Below are positions 1 to 49,827 of a stretch of DNA of 49,827 bases, piece after piece. How positions within the stretch are numbered: the first letter of the stretch is position 1; every line of letters begins with the position of its first letter. Under the pieces are notes generated by a model that saw only the letters and a program-made list of their open reading frames with translations, did not search any database and was not told where the DNA came from. This DNA comes from Mycobacterium sp. (GTDB lineage Bacteria; Actinomycetota; Actinomycetes; Mycobacteriales; Mycobacteriaceae): positions 1 to 49,827 of the forward strand of contig JAOPVX010000057.1 of assembly GCA_025965975.1 (NCBI GenBank), read 5' to 3'. The translations under genes were made by a program, and so were the position numbers.

Positions 1-418
1 TCTGTTTGCCGACGCGGTGGTTGCCCTCGGTCGGATCGGCGTTGCCGCTGACAACGCACTGGCACCGTCGAGCGCCAACCTGCATACCAACCTTCAGAGT
101 CTGCAGCGGCCGCTCAAGCAGCTGGGCAAGGCGTCGCCGTATCTGGTCGGCGCGCTCAAGCTGATGCTCACCGCGCCGTTCTCGATCGAGAACGTGCCGA
201 AAGTGGTGCGTGGCGACTACCTCAACGTGTCGCTGATGGTCGACCTGACACTGTCCGCAGTGGACAACGGAATCCTTTCGGGCACAGGAGTCTCTGGCAT
301 GCTGCGTGCACTCGAGCAGGCCTGGGGTCGTGACCCGGAGACGATGATCCCGGATGTGCGGTTCACGCCGAACCCGCACGATGCGCCGGGCGGACCGCTG
401 GTCGAAAGGGGTGAGTGA
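1..418 (+). CDS. mce1E: Mce family lipoprotein, C-terminal part (Mce1E/LprK)
   Basis: This is the 3' end of a gene that begins before the window; the first complete codon is at base 2 and the stop is TGA at 416-418. The roughly 138 visible residues are the alpha-helical tail that follows the MCE domain, so the lipobox and MCE core are not visible. The stop lies 3 bp before the GTG of the next gene, which is clearly MceF, and in mce operons the gene before mceF is mceE (LprK in the mce1 locus). MceE proteins are the lipoprotein subunit of the hexameric lipid-import channel in the cell envelope. Assignment to mce1 rather than another mce locus rests on the downstream synteny (mce-associated genes, then pirin, sigG and ilvD homologues). 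Confidence 0.85.
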   Translation, partial: LFADAVVALGRIGVAADNALAPSSANLHTNLQSLQRPLKQLGKASPYLVGALKLMLTAPFSIENVPKVVRGDYLNVSLMVDLTLSAVDNGILSGTGVSGMLRALEQAWGRDPETMIPDVRFTPNPHDAPGGPLVERGE

Positions 419-421
419 GCA

Positions 422-1993
422 GTGCTGACCCGTTTCATCAAGATCCAGCTGGTGCTGTTCACGATCCTGACGATCCTCGCGATCGTCGGGTTGGGCTGGT
501 ACTACCTGCGGGTGCCCAGCCTGGTCGGGATCGGGACCTACGACCTACACGCCAATCTGCCCCGGTCTGGCGGTCTGTACGGCACCGCCAACGTGACATA
601 CCGCGGCACGCAGATCGGCAAGGTCACCGAGGTCCACCCCACCGAAACGGGCGCAGAGGCAACGCTGAGAATCGAGAGCCGCTACAAGATCCCGATCGAT
701 GCGGTTCCCAACGTGCACTCCGTCTCGGCCCTCGGCGAGCAGTACCTCGACCTGGTGGCGACGGGCAATCGGGGCCAGTACTACCAGGACGGTCAGACCA
801 TCACGCAACTGGGCTCGGTGCCCAGCGAGGTCGGTCCGGCCTTGGACTCCGCGAACCGCGGCCTGGCCGCGCTGCCCAAGGAGAAGATCGACTCGCTGCT
901 GACCGAAACTTCGCAGGCGGTGGGTGGATTGGGCCCTGCGCTGCAACGACTTGTCGATTCGACGACCAACATCGCGCAGGGTTTCAAGGACAACCTGCCG
1001 CAGGTCAACGACATCATCGCGCACTCAGCGCCGATCCTGGACAGCCAGGTCAAGTCCGGCGACAACATCGAGCGGTGGTCGCGCAACCTGAACATCATCA
1101 CTTCGCAGTCGGCCGAACAGGACGCGGCGCTGCGCAGCGGACTGCAGCAGGCGGCACCGACGCTGGATCAGGTGGCGACGGTGTTCAGCAACGTGCGTGA
1201 CTCGCTGCCGCAGACGCTGGCCAACCTGTCCGTCGTCATCGACATGCTCAAGCGCTACCACAAGGGTCTGGAGCAAACGCTGGTGATCCTGCCGCAGGGC
1301 GCCGCGATCGCGCAGGCCGGAACGCTCTTCGACAACGTTGGCCAGCTGCCATTGGCGCTGTCGATCAACCAGCCGCCACCCTGCCTGACCGGATTCCTTC
1401 CCGCCTCGCAGTGGCGAGCACCCGCCGACACCAGCATGGCGCCGCTGCCAACGGGCACCTACTGCAAGATTCCAAAGGACTACCAGGGCAACGTCGTTCG
1501 CGGCGCACGCAACTATCCCTGCGTGGACGTCCCTGGTAAGCGCGCGGCGACGCCGAGGGAGTGCCGCAACAACGAGCCGTATGTGCCGCTGGGCACCAAC
1601 CCCTGGTACGGCGATCCGAACGAGGTCCTGTCCTGCCCCGCGCCCGCGGCGCGCTGCGACCAGGGTGTCAATCCCGGGCGGGGCGTCATTCCGGCACCTT
1701 CGGTCAACAATGGGCTCAATCCGCTGCCTGCGGATCAACTGCCTCCGCCGGCGAGGGCGTCGGCCCCGGTCAGCGATCCGCTGAGCCCGCCGGGCCGGGG
1801 CAGTGTGCAGTGCAGTGGACAACAACCCAACCCGTGTACGTACACTCCGGCAGCAGGGCCACCTGGCTCAACGGCGGTCTACAACCCGGCCAGCGGTGAG
1901 GTGGTCGGACCTGACGGCGTCAGGTACAACGTCAGCAATTCGAGTAACCCAGGAGACGACGGATGGAAGGAGATGCTGGCACCAGCCAGCTGA
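422..1993 (+). CDS. mce1F: Mce family protein Mce1F
   Basis: 523 aa starting at GTG 422. Residues about 8-28 form one N-terminal membrane anchor. The MCE domain follows (about 37-115, with the pattern GGLYGTANVTYRG and a conserved VSALGEQYLDL stretch), then a helical region to about 290 and a Pro/Gly/Asn-rich, Cys-containing tail. It is the last of the six Mce substrate-binding proteins of a YrbE/Mce lipid importer, in M. tuberculosis mainly for fatty and mycolic acids. It is tightly packed in the operon: 3 bp after mceE, and its 3' end overlaps the next gene by 31 bp. Family assignment is secure; the mce1 label comes from gene order. Confidence 0.92.
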   Translation: MLTRFIKIQLVLFTILTILAIVGLGWYYLRVPSLVGIGTYDLHANLPRSGGLYGTANVTYRGTQIGKVTEVHPTETGAEATLRIESRYKIPIDAVPNVHSVSALGEQYLDLVATGNRGQYYQDGQTITQLGSVPSEVGPALDSANRGLAALPKEKIDSLLTETSQAVGGLGPALQRLVDSTTNIAQGFKDNLPQVNDIIAHSAPILDSQVKSGDNIERWSRNLNIITSQSAEQDAALRSGLQQAAPTLDQVATVFSNVRDSLPQTLANLSVVIDMLKRYHKGLEQTLVILPQGAAIAQAGTLFDNVGQLPLALSINQPPPCLTGFLPASQWRAPADTSMAPLPTGTYCKIPKDYQGNVVRGARNYPCVDVPGKRAATPRECRNNEPYVPLGTNPWYGDPNEVLSCPAPAARCDQGVNPGRGVIPAPSVNNGLNPLPADQLPPPARASAPVSDPLSPPGRGSVQCSGQQPNPCTYTPAAGPPGSTAVYNPASGEVVGPDGVRYNVSNSSNPGDDGWKEMLAPAS

Positions 1994-2619
1994 ACCCCAC
2001 CGATGCTGATGAAACGCCGGACGAGTCGTTAGCAGTATCTACCGAAGACCAAGCCGAACAGGCCACCGAGCAAGAATCACCAGAGCCGTCCGACGAGACC
2101 GCCGGGAACGGCCGGCGGCCCTCACGCCTCGGCGTCGGGTGGGTGGCAAGCATCTGCGCCGCGCTGTTGGTCTTGGCGGCGGGGGCCGGCGTTGGCGGGT
2201 ACCTGGCGTTGCGGTCCCACGCCGACAGTGAGGCGATCGCGCGCGATGATGCGGCGGCCATGCAGGCCGCGAAGGACTGTGTGGCGGCGACGCACGCACC
2301 GGACACAGCGGCCATGACGGCCGCGCAGACAAAGATCATCGAATGCTCGACGGGCGATTTCGGCGCCCAGGCCAGCATGTACAGCAGCGTGCTCGTCGAG
2401 GCGTACCAGGCCGCCAACGTCAAGGTCCAGGTGTCCGATATGCGGGCAGCGGTTGAGCGGCACAACGAGGACGGTTCCGTCGACGTGATGGTGGCCGTGC
2501 GCGTCAAGGTGACCAACTCCGAGACGGCCGACCAGGAGCAGGGTTACCGACTACGGGTGCAGATGGCGCGCGATGAGGGCACCTACAAGATCGCCCGGCT
2601 GGATCAGGTCAGTTCGTGA
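1963..2619 (+). CDS. Mce-associated membrane protein (Rv0175-like, Mam1A)
   Basis: 218 aa from ATG 1963, which lies inside the end of mce1F, implying translational coupling. The first 50 residues are acidic and probably cytoplasmic. One membrane segment spans about 56-83, and the rest is a soluble extracytoplasmic domain of the Mce-associated (Mam) type, ending in a conserved beta-rich segment (GTYKIARLDQV). Mam proteins have no known catalytic activity and are thought to support or stabilise Mce transporters. It is the first of four consecutive Mam genes, matching Rv0175-Rv0178 downstream of mce1F. Its stop overlaps the next GTG start (GTGA). Confidence 0.88.
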   Translation: MEGDAGTSQLNPTDADETPDESLAVSTEDQAEQATEQESPEPSDETAGNGRRPSRLGVGWVASICAALLVLAAGAGVGGYLALRSHADSEAIARDDAAAMQAAKDCVAATHAPDTAAMTAAQTKIIECSTGDFGAQASMYSSVLVEAYQAANVKVQVSDMRAAVERHNEDGSVDVMVAVRVKVTNSETADQEQGYRLRVQMARDEGTYKIARLDQVSS

Positions 2620-3590
2620 CGGCTGTGCTCGACGTGACGCCCGAAACGACCGCTGATGATTCGGCGCCGGAACAGCCGACCGCATCGTGGTTGGCAAGGG
2701 TAGGCGCGTTCTCGATCGACGTGCTGTTGGGCGCTGCGGTGATCGCGGCGATGGCGCTGCTGGCCCTTGCGGCGCCGTACCACGGTTGGTTGTGGTGGGT
2801 GTTCACCGGCGCGTTGGCGCTGACACTGCTGGTGACGGCGGTCAACCGGTGGGTTTTGCCGACGATCACCGGGTGGTCGCTTGGACGTGCGCTGTTCGGC
2901 ATCGCGGTCTTGCGGCCTGACGGTTCACCGGTCGGACTCGGACGCTTATGGCTGCGTGACGCGGCGCATCTCCTCGACACCGCCGCACTGTTCATCGGTT
3001 GGCTGTGGCCGCTGTTGGACCGCCGCGGCCGTACGTTCGCCGATCTGCTGCTGCGCACCGAGGTGCACAAGGTCGACGGGCCGCAGCGCGACGTGCGCCG
3101 CCCCGCCGCGGTGGCGCTCGTAGCGGCAACGCTTCTGTGTGCGGTCGGTGTCGGTCTGAGTTATCTGGTGGTCTACCGGCACGATCGGGCCATCGACGCG
3201 GCGCACACGCAGATCGCTGCCGAGGGGCCGCGCATTGTCGAGCAGATGCTGAGCTATGACGTCAACACGCTTCAGCAGGACTTCTCCCACGCTCAGTCGC
3301 TGACGACCGACGCCTACCGGTCGCAGTTGATCGCCCAACAGCAGGCGGTGCAGAAGGCGGGCGCCACCAAGAACGAGTACTGGGCGGTGAGCAGCGCGGT
3401 CCTGTCGGCGACGCCGGAGCACGCGTCGATGCTGCTCGCGATGCAGGGCCAGCGAGGCACCGATCCCAAGGATCTGAAGTTCATCACCGCGACGGTGCGG
3501 GTGGACTTCGACAAGTCACGCGACGGGCAGTGGCGGGTTGCGAGTCTCACCGTGCTGAAGAAGCCGCAGATGAATCAGGGCGGCCAGTGA
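2616..3590 (+). CDS. RDD-domain Mce-associated membrane protein (Rv0176-like, Mam1B)
   Basis: 324 aa from GTG 2616, sharing GTGA with the previous stop. Residues about 25-145 look like an RDD domain: a first membrane segment begins with an R-x-G-A-F-S-I-D pattern, followed by more hydrophobic helices and a DRRGRTFADLLLRTEV end. Another membrane segment lies at about 165-187, and the C-terminal half is a Mam-type soluble domain. This RDD-plus-Mam architecture is typical of Rv0176. The presumed role is as an accessory to the Mce1 importer in the inner membrane. The next gene starts on the GTGA of its stop. Confidence 0.87.
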   Translation: MTAVLDVTPETTADDSAPEQPTASWLARVGAFSIDVLLGAAVIAAMALLALAAPYHGWLWWVFTGALALTLLVTAVNRWVLPTITGWSLGRALFGIAVLRPDGSPVGLGRLWLRDAAHLLDTAALFIGWLWPLLDRRGRTFADLLLRTEVHKVDGPQRDVRRPAAVALVAATLLCAVGVGLSYLVVYRHDRAIDAAHTQIAAEGPRIVEQMLSYDVNTLQQDFSHAQSLTTDAYRSQLIAQQQAVQKAGATKNEYWAVSSAVLSATPEHASMLLAMQGQRGTDPKDLKFITATVRVDFDKSRDGQWRVASLTVLKKPQMNQGGQ

Positions 3591-4138
3591 GTCCGCGGCG
3601 CAAGGTCGAGGCCGACGAGCAGGACTTCTTCGACGTCATTCCCAAGCCGCCGCGGCGCCGGGGTCTGCCGATCATCGCCACGTTGGCGACGGTGTTGCTC
3701 GCGGCGGCGATCACTGCGAGCACGCTGATACTGATCGACCATGAGAAGGACCGCCGGGCGTCAATCAAGGAAGCCGCGGCGTTGGGCTACGTGCGAGAGT
3801 TCATGACCACATACACGACGCTGGATCCGTTCCACGCCAACGACTATGCCGACCGGATCCTCGCGCAGGGCACTGGAGACTTCGCGAAAATGTTCAAGGA
3901 GAAGGAGAACGAGGTCCTGATCCAGGTCGCCCGCGCCGAACCCACCAAGGGAACCGTGGTCGAGGCGGGCGTGCAGCGGTGGAACGACAACGGCAGCGCC
4001 GACGTGTTGGTCGCTACGAAGGTCGCCGCGAAGTCACCGGACGGGAAGTCGACGATCGAGAGCGGAAACCGTTGGGTTGCAACGGCGATCACGGAAGGAC
4101 AGCAGTGGAAGATCAGCCAGCTGATTCAGGTGATCTGA
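3587..4138 (+). CDS. Mce-associated membrane protein (Rv0177-like, Mam1C)
   Basis: 183 aa from GTG 3587, which overlaps the preceding TGA; an in-frame ATG at 3530 exists but would place about 60 bp inside the upstream gene, so the coupled GTG is preferred. The N-terminus is basic (SPRRKVEADE). A membrane segment spans about 26-50, and a Mam-type soluble domain of about 130 residues ends with WKISQLIQVI. The function is inferred only as a support protein of the Mce1 transporter. It belongs to an unbroken mce1E-mce1F-mam run with no intergenic gap larger than 3 bp so far. Confidence 0.85.
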   Translation: MSPRRKVEADEQDFFDVIPKPPRRRGLPIIATLATVLLAAAITASTLILIDHEKDRRASIKEAAALGYVREFMTTYTTLDPFHANDYADRILAQGTGDFAKMFKEKENEVLIQVARAEPTKGTVVEAGVQRWNDNGSADVLVATKVAAKSPDGKSTIESGNRWVATAITEGQQWKISQLIQVI

Positions 4139-5136
4139 CCACCGACGCAGGGGCCGCCGAGGCGGCCGATGCAACGGCTGCCCGGCGTCGCCATCGGATG
4201 CCGCTGCGAAATGAGCTCGCGGCCGGCCGTGAGGACGCCGACGACGTCGCGACCGACGAGAAGGCAGAGGTCGCCGAAGCCGTCGGCACCGTCGATGCCG
4301 GGGCGGTGGCGCCGCGGCGACGGTGGGGTTTGTTCCGTCGGCGCACGGAAACGGCTGAGCCTGAAGCCGTTTCATCGGCGGACGAGGTGGCAGCACTACA
4401 GGAGCCCGAGGAGCCCAAGCCGGCACCACGCATGCCCGTCGGCAAGGCGAGCCGGACCGCCAAGCCGGTGACCGAGCCGGAACCAGCGGCCGAGGAGCAG
4501 TCGGCCGACGAGAACGCGGAAGCCGAGGAGCGGCCGGCCGACGAGAACGCGGAGGCCGAGGAGCGGCCGGCCGACGAGAACGCGGAGGCCGAGGAAGCGC
4601 AGGTTCTAGTTCCGCACCGGTCCGCGGGCAAACGGTTGACCATCGCCGCAGTCGCCGCCGGCGTCGTCTTCGTCGGTGCGGCAGCGTTCGCAGGCGCGAC
4701 GCTGCAGTCGTACCTGGCCGACCGCGCGTTGGTGCACACCAAGCTCGACATTGCCAGGACCGCTGCCAGTGCAATCACCACGTTGTGGACCTACACCCCC
4801 GACAACATGGACTCGTTGCCGGACCGGTCCGCCCGCTACCTTGGCGGCGACTTCGCCAACGAGTACCGCAAGTACATCGACGCGATCGTCGCTCCCAACA
4901 AGCAGGCGCAGGTCACCAACACCACTCAGGTGATGGGTACCGCCGTGGAAACCGTGACTCCGACCGAGGCCACCGCGCTCGTGTACACCAATTCGGTGGC
5001 CACCAGCCCGGTGTCGAAGAACGTCCCGTCACTGCGTTACCTGTCCTACCGGTTGACGATGGAGCGCCGCGACGCGAACTGGTTGATCACCCGCATGTCG
5101 ACGGTGACGTCGTTCGATCTGACCCCGCAGCTGTAG
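4105..5136 (+). CDS. Mce-associated membrane protein with acidic repeat linker (Rv0178-like, Mam1D)
   Basis: About 343 aa. The chosen start is GTG 4105, preceded by a GGAAGGA ribosome-binding site and overlapping the previous gene by 34 bp; the frame is open further upstream but that part is a shadow. The first 175 residues are Ala/Glu-rich and low in complexity, and contain three exact or near-exact 11-residue repeats (EERPADENAEA) encoded at 4492-4590. A single membrane segment lies at about 176-198, followed by a Mam-type soluble domain ending FDLTPQL. It is the last gene of the mce1 operon here; an unrelated membrane-protein gene follows after 17 bp. The repeat number is likely variable between strains. 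Confidence 0.84.
   Translation: MEDQPADSGDLTTDAGAAEAADATAARRRHRMPLRNELAAGREDADDVATDEKAEVAEAVGTVDAGAVAPRRRWGLFRRRTETAEPEAVSSADEVAALQEPEEPKPAPRMPVGKASRTAKPVTEPEPAAEEQSADENAEAEERPADENAEAEERPADENAEAEEAQVLVPHRSAGKRLTIAAVAAGVVFVGAAAFAGATLQSYLADRALVHTKLDIARTAASAITTLWTYTPDNMDSLPDRSARYLGGDFANEYRKYIDAIVAPNKQAQVTNTTQVMGTAVETVTPTEATALVYTNSVATSPVSKNVPSLRYLSYRLTMERRDANWLITRMSTVTSFDLTPQL
4492..4590 (+). repeat. 33-bp in-frame tandem repeat, three copies
   Basis: Copies at 4492-4524, 4525-4557 and 4558-4590 encode EEQSADENAEA, EERPADENAEA and EERPADENAEA. The last two nucleotide copies are nearly identical, so expansion looks recent. Because the unit is a multiple of three, copy-number change alters only the length of the acidic linker before the membrane segment of the Mam1D protein. 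Confidence 0.93.
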
Positions 5137-5153
5137 GAGCAAGACCCCAGGCC

Positions 5154-5846
5154 ATGCGCGTCGCGTCCCCGGTCTCCGAGCGATTGACGGTCGTGGGCCT
5201 GCTGCTCCTGACCTTCGCGACGGGAATCGTGGACGCGGTCAGCGTGCTCGCGCTCGGCCACGTGTTCGTCGCCAACATGACCGGAAACATCATCTTCCTC
5301 GGCTTCTGGTTCGTCCCGCACTCGGGCGTCGACATGACCTCCGCCGTCGTCGCATTCGTCAGTTTTGTGGCGGGCACGGTGCTGGGGGGCCGGCTGGCGC
5401 GGCATATCGACAGCGAAGTCCGGCGCTGGCTCACCGTCGCTCTTGGCATGGAAGTCGTTGTGCTATTGACGCTTTCGATTCTCGCCGGCGCAGGGGTGCT
5501 GAACTATCACGACAACACCAAACTGATCTTGACCGCGGGGTTGGCGATGACCTTCGGCAGCCAGAATGCCACCGCCCGTCAGTTCGGTATCCAGGAGCTC
5601 TCCACCACCGTGCTGACGTCGACGATCGTTGGGCTTGGCTTCGACAGCAAGCTGGCGGGCGGCACCGGGCATCGCGAGAAGCTTCGCTACAGCGTGGTGG
5701 TGACGATGGGCGCGGGAGCTGTGGTCGGCGCGACCATCACGCGGTTTACCGTCGCACCGGCGATCGCGCTTGCCGCGGCGGTGGTGGCGGTGAGCGTCGC
5801 GATCTTCCGCTTCGGCCCGCGCAGCCAGGACGTGACGGCGGACTAG
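5154..5846 (+). CDS. DUF1275 (YoaK-like) membrane protein
   Basis: 230 aa from ATG 5154; the frame is open much further upstream but that overlaps mam1D. About six hydrophobic segments are visible. The family signature is near the N-terminus: FATGIVDAVSVLALGHVFVANMTGN. DUF1275 proteins are inner-membrane proteins of unknown biochemical role, sometimes annotated as permeases. It sits 17 bp after the mce1 operon stop, so it may be read through from it, but no counterpart is known to me at this position in M. tuberculosis. It is followed after 9 bp by an SDR gene on the same strand. Confidence 0.8.
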   Translation: MRVASPVSERLTVVGLLLLTFATGIVDAVSVLALGHVFVANMTGNIIFLGFWFVPHSGVDMTSAVVAFVSFVAGTVLGGRLARHIDSEVRRWLTVALGMEVVVLLTLSILAGAGVLNYHDNTKLILTAGLAMTFGSQNATARQFGIQELSTTVLTSTIVGLGFDSKLAGGTGHREKLRYSVVVTMGAGAVVGATITRFTVAPAIALAAAVVAVSVAIFRFGPRSQDVTAD

Positions 5847-5855
5847 TCTCGCCGC

Positions 5856-6686
5856 ATGCCATCAGTACTCGTCACCGGTGCAGGCCGCGGAATCGGCAAG
5901 TCGATCGTCGAGCATCTGGCCGCCGGCGGCTGGGATGTGATCGCCGGGGTCCGAAGCGAACGTGACGCCGCGGCGGTCACCGCGCTGGACCCGCAGCGCA
6001 TCTCCTCGGTCATCCTCGATGTGACCGATGCCGCACACATCGCCGCGCTGAACGGGTCGCTGCCGGAGCGGCTCGACGCGATCGTCAACAACGCCGGTGT
6101 CGTGGTAACCGGGCCGATGGAGACCGTAACTCCCGATCAATGGCGAAAGCAGTTGGAGATCAACGTGATCGGCCAGCTCGCCGTCACCCAGGCGGTGCTG
6201 CCGCGGCTGCGCAAATCACGCGGACGGGTGGTGTTCATCTCCAGCGTCAACGGGCGCCTTTCGATGTCGCTGATCGGTGCGTACTGCGCCAGCAAGTTCG
6301 CGCTGGAAGCGGCCGCCGACGCGCTGCGAATGGAACTGCGGCCGTGGCACATTCGCGTCGCGATCGTGGAGCCCGCGCAGACGAACACCGACATGTGGCG
6401 CACCGCCGCCGACATGGTCGAGCAGGCCGCGGCCACACTGACACCCGAGCAGCGGGAGTTGTACGCCAGACACATCGCGGGCATGAACAAGATGATCCCG
6501 GTAGTCCAAAAGATGGCCGTCCCTGCCAAGAGGGTGTCCGCCGTCGTCGAGCAGGCGCTGACTGCCCGCAGGCCCCGCGCACGCTACGTCGTCGGCGCCG
6601 GCCCCAAATTGCAGGTGGCCTTGATGACGAACCTCCCCGCCCTGGCCCGTGACAGAGTGCTGCGACGGATATCCGGCCAACCCTAG
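5856..6686 (+). CDS. SDR family oxidoreductase
   Basis: 276 aa from ATG 5856. It is a classical short-chain dehydrogenase: the cofactor loop TGAGRGIG is at residues 7-14, NNAG lies in the middle, and the catalytic Y-C-A-S-K follows a conserved Ser-Ser (VFISSVNG). The cofactor loop and the Arg after strand beta-2 (GVRSER) suggest NADP(H). The substrate cannot be deduced. It lies 9 bp after the DUF1275 gene, and its TAG stop shares its G with the GTG start of the next gene, so the three genes probably form one transcript. Confidence 0.85.
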   Translation: MPSVLVTGAGRGIGKSIVEHLAAGGWDVIAGVRSERDAAAVTALDPQRISSVILDVTDAAHIAALNGSLPERLDAIVNNAGVVVTGPMETVTPDQWRKQLEINVIGQLAVTQAVLPRLRKSRGRVVFISSVNGRLSMSLIGAYCASKFALEAAADALRMELRPWHIRVAIVEPAQTNTDMWRTAADMVEQAAATLTPEQRELYARHIAGMNKMIPVVQKMAVPAKRVSAVVEQALTARRPRARYVVGAGPKLQVALMTNLPALARDRVLRRISGQP

Positions 6687-7465
6687 TGTTCGTCAAGCGC
6701 AGTACCGGGGCGCCGCGAGGCTTCTTCGCCTGCGAAGCCGCTGGGCTGCAATGGCTTTCGGCCGCTGACGGCGGCGTGCCCTGCGCCCGAATCATCGCGC
6801 ACGACGACACCAGCCTGACGTTGGAACGGCTGGATACCGCGGCGCCGACCCGCGCTGGTGCGCACGACTTCGGTCGGCGGTTGGCCCGCACCCACGACGC
6901 GGGGGGCGATGCATTCGGTGCACCGCCCGATGGTTGGACCGGGCCAGGCTATTTCGGGCCGCTGCAGCGCCCGCTGCCGATGTCCTACTGCACCAGCGAC
7001 CGGTGGGGCAGCTTCTACGCCCACGAGCGCCTTGCGCCGATGGCCGACCGCGCCGCGGCGCGACTCGAAGTCCCCGTCCGCGACGCCATCGACGCGGTGA
7101 TGGCGCGTTGCGACGCAGGCGATTACGACGACGACGATCCGCCGGCCCGGCTGCACGGTGATCTCTGGAGCGGCAACGTGATGTGGACGCCCGCCGGTGC
7201 GGTGCTGATAGACCCGGCGGCCCACGCCGGCCATCGCGAGACGGACCTGGCGATGCTGGCGCTGTTTGGGTGCCCGCACTTCGACGCGGTAATCGAGGGC
7301 TATACGGCGCACCGACCGCTGCGCGTTGGCTGGCGCGACCGTGTCGGGCTGCACCAGATCTATCCATTGCTGGCGCACGTGGTGCTTTTCGGGGGTGGCT
7401 ACTCCGGGCAGACGTTGGCCGCCGCTTCGAGCGCGTTGCGGGCTGGCAGACAACGCTATGCGTAG
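6686..7465 (+). CDS. Fructosamine kinase family protein
   Basis: 259 aa from GTG 6686, overlapping the upstream TAG by one base. The kinase signature of the fructosamine-3-kinase/APH fold is clear: HGDLWSGN as catalytic loop (about residues 157-164), then a metal-binding LIDPA and the family-typical HRETDLAMLALFG. Family members phosphorylate sugars on glycated amines, which leads to deglycation; bacterial homologues act on ribulosamine or erythrulosamine. It is somewhat shorter at the N-terminus than typical (about 290 aa), with a short ATP-binding lobe beginning VKRSTG. The last gene of the 5154-7465 run. Confidence 0.8.
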   Translation: MFVKRSTGAPRGFFACEAAGLQWLSAADGGVPCARIIAHDDTSLTLERLDTAAPTRAGAHDFGRRLARTHDAGGDAFGAPPDGWTGPGYFGPLQRPLPMSYCTSDRWGSFYAHERLAPMADRAAARLEVPVRDAIDAVMARCDAGDYDDDDPPARLHGDLWSGNVMWTPAGAVLIDPAAHAGHRETDLAMLALFGCPHFDAVIEGYTAHRPLRVGWRDRVGLHQIYPLLAHVVLFGGGYSGQTLAAASSALRAGRQRYA

Positions 7466-7615
7466 TCAGTCCCAATCGCAGCCATGACGGGAGTGTCTCT
7501 GATATGGGACTTTTGCCCCATCTGTGCAGGTCAAGATCACTGCGAAAGCCGAAGCCGAAAGTGGCGACGGCAGAGTAAGGTGACCTTTGGCCAGCAACCA
7601 TGTGATAAGGGCCGA

Positions 7616-7661
7616 CGGCCGAGCCGTCAGTTAAACACGACGGCCGAGCGCTCAGTTAAAC
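7616..7661. repeat. Imperfect tandem duplication spanning a stop codon
   Basis: A 21-bp unit (CGGCCGAGC then CAGTTAAAC) occurs at 7616-7636 and 7641-7661, period 25. Copy 2 contains the last codons (Phe-Asn) and the TGA of the minus-strand gene ending at 7652. Copy 1 repeats that same end downstream, leaving a second TGA after the true one. Confidence 0.85.
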
Positions 7662-8731
7662 GCCAGCCAGCTTGGCAGCGCACGCTCGCGGGAGTCGCAC
7701 AGCACCTCAGCGGTGTCGCACGATCCGCGCGGTGATCCCGCGCCCGCCCACATGCCTCCGGTCTCGCGTCGCAGCACGATCGCGGACGAACCGCCACCGT
7801 CGAGCAGGATCGCGGTGTCGCTGCCGAGCCCGCGGAAGAGATCCTGGATCTGGTCCGGCGTGTAGCTACCACCTTGGAAGACGTACATCTCGTCCTTGGC
7901 CTTGGAGTAGGCGAGCGCAGTGCGAGCTGCGCTGGGGCCGCCGTCGTTGAGCTGTCCGGTGTCGCCCGGTGCCAGCAGCCCGATGCCGCTCACCGCGACG
8001 AACCGCGCGCCCTTGTCGAGCAGGCCTTGAATCGCCGGAGACGCGGCGTCGTAGTCCTGCGGATTTCTCGGCGGCACCACATAGGGCGCACCGGCGACCG
8101 GCAGGATCATCGTGGTCAGTGCGCTCCAGTTTTCGCTCCCGCCCGACAGGCCCTGCTTACCGGCGTAGGCGACAGTGCCCGTCACCGCGGTGTTGGTGCG
8201 GCCCTGCCCGCCGGTGTTGTCAACGTATGCGCCGAGCGGAGAACTGCATCCCGTCGACTTCCACGAGCCGCCCTGCTGTCCCCGCACGTCGAAGAAGTTG
8301 GCGTTGATCGCGATCGTCGGCTGCCCAAGCGCCTGCCATGCCTGCAGCGGGGTGTAGATCTCGGAGGCCTGCCACAGTCCTTCGCCGGTGCGCGCCCGAG
8401 GATCTCGTTCGCAGCGGGCCTGATAGCCGGAGTGCGAGTCAACGAGCAGGCGGGGCGCAAGCCGTTGGGACGCGGACTTGATGATCATCAGGTGTCCGCC
8501 GCTGCTCATCTCGTACCAGCCGCCGCCCCCGTTGAGCATCGGTGCCGGTGCGCCGCCGCCGAAGTTGTAGACGAGGTAGGAGCCGCGGGTGGAGGCGATG
8601 GCATTGGCCAACAATTCGCGGCCGTCGGCGGCCGTGGCGGTCGGAGCGGCGGCCGTCGCCACCGCAGCGCACAACCCGAGCGCCGCGGCACACGCCGCGA
8701 ATCGCCGGAGGCCTGCGGATGGAATTGGCAC
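7652..8731 (-). CDS. Secreted phosphodiester glycosidase (NAGPA) domain protein
   Basis: 359 aa if translation begins at GTG 8731, preceded by AAAGGGG; an in-frame ATG at 8770 would add 13 residues before the signal peptide and seems less likely. The N-terminus has an Arg-Arg pair and a hydrophobic stretch ending ATAAAPTATA, so a signal peptide. The C-terminal two-thirds match the NAGPA/phosphodiester glycosidase fold: INANFFDVRG, LNDGGPSAARTALAYSK and the diagnostic LLDGGGSSAIVLR. Relatives hydrolyse sugar-phosphodiester or related linkages outside the cytoplasm; the substrate here is unknown. It is monocistronic, convergent with the kinase gene, and its 3' end is tandemly duplicated. Confidence 0.8.
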   Translation of the reverse strand: MPIPSAGLRRFAACAAALGLCAAVATAAAPTATAADGRELLANAIASTRGSYLVYNFGGGAPAPMLNGGGGWYEMSSGGHLMIIKSASQRLAPRLLVDSHSGYQARCERDPRARTGEGLWQASEIYTPLQAWQALGQPTIAINANFFDVRGQQGGSWKSTGCSSPLGAYVDNTGGQGRTNTAVTGTVAYAGKQGLSGGSENWSALTTMILPVAGAPYVVPPRNPQDYDAASPAIQGLLDKGARFVAVSGIGLLAPGDTGQLNDGGPSAARTALAYSKAKDEMYVFQGGSYTPDQIQDLFRGLGSDTAILLDGGGSSAIVLRRETGGMWAGAGSPRGSCDTAEVLCDSRERALPSWLAFN

Positions 8732-8881
8732 GGTCGCCCCTTTGCTGCGAGAGGTAGAACAAGACAACAATATTCACAGGAAATGCACTGTCAACTTTGG
8801 TAACAGCACCGTATCGGTTGGGCATCGGGTGGGTCGCACCCTTAGCTGAGCGGAAGGGATATGGTCGGCAGCGCACGTCGG

Positions 8882-10171
8882 CTAGCGACCCGGCGGCGCC
8901 AACCGGTAAACGGCGTCCGCGTAGTCGTCGGTGATGTACACCGCACCGTCGGGTCCCGTCACCGCGGCGACGGGGCGGCCCCACCGCGTGCCATCGCCGG
9001 CCTGGAAGCCGCCAACAAGAGTCTGCTGATCGCCGAGACCGCCGTTCCGCCAGGGAAAGAACGCGACCTCGGGTGCACGCGGGGGTTGGCGGTTCCACGA
9101 TCCGTGCACGCCGACCAGTGCGCCGGTGGCATACCGGCCGGGCAGCGCGTTCTGGGTGAAACTCATGCCAAGGGGAGCGGCGTGTGCACCCAGGCTCTGT
9201 TCGACGGGAGGCAGCGACGTGCAGTTGAGCTTGCTGCCGTCGGCGTTGGTCTGCACGTCGCGAATGAAGGGCAGGTTCGCGGGCCCGCCATCGGGATTGC
9301 AGTAGGGCCAACCCAATTCGCGTCCGGGTGTCAGCCGGGCGACGGCCTCCGGAGGATGGTCGTTGACGTAGTCGGGATTGACCTCGTGAGTCTGCGGGTC
9401 CGCGATGTTGTCACGGTTGTTGACCGCCGTCCACACCGAACCGTCGGGCGCGATCGCCAGACCCGTCCCATTGCGCACCCCTGTCGCGAACGGCGCAGCG
9501 GGCCCGCCCCCGGGTGGGACCCGCATGATGGTCGCGCGCGGCGGGTTTGTGGTGCGGTCGTCGGCGGTGACGTTGCCCGTGGAGCCGATGGAGAAGTACA
9601 GTGCGCCGTCCCGGCCGACGGCGAGGCTCTTCAGTGCGTGTGCGTACGCGCCGCCCAGATCGGAACTCCCGGCATCGGGCAGGCCGGCCACCACGGTGCG
9701 GCGGTTGGTCGCCGCGCCCTCGGCGTAGTCGTAGGCGTCGATCTTGTCGCCTTCGGCGACGTAAAGCGTGCTGCCCCAGAACGCCAGGCCATGCGGTTGA
9801 TCCAACCTGTCGAGCGGCACCGACAACCGCGGACCGGCCCCGCTCGGCTCGATGCGCACCACCTGCCCGTTATTCGGCACGGAAACCAGCATGCTTCCGT
9901 CCGGTGCCCATGCGGCCAGCCGGGCCTTCGGGACACGGGCCCACACCGATAGCGTCCAGCCCGCAGGCACCAGCGTCCGGCGCGGTTCGTCGAACGGTGG
10001 CCGGGCCAGATCGGGATCGACCTGCACGGTGACCGGCACCAAGCCCGCGGTGGCCTCCGCCGTCGGTGCGGAGGACTGTGTCGGGCTGGCCGAGTTCGTC
10101 GAGCAGGCCGCGATCAGCACAACGCCGATCAGTGTGGCCCCAATTCGTTTACGCCGCGGCCAAACCCGCAT
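8882..10171 (-). CDS. Glucose/sorbosone dehydrogenase-like beta-propeller lipoprotein
   Basis: 429 aa from ATG 10171; the frame runs upstream to 10291, but only this start places a proper lipoprotein signal at the N-terminus (basic RRKR, hydrophobic core, lipobox LIAAC with Cys23). The body matches the GSDH/L-sorbosone dehydrogenase propeller, with HGLAFWGSTLYVAE, SLAVGRDGALYFSIGS, RNGTGLAIAPDG and a final GPDGAVYITDD. Family members are PQQ-dependent sugar dehydrogenases or non-catalytic propellers; PQQ use here is not proven. The start overlaps the 3' end of the upstream pirin gene by 23 bp, so the two are probably co-transcribed. Confidence 0.82.
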   Translation of the reverse strand: MRVWPRRKRIGATLIGVVLIAACSTNSASPTQSSAPTAEATAGLVPVTVQVDPDLARPPFDEPRRTLVPAGWTLSVWARVPKARLAAWAPDGSMLVSVPNNGQVVRIEPSGAGPRLSVPLDRLDQPHGLAFWGSTLYVAEGDKIDAYDYAEGAATNRRTVVAGLPDAGSSDLGGAYAHALKSLAVGRDGALYFSIGSTGNVTADDRTTNPPRATIMRVPPGGGPAAPFATGVRNGTGLAIAPDGSVWTAVNNRDNIADPQTHEVNPDYVNDHPPEAVARLTPGRELGWPYCNPDGGPANLPFIRDVQTNADGSKLNCTSLPPVEQSLGAHAAPLGMSFTQNALPGRYATGALVGVHGSWNRQPPRAPEVAFFPWRNGGLGDQQTLVGGFQAGDGTRWGRPVAAVTGPDGAVYITDDYADAVYRLAPPGR

Positions 10172-10961
10172 GCATCTCCCAAACCAGAATCTCTGCGGGT
10201 TGGGTGGCGGTGACGCGCTGACCGCCGGATGCGGTGAACCGCACCGCATCGCCTTCGCGCAGCGGTCCTGCGCCCTCGAGTATGACTTCACCGCGGGGGA
10301 CGAACAGGTGCAGATACGGGGCCTGCGGCAGTTCGATGCTGTCGCCTGGCTGCAGCCGCGCGCCGTGCAGCGCCGCGTGGCGGTTGCGGATCGTGATGGC
10401 GGTGGAATCGTTGTGTTCGGGCATGCCCGACGCGATCGTCACCAGCCCGCCGCGCAACAGCTCGTCATCGATCTCGAGCTGCTGGTAGCCGGGCGTGATA
10501 CCCGGCTCGTCGGGGGCCACCCACATCTGCACGAAATGCACCGGCTCATTCCCCTGCCCTTCGGGCGGGTGGGCCCCCCGCTTGCGTGGGGTGTGCGCCC
10601 CGTGGGATTGCTCGCCGGACAGGGTCCACGAGTCGTTCTTTTCCGAGTGCAGGATTCCGCGGCCGGCCGACATGCGCTGGGCCAGGCCGGGATAGATCAC
10701 CCCTGAGTGCCCGATGGAGTCCTGGTGCACCAGCGAGCCACGCAGCACCCACGTCACGATCTCCATGTCGCGGTGTGGGTGGGTATCAAAACCGGTGCCC
10801 GGCTTGACGATGTCGTCGTTGTTGACCAGCAGCAGTCCGTGGTGGGTGTTGCCCGGCTCGTAGTGGCTGCCGAACGAGAACGAGTGCTTGGAGTCCAGCC
10901 AGGAGATCCGCGTCTTGGCTCGATCGTCGGCGCGCCGGATGTCGACGGTGGGTGCGGTCAT
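10149..10961 (-). CDS. Pirin family protein (Rv0181c-like)
   Basis: 270 aa from ATG 10961. This is a bicupin of the pirin family: the N-terminal cupin has FDTHPHRDMEIVTWVL (metal-binding His/His/Glu) and later MSAGRGILHSE with the further His. Pirins bind Fe(II); some are quercetinases, others modulate redox or transcription. Compared with short bacterial pirins such as YhhW, there is an insertion of roughly 20 residues after ILHSE, rich in Gly, His and Lys (SGEQSHGAHTPRKRGAHPPEGQ). It is divergent from a marR gene with 75 bp between the starts and is followed by an overlapping lipoprotein gene. Confidence 0.9.
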   Translation of the reverse strand: MTAPTVDIRRADDRAKTRISWLDSKHSFSFGSHYEPGNTHHGLLLVNNDDIVKPGTGFDTHPHRDMEIVTWVLRGSLVHQDSIGHSGVIYPGLAQRMSAGRGILHSEKNDSWTLSGEQSHGAHTPRKRGAHPPEGQGNEPVHFVQMWVAPDEPGITPGYQQLEIDDELLRGGLVTIASGMPEHNDSTAITIRNRHAALHGARLQPGDSIELPQAPYLHLFVPRGEVILEGAGPLREGDAVRFTASGGQRVTATQPAEILVWEMHAGLAAA

Positions 10962-11013
10962 CTCATCACTCCTCGATGGGCCAGCCTAGGTGGCCGGTGT
11001 TGACCGCGACAAC

Positions 11014-11033
11014 ATAGATGATGTGTCATATAT
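11014..11033. promoter_or_regulatory. Imperfect palindrome between pirin and marR, candidate operator
   Basis: In the 75-bp divergent interval, 20 bp (ATAGATGATGTGTCATATAT) are symmetric at 14 of 20 positions with a central ATGA-4-TCAT. MarR repressors usually bind such sites next to their own start, and this one ends 4 bp before the marR ATG. A TTGACC at 11000-11005 could be a -35 element. No binding evidence exists. Confidence 0.35.
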
Positions 11034-11036
11034 TCC

Positions 11037-11483
11037 ATGTGGCTGACCGAGGAGCAACAGCAGATCTGGCGCGGATACCTCACGTTGGTGAGCCGGCTGC
11101 AAACCGCGATGCATCGCCAACTGCAGCAGGACTGCGGGCTGTCGCTGTCGGACTACGACGTTTTGATCGCGCTTTCGGAACGAGGGCCGCAGCGGATCAA
11201 CGAGCTCGGCGAGGTCCTTGGGTGGGAGCAGAGCCGGCTGTCGCATCAGTTGCGGCGGATGCGTGGTCGCGGTCTGGTGCAACGCCACGGCAGCGGCGAC
11301 GACCGCCGTGGCGCGACCGTCGAGCTCACCGACGGCGGGCGGGCCGCGCTGGACACCGCGGCACCTGGACACGTCGAGCTCGTGCGTTCCGCGGTGTTCG
11401 CCGGGTTGAGCGCCGCGCAGCTGCGGGCGTTCGGCTCGGTGATCGAGTCGGTGTTGGCGCGGCTTACCAGTCCGCCTCGGTGA
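11037..11483 (+). CDS. MarR family transcriptional regulator
   Basis: 148 aa from ATG 11037. Winged-helix pattern of MarR: helix-rich N-terminus, LSDYDVLIALSERGPQRINELGEVLGWEQSRLSHQLRRMRGRGLV as the recognition region, then the wing RHGSGDDRRGATVELTDGG. It probably represses the divergent pirin gene, itself, or both. The effector is unknown. The stop at 11481-11483 lies 20 bp inside the convergent alcohol dehydrogenase gene, so the two transcripts overlap at their 3' ends. Confidence 0.88.
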   Translation: MWLTEEQQQIWRGYLTLVSRLQTAMHRQLQQDCGLSLSDYDVLIALSERGPQRINELGEVLGWEQSRLSHQLRRMRGRGLVQRHGSGDDRRGATVELTDGGRAALDTAAPGHVELVRSAVFAGLSAAQLRAFGSVIESVLARLTSPPR

Positions 11484-12588
11484 ACTTGATGACGCCGCGG
11501 ATGTTCTTGCCGTCCAGCATGTCCGCGTATCCGTCGTTGATGTTCTCCAACGAATAGGTGGCGGTGACCATCTCGTCGATCTTCAGCAGCCCGGACTTGT
11601 ACAGGCCGACCAGCTTCGGCGTCTCGACGTGTGAGCTGCCGCCGCCGAAGATGTTGCCCTTCAGCGTCTTCTGCAACATGGTGAACAGGAAGAGGTTGAG
11701 TTTGACGTCGATGTCCAGCATCGAGCCCATGCCGGTCACCACGCAGGTGCCGGTCTTGGTGGTCAGTGTCAGCGCCTCTTCGATGTACTCACCCTTCATG
11801 TCACCGACCGCGATGATGGTCTTGTCGGCCATCACGCCGTAGGTCAGGTCGATGACCGGCGCGATGGCCTCGGCCATCGACGGGTAGGCGTGGGTGGCGC
11901 CGAACTTGATGGCCTGGTCGCGCTTCCACTCGTTCGGGTCGATCGCGATGACATTGCGGGCGCCCGAGATGACGGCGCCCTGCAGCGCGCTCATGCCGAT
12001 ACCGCCGACGCCGACGATCACCACCGTGTCGCCGGGCAGCACGTTGGCGACGTTGGTGGCCGACCCGAAACCGGTCGGCACCGCGCAGCCCATGATGGCG
12101 GCGGTCTCGAACGGGACGTCTTTGTCGATCTTGACGACAGAGTCCTTGTGCACGGTCATGTACGGGGCGAACGTGCCGAGCAGGTTCATCGGCGACACCT
12201 CGGTGGTGCCGGCGTGCACCCGGCTGGTGCCGTCTGCGATCGCCTTACCGCCGAGCAGCACGGCGCCACGGTCGCACAACGAGCGGTAGCCCTTCAGGCA
12301 CGGCTGACACGCCCCGCAGGCGGGGATGAAGGCGAGGATGACGTGGTCGCCCTGCTCGATACCGGTCACGTTCCTGCCGACCTTGGTCACGACGCCTGCG
12401 CCCTCATGGCCGCCGAGTGCGGGTAGGCCGATAGGGGTGGCTCCGGTGGTCAGGTGGTAGTCCGAGTGGCACATGCCCGCGGCGTGCACCCGCAGCTGCA
12501 CCTCATCGTCGACAGGGTCGCCGACCTCGATCTCGTCGATCCGAAACGGTGAGTTGAGCTCCCACAGCAGAGCCCCTTTGGTCTTCAT
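11464..12588 (-). CDS. NDMA-dependent (mycothiol-era) zinc alcohol dehydrogenase
   Basis: 374 aa from ATG 12588. Zinc-type MDR dehydrogenase: catalytic ligands Cys40 and His61-Glu62 (GHEGAGVV), structural zinc Cys at 91, 94, 97 and 105, and the nucleotide fold VIVGVGGIGMSALQ. The overall pattern (MKTKGALLWELNSPF start, DIDVKLNLFLFTMLQKTLKGNIFGG) matches the actinobacterial NDMA-dependent methanol/alcohol dehydrogenase family, which hold NAD(H) tightly and oxidise alcohols to aldehydes. The natural substrate is not visible. A KstR-type motif lies 13 bp upstream of the start, which would link it to sterol metabolism. Confidence 0.87.
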   Translation of the reverse strand: MKTKGALLWELNSPFRIDEIEVGDPVDDEVQLRVHAAGMCHSDYHLTTGATPIGLPALGGHEGAGVVTKVGRNVTGIEQGDHVILAFIPACGACQPCLKGYRSLCDRGAVLLGGKAIADGTSRVHAGTTEVSPMNLLGTFAPYMTVHKDSVVKIDKDVPFETAAIMGCAVPTGFGSATNVANVLPGDTVVIVGVGGIGMSALQGAVISGARNVIAIDPNEWKRDQAIKFGATHAYPSMAEAIAPVIDLTYGVMADKTIIAVGDMKGEYIEEALTLTTKTGTCVVTGMGSMLDIDVKLNLFLFTMLQKTLKGNIFGGGSSHVETPKLVGLYKSGLLKIDEMVTATYSLENINDGYADMLDGKNIRGVIKFTEADW

Positions 12589-12600
12589 GAGTCGCGATCA

Positions 12601-12614
12601 TAGAACACGTTACA
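12601..12614. promoter_or_regulatory. KstR-type operator motif upstream of the alcohol dehydrogenase
   Basis: TAGAACACGTTACA fits the published KstR core TnnAACnnGTTnnA exactly. It is 13 bp upstream of the minus-strand start at 12588 and is followed by a second ACACGTGT palindrome (12617-12624). KstR is the TetR-family repressor of mycobacterial cholesterol catabolism. The motif is short and related TetR regulators recognise similar sequences, so the assignment is tentative. Confidence 0.5.
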
Positions 12615-12699
12615 AAACACGTGTCAACTAGGGCCCTGACCTGCGGCGAGCGGGTGCCAGACCGCATCGTCCCGTTACCACTCGTCTGGCGCGCGGCGC

Positions 12700-12742
12700 G
12701 TCGGCTAAAGCGGGGCCCGTCGGCTAAAGCGAGGCCGGTCGG

Positions 12743-12756
<14 letters not shown>
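12700..12756. repeat. 19-bp tandem repeat x3 covering the sigG stop
   Basis: Copies at 12700-12718, 12719-12737 and 12738-12756; copies 2 and 3 are identical (GTCGGCTAAAGCGAGGCCG) and copy 1 differs at two positions. Copy 3 holds the last sense codons and the TAG of the minus-strand sigma factor gene; copies 2 and 1 repeat that terminus downstream. Confidence 0.92.
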
Positions 12757-15593
<2,837 letters not shown>

Positions 15594-15631
15594 CCCTAAT
15601 CTGGCGCCATGACCTACAGAGCGGATCGCGC

Positions 15632-16381
15632 ATGACTGACGACAAGATGCTGGCGCGCATCGCTGCGCTGCTACGCAAGGCCGAGGGCACCGACAACCAG
15701 CACGAGGCAGACGCGTTCATGGCCGCCGCACAGCGGCTGGCGACGGCGACCTCGATCGACCTCGCGGTCGCCCGGGCACATTCAGACAAGCGCACCAAAG
15801 TGCAGACGCCCGTGCAGCGCACGATCACCATCGGCAATGCAGGCACCCGCGGGCTGCGCACCTACGTACAGCTGTTCACCGTGATCGCGCACGCCAACGA
15901 CGTGAAATGCGACGTCGCGTCGAACTCGACGTTTGTCTACGCGTACGGCTTCGCCGAGGACATCGACGCCAGCCACGCGCTGTACGCCGGCCTGGTAATG
16001 CAGATGGTGAGGGCGTCCGAGGCCTACATCTCATCTGGCGCGCACCGGCCGACACCGACGATCACCGCGCGCATTAATTTCCAGCTGGCGTTCGGTGTTC
16101 GCGTCGGCAAGCGACTGTCAGAGGCAAGGGAGGAGGCGCAGCGGGAAGCCACCAATGGCCGCGACAGTCGCCCGGGTACCGCTATCGCGTTGCGGGACAA
16201 GGACATCGAACTGAAGGACTTCTACCGCGGGACCTCGCAAGCGCGCGGCACATGGCGGGCAACGAGTGCGACGGCCGGCTACTCGTCGGCCGCACGGCGC
16301 GCGGGTGACCAAGCCGGCCGGAGGGCCCGGCTCGGCAACCGCCCCGAGCTGGCCGGGGCCCGCTCGGCATTGGAGAAGTGA
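15632..16381 (+). CDS. DUF2786 domain protein (Rv0184-like)
   Basis: 249 aa from ATG 15632. The first 45 residues match DUF2786 (KMLARIAALLRKAEGTDNQHEADAFMAAAQRLATA). A second domain with conserved aromatic and His residues follows, then a basic Ser/Gly/Arg-rich tail (RAGDQAGRRARLGNRPEL). No catalytic motif is evident. It overlaps the next gene by 4 bp (GTGA), and the pair Rv0184-Rv0185 is conserved in mycobacteria in the same order, suggesting a joint function. The frame is open upstream to 15413 but that part overlaps the lipoprotein gene. Confidence 0.83.
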   Translation: MTDDKMLARIAALLRKAEGTDNQHEADAFMAAAQRLATATSIDLAVARAHSDKRTKVQTPVQRTITIGNAGTRGLRTYVQLFTVIAHANDVKCDVASNSTFVYAYGFAEDIDASHALYAGLVMQMVRASEAYISSGAHRPTPTITARINFQLAFGVRVGKRLSEAREEAQREATNGRDSRPGTAIALRDKDIELKDFYRGTSQARGTWRATSATAGYSSAARRAGDQAGRRARLGNRPELAGARSALEK

Positions 16382-16875
16382 CGCCGCGCGACACGCAGCG
16401 GGCGAAGGTGTACGCCGCTGAGGAATTCGTGCGGACGCTGTTCGACCGCGCGGCCGAGCACGGCAACCACGTCGTCGAGTTCTTCGGGACGCAACTGACG
16501 CTGCCGCCCGAAGGGCGGTTCGCATCCTCGCCCTCGGTACAGCGCTACGTCGACGACGTGCTGGCCCACCCCGGCGTGCTGGCACGCTGGCCGGCGGTGG
16601 GCGCGCTGAAAGTGCGGGCCCGGCGCGGTGCCACCGCGGCCCACTATGAGCACTCCGATGTCAATGGGGCGACCATCGCGGTGCCAGACCATCGCTCGAA
16701 GTGGGCGTTGCGCGAGTTAGTGGTGCTGCACGAGATAGCCCACCACCTGTGCCGAGCCGAGCCGCCGCACGGGCCGGAGTTCGTCGCGACGTTCTGCGAG
16801 CTCGCCGAAGCGGTGATGGGCCATGAGGTCGCCCACGTACTGCGGGTCGTATACGCCAAAGAAGGTGTGCGGTAG
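16378..16875 (+). CDS. TIGR04338-type putative metallohydrolase (Rv0185-like)
   Basis: 165 aa from GTG 16378, overlapping the previous stop by 4 bp. It carries a gluzincin-like motif, LHEIAHHLC, followed about 10 residues later by HGPEFVATFCEL, giving the usual HExxH plus a downstream third ligand. The fold and substrate are not known. The protein has no signal peptide, so it acts in the cytoplasm, perhaps with the coupled DUF2786 protein. An O-methyltransferase gene starts about 10 bp downstream on the same strand. Confidence 0.82.
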   Translation: MTPRDTQRAKVYAAEEFVRTLFDRAAEHGNHVVEFFGTQLTLPPEGRFASSPSVQRYVDDVLAHPGVLARWPAVGALKVRARRGATAAHYEHSDVNGATIAVPDHRSKWALRELVVLHEIAHHLCRAEPPHGPEFVATFCELAEAVMGHEVAHVLRVVYAKEGVR

Positions 16876-16885
16876 CGTTTGTCGG

Positions 16886-17548
16886 GTGGCGGAGCCAGAC
16901 CCGATGGCGCTCGACGAGTTGTTCAACCACGTGTTGCGCACCGAGGACGACGCGCTGACGGCGGCTCGAGAGGCGGGTGTGGCCGCGGGGATGCCTGCGA
17001 TCGAAGTGTCCGCCCAGCACGGAAAGCTGTTGTTCTTGCTCGCGAGGGCAATACGCGCCACCCGCGTGCTCGAAATCGGCACACTCGCGGGATACAGCAC
17101 CATCCAGCTGGCCCGCGGCGCCGGGCCCCGCGGCCGGGTTGTCACGCTCGAGTTCGAACCCAAGCATGCCGAAGTGGCGCGGGAGAACCTTGCGCGCGCC
17201 GGGGTCGACGACCGTGTGGAGGTGGTCGTCGGCGCCGCGCTTGACACGCTGCCGGCACTGGCCGATCGTGGCGAAACGTTCGACCTGATCTTCATCGACG
17301 CCGACAAGGAGAACAACGTCGCATACGTCGAGTGGGCGATCAGACTCGGCGTGCCTGGCTCAATCATCGTGGTGGACAACATCGCTCGCTTCGGGCGCGT
17401 CCTCGAGCCGGCGCCGGATGACCTGCAGGCCAGCGCCGTGCGCGACATGCTGGAGATGATGGGCGCAAACCCGAGGCTGGACGCGGCGGCGATTCAGACA
17501 GTTGGCACCAAGGGCTGGGACGGCTTCGCGGTGGCGATCATCAGGTAG
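16886..17548 (+). CDS. Class I SAM-dependent O-methyltransferase (Rv0187-like)
   Basis: 220 aa from GTG 16886; ATG 16904 is an alternative six codons later. COMT/caffeoyl-CoA-type methyltransferase: SAM motif VLEIGTLAGYSTIQLARG, the acidic loop VVTLEFEPKH, metal-binding DLIFIDADKENN and VVDNIARFG. These enzymes are Mg-dependent and methylate catechol-type hydroxyls; the substrate here is unknown. In M. tuberculosis Rv0186 (bglS) lies between this gene and Rv0185; it is absent here, leaving the genes 10 bp apart. Confidence 0.88.
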   Translation: MAEPDPMALDELFNHVLRTEDDALTAAREAGVAAGMPAIEVSAQHGKLLFLLARAIRATRVLEIGTLAGYSTIQLARGAGPRGRVVTLEFEPKHAEVARENLARAGVDDRVEVVVGAALDTLPALADRGETFDLIFIDADKENNVAYVEWAIRLGVPGSIIVVDNIARFGRVLEPAPDDLQASAVRDMLEMMGANPRLDAAAIQTVGTKGWDGFAVAIIR

Positions 17549-17613
17549 CCCGTCGACTAGCCCGGTACCGGCAGGACCCCCCATGGTGGTGCACCGCGAC
17601 GTAGCTTGGAGGA

Positions 17614-18501
17614 GTGGACAACCGCAGCGACATTCGCGAGTTCCTTAGCTCCCGCAGAGCCAGGATCACGCCGCAACAGGCGGGCCTTCCGACCTACGGA
17701 GCGAAGCGTCGTGTTGCTGGTCTGCGCAGGGAGGAAGGTGCATTGCTGGCGGGTGTGAGCGTCGATTACTACGCCCGCCTCGAACGCGGCAACCTCAGCG
17801 GAGTCTCCGACAGCGTGCTGGAGGGGCTGGCCCGTGCGCTGCAGCTCGACGAGGCTGAGCGCGCGCACCTGTTGGACCTCGCCCGCGCCGCCAGCTCGAC
17901 CCCGCGCACGCGTCGGCGCTCGGCGCCGCACCAGGTGAGGCCGGGCGTGCAACGGCTGCTTGACGCGATCACCACCGCACCGGCCTGGGTGCGCAATGCG
18001 CGGATGGACTTCCTGGCCGCCAACCGGCTCGGGTATGCGCTGTACTCCGAGTTGTTCGCCGATCCCGTCCGGCCGGTCAACAACGCCCGTTTTGTGTTTC
18101 TCAACCCACGCGCACAGGCGTTCTACGCCGACTGGGAGCGCGGCGCCGACGACATCGTGGCGATCCTGCGCACCGAGGCCGGGCGCAATCCCTACGACCG
18201 GAGCCTGTCCGATCTGATCGGCGAATTGTCAATGCGCAGTGAAACATTCCGTACGCGATGGGCTTCACACAACGTGCGGTTCCATCGCACCGGTATCAAG
18301 CGGATGCACCATCCGGTCGTCGGCGACGTCGAGCTGACCTACGAGGCAACAGAGTTTCCGGCCGATCCCGGGCTGACGATGTTTGTCTACACGGCTGAGC
18401 CGGGCACCGCGTCCGAGGACGCGCTCAAGCTCCTGGCGAGCTGGGCGGCAACGCAGGACCAGTCGGACCGACTCGACGCCGCGCAGACGTCCGACGGCTA
18501 G
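17614..18501 (+). CDS. XRE-family regulator with MmyB-like ligand-binding domain
   Basis: 295 aa from GTG 17614 behind a strong TTGGAGGA site. The N-terminal helix-turn-helix (YGAKRRVAGLRREEGALLAGVSVDYYARLERG) is followed by an MmyB-like PAS-type domain (about residues 105-270) with the typical RNARMDFLAANRLGYALYSELF and RFVFLNPRAQAFYADWE. MmyB proteins bind small hydrophobic ligands, fatty acids in the structurally known case, and usually control a neighbouring redox gene. Here the neighbours are the convergent cupin (3' ends share CTAG) and the CMD/AKR pair, which are plausible targets. It starts the accessory patch absent from M. tuberculosis at this position. Confidence 0.87.
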   Translation: MDNRSDIREFLSSRRARITPQQAGLPTYGAKRRVAGLRREEGALLAGVSVDYYARLERGNLSGVSDSVLEGLARALQLDEAERAHLLDLARAASSTPRTRRRSAPHQVRPGVQRLLDAITTAPAWVRNARMDFLAANRLGYALYSELFADPVRPVNNARFVFLNPRAQAFYADWERGADDIVAILRTEAGRNPYDRSLSDLIGELSMRSETFRTRWASHNVRFHRTGIKRMHHPVVGDVELTYEATEFPADPGLTMFVYTAEPGTASEDALKLLASWAATQDQSDRLDAAQTSDG

Positions 18502-18944
18502 TCGGGGTAGCCGTACTCGGCGTCGCTGACATGCTCGCCCCATTCGGTCTCGGCGCCCGCGGCAGGGCTTTCCCAGATTGCGGTGTGAATCATGAATTGA
18601 TCCGGCGTGGCGCCGTGCCAATGCCATTCTCCCGGAGGCGTATAGACGACATCGCCGGGCCGGATCACGATGACCTCGCCGCCGCGGGCCTGCACAAGGC
18701 CGACACCGTCGGTCACATGCAGAGTCTGGCCGAGCGCGTGCGTGTGCCACGCCGTGCGCGCGCCAGGACAAAACCGGACGGTGTTGACACGAACGCGAGA
18801 CGGCTCGTCGCCGCGGATGATGACGTCGAAATAGACGTCGCCGGTGAACAGCTCGGCCGGCCCTTTGGTGGTCGGCTGCTTGGGTAGAAGTTCCACAACA
18901 GTCGACAGTAGGCATGCCCGACGCGTCCTGGGAGGCATTGCCAT
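18498..18944 (-). CDS. Cupin domain protein
   Basis: 148 aa from ATG 18944; a GTG at 18896 would give a shorter protein beginning VELLPKQPT and cannot be excluded. Single cupin: first motif [17 protein letters not shown] and second motif [20 protein letters not shown] give the metal-binding His set. Small cupins of this type are commonly encoded beside carboxymuconolactone-decarboxylase-family genes, as here (24 bp after the CMD gene), in stress- or quinone-related redox clusters. The reaction is unknown. The start codon is inside a 16-bp motif that recurs upstream of the CMD gene. Confidence 0.82.
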
Positions 18945-18954
18945 TACCCGGATC
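18939..18954. promoter_or_regulatory. 16-bp motif, copy A (cupin start)
   Basis: TGCCATTACCCGGATC overlaps the minus-strand ATG of the cupin gene. An almost identical 16-mer lies at 19768-19783 between the CMD and aldo/keto reductase genes. A recurrence at 15 of 16 bases within 830 bp, both at 5' ends of the cassette genes, suggests a shared operator or initiation site, but could also be a duplication relic. Confidence 0.35.
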
Positions 18955-18967
18955 GAGCGACACTGCG

Positions 18968-19726
18968 TCAGGCCGCAGGCGCGACTTCGTTGACCACTTT
19001 GAGCGCGTTGAGGGTGCGGGGATAGCCGATGAACGGCAGCAGCTCGGTGATCACGCTGAGCAGCGCTCCTCGGTCGTTGCCGACGTTGAGATTGGCCGCG
19101 ACGTGCCCTTTGACCTGTGGCTCGCAGCCGCCGAGTGCGACGAGCATCGCGAGCGTGAGAAGCTCACGGGTCGGAATGTCCAGGCCGGTTCGGGTGTAGT
19201 AGTCGCCGAAGCAATTGGCGGACAGGTACCGCTGGAAGTGGATTTCGTCCTCGGCCGCCGCGGCGTACATCCCGTCGATGACGGCATCGCCGACGATTTC
19301 CTTCTGAAGCGCGAGCCCGGCCTGTTCGCGCGTCTTTGGGGGTGCTGGCTGATTGCCCTTTCAAGGGAAGGGCGATGCCGCGTTCGTGAGGACGTCGTTG
19401 GCGGCGTGGATGAAGTCGAACACCGTCGCCATCCCGATGTACGGAACGGGTTGATACACGATTTCTTTCGCCTCGACCGCGGTCACCCCGACATTGAGTA
19501 CAGCGCCGAGCATGACTCGGTACTCGCCAACGGCTCGACACGCGATCATTGACGCGAGTTGGATCATCAGGCGGGTCCTGAGATCCAGGTCGCCGTGACG
19601 CGGTACCTCGTCGAACGCGAAGGTGTCGAAGACCTCGATCAGCTCGGGATCGGTGACCTTCATGGTGGAGATGTGGTTCGGGAATAGGTCGTCGTGATTC
19701 TTCTGTGCTGCGTCGCTGATAGCCAT
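18968..19726 (-). pseudogene. Carboxymuconolactone decarboxylase family gene interrupted by compensating indels
   Basis: Starts at ATG 19726 (MAISDAAQKNHDDLF) and reads a normal CMD-type first half (VFDTFAFDEVPRHGDLDLRTRLMIQLASMIACRAVGEYR) until TGA at 19361-19363. The same frame resumes and gives an intact second half to 18968 (DEIHFQRYLSANCFGDYYTRTGLDIPTRELLTLAMLVALGGC). The roughly 14 codons around the stop make sense only in another frame, where they read GIALPLKGQSASTP, a segment typical of the family. This implies loss of one base near 19377 and gain of one base near 19335. Full length would be about 252 aa with two CMD halves. It is a recent pseudogene, two expressed halves (internal ATG 19270), or a sequencing error. 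Confidence 0.75.
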
Positions 19727-19729
19727 TGA

Positions 19730-20800
<1,071 letters not shown>

Positions 20801-20832
20801 CCGATGCCCCCAGTTCAACAGACAGGTGCGTG

Positions 20833-21207
20833 ATGACGTGGAGCAGTGACGAACTCGCCCGGATCGATTCCGCCGAGGAAGCGCAGATCTCATCGCGGCG
20901 CGGTGACGGCACACTGCGGCCGCCGGTGACGGTGTGGATCGTGCGACTCGGCGACGACATCTACACCCGGTCGGTCAACGGTCCCGTCGCATCCTGGTTC
21001 CGGGGCACCCAGGTCCGTCACGACGGCCGAATCGCAGCCAGCGGGATGTCCAAGGATGTGCGGTTCATCGATGCCGACGGCGGCGTCAACGATCGACTCG
21101 ACGAGGCCTATCGGACGAAATACCGGCGCTACCCGCCTGCCATCGTCGACAGCATCACCAGCCGCATGGCGCGCTCGGCGACACTGAAACTCGTGCCAGC
21201 GAGCTAG
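20833..21207 (+). CDS. DUF2255 family protein
   Basis: 124 aa from ATG 20833; upstream in-frame GTG 20830 and TTG 20797 (overlapping the AKR stop) are alternatives. It matches DUF2255 by the central pattern VTVWIVRLGDDIYTRSVNGPVASWFRG followed by GRIAASGMSKDVRFIDAD. The family is small, cytoplasmic and uncharacterised, and is often encoded beside oxidoreductases, as here directly after the aldo/keto reductase. It has no signal or membrane segment. The gene is intact, unlike its upstream neighbour. Confidence 0.75.
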   Translation: MTWSSDELARIDSAEEAQISSRRGDGTLRPPVTVWIVRLGDDIYTRSVNGPVASWFRGTQVRHDGRIAASGMSKDVRFIDADGGVNDRLDEAYRTKYRRYPPAIVDSITSRMARSATLKLVPAS

Positions 21208-21278
21208 GTGTGCACTGACCGAGCCTCACCGCGACCTCGGCGCCGCTTCGGCCGCCTGTACGACCGCTTCGGTAAGGG

Positions 21279-22991
21279 CTAGCCGCAGACCGCGCCGCCT
21301 GCCGCCGAGCCGACCAGCTTGACGTACTTGGCCAGCACACCGGTTGTGTAGCGCAGCGGGAGCGGCTCGAAACCCGCTTTGCGCGCCTCGAATTCGGCCG
21401 GATCCACCAGCGCGTCCAGCGTGCTCTTGGCCACGTCGAGGCGGATACGGTCGCCGTCCTGCAGGAACGCTATGGGTCCGCCGTCGACGGCCTCGGGTGC
21501 GATGTGCCCGACGCACAGGCCAGTGGTGCCGCCGGAGAACCTGCCGTCGGTCATCAGCAGCACGTCCTTGCCGAGCCCTGCGCCCTTGATGGCGCCGGTG
21601 ATCGCCAGCATCTCCCGCATCCCTGGACCGCCCTTGGGCCCTTCGTAGCGGATCACCACTACGTCACCCGCGGTGATGGCGCCGTTTTCCAGGGCATCGA
21701 GAGCGGCCCGCTCGCGTTCGAAAACTTTTGCGGTGCCCTCGAACACATCGGAGTCGAAGCCTGCCGACTTGACCACCGCGCCGTCGGGCGCCAGCGAGCC
21801 ACCAAGGATGGTGATTCCGCCGGTCGGGTGGATCGGATTGTCGAGCGCGCGTAGCACCTTGCCGTCGGGATCCGGCGGCGCGATGTGTGCGAGGTTCTCG
21901 GCCATCGTCTTCCCCGTGACCGTCAGGCAATCCCCATGCAGCAGACCGGCATCCAGCAGTGCCTTCATCACCACCGGCACACCACCGATGCGGTCGACGT
22001 CGGTCATCACATGCTGGCCGAACGGCTTGACGTTAGCGAGATGGGGAACCTTAGAGCCAACCGCGGTGAAGTCCTCTAGCGTCAGCTTCACTTCTGCTTC
22101 GTGTGCGATGGCCAGCAGGTGCAGCACCGCGTTTGTCGAGCCGCCGAACGCCATCACCACCGCGATTGCGTTCTCGAACGCCTCCTTGGTCAGGATGTCT
22201 CGGGCGGTGATGCCGCGACGGAGCAACTCGATGACGGCCTGGCCGCTGCGGCGGGCGAACCCGTCTCGGCGGCGGTCGGTCGCCGGCGGTGCCGCGCTGC
22301 CCGGCAGCGACATGCCAAGTGCCTCGGCGGCGCTGGCCATGGTGTTGGCGGTGTACATGCCGCCGCAGGCGCCCTCGCCGGGACAGATCGCGCGCTCGAT
22401 GGCGTCGACGTCCTCGCGCGGCATCAGCCCGCGCGCGCAGGCGCCGACGGCCTCGAACGCATCGATGATCGTGACCTCGCGCTCGGTGCCGTCCGACAGC
22501 TTCGCAATGCCGGGCAGGATCGAGCCGGCGTAGAGGAAGACGCTGGCCAGGTCCAGCCGGGCCGCGGCCATCAGCATGCCGGGCAGCGACTTGTCGCACC
22601 CGGCCAGCAGCACCGAACCGTCGAACCGCTCGGCCTGCATGACCGTCTCGACGCTGTCGGCGATCACCTCGCGTGACACCAGCGAGAAGTGCATGCCCTC
22701 ATGGCCCATCGAGATCCCGTCGGACACCGAGATCGTGCAGAACTCCATCGGGTAGCCACCCGCGGCGAAAACGCCGTCCTTGACGGCCTTGGCCAGCCGG
22801 TCCAGCGAAAGGTTGCACGGAGTGATCTCGTTCCACGACGAGGCGACGCCGATCTGGGGCTTGGCGAAGTCCTCGTCGCCCATGCCTACTGCCCGCAACA
22901 TCCCGCGGGCGGCGGCCTTCTCCAGACCGTCGGTGACGTCGCGGCTGCGTGGCTTCATATCGGGCGAGATATCGGGCGAGTCTGAGGGCAT
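21279..22991 (-). CDS. ilvD: Dihydroxy-acid dehydratase IlvD (Rv0189c-like)
   Basis: 570 aa from ATG 22991, usual length. The enzyme dehydrates 2,3-dihydroxy-isovalerate and -methylvalerate in valine, leucine and isoleucine synthesis. Iron-sulfur Cys are visible in [13 protein letters not shown] and [14 protein letters not shown], with a further Cys in [12 protein letters not shown]; the C-terminal [15 protein letters not shown] carries the catalytic Ser region. The spacing fits the [2Fe-2S] type known for mycobacterial IlvD. A 12-bp direct repeat (22957-22968, 22969-22980) in the N-terminus encodes SPDI/SPDM, so start-proximal length may vary. It is divergent from the DUF305-ricR copper operon and separated by 78 bp that include the RicR site. 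Confidence 0.95.
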
Positions 22992-23036
22992 CGCTCAAGT
23001 ATGCCTTCGGCGTTTCACCCGGCCAAACCGTTATCG

Positions 23037-23053
23037 ATACCCCAGTGGGGTAT
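23037..23053. promoter_or_regulatory. RicR/CsoR-type copper operator
   Basis: ATACCCC-AGT-GGGGTAT is a perfect 7+3+7 palindrome located 17 bp upstream of the DUF305 start in the ilvD/DUF305 interval. It agrees with the GC-core, AT-flanked palindromes (ATACCCC...GGGGTAT) bound by CsoR/RicR repressors. The operon it precedes encodes RicR itself, so autoregulation by copper is the natural reading. An effect on ilvD, starting 46 bp to the other side, is possible but unlikely. Confidence 0.8.
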
Positions 23054-23069
23054 ACGGTACGCTCGGGTG

Positions 23070-23675
23070 ATGGCGTTCCTGTCTCGTGTGGTCACCGCAA
23101 TGATGGCACTGGCCGCTGCGCTCCTTCTGTCGTCGTGTACCGGCAACGTGGCATCCGACGGCCACACCGGTCACGGGCACTCCGACCAGCCGGTCATCAC
23201 CGGGCAACCGGCCGGCTATAACGCCGACGATGTCGCGTTCGCGACCAACATGATTCCGCACCACCAGCAGGCCGTTGAGTTGTCGGCGATGGTCCCCGAC
23301 CGCTCCACCAGCGCCGACCTCATCGCACTGGCCAAACAGATCTCCGCAGCGCAGCAGCCGGAGATCGAGATCATGAAGGTGTTCCTGGTGCAGTGGAACG
23401 AGAACCCTGACACCAACTCCGGGCATGCCGGACACGACAGCACCATGCAGGGAATGGTCGATGGGCCCACCATGACCAAGTTGGGCTCGCTGAACGGCGC
23501 GGAGTTCGACAAGCTGTGGCTGGCGTCGATGATCAGCCATCACGAGGGAGCGATCGAAATGGCCAAGGCCGAGATCGCCAACGGTGACAATGTGGATGCC
23601 AAGACGCTGGCCAAGAACATCGTCGCCACGCAGGGAGCCGAGATCGGCCAGATGAAGCAGATGCTGGGAGGCTGA
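23070..23675 (+). CDS. DUF305 (ferritin-like four-helix) lipoprotein, probably copper-binding
   Basis: 201 aa from ATG 23070. Lipoprotein signal MAFLSRVVTAMMALAAALLLSSC, Cys23. A His-rich linker (GHTGHGHSD) is followed by two DUF305 halves with the signature motifs NMIPHHQQAVELSAM and SMISHHEGAIEMAKAE; another HAGHD lies between them. The Met/His-rich pattern fits extracytoplasmic copper binding as shown for CopM. It is preceded by a RicR-type operator and ends 1 bp before ricR, so it is very probably copper-induced. An upstream in-frame ATG (23001) would span the operator and is rejected. Confidence 0.9.
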   Translation: MAFLSRVVTAMMALAAALLLSSCTGNVASDGHTGHGHSDQPVITGQPAGYNADDVAFATNMIPHHQQAVELSAMVPDRSTSADLIALAKQISAAQQPEIEIMKVFLVQWNENPDTNSGHAGHDSTMQGMVDGPTMTKLGSLNGAEFDKLWLASMISHHEGAIEMAKAEIANGDNVDAKTLAKNIVATQGAEIGQMKQMLGG

Positions 23676-23676
23676 A

Positions 23677-23994
23677 ATGACTGCCGACAGTGCCAATCGG
23701 CGCGACGTTGCCGCGCATGGTTATTCGCAGCAGAAAGAGAACTACGCCAAGCGGCTACGCCGAATCGAGGGCCAGGTCCGCGGCATCGCGAAGATGATCG
23801 ACGAGGACAAGTACTGCATCGATATCCTCACCCAGATCAGCGCGGTCAACAGCGCACTGCAGTCGGTGGCGCTCGGCCTGCTCGAGGAGCACCTCGGCCA
23901 TTGCGTCACGCGGGCCGTCGCCGAAGGCGGTGACGAGGCCGACGCCAAACTGGCCGAGGCCTCGGCTGCGATCGCACGGCTGGTGCGCTCCTAG
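23677..23994 (+). CDS. ricR: Copper-sensing repressor RicR (CsoR family, Rv0190-like)
   Basis: 105 aa from ATG 23677. All-helical CsoR/DUF156 repressor: KRLRRIEGQVRGIAKMIDEDKYCIDILTQISAVNSAL. The Cu(I) ligands are Cys47, His72 and Cys76; their spacing (25 and 4) equals that of M. tuberculosis CsoR Cys36/His61/Cys65. The position directly upstream of the MFS gene and next to ilvD matches Rv0190, which is RicR. It is the second gene of an operon with the DUF305 lipoprotein. Its stop overlaps the convergent thiamine-binding gene through CTAG. Confidence 0.93.
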   Translation: MTADSANRRDVAAHGYSQQKENYAKRLRRIEGQVRGIAKMIDEDKYCIDILTQISAVNSALQSVALGLLEEHLGHCVTRAVAEGGDEADAKLAEASAAIARLVRS

Positions 23995-24290
23995 TCGCCA
24001 AGCGCCTCTTCGATGCGTTCCACCTTGGCGGTCAGCTGACCGGTGTAACCCGGTCGGATGTCGGCCTTTAGCACCAGGCTCATGCGGGAGGACGCTGCTG
24101 CCACGACGTCAATGGCCTGCTTCACCACCGCCATCACCTCGTCCCACTCGCCCTCGATGTTGGTGAACATCGCGTTGGTCTCGTTCGGCAGGCCCGACGC
24201 GCGGACCACCCGAATCGCCTCTGCGACCGCGGCGCCAACGCTGCCCGTCTCGTCACCACCGGATGGGCTGATGCTGAACGCCACAATCAT
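23991..24290 (-). CDS. Thiamine-binding (MTH1187/YkoF) family protein
   Basis: 99 aa from ATG 24290. Matches the MTH1187/YkoF-like small ferredoxin-fold family: start MIVAFSISPSG, then VAEAIRVVRASGLPNETNAMFTNIEGEWDEVMAVVKQA, and end MSLVLKADIRPGYTG. Members bind thiamine or related pyrimidines and form tetramers. The start overlaps the stop of the PPOX gene (ATGA), so both form one operon. The 3' end shares 4 bp with ricR on the other strand. Confidence 0.82.
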   Translation of the reverse strand: MIVAFSISPSGGDETGSVGAAVAEAIRVVRASGLPNETNAMFTNIEGEWDEVMAVVKQAIDVVAAASSRMSLVLKADIRPGYTGQLTAKVERIEEALGD

Positions 24291-24676
24291 TGCTTGGTGT
24301 ACCCCGTCGGGCGGACGACGAGGATCACGCGGTCGGCCTTGTCCGGCGGCGGCTCTGTCAGCGGACCGCTGTAGCGGTCGTTGAGTTGCATGTAGAACGC
24401 CCCGGTGGGATCGGGCACGATCTCCTCCACCACGCCACGCACTTCCAGGTAGCGGTACGGATTATCTGGATCGCTGATGGACATCGCGACGTGTGGGTTG
24501 GCTGTGACGTTGCGGTACTTCTGCCGTTTGGTGGTGTGGGTGAACCGCAGCAGCTCGCCGTCCCAGGCGAACCACATCGGATTCACCTGTGGGCTGCCGT
24601 CGGGTCTCGTCGTGGCAAGGTGCCCGTACACCGGGCGCTCCAACAGCGTTTCGTACCCCTGGGGAATGGCGACCAT
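24287..24676 (-). CDS. PPOX-class, probably F420-dependent oxidoreductase
   Basis: 129 aa from ATG 24676, preceded by GAGAGGA; the open frame to 24721 is not needed. Split beta-barrel of the pyridoxamine-phosphate-oxidase superfamily: YGHLATTRPDGSPQVNPMWFAWDG, KYRNVTANPHVAMSISDPDNPYRYLEVRG. This pattern belongs to the actinobacterial F420/FMN-binding FDOR-B group (Rv1155-like). The substrate is unknown. It is co-transcribed with the thiamine-binding protein and divergent from the MFS exporter with 95 bp between starts. Confidence 0.84.
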   Translation of the reverse strand: MVAIPQGYETLLERPVYGHLATTRPDGSPQVNPMWFAWDGELLRFTHTTKRQKYRNVTANPHVAMSISDPDNPYRYLEVRGVVEEIVPDPTGAFYMQLNDRYSGPLTEPPPDKADRVILVVRPTGYTKQ

Positions 24677-24771
24677 CACAATCCTCTCTCGATTAAGCGG
24701 CGATCCACTACCAGCTCTCAACCGGCTCTAGCGCGATTGCCATCCCGAGCCGATACGGTTGTGCTCCCGCT

Positions 24772-26007
24772 ATGACTGTCGATACCCGCACCCGACTCAC
24801 TCCCACGTGGACGCCGCGCGTCACCGTTGCGCTCATCGTGCTTGCGGCCGCCGCGTTCGTCTACGTGACGGCGGAGATCGTGCCGGTTGGCGCGTTAGCG
24901 GCGATCGCCGCCGATTTTAGGGTCAGTGAGGCATTGGTTGGCACGCTGCTTGCCAGCTATGCGCTCGTTGCCGCGCTGGCCACCGTTCCACTGGTACGGC
25001 TCACCTCGCAGTGGCCGCGCCGCACCACGCTGCTGTTGACGCTGGTGTGTTTGACTGCGTCACAACTGATTTCGGCCCTCGCGCCGGACTTCACCGTGCT
25101 GGCCGCTGGTCGGGTGTTGTGCGCGGTCACCCACGGTCTGATGTGGTCGGTGATCGCGCCCATCGGCGCGCGGCTGGTGCCTGCGACACATGCCGGCCGC
25201 GCCACCACCGCGGTGTACGTCGGTACCAGCCTCGCGCTAGTCGTTGGCAACCCGTTGACGGCGGCGATGAGCGAAATGTGGGGCTGGCGGCTGGCCGTCG
25301 TGCTGGTCACGGTGGCCGCCGCAGCCGTAACGGTGGCCGCATGGGCCACGCTCCCGCCGATGGTGGTGGCGCGTGACGAGACGCCGGGCACCCGGCGCAA
25401 TGAGCGCCATCACCGCAGCAGCCGGTTGGTCACGTTGACCGTGCTGACCATGATCGGTGTCACGGGGCACTTCATCTCCTACACGTTCATCGTCGTGATC
25501 ATCCGAGACGTCGTCGGCGTGCACGGGCCGCGGCTGGCCTGGCTGCTGGCCGCGTTCGGCGTCGCCGGTCTGGTCTCGATGGGGGTGATGGCCCGGCCGC
25601 TGGATCGGCGGCCGCAAGCCTCGGTGGTGGGCTGCCTCGCGGCACTGGCGACGGCGTTCGCGGTGCTGACGTCGCTCGCGTTCGACCACGGCACCGGACT
25701 GGTGGCCCTCGTTGTTGGCGTTGGCGCGATCGTGCTGTGGGGTGCGGCCTCCACCGCGCTGCCGCCGATGCTGCAGGCGGCTGCCATGCGCACCGCGCCC
25801 GACGATCCGGACGGCGCGTCGGGCCTGTACATCGCCGGGTTCCAGGTCGGCATCATGGCGGGTTCGCTGTCGGGCGGGCTGCTCTACGAGCACGCAGGAC
25901 TCGCCCTCATGATCGCCGCGTCGACGGCTCTGGTGATGGTCGCGTTGACGTGTGTCACCGCAACCCGCGGTCTCTTCGAGGTTCCTCAGGCAACAAGCAG
26001 GAAGTAA
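24772..26007 (+). CDS. MFS exporter (Rv0191-like)
   Basis: 411 aa from ATG 24772 with about 12 hydrophobic segments. The DHA1 family is indicated by AEIVPVGALAAIAADFRVSEALVGTLLASYAL near the N-terminus and VRLTSQWPRRTTLLLTL as the loop 2-3 motif. Such transporters expel sugars, arabinose-like compounds or drugs by proton antiport; Rv0191 has been linked to drug efflux. The position after ricR matches M. tuberculosis, although two small minus-strand genes lie between here. Confidence 0.87.
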   Translation: MTVDTRTRLTPTWTPRVTVALIVLAAAAFVYVTAEIVPVGALAAIAADFRVSEALVGTLLASYALVAALATVPLVRLTSQWPRRTTLLLTLVCLTASQLISALAPDFTVLAAGRVLCAVTHGLMWSVIAPIGARLVPATHAGRATTAVYVGTSLALVVGNPLTAAMSEMWGWRLAVVLVTVAAAAVTVAAWATLPPMVVARDETPGTRRNERHHRSSRLVTLTVLTMIGVTGHFISYTFIVVIIRDVVGVHGPRLAWLLAAFGVAGLVSMGVMARPLDRRPQASVVGCLAALATAFAVLTSLAFDHGTGLVALVVGVGAIVLWGAASTALPPMLQAAAMRTAPDDPDGASGLYIAGFQVGIMAGSLSGGLLYEHAGLALMIAASTALVMVALTCVTATRGLFEVPQATSRK

Positions 26008-26150
26008 CATTGTGCGCCGCGCAGCGATAAACACTGCAGCTCAGCGGCATGTGCCTGGCGGTAGCCCCGGATCAAGCAGCACCCTCGAGGCGTTAGCTGG
26101 TGTTTTCGCTGTGCGACACTGGACAAAGTTTTTGTTACCGGAGGTGACGT

Positions 26151-27167
26151 ATGCGGAAGCGGACGAGGGGGCGGCTAGTCACCGTGATATTCGCGGCCGG
26201 ACTGGTCGGTGGACTGGTGCTGGGGAACCCATCTGCGCTGGCTGACCCCGAGGTACCTCCGCCGCCGGCGCCGATCGATCCGGCCGGAGCGCCCGCGCCG
26301 CCGCCGCCGGCCCCGTTGGTGTTCCCGCCGGCGGATCCGTTTGCGCCACCGCCGCCGGCCAACCCGCTCGCGCCGCCGCCCGCCGACCCGCTGGCCGCGT
26401 CGCCGACCGTGATCCCCGAGGGCACCCCGGCCGGTCAGAACCCGACGCCGTACACCGGTCAGCCGGTGTTCGCGCCGCCGACGTTCAACCCGACGAACGG
26501 TTCGATGGTCGGTGTGGCCAAGCCGATCTACATCAACTTCGCCCGCCCGATCGCCGACCGGGCGATGGCCGAACAGGCCATCCATATCTCGTCGAACCCA
26601 CCGGTGCCGGGCAGGTTTTACTGGACGAGCGACACACAGGTGCGCTGGCGGCCCCAGGACTTCTGGCCCGCCAACACCGTCGTCAACATCGACGCGAGCG
26701 GCGCCAAGTCGAGCTTCCACACCGGTGACTCGCTGGTCGCCACCGTCGACAACGCCACCCACCAGATGACCATCGTCCGGAACGGGAAGGTGGAGAAGAC
26801 GATCCCGGAGGCGATGGGCAAGCCGGGTCACGACACCCCCAACGGCACCTACTACGTGCTCGAGAAGTTTCCCGACATCGTGATGGATTCCGCTACATAC
26901 GGCGTGCCGAGCACCTCCGCGGACGGCTATAAGGTGCATGTCCAGCTGGCCGTCCGGTTCGACAACAGCGGCAACTTCGTGCATAGCGCACCGTGGTCGG
27001 TGGCCGACCAGGGCAAGCGCAACGTCAGCCACGGCTGCATCAACATCAGCCCGGACGATGCCAAATGGTTCTACGACAACTTCGGCAGCGGTGATCCCAT
27101 CGTGGTGAAGAACTCCGTCGGCATCTACAAGCAGCCCGACGGCGCGTCGGACTGGCAGATGTTCTAG
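26151..27167 (+). CDS. L,D-transpeptidase (Rv0192/LdtMt4-like)
   Basis: 338 aa from ATG 26151 behind GGAGGTGACGT. Signal peptide ([23 protein letters not shown]), then a Pro/Ala-rich stretch at about 34-105 that may cross the wall. An Ig-like domain (about 115-185) is followed by a YkuD catalytic domain with [14 protein letters not shown] and the active-site SHGCINIS, Cys296. It makes 3-3 crosslinks in peptidoglycan or attaches proteins to it. No lipobox is seen, unlike some Ldts. A stem-loop at 27176-27205 follows directly. Confidence 0.92.
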
Positions 27168-27175
27168 CTCTGCTC

Positions 27176-27205
27176 TTTGCGCTCAAACCGACATTTGGGC
27201 GCAAA
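27176..27205 (+). terminator. 12-bp stem hairpin between convergent ldt and zmp1 genes
   Basis: Arms TTTGCGCTCAAA (27176-27187) and TTTGGGCGCAAA (27194-27205) surround a 6-nt loop. On the plus-strand RNA all 12 pairs form, one of them G-U; on the minus strand one pair is a mismatch. It starts 8 bp after the ldt stop. There is no immediate U-run, as is common for mycobacterial terminators. Confidence 0.6.
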
Positions 27206-27252
27206 AGTGCGAGTGGGACACACCATTTTTGTCGATCTCGACGTGACGTGAA

Positions 27253-29265
27253 CTAGTTCCAGATCCGGACGCGCCGCTGCGGGTCCAGGTACAGTTCGTC
27301 GGACTCGCTGACCTCGAACGCGTCGTAGAACGCTTCCAAATTGCGGATGACGCCGTTGCACCGGAATTCGGGCGGTGAGTGCGGGTCGATCGCCAGCCGC
27401 CGGATGGCTTCGGCGTCACGGGATTTGGTTCGCCACACTTGTGCCCAGCCGAAGAACACCCGCTGCTCGCCGGTCAACCCGTCGATCACCGGCGCGTCCG
27501 TGCCTTTGAGCGACAGCCGGTAGGCCAGCAAGGCGATGGACAACCCGCCCAGGTCGCCGATGTTCTCACCGACTGTGAACGCGCCGTTCACGTGGTGGCC
27601 GTTGGCCAGCCCGCGGGGCACGAACTCGTCGTACTGCTCGATCAACGCCGTTGTTCGGGAGCCGAATTCGGCACGGTCCTCGTCGGTCCACCAGTCCACC
27701 AGGTTGCCGTCGCCGTCGTACTTGGCGCCCTGGTCGTCGAACCCGTGGCCGATCTCGTGTCCGATGACTGCGCCGATACCGCCGTAGTTGGCGGCGTCAT
27801 CGGCTGTGGCGTCGAAGAATGGTGGCTGCAGAATCGCTGCGGGAAAGACGATTTCGTTCATGCCAGGGTTGTAGTAAGCGTTGACGGTCTGCGGCGTCAT
27901 GAACCACTCTTCACGATCGACCGGTCCGCCCAACTTCGCCAGTTCGCGGTCGTAGCCGACCTCGTGGCCGCGGCGGTAATTGCCGTACAGGTCGGCGCGC
28001 TCGATGATCAGCTTCGAGTAGTCCCGCCACTTGGCCGGATAGCCGATCTTCGGGGTGAACTTGTCCAGCTTGGCCAGCGCCTTTTCCCGTGTCTGCGGCG
28101 TCATCCACTCCAGGTCGTTGATGCTCACGCGGTAGGCCTCGCGCAGGTTGGCCACCAACTCATCCATCCGGGCCTTGGCGTCCGGTGGGAAATGCCGTTC
28201 GACATACAGCTTGCCGACGGCGTCGCCCATCAGGTTTTCCACCACCGACACGGCACGCTTCCAGCGGTCGCGGATCTGCTCGGTGCCCGACAGCCTGCGG
28301 CCGTAGAACGCGAAGTCCTCGGCCACCAAGTCGTCGGTCAGCAGGGACGCGCGGCCATGAATCAGCCGCCAGCGCGCCCACGCCTTCCACGTTTCGAGGT
28401 CGTCGCCGGACCACGCGGCGGCAAATGCCGTCAGGTAATCGGGCTGGCGCACAACGAGTTCCGCGATCGCCCCCGGCGACGCGCCTAGCGCGGTGACCCA
28501 GCCGGCCCAGTCGAAACCGGGGGCTTCGGCCGACAGGTCGGCGAACCTGCGCAGGTTGTAGGTCAGGTCTGCATCGCGGCGCTTGACGACGTCCCAGTGT
28601 GCGGCGGCCAGCTTGGTTTCCAGCGCGACGATGCGCGCAGCCGTCTCGGAGTGATCGCCCCCGTACACGAGGGTGAACATCGCGGCGATGTGCTGCGGAT
28701 AGGCGGCGAGAATCTCGGCGTGCTGCTCGTCGCGGTAATAGGACTCGTCGGGCAGGCCAAGGCCCGACTGGCTGAGGTGCACCAGGTATCGCGTGGAGTC
28801 CTTGGAGTCGGTGTCGACGTAGACACCGGTTCCGCCCCCGGCACCGGTGCGCTGCAGGGCGCCAAGTACGGCGGCCAATGCGGTGGCGTCGGCCGCATCA
28901 TCGATGGTGGCCAGCTCGTCCAGCAGTGGCTGGACACCGAGGACTGCTACCGCCTGCTCGTCCATGAAGCTCGCGTACAGGTCGCCGATGCGTTGCTCGT
29001 CGGTGCCGCTGGAGGACGCCGCCCCGCCTGATGTCGCCGCGGCTCCGATGATCAGGTCGCGGACCTGTTCCTCGGCGCGGTCGAACAGCGTCCGGAACGC
29101 GCCGTCGGTGGCTCGGTCGGCGGGGATCTCGTAATCGGCCAACCAGCGGCCGTTCACGTGGCCGAACAGGTCGTCTTGCGGGCGGGCATCGGAGTTGACG
29201 TAGCGCAGATCGATACCCGATCCGTTTGTCGCTCCCGCTCCGCCGGGGGTGGCTTCTACCGTCAC
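27253..29265 (-). CDS. zmp1: M13 zinc metallopeptidase Zmp1 (Rv0198c-like)
   Basis: About 670 aa; the start is GTG 29265 with GGAAGGA ahead of it, which gives a length close to the 663 aa of M. tuberculosis Zmp1. The frame is open to 29571 but that region belongs to omamA on the other strand. Neprilysin-type motifs are complete: NAYYNPGMNEIVFPAAILQPPFF, zinc motif VIGHEIGHGFDDQG and ENIGDLGG. The N-terminus reads SGIDLRYVNSDARPQDDLFGHVNGRWL, typical of the actinobacterial enzyme, without a membrane anchor. It is a peptidase linked to inflammasome interference in pathogens. Rv0193c-Rv0197, which separate it from Rv0192 in M. tuberculosis, are absent here. Confidence 0.94.
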   Translation of the reverse strand: MTVEATPGGAGATNGSGIDLRYVNSDARPQDDLFGHVNGRWLADYEIPADRATDGAFRTLFDRAEEQVRDLIIGAAATSGGAASSSGTDEQRIGDLYASFMDEQAVAVLGVQPLLDELATIDDAADATALAAVLGALQRTGAGGGTGVYVDTDSKDSTRYLVHLSQSGLGLPDESYYRDEQHAEILAAYPQHIAAMFTLVYGGDHSETAARIVALETKLAAAHWDVVKRRDADLTYNLRRFADLSAEAPGFDWAGWVTALGASPGAIAELVVRQPDYLTAFAAAWSGDDLETWKAWARWRLIHGRASLLTDDLVAEDFAFYGRRLSGTEQIRDRWKRAVSVVENLMGDAVGKLYVERHFPPDAKARMDELVANLREAYRVSINDLEWMTPQTREKALAKLDKFTPKIGYPAKWRDYSKLIIERADLYGNYRRGHEVGYDRELAKLGGPVDREEWFMTPQTVNAYYNPGMNEIVFPAAILQPPFFDATADDAANYGGIGAVIGHEIGHGFDDQGAKYDGDGNLVDWWTDEDRAEFGSRTTALIEQYDEFVPRGLANGHHVNGAFTVGENIGDLGGLSIALLAYRLSLKGTDAPVIDGLTGEQRVFFGWAQVWRTKSRDAEAIRRLAIDPHSPPEFRCNGVIRNLEAFYDAFEVSESDELYLDPQRRVRIWN

Positions 29266-29305
29266 CCCAACATCCTTCCAGAAGTCGCCGGGTAGCCTCA
29301 CGGCC

Positions 29306-29899
29306 ATGCCCGACGACGAGCCAACGCCGGACCACGAGGACGACGACGGCCCCGTCTTCACCGGCTTTGGCATCGGCTCGGCGGTGCTCGGGGTCGTCGC
29401 CGTTGCGGCGATCGCGCTTGGCGTGCTGATCTGGGCACAGCACCGCGGCGATGTTGACGAACTTCGGTACCGCACCCGCGTCATGCAGGCCGCCGCGGAC
29501 TGGACCAGTGTGCTGATCAACATGAGTAAGGACAGCGTCGAGGCCAGCATGCACCAGTTGCACGAGGGCACGGTCGGTCAGCTCAACGCCGACTTCGACT
29601 CGAGCGTCGAGCCGTACCGCAAGCTGGTGCAGACGTTGCAGGCGCGCACCACCGGCCAGATCGACTCGGTGGCGGTGGAGTCGATCCACCACGCGCAGCC
29701 CGGTCCCAACGGCGGGCCGCAGCAGCCGCCCGAGCTGTCGGCGTCCGCGTCGCGCACCGACACCGTGATGGTGGTGGCGACGTCGATCAGCCAGAACGCC
29801 GGGGGCGATAAGCCGCAGACCGTGCGCTGGACGCTTCGGCTGGACGTCTCCGACGTGGACGGCAAGCTGCTGATCTCGCGGCTGGAGCCGATCCGATGA
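29306..29899 (+). CDS. omamA: Orphaned Mce-associated membrane protein OmamA (Rv0199-like)
   Basis: 197 aa from ATG 29306. Short acidic N-terminus, one membrane segment at about 22-44, then a Mam-type domain with the helix YRTRVMQAAADWTSVLINMSKDSVEASMHQLHEGTVG and end KLLISRLEPI. The position next to zmp1 is that of Rv0199, OmamA, which in M. tuberculosis is required for stability of the Mce1 and Mce4 transporters and hence for fatty-acid and cholesterol import. This links it functionally to the mce1 operon at the start of the window. It overlaps the next gene by ATGA and is divergent from zmp1 with 40 bp between starts. Confidence 0.9.
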   Translation: MPDDEPTPDHEDDDGPVFTGFGIGSAVLGVVAVAAIALGVLIWAQHRGDVDELRYRTRVMQAAADWTSVLINMSKDSVEASMHQLHEGTVGQLNADFDSSVEPYRKLVQTLQARTTGQIDSVAVESIHHAQPGPNGGPQQPPELSASASRTDTVMVVATSISQNAGGDKPQTVRWTLRLDVSDVDGKLLISRLEPIR

Positions 29900-30585
29900 G
29901 AAACCGTTGGCGCGTCCTGGCTTTCGACATCCTTGCGCCCGCGGCGGCCGTCGCTGCGCTGGTCTTCATCGGCATCGTGCTTGGCTGGCCGCTGTGGTGG
30001 GTGTCGGTGTGCTCGGTGCTGTGTCTGCTGATCGTCGAGGGCGTCGTCGTCAACTTCGCGCTCGCGCGCCGCGACTCGGTCACTGTCGGCACCGACGACG
30101 ACGGTCCAGGGCTGCGGCTGGCTGTCGTCGCGGTGGCGACCGCCGCGCTTGTCGCCGCGGTTGTCGTCGGCTACCTGCGGTGGACGGTGCCCGACCGCGC
30201 GCTTGGCAAGGCCAGCGCCGAGGTGGTCGGCATCGCCAGCAGCATCTCTGAGGCCTCAGCGACGTTCGCGCCGCAAAGCCCCACCGCGTCGGTCGACCGG
30301 GCCACGTCGATGATGTCGCCCAAGAGCGCCGAGGCCTTCAAGAACGAATTCGCCAATGTGGCAAAGGATTTGACGAGCAAGAACATCTCGGCTCAGGCCA
30401 GCACGGTTTCGGCGGGCATCGAGGCGATCGGGCCGGCCGCCGCCAGCGTCGCGGTGATCCTGCGCGCAACGCAGAGCGCACCGGGCAAGCCGTCCGAAAC
30501 CGCGGTCCTCGCACTGCGGGTCACGCTGTCCAAGACCGACGGGCGCTGGCTGGTCGACGACGTGTCGCCGATTCACTCCCGCTAG
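29896..30585 (+). CDS. omamB: Orphaned Mce-associated membrane protein OmamB (Rv0200-like)
   Basis: 229 aa from ATG 29896 (ATGA overlap with omamA). Two N-terminal membrane helices (about 8-45) and a third at about 76-97 precede a Mam-type soluble domain (PDRALGKASAEVVGIASSISEASATFAPQSP... to GRWLVDDVSPIHSR). It is the partner of OmamA by gene order (Rv0200). A 44-bp symmetrical palindrome begins 4 bp after the stop and separates it from the convergent hydrolase gene. Confidence 0.87.
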   Translation: MRNRWRVLAFDILAPAAAVAALVFIGIVLGWPLWWVSVCSVLCLLIVEGVVVNFALARRDSVTVGTDDDGPGLRLAVVAVATAALVAAVVVGYLRWTVPDRALGKASAEVVGIASSISEASATFAPQSPTASVDRATSMMSPKSAEAFKNEFANVAKDLTSKNISAQASTVSAGIEAIGPAAASVAVILRATQSAPGKPSETAVLALRVTLSKTDGRWLVDDVSPIHSR

Positions 30586-30589
30586 GTGA

Positions 30590-30633
30590 CTGTCGAGATT
30601 GCGCCAGGGGTGGTGATCGCGCGGATTCGACAG
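30590..30633. repeat. 44-bp symmetric imperfect palindrome in a convergent interval
   Basis: Architecture: CTGTCGA (30590-30596), GATT, GCGC (30601-30604), 14-nt loop, GCGC (30619-30622), GGAT, TCGACAG (30627-30633). Both stems are perfect and both internal loops are 4 nt, so the element is symmetric end to end. It fills nearly all of the 51 bp between the stops of omamB and the minus-strand hydrolase. It may be a bidirectional terminator or a REP-like repeat copy. Confidence 0.6.
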
Positions 30634-30636
30634 CCC

Positions 30637-31275
30637 TCAGTGCAAAATTCGCGACGCCAACTGCTCGGGCTGGCTCAACGCCATCAGGTGCCCACCCGGC
30701 ATCACCTCGAGCTCCATGCCGAGCCGCGCGCGCACCACCTCCCGCTGAAACTCCAGCGGGAACAGCCTGTCGTGGCTGCCCTGGATCACCCTGGTCGGCG
30801 CCGCTGGCCAGCTGTCCAGCGGCCACGGTTGCCCGAACGGCGTGTCGGACTGCCTTGGCTCGCCCTGTCGGAACGCCTCCTCGCGCACCGCCGCAGGCAC
30901 GTCGTGAAAGAAATCCTCGACCGGGTCGAAGGCCCGCACGACGCGATCGTGACCCGTTGCCGCCCACCATTGTCCGGGCGTTTCACCGGCGGTCGGCACC
31001 ATCGGGTTGACCAACACAATCGACGCGGTGGGTACCCGCGAGGCCACTATCGGCGCGGTGAACGCGCCCATCGACTGGGCGACCAGAATCAGCGGGTCCG
31101 GCACACCGGAGACCGCCTCGACAACGGTGTCGGCGTAGGTGTTCAGGTCCGCAGAATCGTCGTCGGCAGGCAGATCGATCGCGACCGCCACGGCGCCTGA
31201 CGCGGACAACAGCGGCGTCACGCGATGCCAGTACCATGCGCTGCCGCCGGCCCCCGGGATCAGCGCGTACGTCAT
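30637..31275 (-). CDS. Alpha/beta hydrolase
   Basis: 212 aa from ATG 31275. Oxyanion region LIPGAGGSAWYWHRV at the very start, nucleophile elbow LVAQSMGAFTAP with Ser in A-Q-S-M-G, acid residue in VIQGSHDRLFP and His in MPGGHLMALSQPEQLA. It fits small esterase-like hydrolases; no substrate can be named. It is the third gene of the mmpL11 operon, 3 bp after the DNA-binding protein gene, and convergent with omamB. Confidence 0.85.
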   Translation of the reverse strand: MTYALIPGAGGSAWYWHRVTPLLSASGAVAVAIDLPADDDSADLNTYADTVVEAVSGVPDPLILVAQSMGAFTAPIVASRVPTASIVLVNPMVPTAGETPGQWWAATGHDRVVRAFDPVEDFFHDVPAAVREEAFRQGEPRQSDTPFGQPWPLDSWPAAPTRVIQGSHDRLFPLEFQREVVRARLGMELEVMPGGHLMALSQPEQLASRILH

Positions 31276-31278
31276 TCC

Positions 31279-31806
31279 CTACTGGCCCGGACGGTGATTC
31301 CGCATCTTGGCGAACCGGTCGGACAACCGACGCATCCTGATCATCAGCGACGCAGGCGGGCTCGTCTCCCCGCTGAGGTAGGCCGCGAAATCCTTGCTCG
31401 GAACCCCGATGCGCGACGCGAACTCGTCGGGGCCCAGACCCGAACGTTCCAGCAGCACCTGCACATGGCGGCCCACCTCGGCGCGCTCGTTGGCCTCGAG
31501 GTGCTCGCGGGTGCGGGTGAGCACCTCCGACAGCGCTTTGGAAACCCCGTATGGCCGTGCCGTTTCCAATACTTCCTCGACCTGTCGCGCAGTCCTGCCG
31601 TACGGATCGCGTTTGATCGCGACGACGATGCGCTGCCAGACCGTCAGGTCGTCCGTCTCCAGCGCCGCCCGGATCGCCGATGTCGGCCAGAACTCCACCG
31701 GCCTGTCGTCGATCGGTGGCCTGCGGCCCTGCGTCGGCGCCGCCGGTCGATTGGCTCCGGAGACAGCATCGCGGCGCGCGTCCCGAATGTCGGGGACCAA
31801 CGTCAC
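31279..31806 (-). CDS. Helix-turn-helix protein (Rv0201c-like)
   Basis: 175 aa from GTG 31806, which overlaps the mmpL11 stop (GTGA) and follows GGAGGAGGCGAG. The C-terminal 60 residues (LLERSGLGPDEFASRIGVPSKDFAAYLSGETSPPASLMIRMRRLSDRF) look like an XRE-type helix-turn-helix. The central part is helical with no other motif known to me. The position equals Rv0201c. It might regulate the mmpL11 locus, but some mycobacterial proteins of this kind are not DNA-binders, so function is open. Confidence 0.78.
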   Translation of the reverse strand: MTLVPDIRDARRDAVSGANRPAAPTQGRRPPIDDRPVEFWPTSAIRAALETDDLTVWQRIVVAIKRDPYGRTARQVEEVLETARPYGVSKALSEVLTRTREHLEANERAEVGRHVQVLLERSGLGPDEFASRIGVPSKDFAAYLSGETSPPASLMIRMRRLSDRFAKMRNHRPGQ

Positions 31807-34739
31807 CTCGCCTCCTCCAGCATCGCTACCGCCACCGAAAGGCAACGCTCCCTGACCTTGGCCCAATCTGCCTCCGCCTCAGGACCCGACATCCTGGTGT
31901 CGTGCTCGTCCGACGGCTGCGGATCGGCCAGGCGGCGTACCAACTGGGTGGCGACCCATTGCTTCCTTGAGTGGTCTCCACAGTAGTACCGGTCCATTGC
32001 GGCCAGCACCACTGCAGCAGTGTGAGTTTCCATCGAGTCGACCAATTCGGCAAACTCTGCGAAATCTCTGCTGGTGTTTCGGCACATGATCAGGTAACTC
32101 TTCAACCGCAGCGTTTCCGCGCCGGTCGGGATCTGCAGCCGGTCACCCGTCGGCAGCTGCACGTTGGTGGTCTCCATCGGACTGCGCCGCTCCACCGGTG
32201 CCCGGTCCGCGTCGGCCTCGGTCTCCAGCGCGTCCAGTGCGACCGAGAGCCTGCCCCGCCACACGGTCACCGGATGCACCCCTGGCAGGCTCGGCGGCCC
32301 GGCCCTGCCTGCCCGGTTCGTCGAGCCGTTCGATGCGCCGTTGCGGTACGCACGACCGTTGGTGTGGCCGTTCACGAGGGCGGGCACCGGCTCGTCAGTC
32401 GGAAGACAGCCGCTGAGCGCCAGCGGATCGGCGACGGTAATCGTATCGGGGGCAAGGTTTTTCAGCCGGGCCGCGGACTTGACGACCATGCGCAGATCGG
32501 AACCCGATGGCCCAAGCGACGAAATGTCGTCGGGGATGATGACCAGGTCGGGAACCTCGACCCTGGGCAGCGGCTTCTCGAAGTCCACCGACGGCAGGAT
32601 TCGGGCCAGCCAGCGTGGCAACCACCAGTTCCATTCGTCGAACATCGCCATCAGCGCCGGCACCAGCACCAGCCGCACCACGGTGGCGTCGACCGCGATA
32701 GCGACCGCGCACGCGACACCCAACTGGGCGACCAACGGCATGCCCGCGAAGGCGAACCCGATGAACACCGCGATCATGATCAGCGCGGCGCTGGTGATAG
32801 TGCGGGCGCTGGTGCTCACCCCGTAGGCGACGGCGTCGCGGGTGTTCTTGGTCTGCAGGAACCGCTCCCTGATGCGGGTCAGCAGGAAGATCTCGTAGTC
32901 CATCGACAGGCCGAACGTCATCGCCAGCACCAGCGGCGGGATGGTGCTGTCAAGTGACGAGATCGGCTTGAAGCCCAACTCTTCGAGCCAGCCCCACTGG
33001 AAGACGACGACGAGGCTGCCGTAGGCGGCGGCCACCGACAGCACCGTCATCAGCACGCCCTTGAACGCCAGGAACACCGACCGGATCGAGATCAGCAGCA
33101 TCACGAACGCGATCAGCGCGACGAATCCGAACACCGCGGGCTGCGTCGCCGACACCCGGTCGTCGAAGTCTTTGATCAGCGCCGTCGGTCCACCCACGTC
33201 GATGCGTGCCCGGGTATCGGAAACCCCTTGAGCGCGTGGCAGTTGCTCGCGCATCCAGTTGACGCTGTCGCGTGCGGCCATGTCCTCGGGGTCCACCGTC
33301 AGCACAGCCGACAGCAGCGCCCGCCGGTAGTCATCGCCGAACACCGGCGGCGATACCGACACCACGTTGGGTGCCTGCGCCATTCGCTGGCGCACGGTGT
33401 CCAGTGCCGGCTCCTTCGATGGTGCAGATGCCGCGTTGCTGTCGGGGAACGTAACCAGCACCCGCACCGGCCCCAGCGCCCCGGGGCCAAGCGCCTCGGC
33501 GGCCGCGTTGACGCCGCCGCGGATCTCGTGGGTCGGTTCGAATTGGCGCTGCATGCTGTTGCCAAGCACCATCGCGAATGCGGGCGCGGCCAGCGCCAGC
33601 AAGAACGCCGACGCCACCAGCGCCGACAGCCACGGCCGTCGCATCACCCAACCGGTCCACCGGCTCCAGAACCGCGAATGGGTCGTCTCGGCCCGGCGCG
33701 ACCAGTGCAGGTACGACGACCGCTTGGCCGCCGCCCGGCCGAACGTCGCCAACACCGCGGGCGTCAGCGTTGTGGACGTCAGCACCGCCAGCGCGACGGC
33801 GAGGATCGCACCGGTCGCCATCGACACCAATACCGGGGTGTTGATCAGGTAGATGCCTGTGACCGACGCGATCACGGTCAGGCCGGACAGCACCACCGCA
33901 AGGCCGGAGGTGGCCATCGCCGCGTCTGCGGCCTGATGGGGATCGCGGCCTGCGCGCAGTTCCTCCCGGAACCGCATAAGAATGAATAGTGAATAGTCGA
34001 TGGCCAGTGCGATACCGAACATCGACACCGTCGACGTGACGAACACCGACATCGTGGTGTACATCGACAGCAGATAGACCAGCCCCATGGTCACCACGAC
34101 GGTGCAGATGCCCAGCACCAGTGGCATCGCCGCCGCCGCCAGCGAGCCGAACACCGCGAGCAAAACAATCAGTACGATCGGAAGGTTCCATTGCTCGGCC
34201 CGCGCGATGTCGTGCTTTGTGGTCGACTGCGCCGCCGCCCCCAGTGCGCCCTGACCGATGACGTAGAGCCTGACCTTGCCGTTCTCGATCTCGCCTGGCT
34301 TGTCGCCGTTGATGCCAACCTTCTGCCGCAACTGTTTGGCGACGTCGACCGCGCCGGTGTTATTGAAATCCAGCTGCAGGGTGACGACGTACGGGCGGTC
34401 CGGCTGAGGCGGCGGCTGCAGCGGATTCGGCACCACCTTGACGCTTGGCACCTCGGCGGCGATGCGTTCAAGGTGGGTGACCGCGGCGTTCATGTCGTCG
34501 AAGGAGGCGTCCGCGCGCGGGGCCGCGACCAGGGCCAACGGGGATGCACCCTGGTCGGGGAAGTGCTGCTCGAGCTCACGCTGCACGTGCAGCGACTGGG
34601 AACCCTCGACTTCGAACCCGCCGCCGGTCAGGTTGCCGGACTGGTGCATCGCCAGATAGATCGAGGGAACCAGGAGAAGCAGCCAAGCCGCGAACACCGC
34701 CCAGCGATATCTGCGCAGGTTGCTGCTCAAGCGCATCAT
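31803..34739 (-). CDS. mmpL11: RND-family lipid transporter MmpL11 (Rv0202c-like)
   Basis: 978 aa from ATG 34739 (MMRLSSNLRRYRW), matching the known N-terminus; an upstream ATG at 34799 is in frame but unlikely. RND topology: one helix, periplasmic domain, five helices with proton-relay ALAIDYSLFILMRFREEL, a second block with TFGLSMDYEIFLLTRIRERF, then a cytoplasmic tail of about 280 residues. MmpL11 exports monomeromycolyl diacylglycerol and mycolate wax esters in M. smegmatis and takes part in heme uptake. It is the first gene of an operon with the Rv0201c-like gene and a hydrolase. It is divergent from the hemophore genes, its proposed partners. Confidence 0.95.
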   Translation of the reverse strand: MMRLSSNLRRYRWAVFAAWLLLLVPSIYLAMHQSGNLTGGGFEVEGSQSLHVQRELEQHFPDQGASPLALVAAPRADASFDDMNAAVTHLERIAAEVPSVKVVPNPLQPPPQPDRPYVVTLQLDFNNTGAVDVAKQLRQKVGINGDKPGEIENGKVRLYVIGQGALGAAAQSTTKHDIARAEQWNLPIVLIVLLAVFGSLAAAAMPLVLGICTVVVTMGLVYLLSMYTTMSVFVTSTVSMFGIALAIDYSLFILMRFREELRAGRDPHQAADAAMATSGLAVVLSGLTVIASVTGIYLINTPVLVSMATGAILAVALAVLTSTTLTPAVLATFGRAAAKRSSYLHWSRRAETTHSRFWSRWTGWVMRRPWLSALVASAFLLALAAPAFAMVLGNSMQRQFEPTHEIRGGVNAAAEALGPGALGPVRVLVTFPDSNAASAPSKEPALDTVRQRMAQAPNVVSVSPPVFGDDYRRALLSAVLTVDPEDMAARDSVNWMREQLPRAQGVSDTRARIDVGGPTALIKDFDDRVSATQPAVFGFVALIAFVMLLISIRSVFLAFKGVLMTVLSVAAAYGSLVVVFQWGWLEELGFKPISSLDSTIPPLVLAMTFGLSMDYEIFLLTRIRERFLQTKNTRDAVAYGVSTSARTITSAALIMIAVFIGFAFAGMPLVAQLGVACAVAIAVDATVVRLVLVPALMAMFDEWNWWLPRWLARILPSVDFEKPLPRVEVPDLVIIPDDISSLGPSGSDLRMVVKSAARLKNLAPDTITVADPLALSGCLPTDEPVPALVNGHTNGRAYRNGASNGSTNRAGRAGPPSLPGVHPVTVWRGRLSVALDALETEADADRAPVERRSPMETTNVQLPTGDRLQIPTGAETLRLKSYLIMCRNTSRDFAEFAELVDSMETHTAAVVLAAMDRYYCGDHSRKQWVATQLVRRLADPQPSDEHDTRMSGPEAEADWAKVRERCLSVAVAMLEEAR

Positions 34740-35056
34740 GAACTGCTGGATAGCGAACTCCCCGCTTTCTGCCTGGCGTTGCGTAGCGTGAGCGTACAAC
34801 AGCGTGAGGTAGGGTGCCGCCGCCTCAGCAACGCCCTAATCCTGCTCTAACCCTTCTCGCGAAGACGCTGCTCAGTGTTACGCGATGCTGCGGGCCTCCT
34901 GTTGTTCACCTGCGCGTTCATTCGCCGGATTGGCAGGTGCGCCGGCGTAGATGGCACTATGTGCCGAGGCCGTTTCGGGGTCGGGGAGCCCAACCGTCCG
35001 ATTGCAAGGCGTTTGCGAAAGCGTCAAATGCGTTCGCAAACCGTAAGGAGTTGTCC
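34740..35056. other. Divergent intergenic region mmpL11 / hemophore
   Basis: 317 bp without a gene. It must contain the promoters of mmpL11 (left) and the hemophore gene (right). Visible structure: a 13-bp palindrome GGCAC-TAT-GTGCC at 34953-34965 and the longer inverted repeat at 35011-35041. I found no convincing IdeR box and no clear -35/-10 pair. Confidence 0.6.
35011..35041. promoter_or_regulatory. 9+9 inverted repeat in the leader of the hemophore gene
   Basis: Perfect arms GTTTGCGAA (35011-35019) and TTCGCAAAC (35033-35041) with a 13-nt spacer. The right arm ends 2 bp before the TAAGGAG ribosome-binding site. It could be a repressor site or, as RNA, a hairpin affecting initiation of the heme-binding protein. 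Confidence 0.5.
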
Positions 35057-35614
35057 ATGAGTACGACCACCAGGGCGGTGCGCCGCAGCCTCTACGCGGT
35101 GTTCGCTGTCTCGGCAGTCGGTGGCGCCGTGGTGGCGGCGCTGGCGGTCCCGTCAGCAACCGCGGCCACGGATCCCTGCGCCGCCAGTGAGCTCGCAAGG
35201 ACCGTCGGCTCGGTGGGCATGTCGACGGGCAACTACCTCGACTCGCACCCCGAAACCAACCAGGCGCTGACGACGATCTCCCAGCAGCAGGCCGGGCCTC
35301 AGTCGCTTGGCGCGGTGAAGACCTACTTCGACGCCAATCCACAAGTCGCCAAGGACATGCAGCAGCTGCAGCAGCCGCTGGTCAATCTGTCCACCCGATG
35401 CAAGCTGCCGATCAGCCTGCCTCAGCTGATGGGCCTGACGCAGGCGGCGCAGCAGCAGGGCGGCGCACTGCCCGGCGGTTTGCCAGGAGCGCTGCAGACC
35501 GCGCAGACGATGGGTCTTCCCGGTGCGGCGGTGCCCGGTTTGCCGTCGCCTGCGTCGGTCGCCTCGCAGGGCAACGGACCGCTTCCCGGACCCGCAACAA
35601 CCGCCACCCGCTAG
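35057..35614 (+). CDS. Hemophore, heme-binding secreted protein (Rv0203-like)
   Basis: 185 aa from ATG 35057 after TAAGGAG. Signal peptide ends about residue 36 (VPSATAA). The mature helical domain belongs to the mycobacterial hemophore (MHB) family, with paired Cys (C41 and the later TRCKLP) and the motif NYLDSHP: Tyr60 and His64 correspond to the heme ligands Tyr59 and His63 reported for Rv0203. The C-terminus is a Pro/Gly-rich disordered tail absent from minimal members. It is thought to carry heme to MmpL3/MmpL11, which are encoded on both sides in this window. Confidence 0.9.
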   Translation: MSTTTRAVRRSLYAVFAVSAVGGAVVAALAVPSATAATDPCAASELARTVGSVGMSTGNYLDSHPETNQALTTISQQQAGPQSLGAVKTYFDANPQVAKDMQQLQQPLVNLSTRCKLPISLPQLMGLTQAAQQQGGALPGGLPGALQTAQTMGLPGAAVPGLPSPASVASQGNGPLPGPATTATR

Positions 35615-35697
35615 TACCGGGCAAGGGGCGCAGCGCCGCAGGTGAGGGCGCTGAGCTGCGGTTTCAGACTTTCGCACGATCGGTTAGTTGCAAGGCA

Positions 35698-35717
35698 AGA
35701 AAGTCGGTACCCTTTCT
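35698..35717. promoter_or_regulatory. Inverted repeat upstream of the second hemophore gene
   Basis: AGAAAG (35698-35703) and CTTTCT (35712-35717) around an 8-nt spacer that is itself partly symmetric (GGTACC). It lies about 70 bp before the start at 35787, the region where a promoter is expected. Sequence differs from the repeat at 35011-35041. Confidence 0.3.
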
Positions 35718-35786
35718 GCTTAGCTTTTAATTGTCGGAACCGCCAAAGGTTTACGGCCTCTCCACCTCGGATGAAGGAGCCTGTCC

Positions 35787-36170
35787 ATGTTGCTCTCGGC
35801 CCGTACCGCGCGGCGTGCGGTAGCTGGCGCGGTCGGCACCGGTGTGATCGCCGGTGCGATGTTGTTTGGTGCCCTGCCCTCGGCGATGGCAGACGACCCA
35901 TCGAATAACCCGCCGAACTGCACCGCCGCCGATCTGGCCGGGGTGGCGTCGGGTGTCTCGGCATCGACGTCGGCATACCTGTTCACGCACCAGGACGTGA
36001 ACTGGTTCTTCACCAGCCTCGAGGGTCTGCCGCGCGATCAGGTCCGCAGCAAGGTGCAGGACTACCTGAACATGAACCCGCCGACGAAGGCTGATCTGAC
36101 CGGGATCCGCCAGCCGTTGGTCGATCTGAAGGCCCGCTGCGGCTCAGCACCGGCACCTTCCATCCCGTAG
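35787..36170 (+). CDS. Second hemophore-family (MHB) protein
   Basis: 127 aa from ATG 35787 after GATGAAGGAG. Signal peptide to about residue 35 (ALPSAMA). The mature part repeats the MHB plan of the preceding gene: [32 protein letters not shown] with Y-L-x-x-H, a central helix pair, a second Cys in LKARCG and a very short tail. It lacks the long Pro/Gly tail of its neighbour. Tandem MHB genes at this place also occur in fast-growing mycobacteria, whereas M. tuberculosis has one. The response-regulator gene starts 6 bp downstream, so all may share transcription. Confidence 0.87.
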
Positions 36171-36175
36171 TCCGC

Positions 36176-36895
36176 GTGCGGGTTGTTGAGTCGCCCGCGC
36201 AGGAGGGCGCGCGCCGCACGGTGCTGATGGTCGACGACGACCCGGACGTCAGAATCTCCGTCGCCCGCGGATTACGGCATTCGGGGTTCGACGTTCGGGT
36301 CGCGGCAAACGGTAAAGAGGCGCTGCGGCTGCTGTCCAACGAATCGCATGACGCATTGGTTCTGGATGTCCAGATGCCGGAACTCGACGGAGTCGCCGTG
36401 GTCACCGCGCTGCGGGCATTGGGTAACGACATCCCCATTTGCGTGCTGTCCGCGCGCGACACCGTCAACGACCGGATCGCGGGGCTGGAGGCCGGCGCCG
36501 ACGATTACCTCACCAAGCCCTTCGATCTGGGCGAGTTGGTGGCGCGGCTGCACGCCCTGCTTCGGCGTGCGAGCCATTCGGATCTACAGTCCGACACGAT
36601 GACGGTCGGGCCGTTGACCATCGACACCGCCCGTCGGCTGGTGTTTGTCGACGGCGAGCGTGTCGATCTGACAAAGCGGGAGTTCGATCTGCTTGCGGTG
36701 CTGGCCGAGAACGCCGGTGTGGTGTTGTCGCGGCAGCGCCTGCTCGAACTGGTGTGGGGCTACGACTTCGACGTCGACACCAACGTTGCCGACGTGTTCA
36801 TCTCCTACCTGCGGCGCAAGCTCGAACGCGACGGCGTGCCGAGGGTGATCCACACGGTTCGCGGGATCGGGTACGTGTTGCGGGACGAGCCGTAA
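36176..36895 (+). CDS. OmpR-family response regulator, PrrA-like
   Basis: 239 aa from GTG 36176. Receiver domain with acidic VDDDPD, phospho-acceptor Asp64 ([12 protein letters not shown]), Ser in CVLSARD and Lys in [11 protein letters not shown]. The OmpR-type winged helix follows ([34 protein letters not shown] ... RGIGYVL). It resembles PrrA of M. tuberculosis strongly but differs throughout, so it is a paralogue rather than the Rv0903c orthologue. It lies 6 bp after a hemophore gene and directly abuts its kinase. M. tuberculosis has no two-component system here. Confidence 0.92.
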
Positions 36896-38233
36896 GTGCA
36901 CTTGCCCCGGTTCCTGCGGTCCGCGTCGTTGCGCACCCGGGTGGCGATCGCCTCGGCCGCAGCCGCGGCCGCGGTCGTCGCCGGATTCACGATCCTCACC
37001 TCGCTTGTGCTCGCGAATAACGATGCCGCGCAACTGGATCGGCGACTCGACTCGATCATCGACGCCAGCATGTATCCCAACCAGTTGGAGGACCCGCGCC
37101 GCGGCGTGCTCACCACCGGGCGGTCGGAGTCCAGCGGACAGGTGATGTTCCAGCGCGGCTTCCAGTTGCCTGCGCTGCCGCTGGGTACCGCAACGGTCGC
37201 GGTCAATGGTGTTGAATACCGGGTCCGCACCATCACCGTCGACCAGCAGGGCGGCGTGCTGATGTCTGTCGGTATCCGCGCTGACAGTATCTTGTTGAAC
37301 CGCGCCAGGATTCCGCAGTACACGGCTGTCGGCGTGGTGACCGTATTGATCGCCGGCGGGCTTGGCTGGCTGCTGGCCGGTCCCGCGATCCGGCCCCTTC
37401 GCAGGCTGACCGAGCACACCAAACGGCTCGGCAAGGACACCGAGCGGATGCCCGAAGTGCGCGGCGTCCGCGAGGCCGAGGACCTGTCCGAGGCGATCAC
37501 CGCGATGCTGAGCCGTCTCGCCGCCGCCCAGCAGGCCACCACCAACTCCTTGCAGGCCGCGCAGGACTTCGCCGCCAACGCAGCGCACGAATTGCGCACC
37601 CCGCTGACGGCGATGCGCGCCGACCTCGACACCCTGCGGATCCACGACCTGCCCGCCGAAGAGAGAGCCGAAGTGGTGCAGGACCTTTCGCGCGCACAGC
37701 GCCGCGTTGAGGCAATCATCACCGCGCTCGGCCAGCTCGCGTCGGGCCAGTTGGCGCAGGCCGAGGACCGAGAACTCATCGACGTCACCGACATGCTGGA
37801 CCGCGTGGCGCGGGAGAACATGCGCACCGACGGCGTCGTCGAGGTCTTGGTCGAGGCGGCGGACGATCTAGGGGCCATCTGGGGTTGGCCGGGCGGGCTG
37901 CGGCTCGCGGTTGACAACCTGGTGCGCAACGCGGTGACGCACGCGCATGCGACGCGGATCGTGTTGGCGGCGCGCCGGCAGGAGCACACGATGACGATCG
38001 TCGTCGACGACAACGGCCGCGGCCTTCCGGAGGAAGAGCATCAAACGGTGCTTGGCCGATTCTCCCGCGGTAGTTACGCGGCACCGGGCGGCTCGGGTCT
38101 TGGCCTGGCGCTGGTGGCGCAGCAGGCGGCGTTGCACGGCGGGCGCATCGAATTGTCCAACGGTCCCTTGGGTGGCTTGCGCGCAACGTTGACCCTCTCG
38201 ACTTCGCCTGAGCCGCCTGCGAATTCAGGTTAG
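36896..38233 (+). CDS. Sensor histidine kinase, PrrB-like
   Basis: 445 aa from GTG 36896, which begins immediately after the regulator stop. Two membrane helices (about 15-40 and 142-162) enclose a sensor domain of about 100 residues outside the membrane. HAMP linker, then HisKA with AANAAHELRTPLTAMRADLDTL (phospho-His231) and HATPase_c with DNLVRNAVTHAHA, DDNGRGLPEEE and GGSGLGLALV. It is the cognate kinase of the regulator by position. The signal is unknown; proximity to hemophore and MmpL genes suggests envelope or heme status as hypotheses. Confidence 0.92.
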   Translation: MHLPRFLRSASLRTRVAIASAAAAAAVVAGFTILTSLVLANNDAAQLDRRLDSIIDASMYPNQLEDPRRGVLTTGRSESSGQVMFQRGFQLPALPLGTATVAVNGVEYRVRTITVDQQGGVLMSVGIRADSILLNRARIPQYTAVGVVTVLIAGGLGWLLAGPAIRPLRRLTEHTKRLGKDTERMPEVRGVREAEDLSEAITAMLSRLAAAQQATTNSLQAAQDFAANAAHELRTPLTAMRADLDTLRIHDLPAEERAEVVQDLSRAQRRVEAIITALGQLASGQLAQAEDRELIDVTDMLDRVARENMRTDGVVEVLVEAADDLGAIWGWPGGLRLAVDNLVRNAVTHAHATRIVLAARRQEHTMTIVVDDNGRGLPEEEHQTVLGRFSRGSYAAPGGSGLGLALVAQQAALHGGRIELSNGPLGGLRATLTLSTSPEPPANSG

Positions 38234-38236
38234 TAG

Positions 38237-38608
38237 TCAGCCGCGCCGGAAGAGCGCGGCAGCGGCGCGCCAGCCGAGCAGCAGCACCGCGGTCGACACC
38301 GACGCCACCACCACAAAGCTCGTCGAAACACCGGCGGAGGTCACCTTGCGCAACACCATTCCCACCACGACCGTGCAGATCCACACGACCGTCCCGGTGG
38401 GGATGACTGTGAACGGCCTGCGCCACCCGCCTATCAGCAGCCAGCCGACGCCGGCGCCGGCGAGGAACGGCCACCCGGTCTTGGCGATCCCGGCCACCGC
38501 CAGCCCCTCGGCGTGACTTCGGCGCCCGACGGCACTGAACACGATCACGCAGGCGACGTCGGCGAACACGGCGATCAGCGCCCGCCGGCGCCCATTATCG
38601 ACTGGCAT
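38237..38608 (-). CDS. DUF3054 family membrane protein
   Basis: 123 aa from ATG 38608, with four hydrophobic segments. The family signature is AVGRRSHAEG near residue 30, followed by KTGWPFLAGAGVGWLL and VVWICTVVVGMVLRKV. Function is unknown. The start lies 14 bp inside the upstream M23-peptidase gene, so it is the third gene of the flippase-M23-DUF3054 operon. Its stop is 3 bp from the convergent sensor-kinase stop. Confidence 0.83.
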   Translation of the reverse strand: MPVDNGRRRALIAVFADVACVIVFSAVGRRSHAEGLAVAGIAKTGWPFLAGAGVGWLLIGGWRRPFTVIPTGTVVWICTVVVGMVLRKVTSAGVSTSFVVVASVSTAVLLLGWRAAAALFRRG

Positions 38609-39824
38609 AGGTCATCACATCCAAAACCAGTGGGCTCACGGCGGATTCATCGCGCTTGGTGAAGCCGGGCTGCATCGGCGCGGGCTTGCCCGCTTCGATG
38701 ACGTCTTCGGCGGCCATTGAGGCGATGCGTCCGTCGAGCGTGAACGACGACAGCACGAACGGCAGCCCGTTGGACCGCAGCGGATCGGGGGTGCTCATGA
38801 TGTGGAAATGTAGGTGCGGGCCGTCGGAATTACCGGAGTTTCCTAGCGACGCGATCACCTGCCCGGAATCCAGCCGGTCACCCACCTGGACTTTGATGCT
38901 GCCGGTCTTGAGGTGCGCGTAGAGCGCATAGTTGCCGTCACCGAGGACCTGAACGATGTGATTGCCTGCGTATTGGTCCAGCGGCAGACCGCTCGGGTTC
39001 GTTCCGGGAACCTGCTCGGGCAGTCCGTCGACTACCCCGACAACGCGACCGTCGGCGACGGCATGGATGTCAGCCCCGAACCCGGGATAGCTTTCCGGTT
39101 TGGCCTTGTCGCCGTTGAACATCCGGCCATCCGGAAGTAGCTGCACGTAGTCGATGGCGAACCGTTCGGCGACCCACAGCTGTCCATTGAGGGGATTCAG
39201 CGCCATCCGGTGCGGCGTCATGTCGCAACAACTGTTGGCGTCCACCCAGTTCGTGCCGACGAGCGGCGGCACGATGAGCGGCGGCTTGCGGGTCTGCACG
39301 GTGACGGGCGCTACGGTCTCGGTCATCGTGGCGGGAAACAGCGGGGGCTGCGGCTGCGCTATCGAGACCCCGACCGCGTGCACCAGCTCTGCAGGAACCG
39401 TTGCGCCGGGGTCCAGCGCGACGTCAAGCCACACCACAGCGGATTGCGCGGGCCCGAGTTTCGTGGTGGGGGTGGGGTTTCCGATGACGCGCGTCCAGTA
39501 GGCGAGCCGGTCACCGGCCAGGTTAAGCAGAGTTTGATCCGAGGCGCGCACGTCGAGCGAAGTCAGGGTCAGCTCTTGGTTGAGCACGTTGGTCAGCAGC
39601 AGTTCGTAGGCAAGGTGGGTCTTGCCGTCGGTGGCGGGCACGGGGATCGGTGGCACAATCACACTGGCCAACAGCGGAGTCACCACCGAGGGACCGGTGT
39701 CGGGGGCCGCGGAGGTGGTGGTCGAATTCTTTGGTGCCGAGGGTGTCTCGGTCGACGATGTGCACGAAACGGTCAGCGCGGCGATCCCCAAGAGCACAGC
39801 GAAATTTCGGTTGCGGCCGCGCAT
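38595..39824 (-). CDS. M23 family (LytM-like) lipoprotein
   Basis: 409 aa from ATG 39824. Lipoprotein signal with lipobox LTVSC (Cys21) and a Ser/Thr/Pro-rich linker. The first half is a beta-rich domain (AYELLLTNVLNQELTLTSLDV). The second half is a peptidase M23 domain ending GNYALYAHLKTGSIKVQVGDRLDSGQVIASLGNSGNSDGPHLHFHI. The HLHF zinc motif is intact, and FGADIHAVADG sits where the first metal-ligand region is expected. It may cut peptidoglycan peptides, or act as an activator if degenerate. It starts 10 bp after the flippase gene. Confidence 0.84.
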   Translation of the reverse strand: MRGRNRNFAVLLGIAALTVSCTSSTETPSAPKNSTTTSAAPDTGPSVVTPLLASVIVPPIPVPATDGKTHLAYELLLTNVLNQELTLTSLDVRASDQTLLNLAGDRLAYWTRVIGNPTPTTKLGPAQSAVVWLDVALDPGATVPAELVHAVGVSIAQPQPPLFPATMTETVAPVTVQTRKPPLIVPPLVGTNWVDANSCCDMTPHRMALNPLNGQLWVAERFAIDYVQLLPDGRMFNGDKAKPESYPGFGADIHAVADGRVVGVVDGLPEQVPGTNPSGLPLDQYAGNHIVQVLGDGNYALYAHLKTGSIKVQVGDRLDSGQVIASLGNSGNSDGPHLHFHIMSTPDPLRSNGLPFVLSSFTLDGRIASMAAEDVIEAGKPAPMQPGFTKRDESAVSPLVLDVMTYASR

Positions 39825-39834
39825 GATCTCGTTC

Positions 39835-41040
39835 CTATTGCTCGGGCCCGGGCTGGGGCTCGTGTAGCGCCTCGGGGTCGTGCTCGTGCTCGTGCTCGTG
39901 CTCGGGGTCGGGGTCGGGCTCGGGGTCGGGCCGAGCCTCGGGGTTGGGGCTGAACTGCGGTGGCTGCTCGATGTGATCGCCGACGGTGGCGTCGGGGTCG
40001 ATGTCCTTCTCGGTGCGGAACATAAAGAAGAACACCACCCAGCCGATCGCGGAGATGAAGATCCAGCTGATCAATCGGTAGATGAGCATCGCGGAGATGG
40101 CCGAGGCCAGGGTCATGCCCGACGACACAAGGCCGGGCACCAGCACCGCCTCGACCACGAGGAGCCCACCCGGCATCAACGGGATCGACCCGACAGCGCG
40201 GGCCGCAGCGTAGGCCACCGTCACACCCGCCAGCGACGGATGCCCGCCGGTGGCGAAGCAGGCGAACAGCAGACATGCCACGTCGGCGATCCAGTTGAAC
40301 AGCGACCAGCCGAACGCCTCGCCGAGTTCACCGCGGGACAGGTTGACCGATTCCAGTTGGGACAGCGTCTCGCGCCACTTGTTCAGGCCAGTGTCACCGG
40401 GCTTTCCGCGGATCGAGTTGAACCATGACAGCACCCGAACCCCGATGCCGTCGATGAGTTCGGGGCGAGTCGCTACCGCCTGCGCCAGCAGGACCAGCGC
40501 GATGAACCCGCCGAGCGAAAAGATAAGTGACAGTGGGTTTTTGCTCGCGCCCAGCAGGAACGCGCCGCCGAGACCGAGCAATGCCAGGCCGACCACCTGC
40601 AGCGCGCCCGACATCACCAGCTGCCAGGACGCCACCACCGGTGTCGCACCCCAGATCCGCTGTTGGCGGTACATAAACGTGGCCGACAGCACCGGGCCAC
40701 CCGGCATCGTCGTCGACAGCGCGTTGCCTGCGTAAAACGCCGCCTCCGAACGCCACTGCCTGACCTTGACGCCCGCAGACCTGAGCAGCGTGCGCTGAAT
40801 CTGCGCGAAGCTGTGCATCGACGACATCGCCGCAACGATCCCCGCCAGCACCCACCACCAATTCGCCGAGTACACGCTCTTCCACGCCTTGGCCAACTGA
40901 TCCCACACCAGCGCCAGCTCGACCGCCAAAACGATGGCGGCGACGCCGATGATCACCCAGCGCAGCCACCAGTATTTGCCCCTTGCAGGCCCCTCCTGGC
41001 TGCGGGCGGCGCGCGCCGGTGCGTCGTGGGACACGCCCAT
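39835..41040 (-). CDS. Flippase-like (LPG_synthase_TM) membrane protein (Rv0204c-like)
   Basis: 401 aa from ATG 41040 ([14 protein letters not shown]). About eight hydrophobic segments with family traits [25 protein letters not shown] and [25 protein letters not shown], as in the UPF0104/lysylphosphatidylglycerol-synthase TM family, which includes lipid flippases. The C-terminal 45 residues are charged and low in complexity: alternating Pro-Asp/Pro-Glu, then HEHEHEHD, encoded by a hexanucleotide repeat. Histidines here might bind metal. It heads the operon with the M23 lipoprotein and DUF3054 genes and is divergent from the AI-2E permease gene. Confidence 0.85.
39881..39904. repeat. Hexanucleotide repeat (TGCTCG)x4
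   Basis: Four perfect TGCTCG units, continued by degenerate GGGTCG/GGCTCG units to about 39931. On the minus strand it encodes the Glu-His run and Asp/Pro repeats in the tail of the flippase-like protein. Slippage would change the number of His residues without shifting the frame. Confidence 0.92.
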
Positions 41041-41145
41041 AAGGGTAGCGGTGCAGGTAGCCCGGATATTGTCGCTCGCGCAGGCGCGCCGGGGCGGATT
41101 CGCGAGATTCACAGCGGCGCTGCGGCCTGCCGTTACGCTACCGGC

Positions 41146-42300
41146 ATGCCAGCGGGCCCTTCCGTAGACTCCGTCGCCGACGAGTCGGTGACTCCGTTAG
41201 TCCGCAAGACGGCCGCATGGGCGTGGCGGCTGTTGGTGATATTCGCGGCGATCGTCGCGCTGCTGTGGGTGGCCAAGAAGGTCGAGCTCATCGTTGTGCC
41301 GGTTGCCTTGGCGACGATGCTGACCGCGTTGTTGCTACCCGCCGTCGACTTCCTGGACCGGCGCTTCCTACCGCGCGGCGTTGCGGTGGCGTTGGTTTTG
41401 CTCGGCGGCATCGCAATCGTCGGCGGGATTCTGTCGTTCGTGATCACCCAATTCATCGAGGGTGTACCGGCGTTGGCAAAGCAGGTGACCGCGAGCATCG
41501 AGGGCGTGAGCGACTGGCTGCAGCATGGGCCGTTGGAGATCAGCCCCGGTCAGATCGACCAGGCCAGGAAATCGGCCATTGATGCGCTGCAGAACAACCA
41601 GGAGAAGCTGACCACCGGGGTGTTGTCGACGGCGAGCACGCTGACCGAGATCATCACCGGGGCGCTCCTCGTGCTGTTCACTCTGATTTTCGTGCTGCAC
41701 GGCGGGCGCAGAATCTTCGCTTTCGTCACCAAGATCGTCCCGGTGGGCGTCCGGGAGCGGGCCCGCGACGCGGGCCGGGCCGGTTTTCGCTCGCTGATCG
41801 GCTATGTGCGCGCGACGTTTCTCGTCGCGCTCGTCGATGCGCTCGGGATCGGCACCGGTCTGGCGATCATGGGTATCCCGCTGGCGCTGCCGCTGGCGTC
41901 GTTGGTGTTCCTCGGCGCGTTCATCCCGCTGGTCGGCGCGGTGATCGCCGGGTTTCTCGCGGTGGTCGTCGCGCTGATCGCGAAGGGCTGGATTTTCGCG
42001 CTGATCACCCTCGGTCTGATCATCGCCGTGCAACAACTGGAGGGCCACGTTCTTCAGCCGTTGGTGATGGGCCGCGCGGTGTCGATCCACCCCCTCGCTG
42101 TCGTGCTGGCCATCGCTGCCGGCGGCGTGCTGGCTGGCATCGTTGGCGCGCTGCTTGCGGTGCCGACCGTCGCATTCCTCAACAGTGCGGTGCGCGTGCT
42201 GCTTGCCAGCGACCCAGCGGCCGAAGAAGCCGCACTGGAGTCCGAAGGCGGCCCGGTCGTCACGGCCGAGGCTGACGCCGTCGAGACAGCGAAGGACTAA
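41146..42300 (+). CDS. AI-2E family permease (Rv0205-like)
   Basis: 384 aa from ATG 41146; the frame is open upstream to 40663 only as a shadow of the flippase gene. About eight membrane segments with family features [31 protein letters not shown] and [28 protein letters not shown]-2E/PerM proteins export small molecules or ions; the substrate in mycobacteria is unknown. The tail is acidic ([13 protein letters not shown]). In M. tuberculosis its neighbour downstream is mmpL3; here a repeat-flanked gene has come between them, beginning 12 bp after this stop. Confidence 0.88.
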
Positions 42301-42312
42301 CTCTCGGCGTCC

Positions 42313-42358
42313 GTAACGCCATGGCGCATTTTCAGCCGATTTCTCGCCACAGCGTTAC
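42313..42358. repeat. 46-bp palindromic repeat, left copy
   Basis: Begins GTAACGCCATGGCGC and ends CGCCACAGCGTTAC. The outer GTAACGC/GCGTTAC and the next TGGCG/CGCCA pair to make a 12-bp interrupted stem; the middle is an unpaired, variable loop with TCAGCC shared by both copies. It starts 12 bp after the stop of the AI-2E permease gene. Confidence 0.8.
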
Positions 42359-42397
42359 AGGCGGCGAATTGTCGGTGGGCGTCGGCACACTTCCGCC

Positions 42398-43252
42398 ATG
42401 GATGGGCCGTTCATTGGTAGTGAAGCAGTCGCGGCGGGAGTAATGACGCGTCATGCGCTCAGGCGCGGTTACATCGCATTGCATCAAGACGTCTACATCG
42501 CGAAGGACACCGAGATCTCCCCCATCGTGCGGGCAAAGGCCTGCTGGCTGAGATCTAAGCGGCGCGGCATCCTCGCCGGCTTCTCGGCGTCGGCGCTTCA
42601 TGGCGCCCGTTGGATCGATCCCGCACGCCCAGCCGCCGTTATCGATACCAACCGTCGGAGGACCCGACGGGTGAACGTGTGGGCAGACCGGATCGAGGAC
42701 GACGAAATCTGCGTGATCGACGGCATGAGGGTCACGAATCCTGCGCGCACAGCCCTCGACATCGCATGCCGATATTCCGAGGGCACGGCGGTCGCCGCGA
42801 TCGACGCATTGGCCCGTGCAACCCGCCTCAAGAGGGCCGACGTTGAGCCGCTCCTAGATCGATACCGGGGCCGCCATGGAATTCGTAACGCCCGTGTCGC
42901 ATTGGATCTTGTCGATCCTGGTGCGGAGTCGCCGCGCGAGACATGGTTGCGGTTGCTTCTCATTCGCGCCGGGTTCCCGCGGCCGCGCACACAGATTCCC
43001 GTCTACAACGAATTCGCAGTGCTGATCGCTGTGCTCGACATGGGCTGGGAGGACATCATGGTGGCTTTGGATTACGAAGGCGACCATCACCGGGCCCCTC
43101 GGCAATTCAGCAAGGACATCCGCCGGTACGAGGAAGTGACGGAAGTCGGCTGGATCGACATTCGCGTCACGTCCCGCGACACTGAAGCAGACATTATCCG
43201 CCGAGTCGCGGCCGCCCGCGCTCGTCGCATGTCCCGCGCTCGTCGCATGTAA
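42398..43252 (+). CDS. AbiEi-like / DUF559 (Vsr-type nuclease fold) protein
   Basis: 284 aa from ATG 42398. N-terminal third resembles the winged-helix of AbiEi-type antitoxins (GVMTRHALRRGYIALHQDVYIAKD). The middle has the family LAGFSASALHGARWIDPARPAAVI and VTNPARTALDIACR. The C-terminal third resembles DUF559/Vsr-type restriction-endonuclease folds: ESPRETWLRLLLIRAGFP, LDMGWEDIMVALDYEGDHHR with Asp/Glu in D-x-E-x-D, and DIRRYEEVTEVGWIDIRVTS. No AbiEii-type toxin gene is adjacent, so a classical toxin-antitoxin role is unlikely. The last 12 codons are an 18-bp tandem duplication, and the TAA stop lies within the right-hand 46-bp repeat. Confidence 0.78.
   Translation: MDGPFIGSEAVAAGVMTRHALRRGYIALHQDVYIAKDTEISPIVRAKACWLRSKRRGILAGFSASALHGARWIDPARPAAVIDTNRRRTRRVNVWADRIEDDEICVIDGMRVTNPARTALDIACRYSEGTAVAAIDALARATRLKRADVEPLLDRYRGRHGIRNARVALDLVDPGAESPRETWLRLLLIRAGFPRPRTQIPVYNEFAVLIAVLDMGWEDIMVALDYEGDHHRAPRQFSKDIRRYEEVTEVGWIDIRVTSRDTEADIIRRVAAARARRMSRARRM
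43215..43250 (+). repeat. 18-bp perfect tandem duplication at the 3' end of the AbiEi/DUF559 gene
   Basis: CCCGCGCTCGTCGCATGT occurs at 43215-43232 and again at 43233-43250. It encodes ARRMS/ARRM and abuts the TAA stop; the last two bases of copy 2 belong to the right-hand 46-bp element. Confidence 0.95.
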
Positions 43253-43294
43253 CGCCATGGTGCGAAATCAGCCAGAATCACGCCACAGCGTTAC
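43249..43294. repeat. 46-bp palindromic repeat, right copy
   Basis: Begins GTAACGCCATGGTGC and ends CGCCACAGCGTTAC. Same length, orientation and end sequences as the copy at 42313-42358, with ten differences, all in the inner 20 bp. The C-to-T change at position 13 keeps a G-U pair in RNA. It supplies the stop codon of the enclosed gene and ends 14 bp before the mmpL3 stop. Confidence 0.8.
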
Positions 43295-43308
43295 AAGCGC
43301 TGGCGTGC

Positions 43309-46257
43309 TTAGAGTCGGCCCTCGCGTCGCAGCAGATCCTGTGCGCTCAACCCACCCCCGCGGCGCTTGGGCTCGCCGTCTTCGTGGGTGTTGAGCTTCT
43401 CGGTGGCCTCCGGATCCTGTTTCCGCGGCGTGGGGATGGCCGTCGTAGCGTCGGCGTTGTGCTGCCGCGGACGCTGCGCGGGAATCGCGGTCGTCGGCTC
43501 ATCGCCCGGTTGCGGGCGAGGCTGTCGCGGACGTTGCTCGGGCATCGCGCGGGTGGCGTCCGCGGACGGTCGCGCAGGAGGCGGTGGCGGTTGTCCGCCC
43601 GCGGCTGCCGTCCCGCGCAATTCGCCCAGCCACGACTCGATTTCGCGCTCCTCCCGCGGTGCCGCGGCGGGCGGTGGGGGCGAGGGCCGCTGGTTCCGAT
43701 GGTTGTCACCCGCGGGCGGGTGGTTGACCCGGGCCGTCGCATTGCTCACCACGTTGCGGACAGCGTTCTTGGCCATCGACAGCCGCGTGGTCTGCGGCTC
43801 GTCGGACTGAGTGGGTGCGGTGGGGATCCGTGTCGTGCCCGCCCCCGACGGGGCGTTCGCCCGCCGCGGGGTCGCGATCCGCGTCGTCGCACCCGGCCGC
43901 GACGAACCCTCGGCGGCTGGGTGGGTCGGGTCGTGAGGTGGCCTCGGCCGCGGAGCCGGTCCGCCCGCACCGACCAGCGCCTCCTGATTATCACCTGGCT
44001 CGCGCACCATGGGACGCTTGCGCTCGTCGGGCAGCTCCGTCTCGCCGAGGCCCAGGCGTTCCTGAACCCGCTTCATCCACGCCGGCGCCCACCAGCAGTC
44101 GTCGCCGAGCAGCTTCATGATGGCAGGCACGAGGAACATTCGGATGACCGTTGCGTCCAGCATCAGTGCCGCGATCAGGCCGAACGCCAGGTATTTCATC
44201 ATCACCAGGTCGGAGAAGGCGAACGCTCCTGCCACCACAATGAGAACCAACGCGGCCGCTGTGATGATCCGCCCTGTGGTGGCGGTGCCGATGCGAATGG
44301 CCTCTGCGGTGGACATACCGCGCTCACGGGCCTCCACCATTCGGGACACGAGGAACACTTCGTAGTCTGTCGACAGGCCGTAGATCACCGCGATGATCAA
44401 TCCGATCACCGGTGCGGTCAACGGTGTCGCCGTGAAATTCAGCCACTTCGAAAAGTGGCCGTCGACGAATATCCAGGTCAGGATGCCCATTGTCGACCCG
44501 AGCGTCAGCGCGCTCATCACTGCCGCCTTGATCGGCAGCACCAGCGATCCGAACGCCAGGAACATCAACAGCGTCGTGGTGCTGATCAGGATCAGCAGCA
44601 TCAGCGGCCCCTTTTCGAGCAAGCTGTGGATGCTGTCTTGCTCCAGCGCCGGGGTTCCGCCAACCCAGATGGTCACCCCCTTGGGCGCTTGGATTGCGCG
44701 CAGGTCGGCGATCTTTTTCGGGGCGTCGTTGCGGACCTGCAGTCCGTTCTGGATAACGGTGACGTTCGGGTCTTTTGTGCCCTCGTCCGTGGCGGCGCGG
44801 GGAGTCCAGGTCCCAGTGAAACCGGATATAGCTCCGGCTTTCTGGGTGATCTGTTCGATCTGCGCGTGAGTGGCATTCTGGATCACCAGCGTCATTTGCT
44901 CAGTACGGAAGCCGGGGAACGTCTTGTCGAAGTCCTCCTGCGCTTCGCGCACGGAATTCGTTGGTGGCAGGTATTTTTCGCTGAAACCGCCTAGCGACAA
45001 CTTGCCCAGCGGAATGATCAACAAAATCATGATGATGACGATCGGCGCGGCGAACACGATCGGTCGCTTCATCACGACGTTGACGAGCTTGCCCCAGAAG
45101 CCGCGCTCGACCTGCTCGCGGGTCTGAGTTTTCTGGAGCTTGTTCGCCAGCCAGGTCAGGTAGACCCGCATCGGCTTCCAATTGCGGAGGAACGGCACCC
45201 GCAGCAGCGTTCGCACGCCAAGCGCATCGACGTTGGGTCCCAGGATGCTCAGCACCGCCGGCAGCACGGTGATCGACAGGATCGCGGCGAGCATTACCGA
45301 TGCGATACCCGCGTAGGTCAGCGATTTTAGGAAGCCCTGCGGGAAGAGCAGTAGGCCTGCCAGCGAGGCGACGATCAAGACCGCGGAGAACGTCACAGTT
45401 CGCCCTGCCGTCATCACGGTGCGCCGGATCGCGGTCTCGGTGTCGTAGCCCTCTGCGAGTTCCTCACGGAAGCGGCTCACCACGAACAGGCCGTAGTCGA
45501 TCGCGATACCAAGGCCGATCAGGGTGACCACCGGCTGGGCGAAGAAATGCACAGGGGCAAACAGCGAGATGAGCCGCATGATGCCCAGCGAACCGGCGAT
45601 GGACAGACCACCGACCATGGCCGGCAAACATGCCGCGACGACGCCGCCGAAGACGAAGAAGAGCACCACCGCGACGAGCGGCAGTGCCAGCACTTCGGCG
45701 CGTTGCTGGTCCTTGCCGATGGTGCCGGTCAGCTCACTGGCCACGGGCTGCAGTCCGGCTAGCTCCACTTTGCCGTCGTCCATCTTCTGCAGATCTGGCT
45801 CAACGATTTTGAAATTGCTCAGAATTGCGTCGTCGTTATCGCCCTTTAGTGGCATCGTGACGAATGTTCTGGTCTTGTCGTCGGTGGCTAGTTTTCGGAC
45901 GGCTTCAGCGTTCGGAGCCTTCAGATATCCCGCCCACGGCAGCATCTGGTCGGGATGGTCGGCGACATTCTTGTCCAGTTCGCCGACAATCTTCTTCGAC
46001 CATTCCGGGTCGTCGACGGTCTTGCCTTCTGGAGCGGTGAACACGGCGACGATATGGCTGGACCTGTCGCGACCGTAGACGGCGTCGGCCAGCACCGAAG
46101 CCTTGACGGACTCGCTGTTGTCGTCATAGAACCCACTCTGCGTGACGTGTTTGCCCAGGCTTACCCCGAAGACACCGGCGCCCAGGCACAGTGCGACCAT
46201 GACACCGATCACTATGTATCGGTACCGGTACACCGTTCGACCCCACCAGGCGAACAC
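43309..46257 (-). CDS. mmpL3: Trehalose monomycolate flippase MmpL3 (Rv0206c-like)
   Basis: 982 aa from ATG 46257 (MFAWWGRTVYRYRYIV), near the 944-aa M. tuberculosis protein, with a longer tail. RND topology with 12 membrane helices and two periplasmic porter domains. Proton-relay pairs are Asp254-Tyr255 (LGIAIDYGLFVVSRFREEL) and a second Asp-Tyr near residue 645 (YGLSTDYEVFLVSRMVEARER), the SQ109-type inhibitor pocket. The C-terminal 230 residues are cytoplasmic, Pro/Arg-rich and repetitive (TTAIPAQRPRQ-like units). MmpL3 is essential for moving trehalose monomycolate to the periplasm and also takes part in heme uptake. Last gene of trmB-NYN-mmpL3. Confidence 0.97.
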   Translation of the reverse strand: MFAWWGRTVYRYRYIVIGVMVALCLGAGVFGVSLGKHVTQSGFYDDNSESVKASVLADAVYGRDRSSHIVAVFTAPEGKTVDDPEWSKKIVGELDKNVADHPDQMLPWAGYLKAPNAEAVRKLATDDKTRTFVTMPLKGDNDDAILSNFKIVEPDLQKMDDGKVELAGLQPVASELTGTIGKDQQRAEVLALPLVAVVLFFVFGGVVAACLPAMVGGLSIAGSLGIMRLISLFAPVHFFAQPVVTLIGLGIAIDYGLFVVSRFREELAEGYDTETAIRRTVMTAGRTVTFSAVLIVASLAGLLLFPQGFLKSLTYAGIASVMLAAILSITVLPAVLSILGPNVDALGVRTLLRVPFLRNWKPMRVYLTWLANKLQKTQTREQVERGFWGKLVNVVMKRPIVFAAPIVIIMILLIIPLGKLSLGGFSEKYLPPTNSVREAQEDFDKTFPGFRTEQMTLVIQNATHAQIEQITQKAGAISGFTGTWTPRAATDEGTKDPNVTVIQNGLQVRNDAPKKIADLRAIQAPKGVTIWVGGTPALEQDSIHSLLEKGPLMLLILISTTTLLMFLAFGSLVLPIKAAVMSALTLGSTMGILTWIFVDGHFSKWLNFTATPLTAPVIGLIIAVIYGLSTDYEVFLVSRMVEARERGMSTAEAIRIGTATTGRIITAAALVLIVVAGAFAFSDLVMMKYLAFGLIAALMLDATVIRMFLVPAIMKLLGDDCWWAPAWMKRVQERLGLGETELPDERKRPMVREPGDNQEALVGAGGPAPRPRPPHDPTHPAAEGSSRPGATTRIATPRRANAPSGAGTTRIPTAPTQSDEPQTTRLSMAKNAVRNVVSNATARVNHPPAGDNHRNQRPSPPPPAAAPREEREIESWLGELRGTAAAGGQPPPPPARPSADATRAMPEQRPRQPRPQPGDEPTTAIPAQRPRQHNADATTAIPTPRKQDPEATEKLNTHEDGEPKRRGGGLSAQDLLRREGRL

Positions 46258-46306
46258 CTAAGCTCCTTACACTCACGAAATATCTAGGCGACCCCGCGCA
46301 TTTCAG

Positions 46307-47002
46307 CTATTGAACGCGCGAGGTCAGTAGCGAGGTCAGCGGCCGGAATGGCTGCAACCAAGCCCCCTGCTCGGGCAGCGAATCAAGGCCGATTCGCGGC
46401 AGCGGCTCCCGGAAGACACCGGGAATGTCTTCCAGGTCGACGAACTCCAAGGTATCCGACGCTAACGCCCAACTGGCATGTTCGCGAAATCCAAGCACCT
46501 GGACTGGAGTGCCCTCCCTGGCAATCTCCTCCAGCGGCAGCTTGAACGCTTGCCCGTCGGCGGAGGCCACCAGCACACTGGCCAGTCCCTCGCTGCGCCG
46601 AAGCGCGATGTGATTGAGCATGTCGCTGTCGACGTCGCTGTCTTCATCGATCTTCGGTTTGGCGAAGACCGCGAAGCCCACGTTACGCAATGCCTCCACC
46701 CATGGTCGAACGACGTCGGCGCTACCTGGGGCGATGTTGGTGAACACGGTCGCCTCGGGCTCCAGCGAGACGTCGGGGCGCTCGGCACCAAGCTCGGCCG
46801 TGCGGGACAGCAGCCACCGGCCCAGCGCGTCGAATCGGGGCCGGTGCGCCGCGGTGGGCCTGCCCCCGAGGATCGAGCCAAGGCCCATGTCCAGGTTGGG
46901 CGCGTCCCAGACCAGCAGCACCCTGGCCGTTGCCTCGGCCGGCGCCACCGTCGGCGGGGGTACATCTTCTTCTATATGCCGGATGTCTTCAGTGAGGCTC
47001 AT
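46307..47002 (-). CDS. NYN domain protein (Rv0207c-like)
   Basis: 231 aa from ATG 47002 (ATGA overlap with the trmB stop). PIN-like NYN fold: LLVWDAPNLDMGLGSIL carries the first catalytic Asp, later SDVDSDMLNHIALRR and VLVASADGQAFKLPLEEIAREG give the other acidic residues. Such proteins are putative metal-dependent RNases. The C-terminal 60 residues lack a known motif. It lies between trmB and mmpL3 in the order conserved in mycobacteria; 49 bp separate it from mmpL3. Confidence 0.87.
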   Translation of the reverse strand: MSLTEDIRHIEEDVPPPTVAPAEATARVLLVWDAPNLDMGLGSILGGRPTAAHRPRFDALGRWLLSRTAELGAERPDVSLEPEATVFTNIAPGSADVVRPWVEALRNVGFAVFAKPKIDEDSDVDSDMLNHIALRRSEGLASVLVASADGQAFKLPLEEIAREGTPVQVLGFREHASWALASDTLEFVDLEDIPGVFREPLPRIGLDSLPEQGAWLQPFRPLTSLLTSRVQ

Positions 47003-47769
47003 GGTCGTTTCTCCCAGAGCAATTCGGCGACGGCGCTGCCCGCGTGCTTGGCTTTGCCTTCGTACTTCGTGACGGGCCGGGATACCGAGATCGGCAGAGT
47101 GCCCGATCCGGTGACGCGGCGCAGCCGCGGTTCGGCGTCGCCCACCTCGGCGATCTGTTCGGCGTAACCGTCGTGGTCGGTCGCGGCGTGCAGCACACCG
47201 CCCTGGTGCAGCCGGTCGGCGATCAGCGCGACGGTCGCGGGCTGCAGCAATCGGCGCTTATGGTGGCGGGCCTTCGGCCACGGGTCAGGGAAGAACACCC
47301 GGACCCCAGTCAGCGAGTCCGGTCCCAACATGTGCTCGAGCACATCCACGCCGTCACCGCGGACCAGCCGGACGTTGGTGACGCCTTCGCGGTCGATGGC
47401 GCTCAGCAGCTGGGCCAGCCCGCGCCGGTACACCTCGACTGCGACCACATCCAGGTGCGGCTCGGCCTGTGCCATCGCAAGTGTCGACGTGCCGCCCCCG
47501 CAGCCGATCTCCAGCACCAACGGCGCCGACCGGCCGAACCAGGATTCGGTGTCCAGCCGCGGCGCGGGCCCGTCGGAGTCACGCGCGTGCATGCCCATCT
47601 CCGGCCACAGCCGCTCCCACGTGGCCTGTTGTCCCCGGGAGAGCGTCGAGCGCCGGGTACGGAAGCCGGTGACCCGGGGATGCAAATGCGGCTCGGCGAC
47701 ATCGGGCCTGGGAGCCGGGTGGCCGGCGACATCCGGACTCGGCGATTGCATCCGTCCATGGTCGCTCAT
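46999..47769 (-). CDS. trmB: tRNA (guanine-N7)-methyltransferase TrmB
   Basis: 256 aa from ATG 47769 (MSDHGRMQSPS); the frame is open to 47811 but this start resembles the orthologue. TrmB makes m7G46 in tRNA. SAM motif LVLEIGCGGGTSTLAMAQAEP, the acidic VVAVEVYRRGLAQLL, and the family signature RVFFPDPWPKARHHKRRLLQP with the catalytic Asp are complete; the end reads TKYEGKAKHAGSAVAELLWEK. First gene of the operon that leads to mmpL3; divergent from the small ORF at 47852. Confidence 0.94.
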   Translation of the reverse strand: MSDHGRMQSPSPDVAGHPAPRPDVAEPHLHPRVTGFRTRRSTLSRGQQATWERLWPEMGMHARDSDGPAPRLDTESWFGRSAPLVLEIGCGGGTSTLAMAQAEPHLDVVAVEVYRRGLAQLLSAIDREGVTNVRLVRGDGVDVLEHMLGPDSLTGVRVFFPDPWPKARHHKRRLLQPATVALIADRLHQGGVLHAATDHDGYAEQIAEVGDAEPRLRRVTGSGTLPISVSRPVTKYEGKAKHAGSAVAELLWEKRP

Positions 47770-47851
47770 CAAGGCTTGAGTACCCGCATCGTGGTACAGA
47801 TTGATACCCAACAGTTGCCTTCGGCTGGTACTGGGGTCAAGCGCTCGCCAT

Positions 47852-48094
47852 GTGCCCGTCGAGGTGCCAACATTTGCGGTGGGGACCGGGTTTCACCCGG
47901 GTGGGTTAACGGAAGGCCACCAGATTTTCGCCGATGCGCTGACACGATTTGCTGAGCAGAACCGCAACCCGCGGTTGACGCCGAGCATCGAGCATTCTGC
48001 CGTTCCGCTGCGTGTTGCGGTATTGGGTCGTAACGGGGTGTGCGGCACGGTCGCCGCCGCTGCGACGGAACATCTGCCCGGGCGGGCTCGATGA
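47852..48094 (+). CDS. Small protein translationally coupled to the GTPase-like gene
   Basis: About 80 aa from GTG 47852; GTG 47864 or TTG 47801 are other possible starts. It is taken as real because its TGA overlaps the ATG of the next gene (ATGA) and the segment APLRVAVLGRNGVCGTVAAAAT (written here as PLRVAVLGRNGVCGTV) looks like the first strand and P-loop-like turn of a GTPase, without the usual Lys-Ser/Thr. The position corresponds to Rv0209 of M. tuberculosis, which is annotated as a much longer protein, so this may be a short form or a remnant. No other motif is recognised. Confidence 0.5.
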   Translation: MPVEVPTFAVGTGFHPGGLTEGHQIFADALTRFAEQNRNPRLTPSIEHSAVPLRVAVLGRNGVCGTVAAAATEHLPGRAR

Positions 48095-49596
48095 CCGATC
48101 CGGTAGCCGCGGCGGACGCTGTGGTCGCGGCCGTCGATCCCGGGCTGAGCTCACCGGGAGTGGAGAGCCGCGATGTGGTGCTCGTGACGGGCCCATGGCT
48201 GGCGGGCACCACCAGCGTAATCGATGCGCTGCGGGAGCGGCTGCCCGAGCACACCTTTGCGGAGCCCGACGAACTTGGCCCCGCCGACGCTCCCGCCGCC
48301 GTGGTATTCGTAGCGTCCGCGATCGCCCCGCTTACCGAATCCGATTGTGCGCTGGTCGATCTCGCGGCCAACTACACCGACCTGATCATCGGCGTTGTGG
48401 CTAAGATCGACGCGCACGACAAGTGGCGCGAGGTGCTTGCAGCCGACCGGGCTCAGCTCGCAGCACGTGCGCCCCGCTACCAGCACGTGCAATGGGTAGG
48501 TGCGGCGGCCGCGCCGGATCTGGGCGAGCGGAGGCTCGACGAACTGGTCGGCCTGTTACGGCAGCGGCTGGCCGACCCCGATGTGCAGCGCCGAAACCGG
48601 TTGCGCGCATGGGAAGTCCGGCTGCACACCGTGATCGACCGCCATCACACGGACGCCACCGGAGCGAACCGTCAGGCGCGGGTGACCGCGCTGCACAAGA
48701 ACCGCGACGACGTCCTGCGTGGCCAGCGGCTATCGAATTCCGAACGCACGGTCGCGCTGCGTAGCCAGATCCAGCAGGCGCGGGTGCAGCTGACCTATTT
48801 CGCCGGCAACCGCTGCACGTCGGTGCGTGCCGAACTGCAGGAGGACGCCTCGGACATGAGCCGCCGCAGGCTCGGCCAATTCGAGCCGTATGTGAGGACA
48901 CGCGCGGGAGAAGTCGTCGACGAGGTGGACGAGGGCATCACCAAACACCTCGGCGACGTCGCGACCGAACTCGGCTTGTCGGCGCCCGCTCCGCCACCGC
49001 CGCCAGCCCGGCCCGAGGTGATGCTGCCGCCACTGAAGTCGCGGCGCCTGGAGACGCCGCTGATGATGATCCTCGGCGCCGGCTTCGGCGTCGGGGTGGC
49101 GCTTGCGGTGACCCGGCTGTTCGCGGGCCTTCCGCCGAGCCTGACCGTCGCGGGACTGACGGCAGGCGGTCTGGTGGGTCTGCTGCTCGCGGTGTGGGTG
49201 GTGGGCATCCGTTGGCTGCTGCGCGACCGCGCGGTGCTGGACCGCTGGGTCACCGACGTCACCGCCACGCTGCGGTCCGCGGTCGAGGAGCGGGTGGCCA
49301 CCCGGGTGTCGGCCGCCGAGACGGCGCTCACCTCCGACCTGGCCGCACGCGACGAGGTTGAGAGCGCTACGGCCGAGGACCGGGTCGCCGAGATCGACGC
49401 CGAACTTCGCGAACATACGGTCGCCACCGCCAAGGCTTCGGTGGTTCGGGACCGCCGACTGCCGCCGCTGCAGACGGCGCTCGACGCGGTGCGCGCCGAG
49501 CTGTACGGACCGGCTGGTACCGAAGCGAGGAACGGATCGGATGCGACCGGCGCTCACGAGCAGCTCGGTTCCCCGTCAGACAGCCGCGCAGATTAG
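48091..49596 (+). CDS. GTPase-like membrane protein with degenerate P-loop (Rv0210 position)
   Basis: 501 aa from ATG 48091, overlapping the small upstream ORF by 4 bp. The start of the protein resembles a dynamin-like GTPase: VLVTGPWLAGTTSVIDALRERLP occupies the Walker A place but has Thr where the Lys should be, and GVVAKIDAHDKW resembles the G4 T/NKxD motif. A helical region follows, a Pro-rich break (PAPPPPPARPEV), two hydrophobic helices at about 343-390 and a coiled C-terminal part. It is likely an inactive or weak GTPase working at the membrane, perhaps with the coupled small protein. Length agrees with Rv0210. Confidence 0.72.
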   Translation: MTDPVAAADAVVAAVDPGLSSPGVESRDVVLVTGPWLAGTTSVIDALRERLPEHTFAEPDELGPADAPAAVVFVASAIAPLTESDCALVDLAANYTDLIIGVVAKIDAHDKWREVLAADRAQLAARAPRYQHVQWVGAAAAPDLGERRLDELVGLLRQRLADPDVQRRNRLRAWEVRLHTVIDRHHTDATGANRQARVTALHKNRDDVLRGQRLSNSERTVALRSQIQQARVQLTYFAGNRCTSVRAELQEDASDMSRRRLGQFEPYVRTRAGEVVDEVDEGITKHLGDVATELGLSAPAPPPPPARPEVMLPPLKSRRLETPLMMILGAGFGVGVALAVTRLFAGLPPSLTVAGLTAGGLVGLLLAVWVVGIRWLLRDRAVLDRWVTDVTATLRSAVEERVATRVSAAETALTSDLAARDEVESATAEDRVAEIDAELREHTVATAKASVVRDRRLPPLQTALDAVRAELYGPAGTEARNGSDATGAHEQLGSPSDSRAD

Positions 49597-49827
49597 CTGT
49601 TGGTAGATGTCGGCGCGACCCTCGGTCTGGTCCAAAATCGGAAGGCGGGACTCAATAGCCGATCGGCTATCTCCGACAAATGCCGGTTCCGTGGACCGGC
49701 AGCAGCGCGATATAGCGAGAACTGAATCGGTAAAACCGCCGAGAATGTCTTACTGAATCGTTCCTGTGAGTGATCGGACATGCTCCCGATTTACCGTGGG
49801 TATCTCACCCGCGTTAACCTCTGTACA
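49597..49827. other. Intergenic region at the window end, likely upstream of pckA
   Basis: 231 bp with no gene. In M. tuberculosis the next gene is pckA (Rv0211); the start codon is beyond the window. Two inverted structures are visible: the 16-bp palindrome at 49655-49670 and GCCGGT-7 nt-ACCGGC at 49682-49700. Confidence 0.5.
49655..49670. promoter_or_regulatory. Perfect 16-bp palindrome, candidate operator or terminator
   Basis: ATAGCCGATCGGCTAT is self-complementary over its full length. With no loop it suits a dimeric protein better than a hairpin terminator. It lies about 60 bp after the GTPase-like gene and at least 157 bp upstream of whatever follows the window. Confidence 0.4.

Follow-up and report, generated by a model that had tools for sequence, protein, structure and literature searches.

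A nuclease-like gene of Mycobacterium sp. and the two palindromes that bracket it form one unit, as shown by the recurrence of the arrangement across loci of related genomes. The gene lies in the window, by which is meant the whole stretch of 49,827 nucleotides that was analysed (contig JAOPVX010000057.1 of assembly GCA_025965975.1). Palindromes of the same kind also stand alone in the chromosome, and the repeat type goes with the enzyme type, with one genome (G250) as an exception. The best explanation overall, which we consider probable by a modest degree, is a gene-palindrome unit with cognate recognition, in which nicking or cutting provokes copying by repair.

Anatomy and recurrence of the gene-palindrome unit

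The features of the unit are as follows, with E values for matches to R2, a 62-position palindrome model used for genome counts.

42305..42366, forward strand: left palindrome in its 62-bp form (46-bp core at 42313-42358; R2 match in the window's own genome, E 2.7e-12)
42369..42397, forward strand: conserved leader TTGTCGGTG...GGCACACTTCCGCC, just 5' of the start codon
42398..43252, forward strand: nuclease-like gene for a 284-aa protein with an AbiEi-like N-terminal region and a Vsr/EDxHD-like nuclease domain
43241..43302, forward strand: right palindrome in its 62-bp form (46-bp core at 43249-43294; R2 match, E 2.4e-8)
43250..43252, forward strand: TAA stop codon of the gene, provided by the right palindrome (G, TAA, CG) as bases 2-4 of its core
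42315..42375, reverse strand: match resembling Ms_IGR-8 (Rfam RF02470; L001:1503-1563 in locus numbering)

The left 46-bp core starts 12 bp past the TAA of the permease (Rv0205-like) gene, and the right core starts one base ahead of the TAA of the nuclease gene, so that the stop codon lies inside it. The original prediction had placed two 46-bp elements at these positions in the same orientation, with this distance from the permease stop and this overlap with the stop of the enclosed gene, and in all of these points it was confirmed; the length of 46 bp is that of the core, the full symmetric element in relatives being approximately 62 bp (the core plus 8 bp on each side). The two copies of the window, read in the same orientation, have 75% identity over 61 bp, and they are more degenerate than those of relatives in the outer 8-bp extensions. 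A search of the window's own genome for the ends GTAACG...CGTTAC, with 43 to 51 bp permitted, found 11 places (5 matches with the reversed pattern as a control), and because all 11 are of 46 bp, the palindromes are not attributable to chance. Four of these places are gene-associated, namely the two in the window, C351 (beside a 64% identical protein) and C373 (beside a gene remnant), and the other seven are alone. The leader TGTCGGTG...GGCACACT...CCATG (42369-42397) has a similar counterpart in 78 of 82 loci by a loose motif search without a control; it is perhaps a promoter and/or operator, and appears to resemble the promoter of a leaderless transcript. An exact 18-bp tandem duplication (43215-43250) at the gene's 3' end adds a repeated peptide to the C terminus, immediately ahead of the right palindrome.

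A scan of named genomes (mostly named mycobacteria, with a few MAGs otherwise labelled) provided relatives, of which the best 80 of 181 loci were kept; together with the window and its own-genome paralogue C351 they make up a set of 82 loci. In the common layout, one palindrome ends about 40 bp 5' of the start codon and another holds the stop codon. A strict search for the 62-bp palindrome at the expected places (threshold 15; best of 345 control windows, 14.2), which misses copies of other length and some degenerate copies, found the left element at 70, the right element at 61 and both at 55 of the 82 loci, and the stop codon lies within the right element at 60 of the 61 loci where one was scored. 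When the test was anchored on the stop codon without selection for symmetry, 9 or more of the 14 arm pairs were formed at offset 0 in 46 of 78 loci, compared with 0 to 1 loci at 16 other offsets. This is a cleaner test than the covariation of 71 elements, picked partly for symmetry, in which 22 arm pairs are 88% paired and 310 compensated double changes occur, versus 118 in shuffles (a level reached in 0 of 500). The covariance model R1, built from palindrome copies of the window's own genome, gave 169 matches over 808 kb of the relatives' loci, all of them, by reading of the list, near the ends of nuclease genes. The better match between left and right copies is direct at 40 of 55 loci, inverted at 11 and tied at 4, and the two ends of one cassette differ at 15% of arm positions, as against 39% for the ends of different cassettes. 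The proposal that repeat and protein belong together is largely borne out by this shared anatomy across the 82 loci, and the predicted clustering of copies at genes of the nuclease family is strong, although many copies per genome are nevertheless alone. Chance or an assembly artefact was rejected as a source of the arrangement, given that the layout recurs with both palindromes in 55 of 82 loci. At one locus (L037:4750-5000), the left palindrome is present in three consecutive copies ahead of one gene.

The mycobacterial family to which the unit belongs is large, and its gene subfamilies carry palindrome versions of their own, as shown for the window's subfamily and several paralogues. A homologue (E <= 1e-20) was found in 151 of 200 genomes of the order, with the highest numbers in the window's genus (up to 12 candidates scored per genome). 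Two thirds of 36 gene loci (the window's subfamily, own-genome paralogues and others, with a few genes counted twice) have a strong upstream palindrome, defined as at least 16 of 20 pairs, which 0.9% of 108 control windows reach, and 31% have such a palindrome near the stop codon. The one locus examined outside the genus (L268) has an upstream palindrome with 17 of 20 pairs and none at the stop codon. Versions within the window's subfamily include GTAACG, GTAAGC, GTGAA, GTGTA and others, and several paralogue palindromes are wholly different (for example, TTGACTCTGCG...CGCAGAGTCAA, with TGA again inside the right copy), so that a separate repeat version for each subfamily, as had been anticipated, was seen within the window's subfamily and among several distant paralogues. 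Distant paralogues with other palindromes around the gene ends are present at L024, L208, L213 and L260, and a non-symmetric centre similar to ACTCGCACTTT or to its complement is common to several of the distant-paralogue palindromes.

Single-linkage clustering of flanks divides the 82 loci into 20 clusters, one of which is the mirror image of the largest, corresponding to approximately 19 to 20 chromosomal sites; by crude gene calls, 12 of 20 cassette sites are in convergent, 7 in tandem and 1 in divergent gaps. Ten multi-member site labels require nine changes, the minimum, on a quick tree of 93 proteins, and cassettes seem to arrive rarely and then stay, with mostly vertical inheritance within each site. 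The cassettes of L081 and L103 point the opposite way to those of their nearest kin, which occupy the same site; that of L043, also inverted at this site, groups with cassettes of other sites and would represent either a separate arrival or an older inversion. At the window's site, a cassette-free junction between the Rv0205-like gene and mmpL3 had been expected in relatives, and it is present in all 19 readable cases among 23 genomes of the same genus, with gaps of -86 to 124 bp (one known from alignment ends only) and no nuclease-gene similarity at any of the 23 loci. The flanks of the window are shared by M. tusciae and M. barrassiae, both of which have a cassette there; thus cassette presence varies at the site, and the repeats occur elsewhere in association with the gene family. 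No target duplication is obvious in the window's flanks; the nearest cassette-free sites, about 80% identical, are too diverged to fix the insertion boundary or a target duplication precisely. Two of the cassette-free permease-mmpL3 gaps (L113, L117) contain a different palindrome, nearly perfect at 15 paired positions of 16 in the arms, and no gene. The 30 loci nearest to the M. colombiense site comprise 15 with a cassette (GTAACG-type, GTAAGC-type or other GTAAC palindromes), 9 with one flank only and 6 with both flanks and no cassette; these six are empty (L167), hold a lone GTGAAG-type palindrome (L154, L158, L160, L163) or hold other repeats (L142). A plasmid- or phage-borne element was also considered and rejected, as 8 plasmid and 2 phage records gave only partial matches of less than 60% identity.

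Lone palindromes and their versions

Lone palindromes are more numerous than genes in several genomes. The R2 model detects 17 places (34 two-strand hits) in the window's own genome, 4 of them at cassettes, alongside 9 gene matches that include a remnant and paralogues with other palindromes; G089 has 4 gene matches and 22 places, of which 4 belong to cassettes. R2 hits and gene matches (some of them gene pieces) number 77 and 6 in G062, 48 and 6 in G239, 56 and 12 in G006, 59 and 4 in G159, and 14 and 5 in G016, respectively, while the 3.3-Mb genome G091 has 2 R2 hits and 4 gene matches, of which three contain internal stops. Crude gene calls placed 11 of 42 elements (4 of the 42 at cassettes) in convergent, 23 in tandem and 4 in divergent gaps, with 4 unread.

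Decay of cassettes as the general source of lone copies was rejected, since 0 of 97 lone loci contain a nuclease-gene remnant in flanks of 0.7 to 1.5 kb searched with 12 query proteins at E <= 1e-3. Precise loss of the cassette through recombination between its two palindromes is a possible source. One own-genome locus left out of the 97, C373, is a broken cassette, and the lone copy C212 of the same genome shares 15 bp on its left and 18 bp on its right (with one mismatch) with the window's right copy, which suggests a copied tract; on account of these two cases, both decay and copying seem to occur. Two other own-genome loci, L243 and L246 (C185 and C444, at about 1501-1562), carry near-identical palindromes GTGCATTCAGGGCGG...CCGCCCTGAATGCAC with related flanks, which may mark the termini of another mobile element or be a single repeat that the assembly divided.

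Exact-end patterns were counted in 14 chosen genomes, with cassette-borne copies removed. The ratio of lone GTAAGC to lone GTAACG copies is 18:4 in five genomes with GTAAGC cassettes and 8:47 in six genomes with GTAACG cassettes (Fisher p = 4e-8, with independence overstated by the relatedness of the genomes); reversed controls gave 0 to 3 per genome, such that a few of the counted places may be due to chance. Three genomes (G089, G006 and G011) have zero lone copies of either version. The exception, G250, has a GTAACG cassette yet 5 lone GTAAGC copies versus 3 lone GTAACG copies, and G134 has 2 lone copies of the other version.

The concern over kinship is partly answered by orthology of the lone sites. 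By alignable flanks in at least two genomes, 77 lone loci were assembled into 18 orthologous groups, 11 of which have both versions at the same place; in 8 of these 11 every member agrees with the cassette of its own genome, and in the other 3 G250 or G134 is out of step. Letter-by-letter comparison of 14 groups (all 11 mixed groups included, the 4 omitted being single-version pairs) found that orthologous pairs of different version (34) are 87% identical in the flanks and 61% in the elements, whereas those of the same version (38) are 86% and 82% identical, respectively; non-orthologous elements are 55% identical when of different version and 67% when of the same version. The elements, loop included, thus seem to have been replaced more than mutated. 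The short spacers beside lone copies also diverge, leaving the border of the replaced tract unfixed, and with element identities as close as 61% and 55% the comparison would not cleanly separate mutation, fresh insertion and conversion. No alignment column splits the 5 GTAAGC proteins from the 16 other same-site proteins, and no residues that switch the version were located in this way.

The enclosed protein and comparable systems

The resemblance to AbiEi and DUF559/Vsr proteins noted in the original prediction was recovered by profiles, and fold matches to it are weak. Pfam (E <= 0.01) assigned 36 of 43 family members to the MTES_1575 nuclease, 16 to AbiEi_1 and 15 to DUF559, these being the only families matched, and none to HUH/tyrosine (Y1) IS200/IS605 or any other transposase family; both Pfam matches of the window's own protein are under the curated cut-offs. 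PADLOC AbiEi models match the N-terminal region at 3e-10. The AlphaFold2 model (pLDDT 93.1, pTM 0.88) had no match in the PDB at E 0.001; its best fold match was Rv2827c (E 0.003, weak), and the nuclease domain of the homing endonuclease I-Bth0305I was among the matches at E 0.3 (weak). In a viral library 11 matches reached E 0.001; over half carry the name DUF559, and one is named as a phage homing endonuclease. A sequence profile had no match in the PDB, and NCBIfam offered nothing useful for the protein. Residues E181, D214, H231, Q199 and R256 do not vary among the 93 proteins, and D240 is present in 91 of them; in our reading E181, D214, H231 and D240 would be the EDxHD set. Fold, site symmetry and covariation together point to a homodimeric nuclease of Vsr/EDxHD type as the most likely identity of the protein, which is predicted to recognise its cognate palindrome of about 62 bp through the N-terminal region.

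Homing genes interrupt their own target. The mycobacterial gene, unlike these, is a free-standing intergenic nuclease gene with an intact palindrome, its presumed target, on both sides. Its product may resemble I-Bth0305I, an EDxHD homing endonuclease, in nuclease fold (a weak match) and in invariant residues like E-D-x-H-D, and the target of nearly 60 bp on which I-Bth0305I is described as dimerising (PMC3943268) is close in length to the 62-bp palindrome. The N-terminal region resembles type IV toxin-antitoxin AbiEi antitoxins such as Rv2827c in its profile matches and best PDB fold, but the mycobacterial protein differs from them in its nuclease-like C-terminal domain, and the neighbours in the window (permease and mmpL3, by similarity) include no AbiEii-type partner.

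The nearest analogue is the REP/RAYT system (REPtrons), for which a gene between two palindromes, many lone copies, matching types of gene and repeat, and coevolution are described (PMC2817692, PMC3733652). The comparison, made in the original prediction, holds for the layout of a nuclease gene flanked by palindromes that also occur alone in the genome, and for gene types with their own repeat types. It fails for the enzyme (Vsr/EDxHD-like with an AbiEi-like region, in place of a HUH tyrosine transposase), for the orientation (flanking copies mostly direct, in 40 of 55, in place of inverted repeats) and for the tag (no GTAG in 71 aligned elements); the mycobacterial palindrome is also about 62 bp long, one of the two holds a stop codon, and lone copies are in the tens. 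The two systems may work alike with unrelated enzymes. Full-text searches of an open-access library listed no paper with a palindrome-bracketed nuclease system in its title or the opening of its abstract, subscription journals being outside this search; repeats of M. intracellulare are a subject of PMC10117815.

Candidate mechanism and rival explanations

By the explanation favoured here, the nuclease probably nicks or cuts the palindromes and provokes repair, which probably copies palindrome sequence from place to place and, rarely, the whole cassette. Such copying would explain why lone palindromes outnumber genes, why a genome's lone copies and cassette ends tend towards one version, and why orthologous lone palindromes often differ between species in step with the cassette. 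Unrestrained cutting of its own palindromes by the nuclease would be harmful to the cell, and cutting would have to be rare, conditional or single-stranded. A more specific proposal, which we put forward tentatively and at somewhat less than an even chance, is that of a new kind of selfish or domesticated repeat system in which a palindrome-bracketed nuclease of homing type (Vsr/EDxHD) uses break-induced conversion to bring dozens of lone palindromes around the chromosome to the version that it currently has, with paralogous lineages, each having a palindrome of its own, coexisting in one genome without cross-reaction. If true, this would show the REP/RAYT arrangement to have been reached a second time and independently, with a nuclease in charge in place of a known transposase, and in a genus of great medical importance. 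It would hint at a function for AbiEi/DUF559-like genes, which form a widespread class, supply a natural series of matched nuclease-palindrome pairs for direct tests of how DNA specificity evolves, and allow the upkeep of uniformity in a chromosome-wide repeat family to be tested directly.

A true transposable element, with the nuclease as a transposase acting on palindrome ends and lone copies as miniature non-autonomous forms freshly inserted at favoured intergenic sites by gene 3' ends, would account for the many sites, the occupants of one site in opposite orientations (L043, L081, L103), the lack of gene remnants at the 97 lone loci and the 12 of 20 cassette sites in convergent gaps (crude gene calls). 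We regard it as unlikely, given that 43 members match no transposase family, that inheritance is mostly vertical per site, that L081 and L103 look like in-place inversions, that the window's flanks have no obvious target duplication, and that conversion would more readily let different versions occupy the same places repeatedly. A regulator with operators, in which the protein would bind palindromes that control its own or neighbouring genes or organise the chromosome, and selection would keep the sites matched, is less likely still: overlap with the stop codon (60 of 61) is odd for an operator, orthologous places differ in both loops and arms, nuclease-type residues are invariant, and divergent gaps hold only 4 of 38 readable elements. 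The symmetry of the palindromes, like that of protein sites, and the AbiEi-like region would be in keeping with such a regulator, as would the Mantel correlations of protein with left and right palindrome (0.41 and 0.47, respectively), for which shared descent alone could suffice.

That the palindromes are transcribed hairpins (terminators, mRNA stabilisers or an sRNA comparable to Ms_IGR-8) is very improbable. Of 38 readable elements, 34 lie in gaps that adjoin one or more gene 3' ends, and stem-loops favour gene 3' ends in many bacteria anyway (PMC1590033). The consensus of Ms_IGR-8 has the layout of the GTGAA version; neither the link to one gene family nor the matching of versions is explained by RNA elements. 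Neither strand shows a preference for G-U among the mismatches (left, GT 65 and AC 86; right, GT 52 and AC 67), and a one-strand RNA hairpin was rejected on the gene-strand totals of 117 G-U versus 153 A-C. The lack of enrichment for G-U over A-C speaks for recognition of the palindrome as double-stranded DNA.

Rfam RF02470, Ms_IGR-8, is entered as a 'Mycobacterium sRNA'. The main text of PMC3828370, on mycobacterial sRNAs, contains neither 'repeat' nor 'palindrom', and the IGR name is credited to another study. The copies in the window score 21 bits versus a gathering cut-off of 44 bits, and the consensus shares a 14+18-nt layout and the right arm with the GTGAA version. Ms_IGR-8 looks like one of these palindromes, which would put the Rfam 'sRNA' in a new light, and its annotation may be in need of review.
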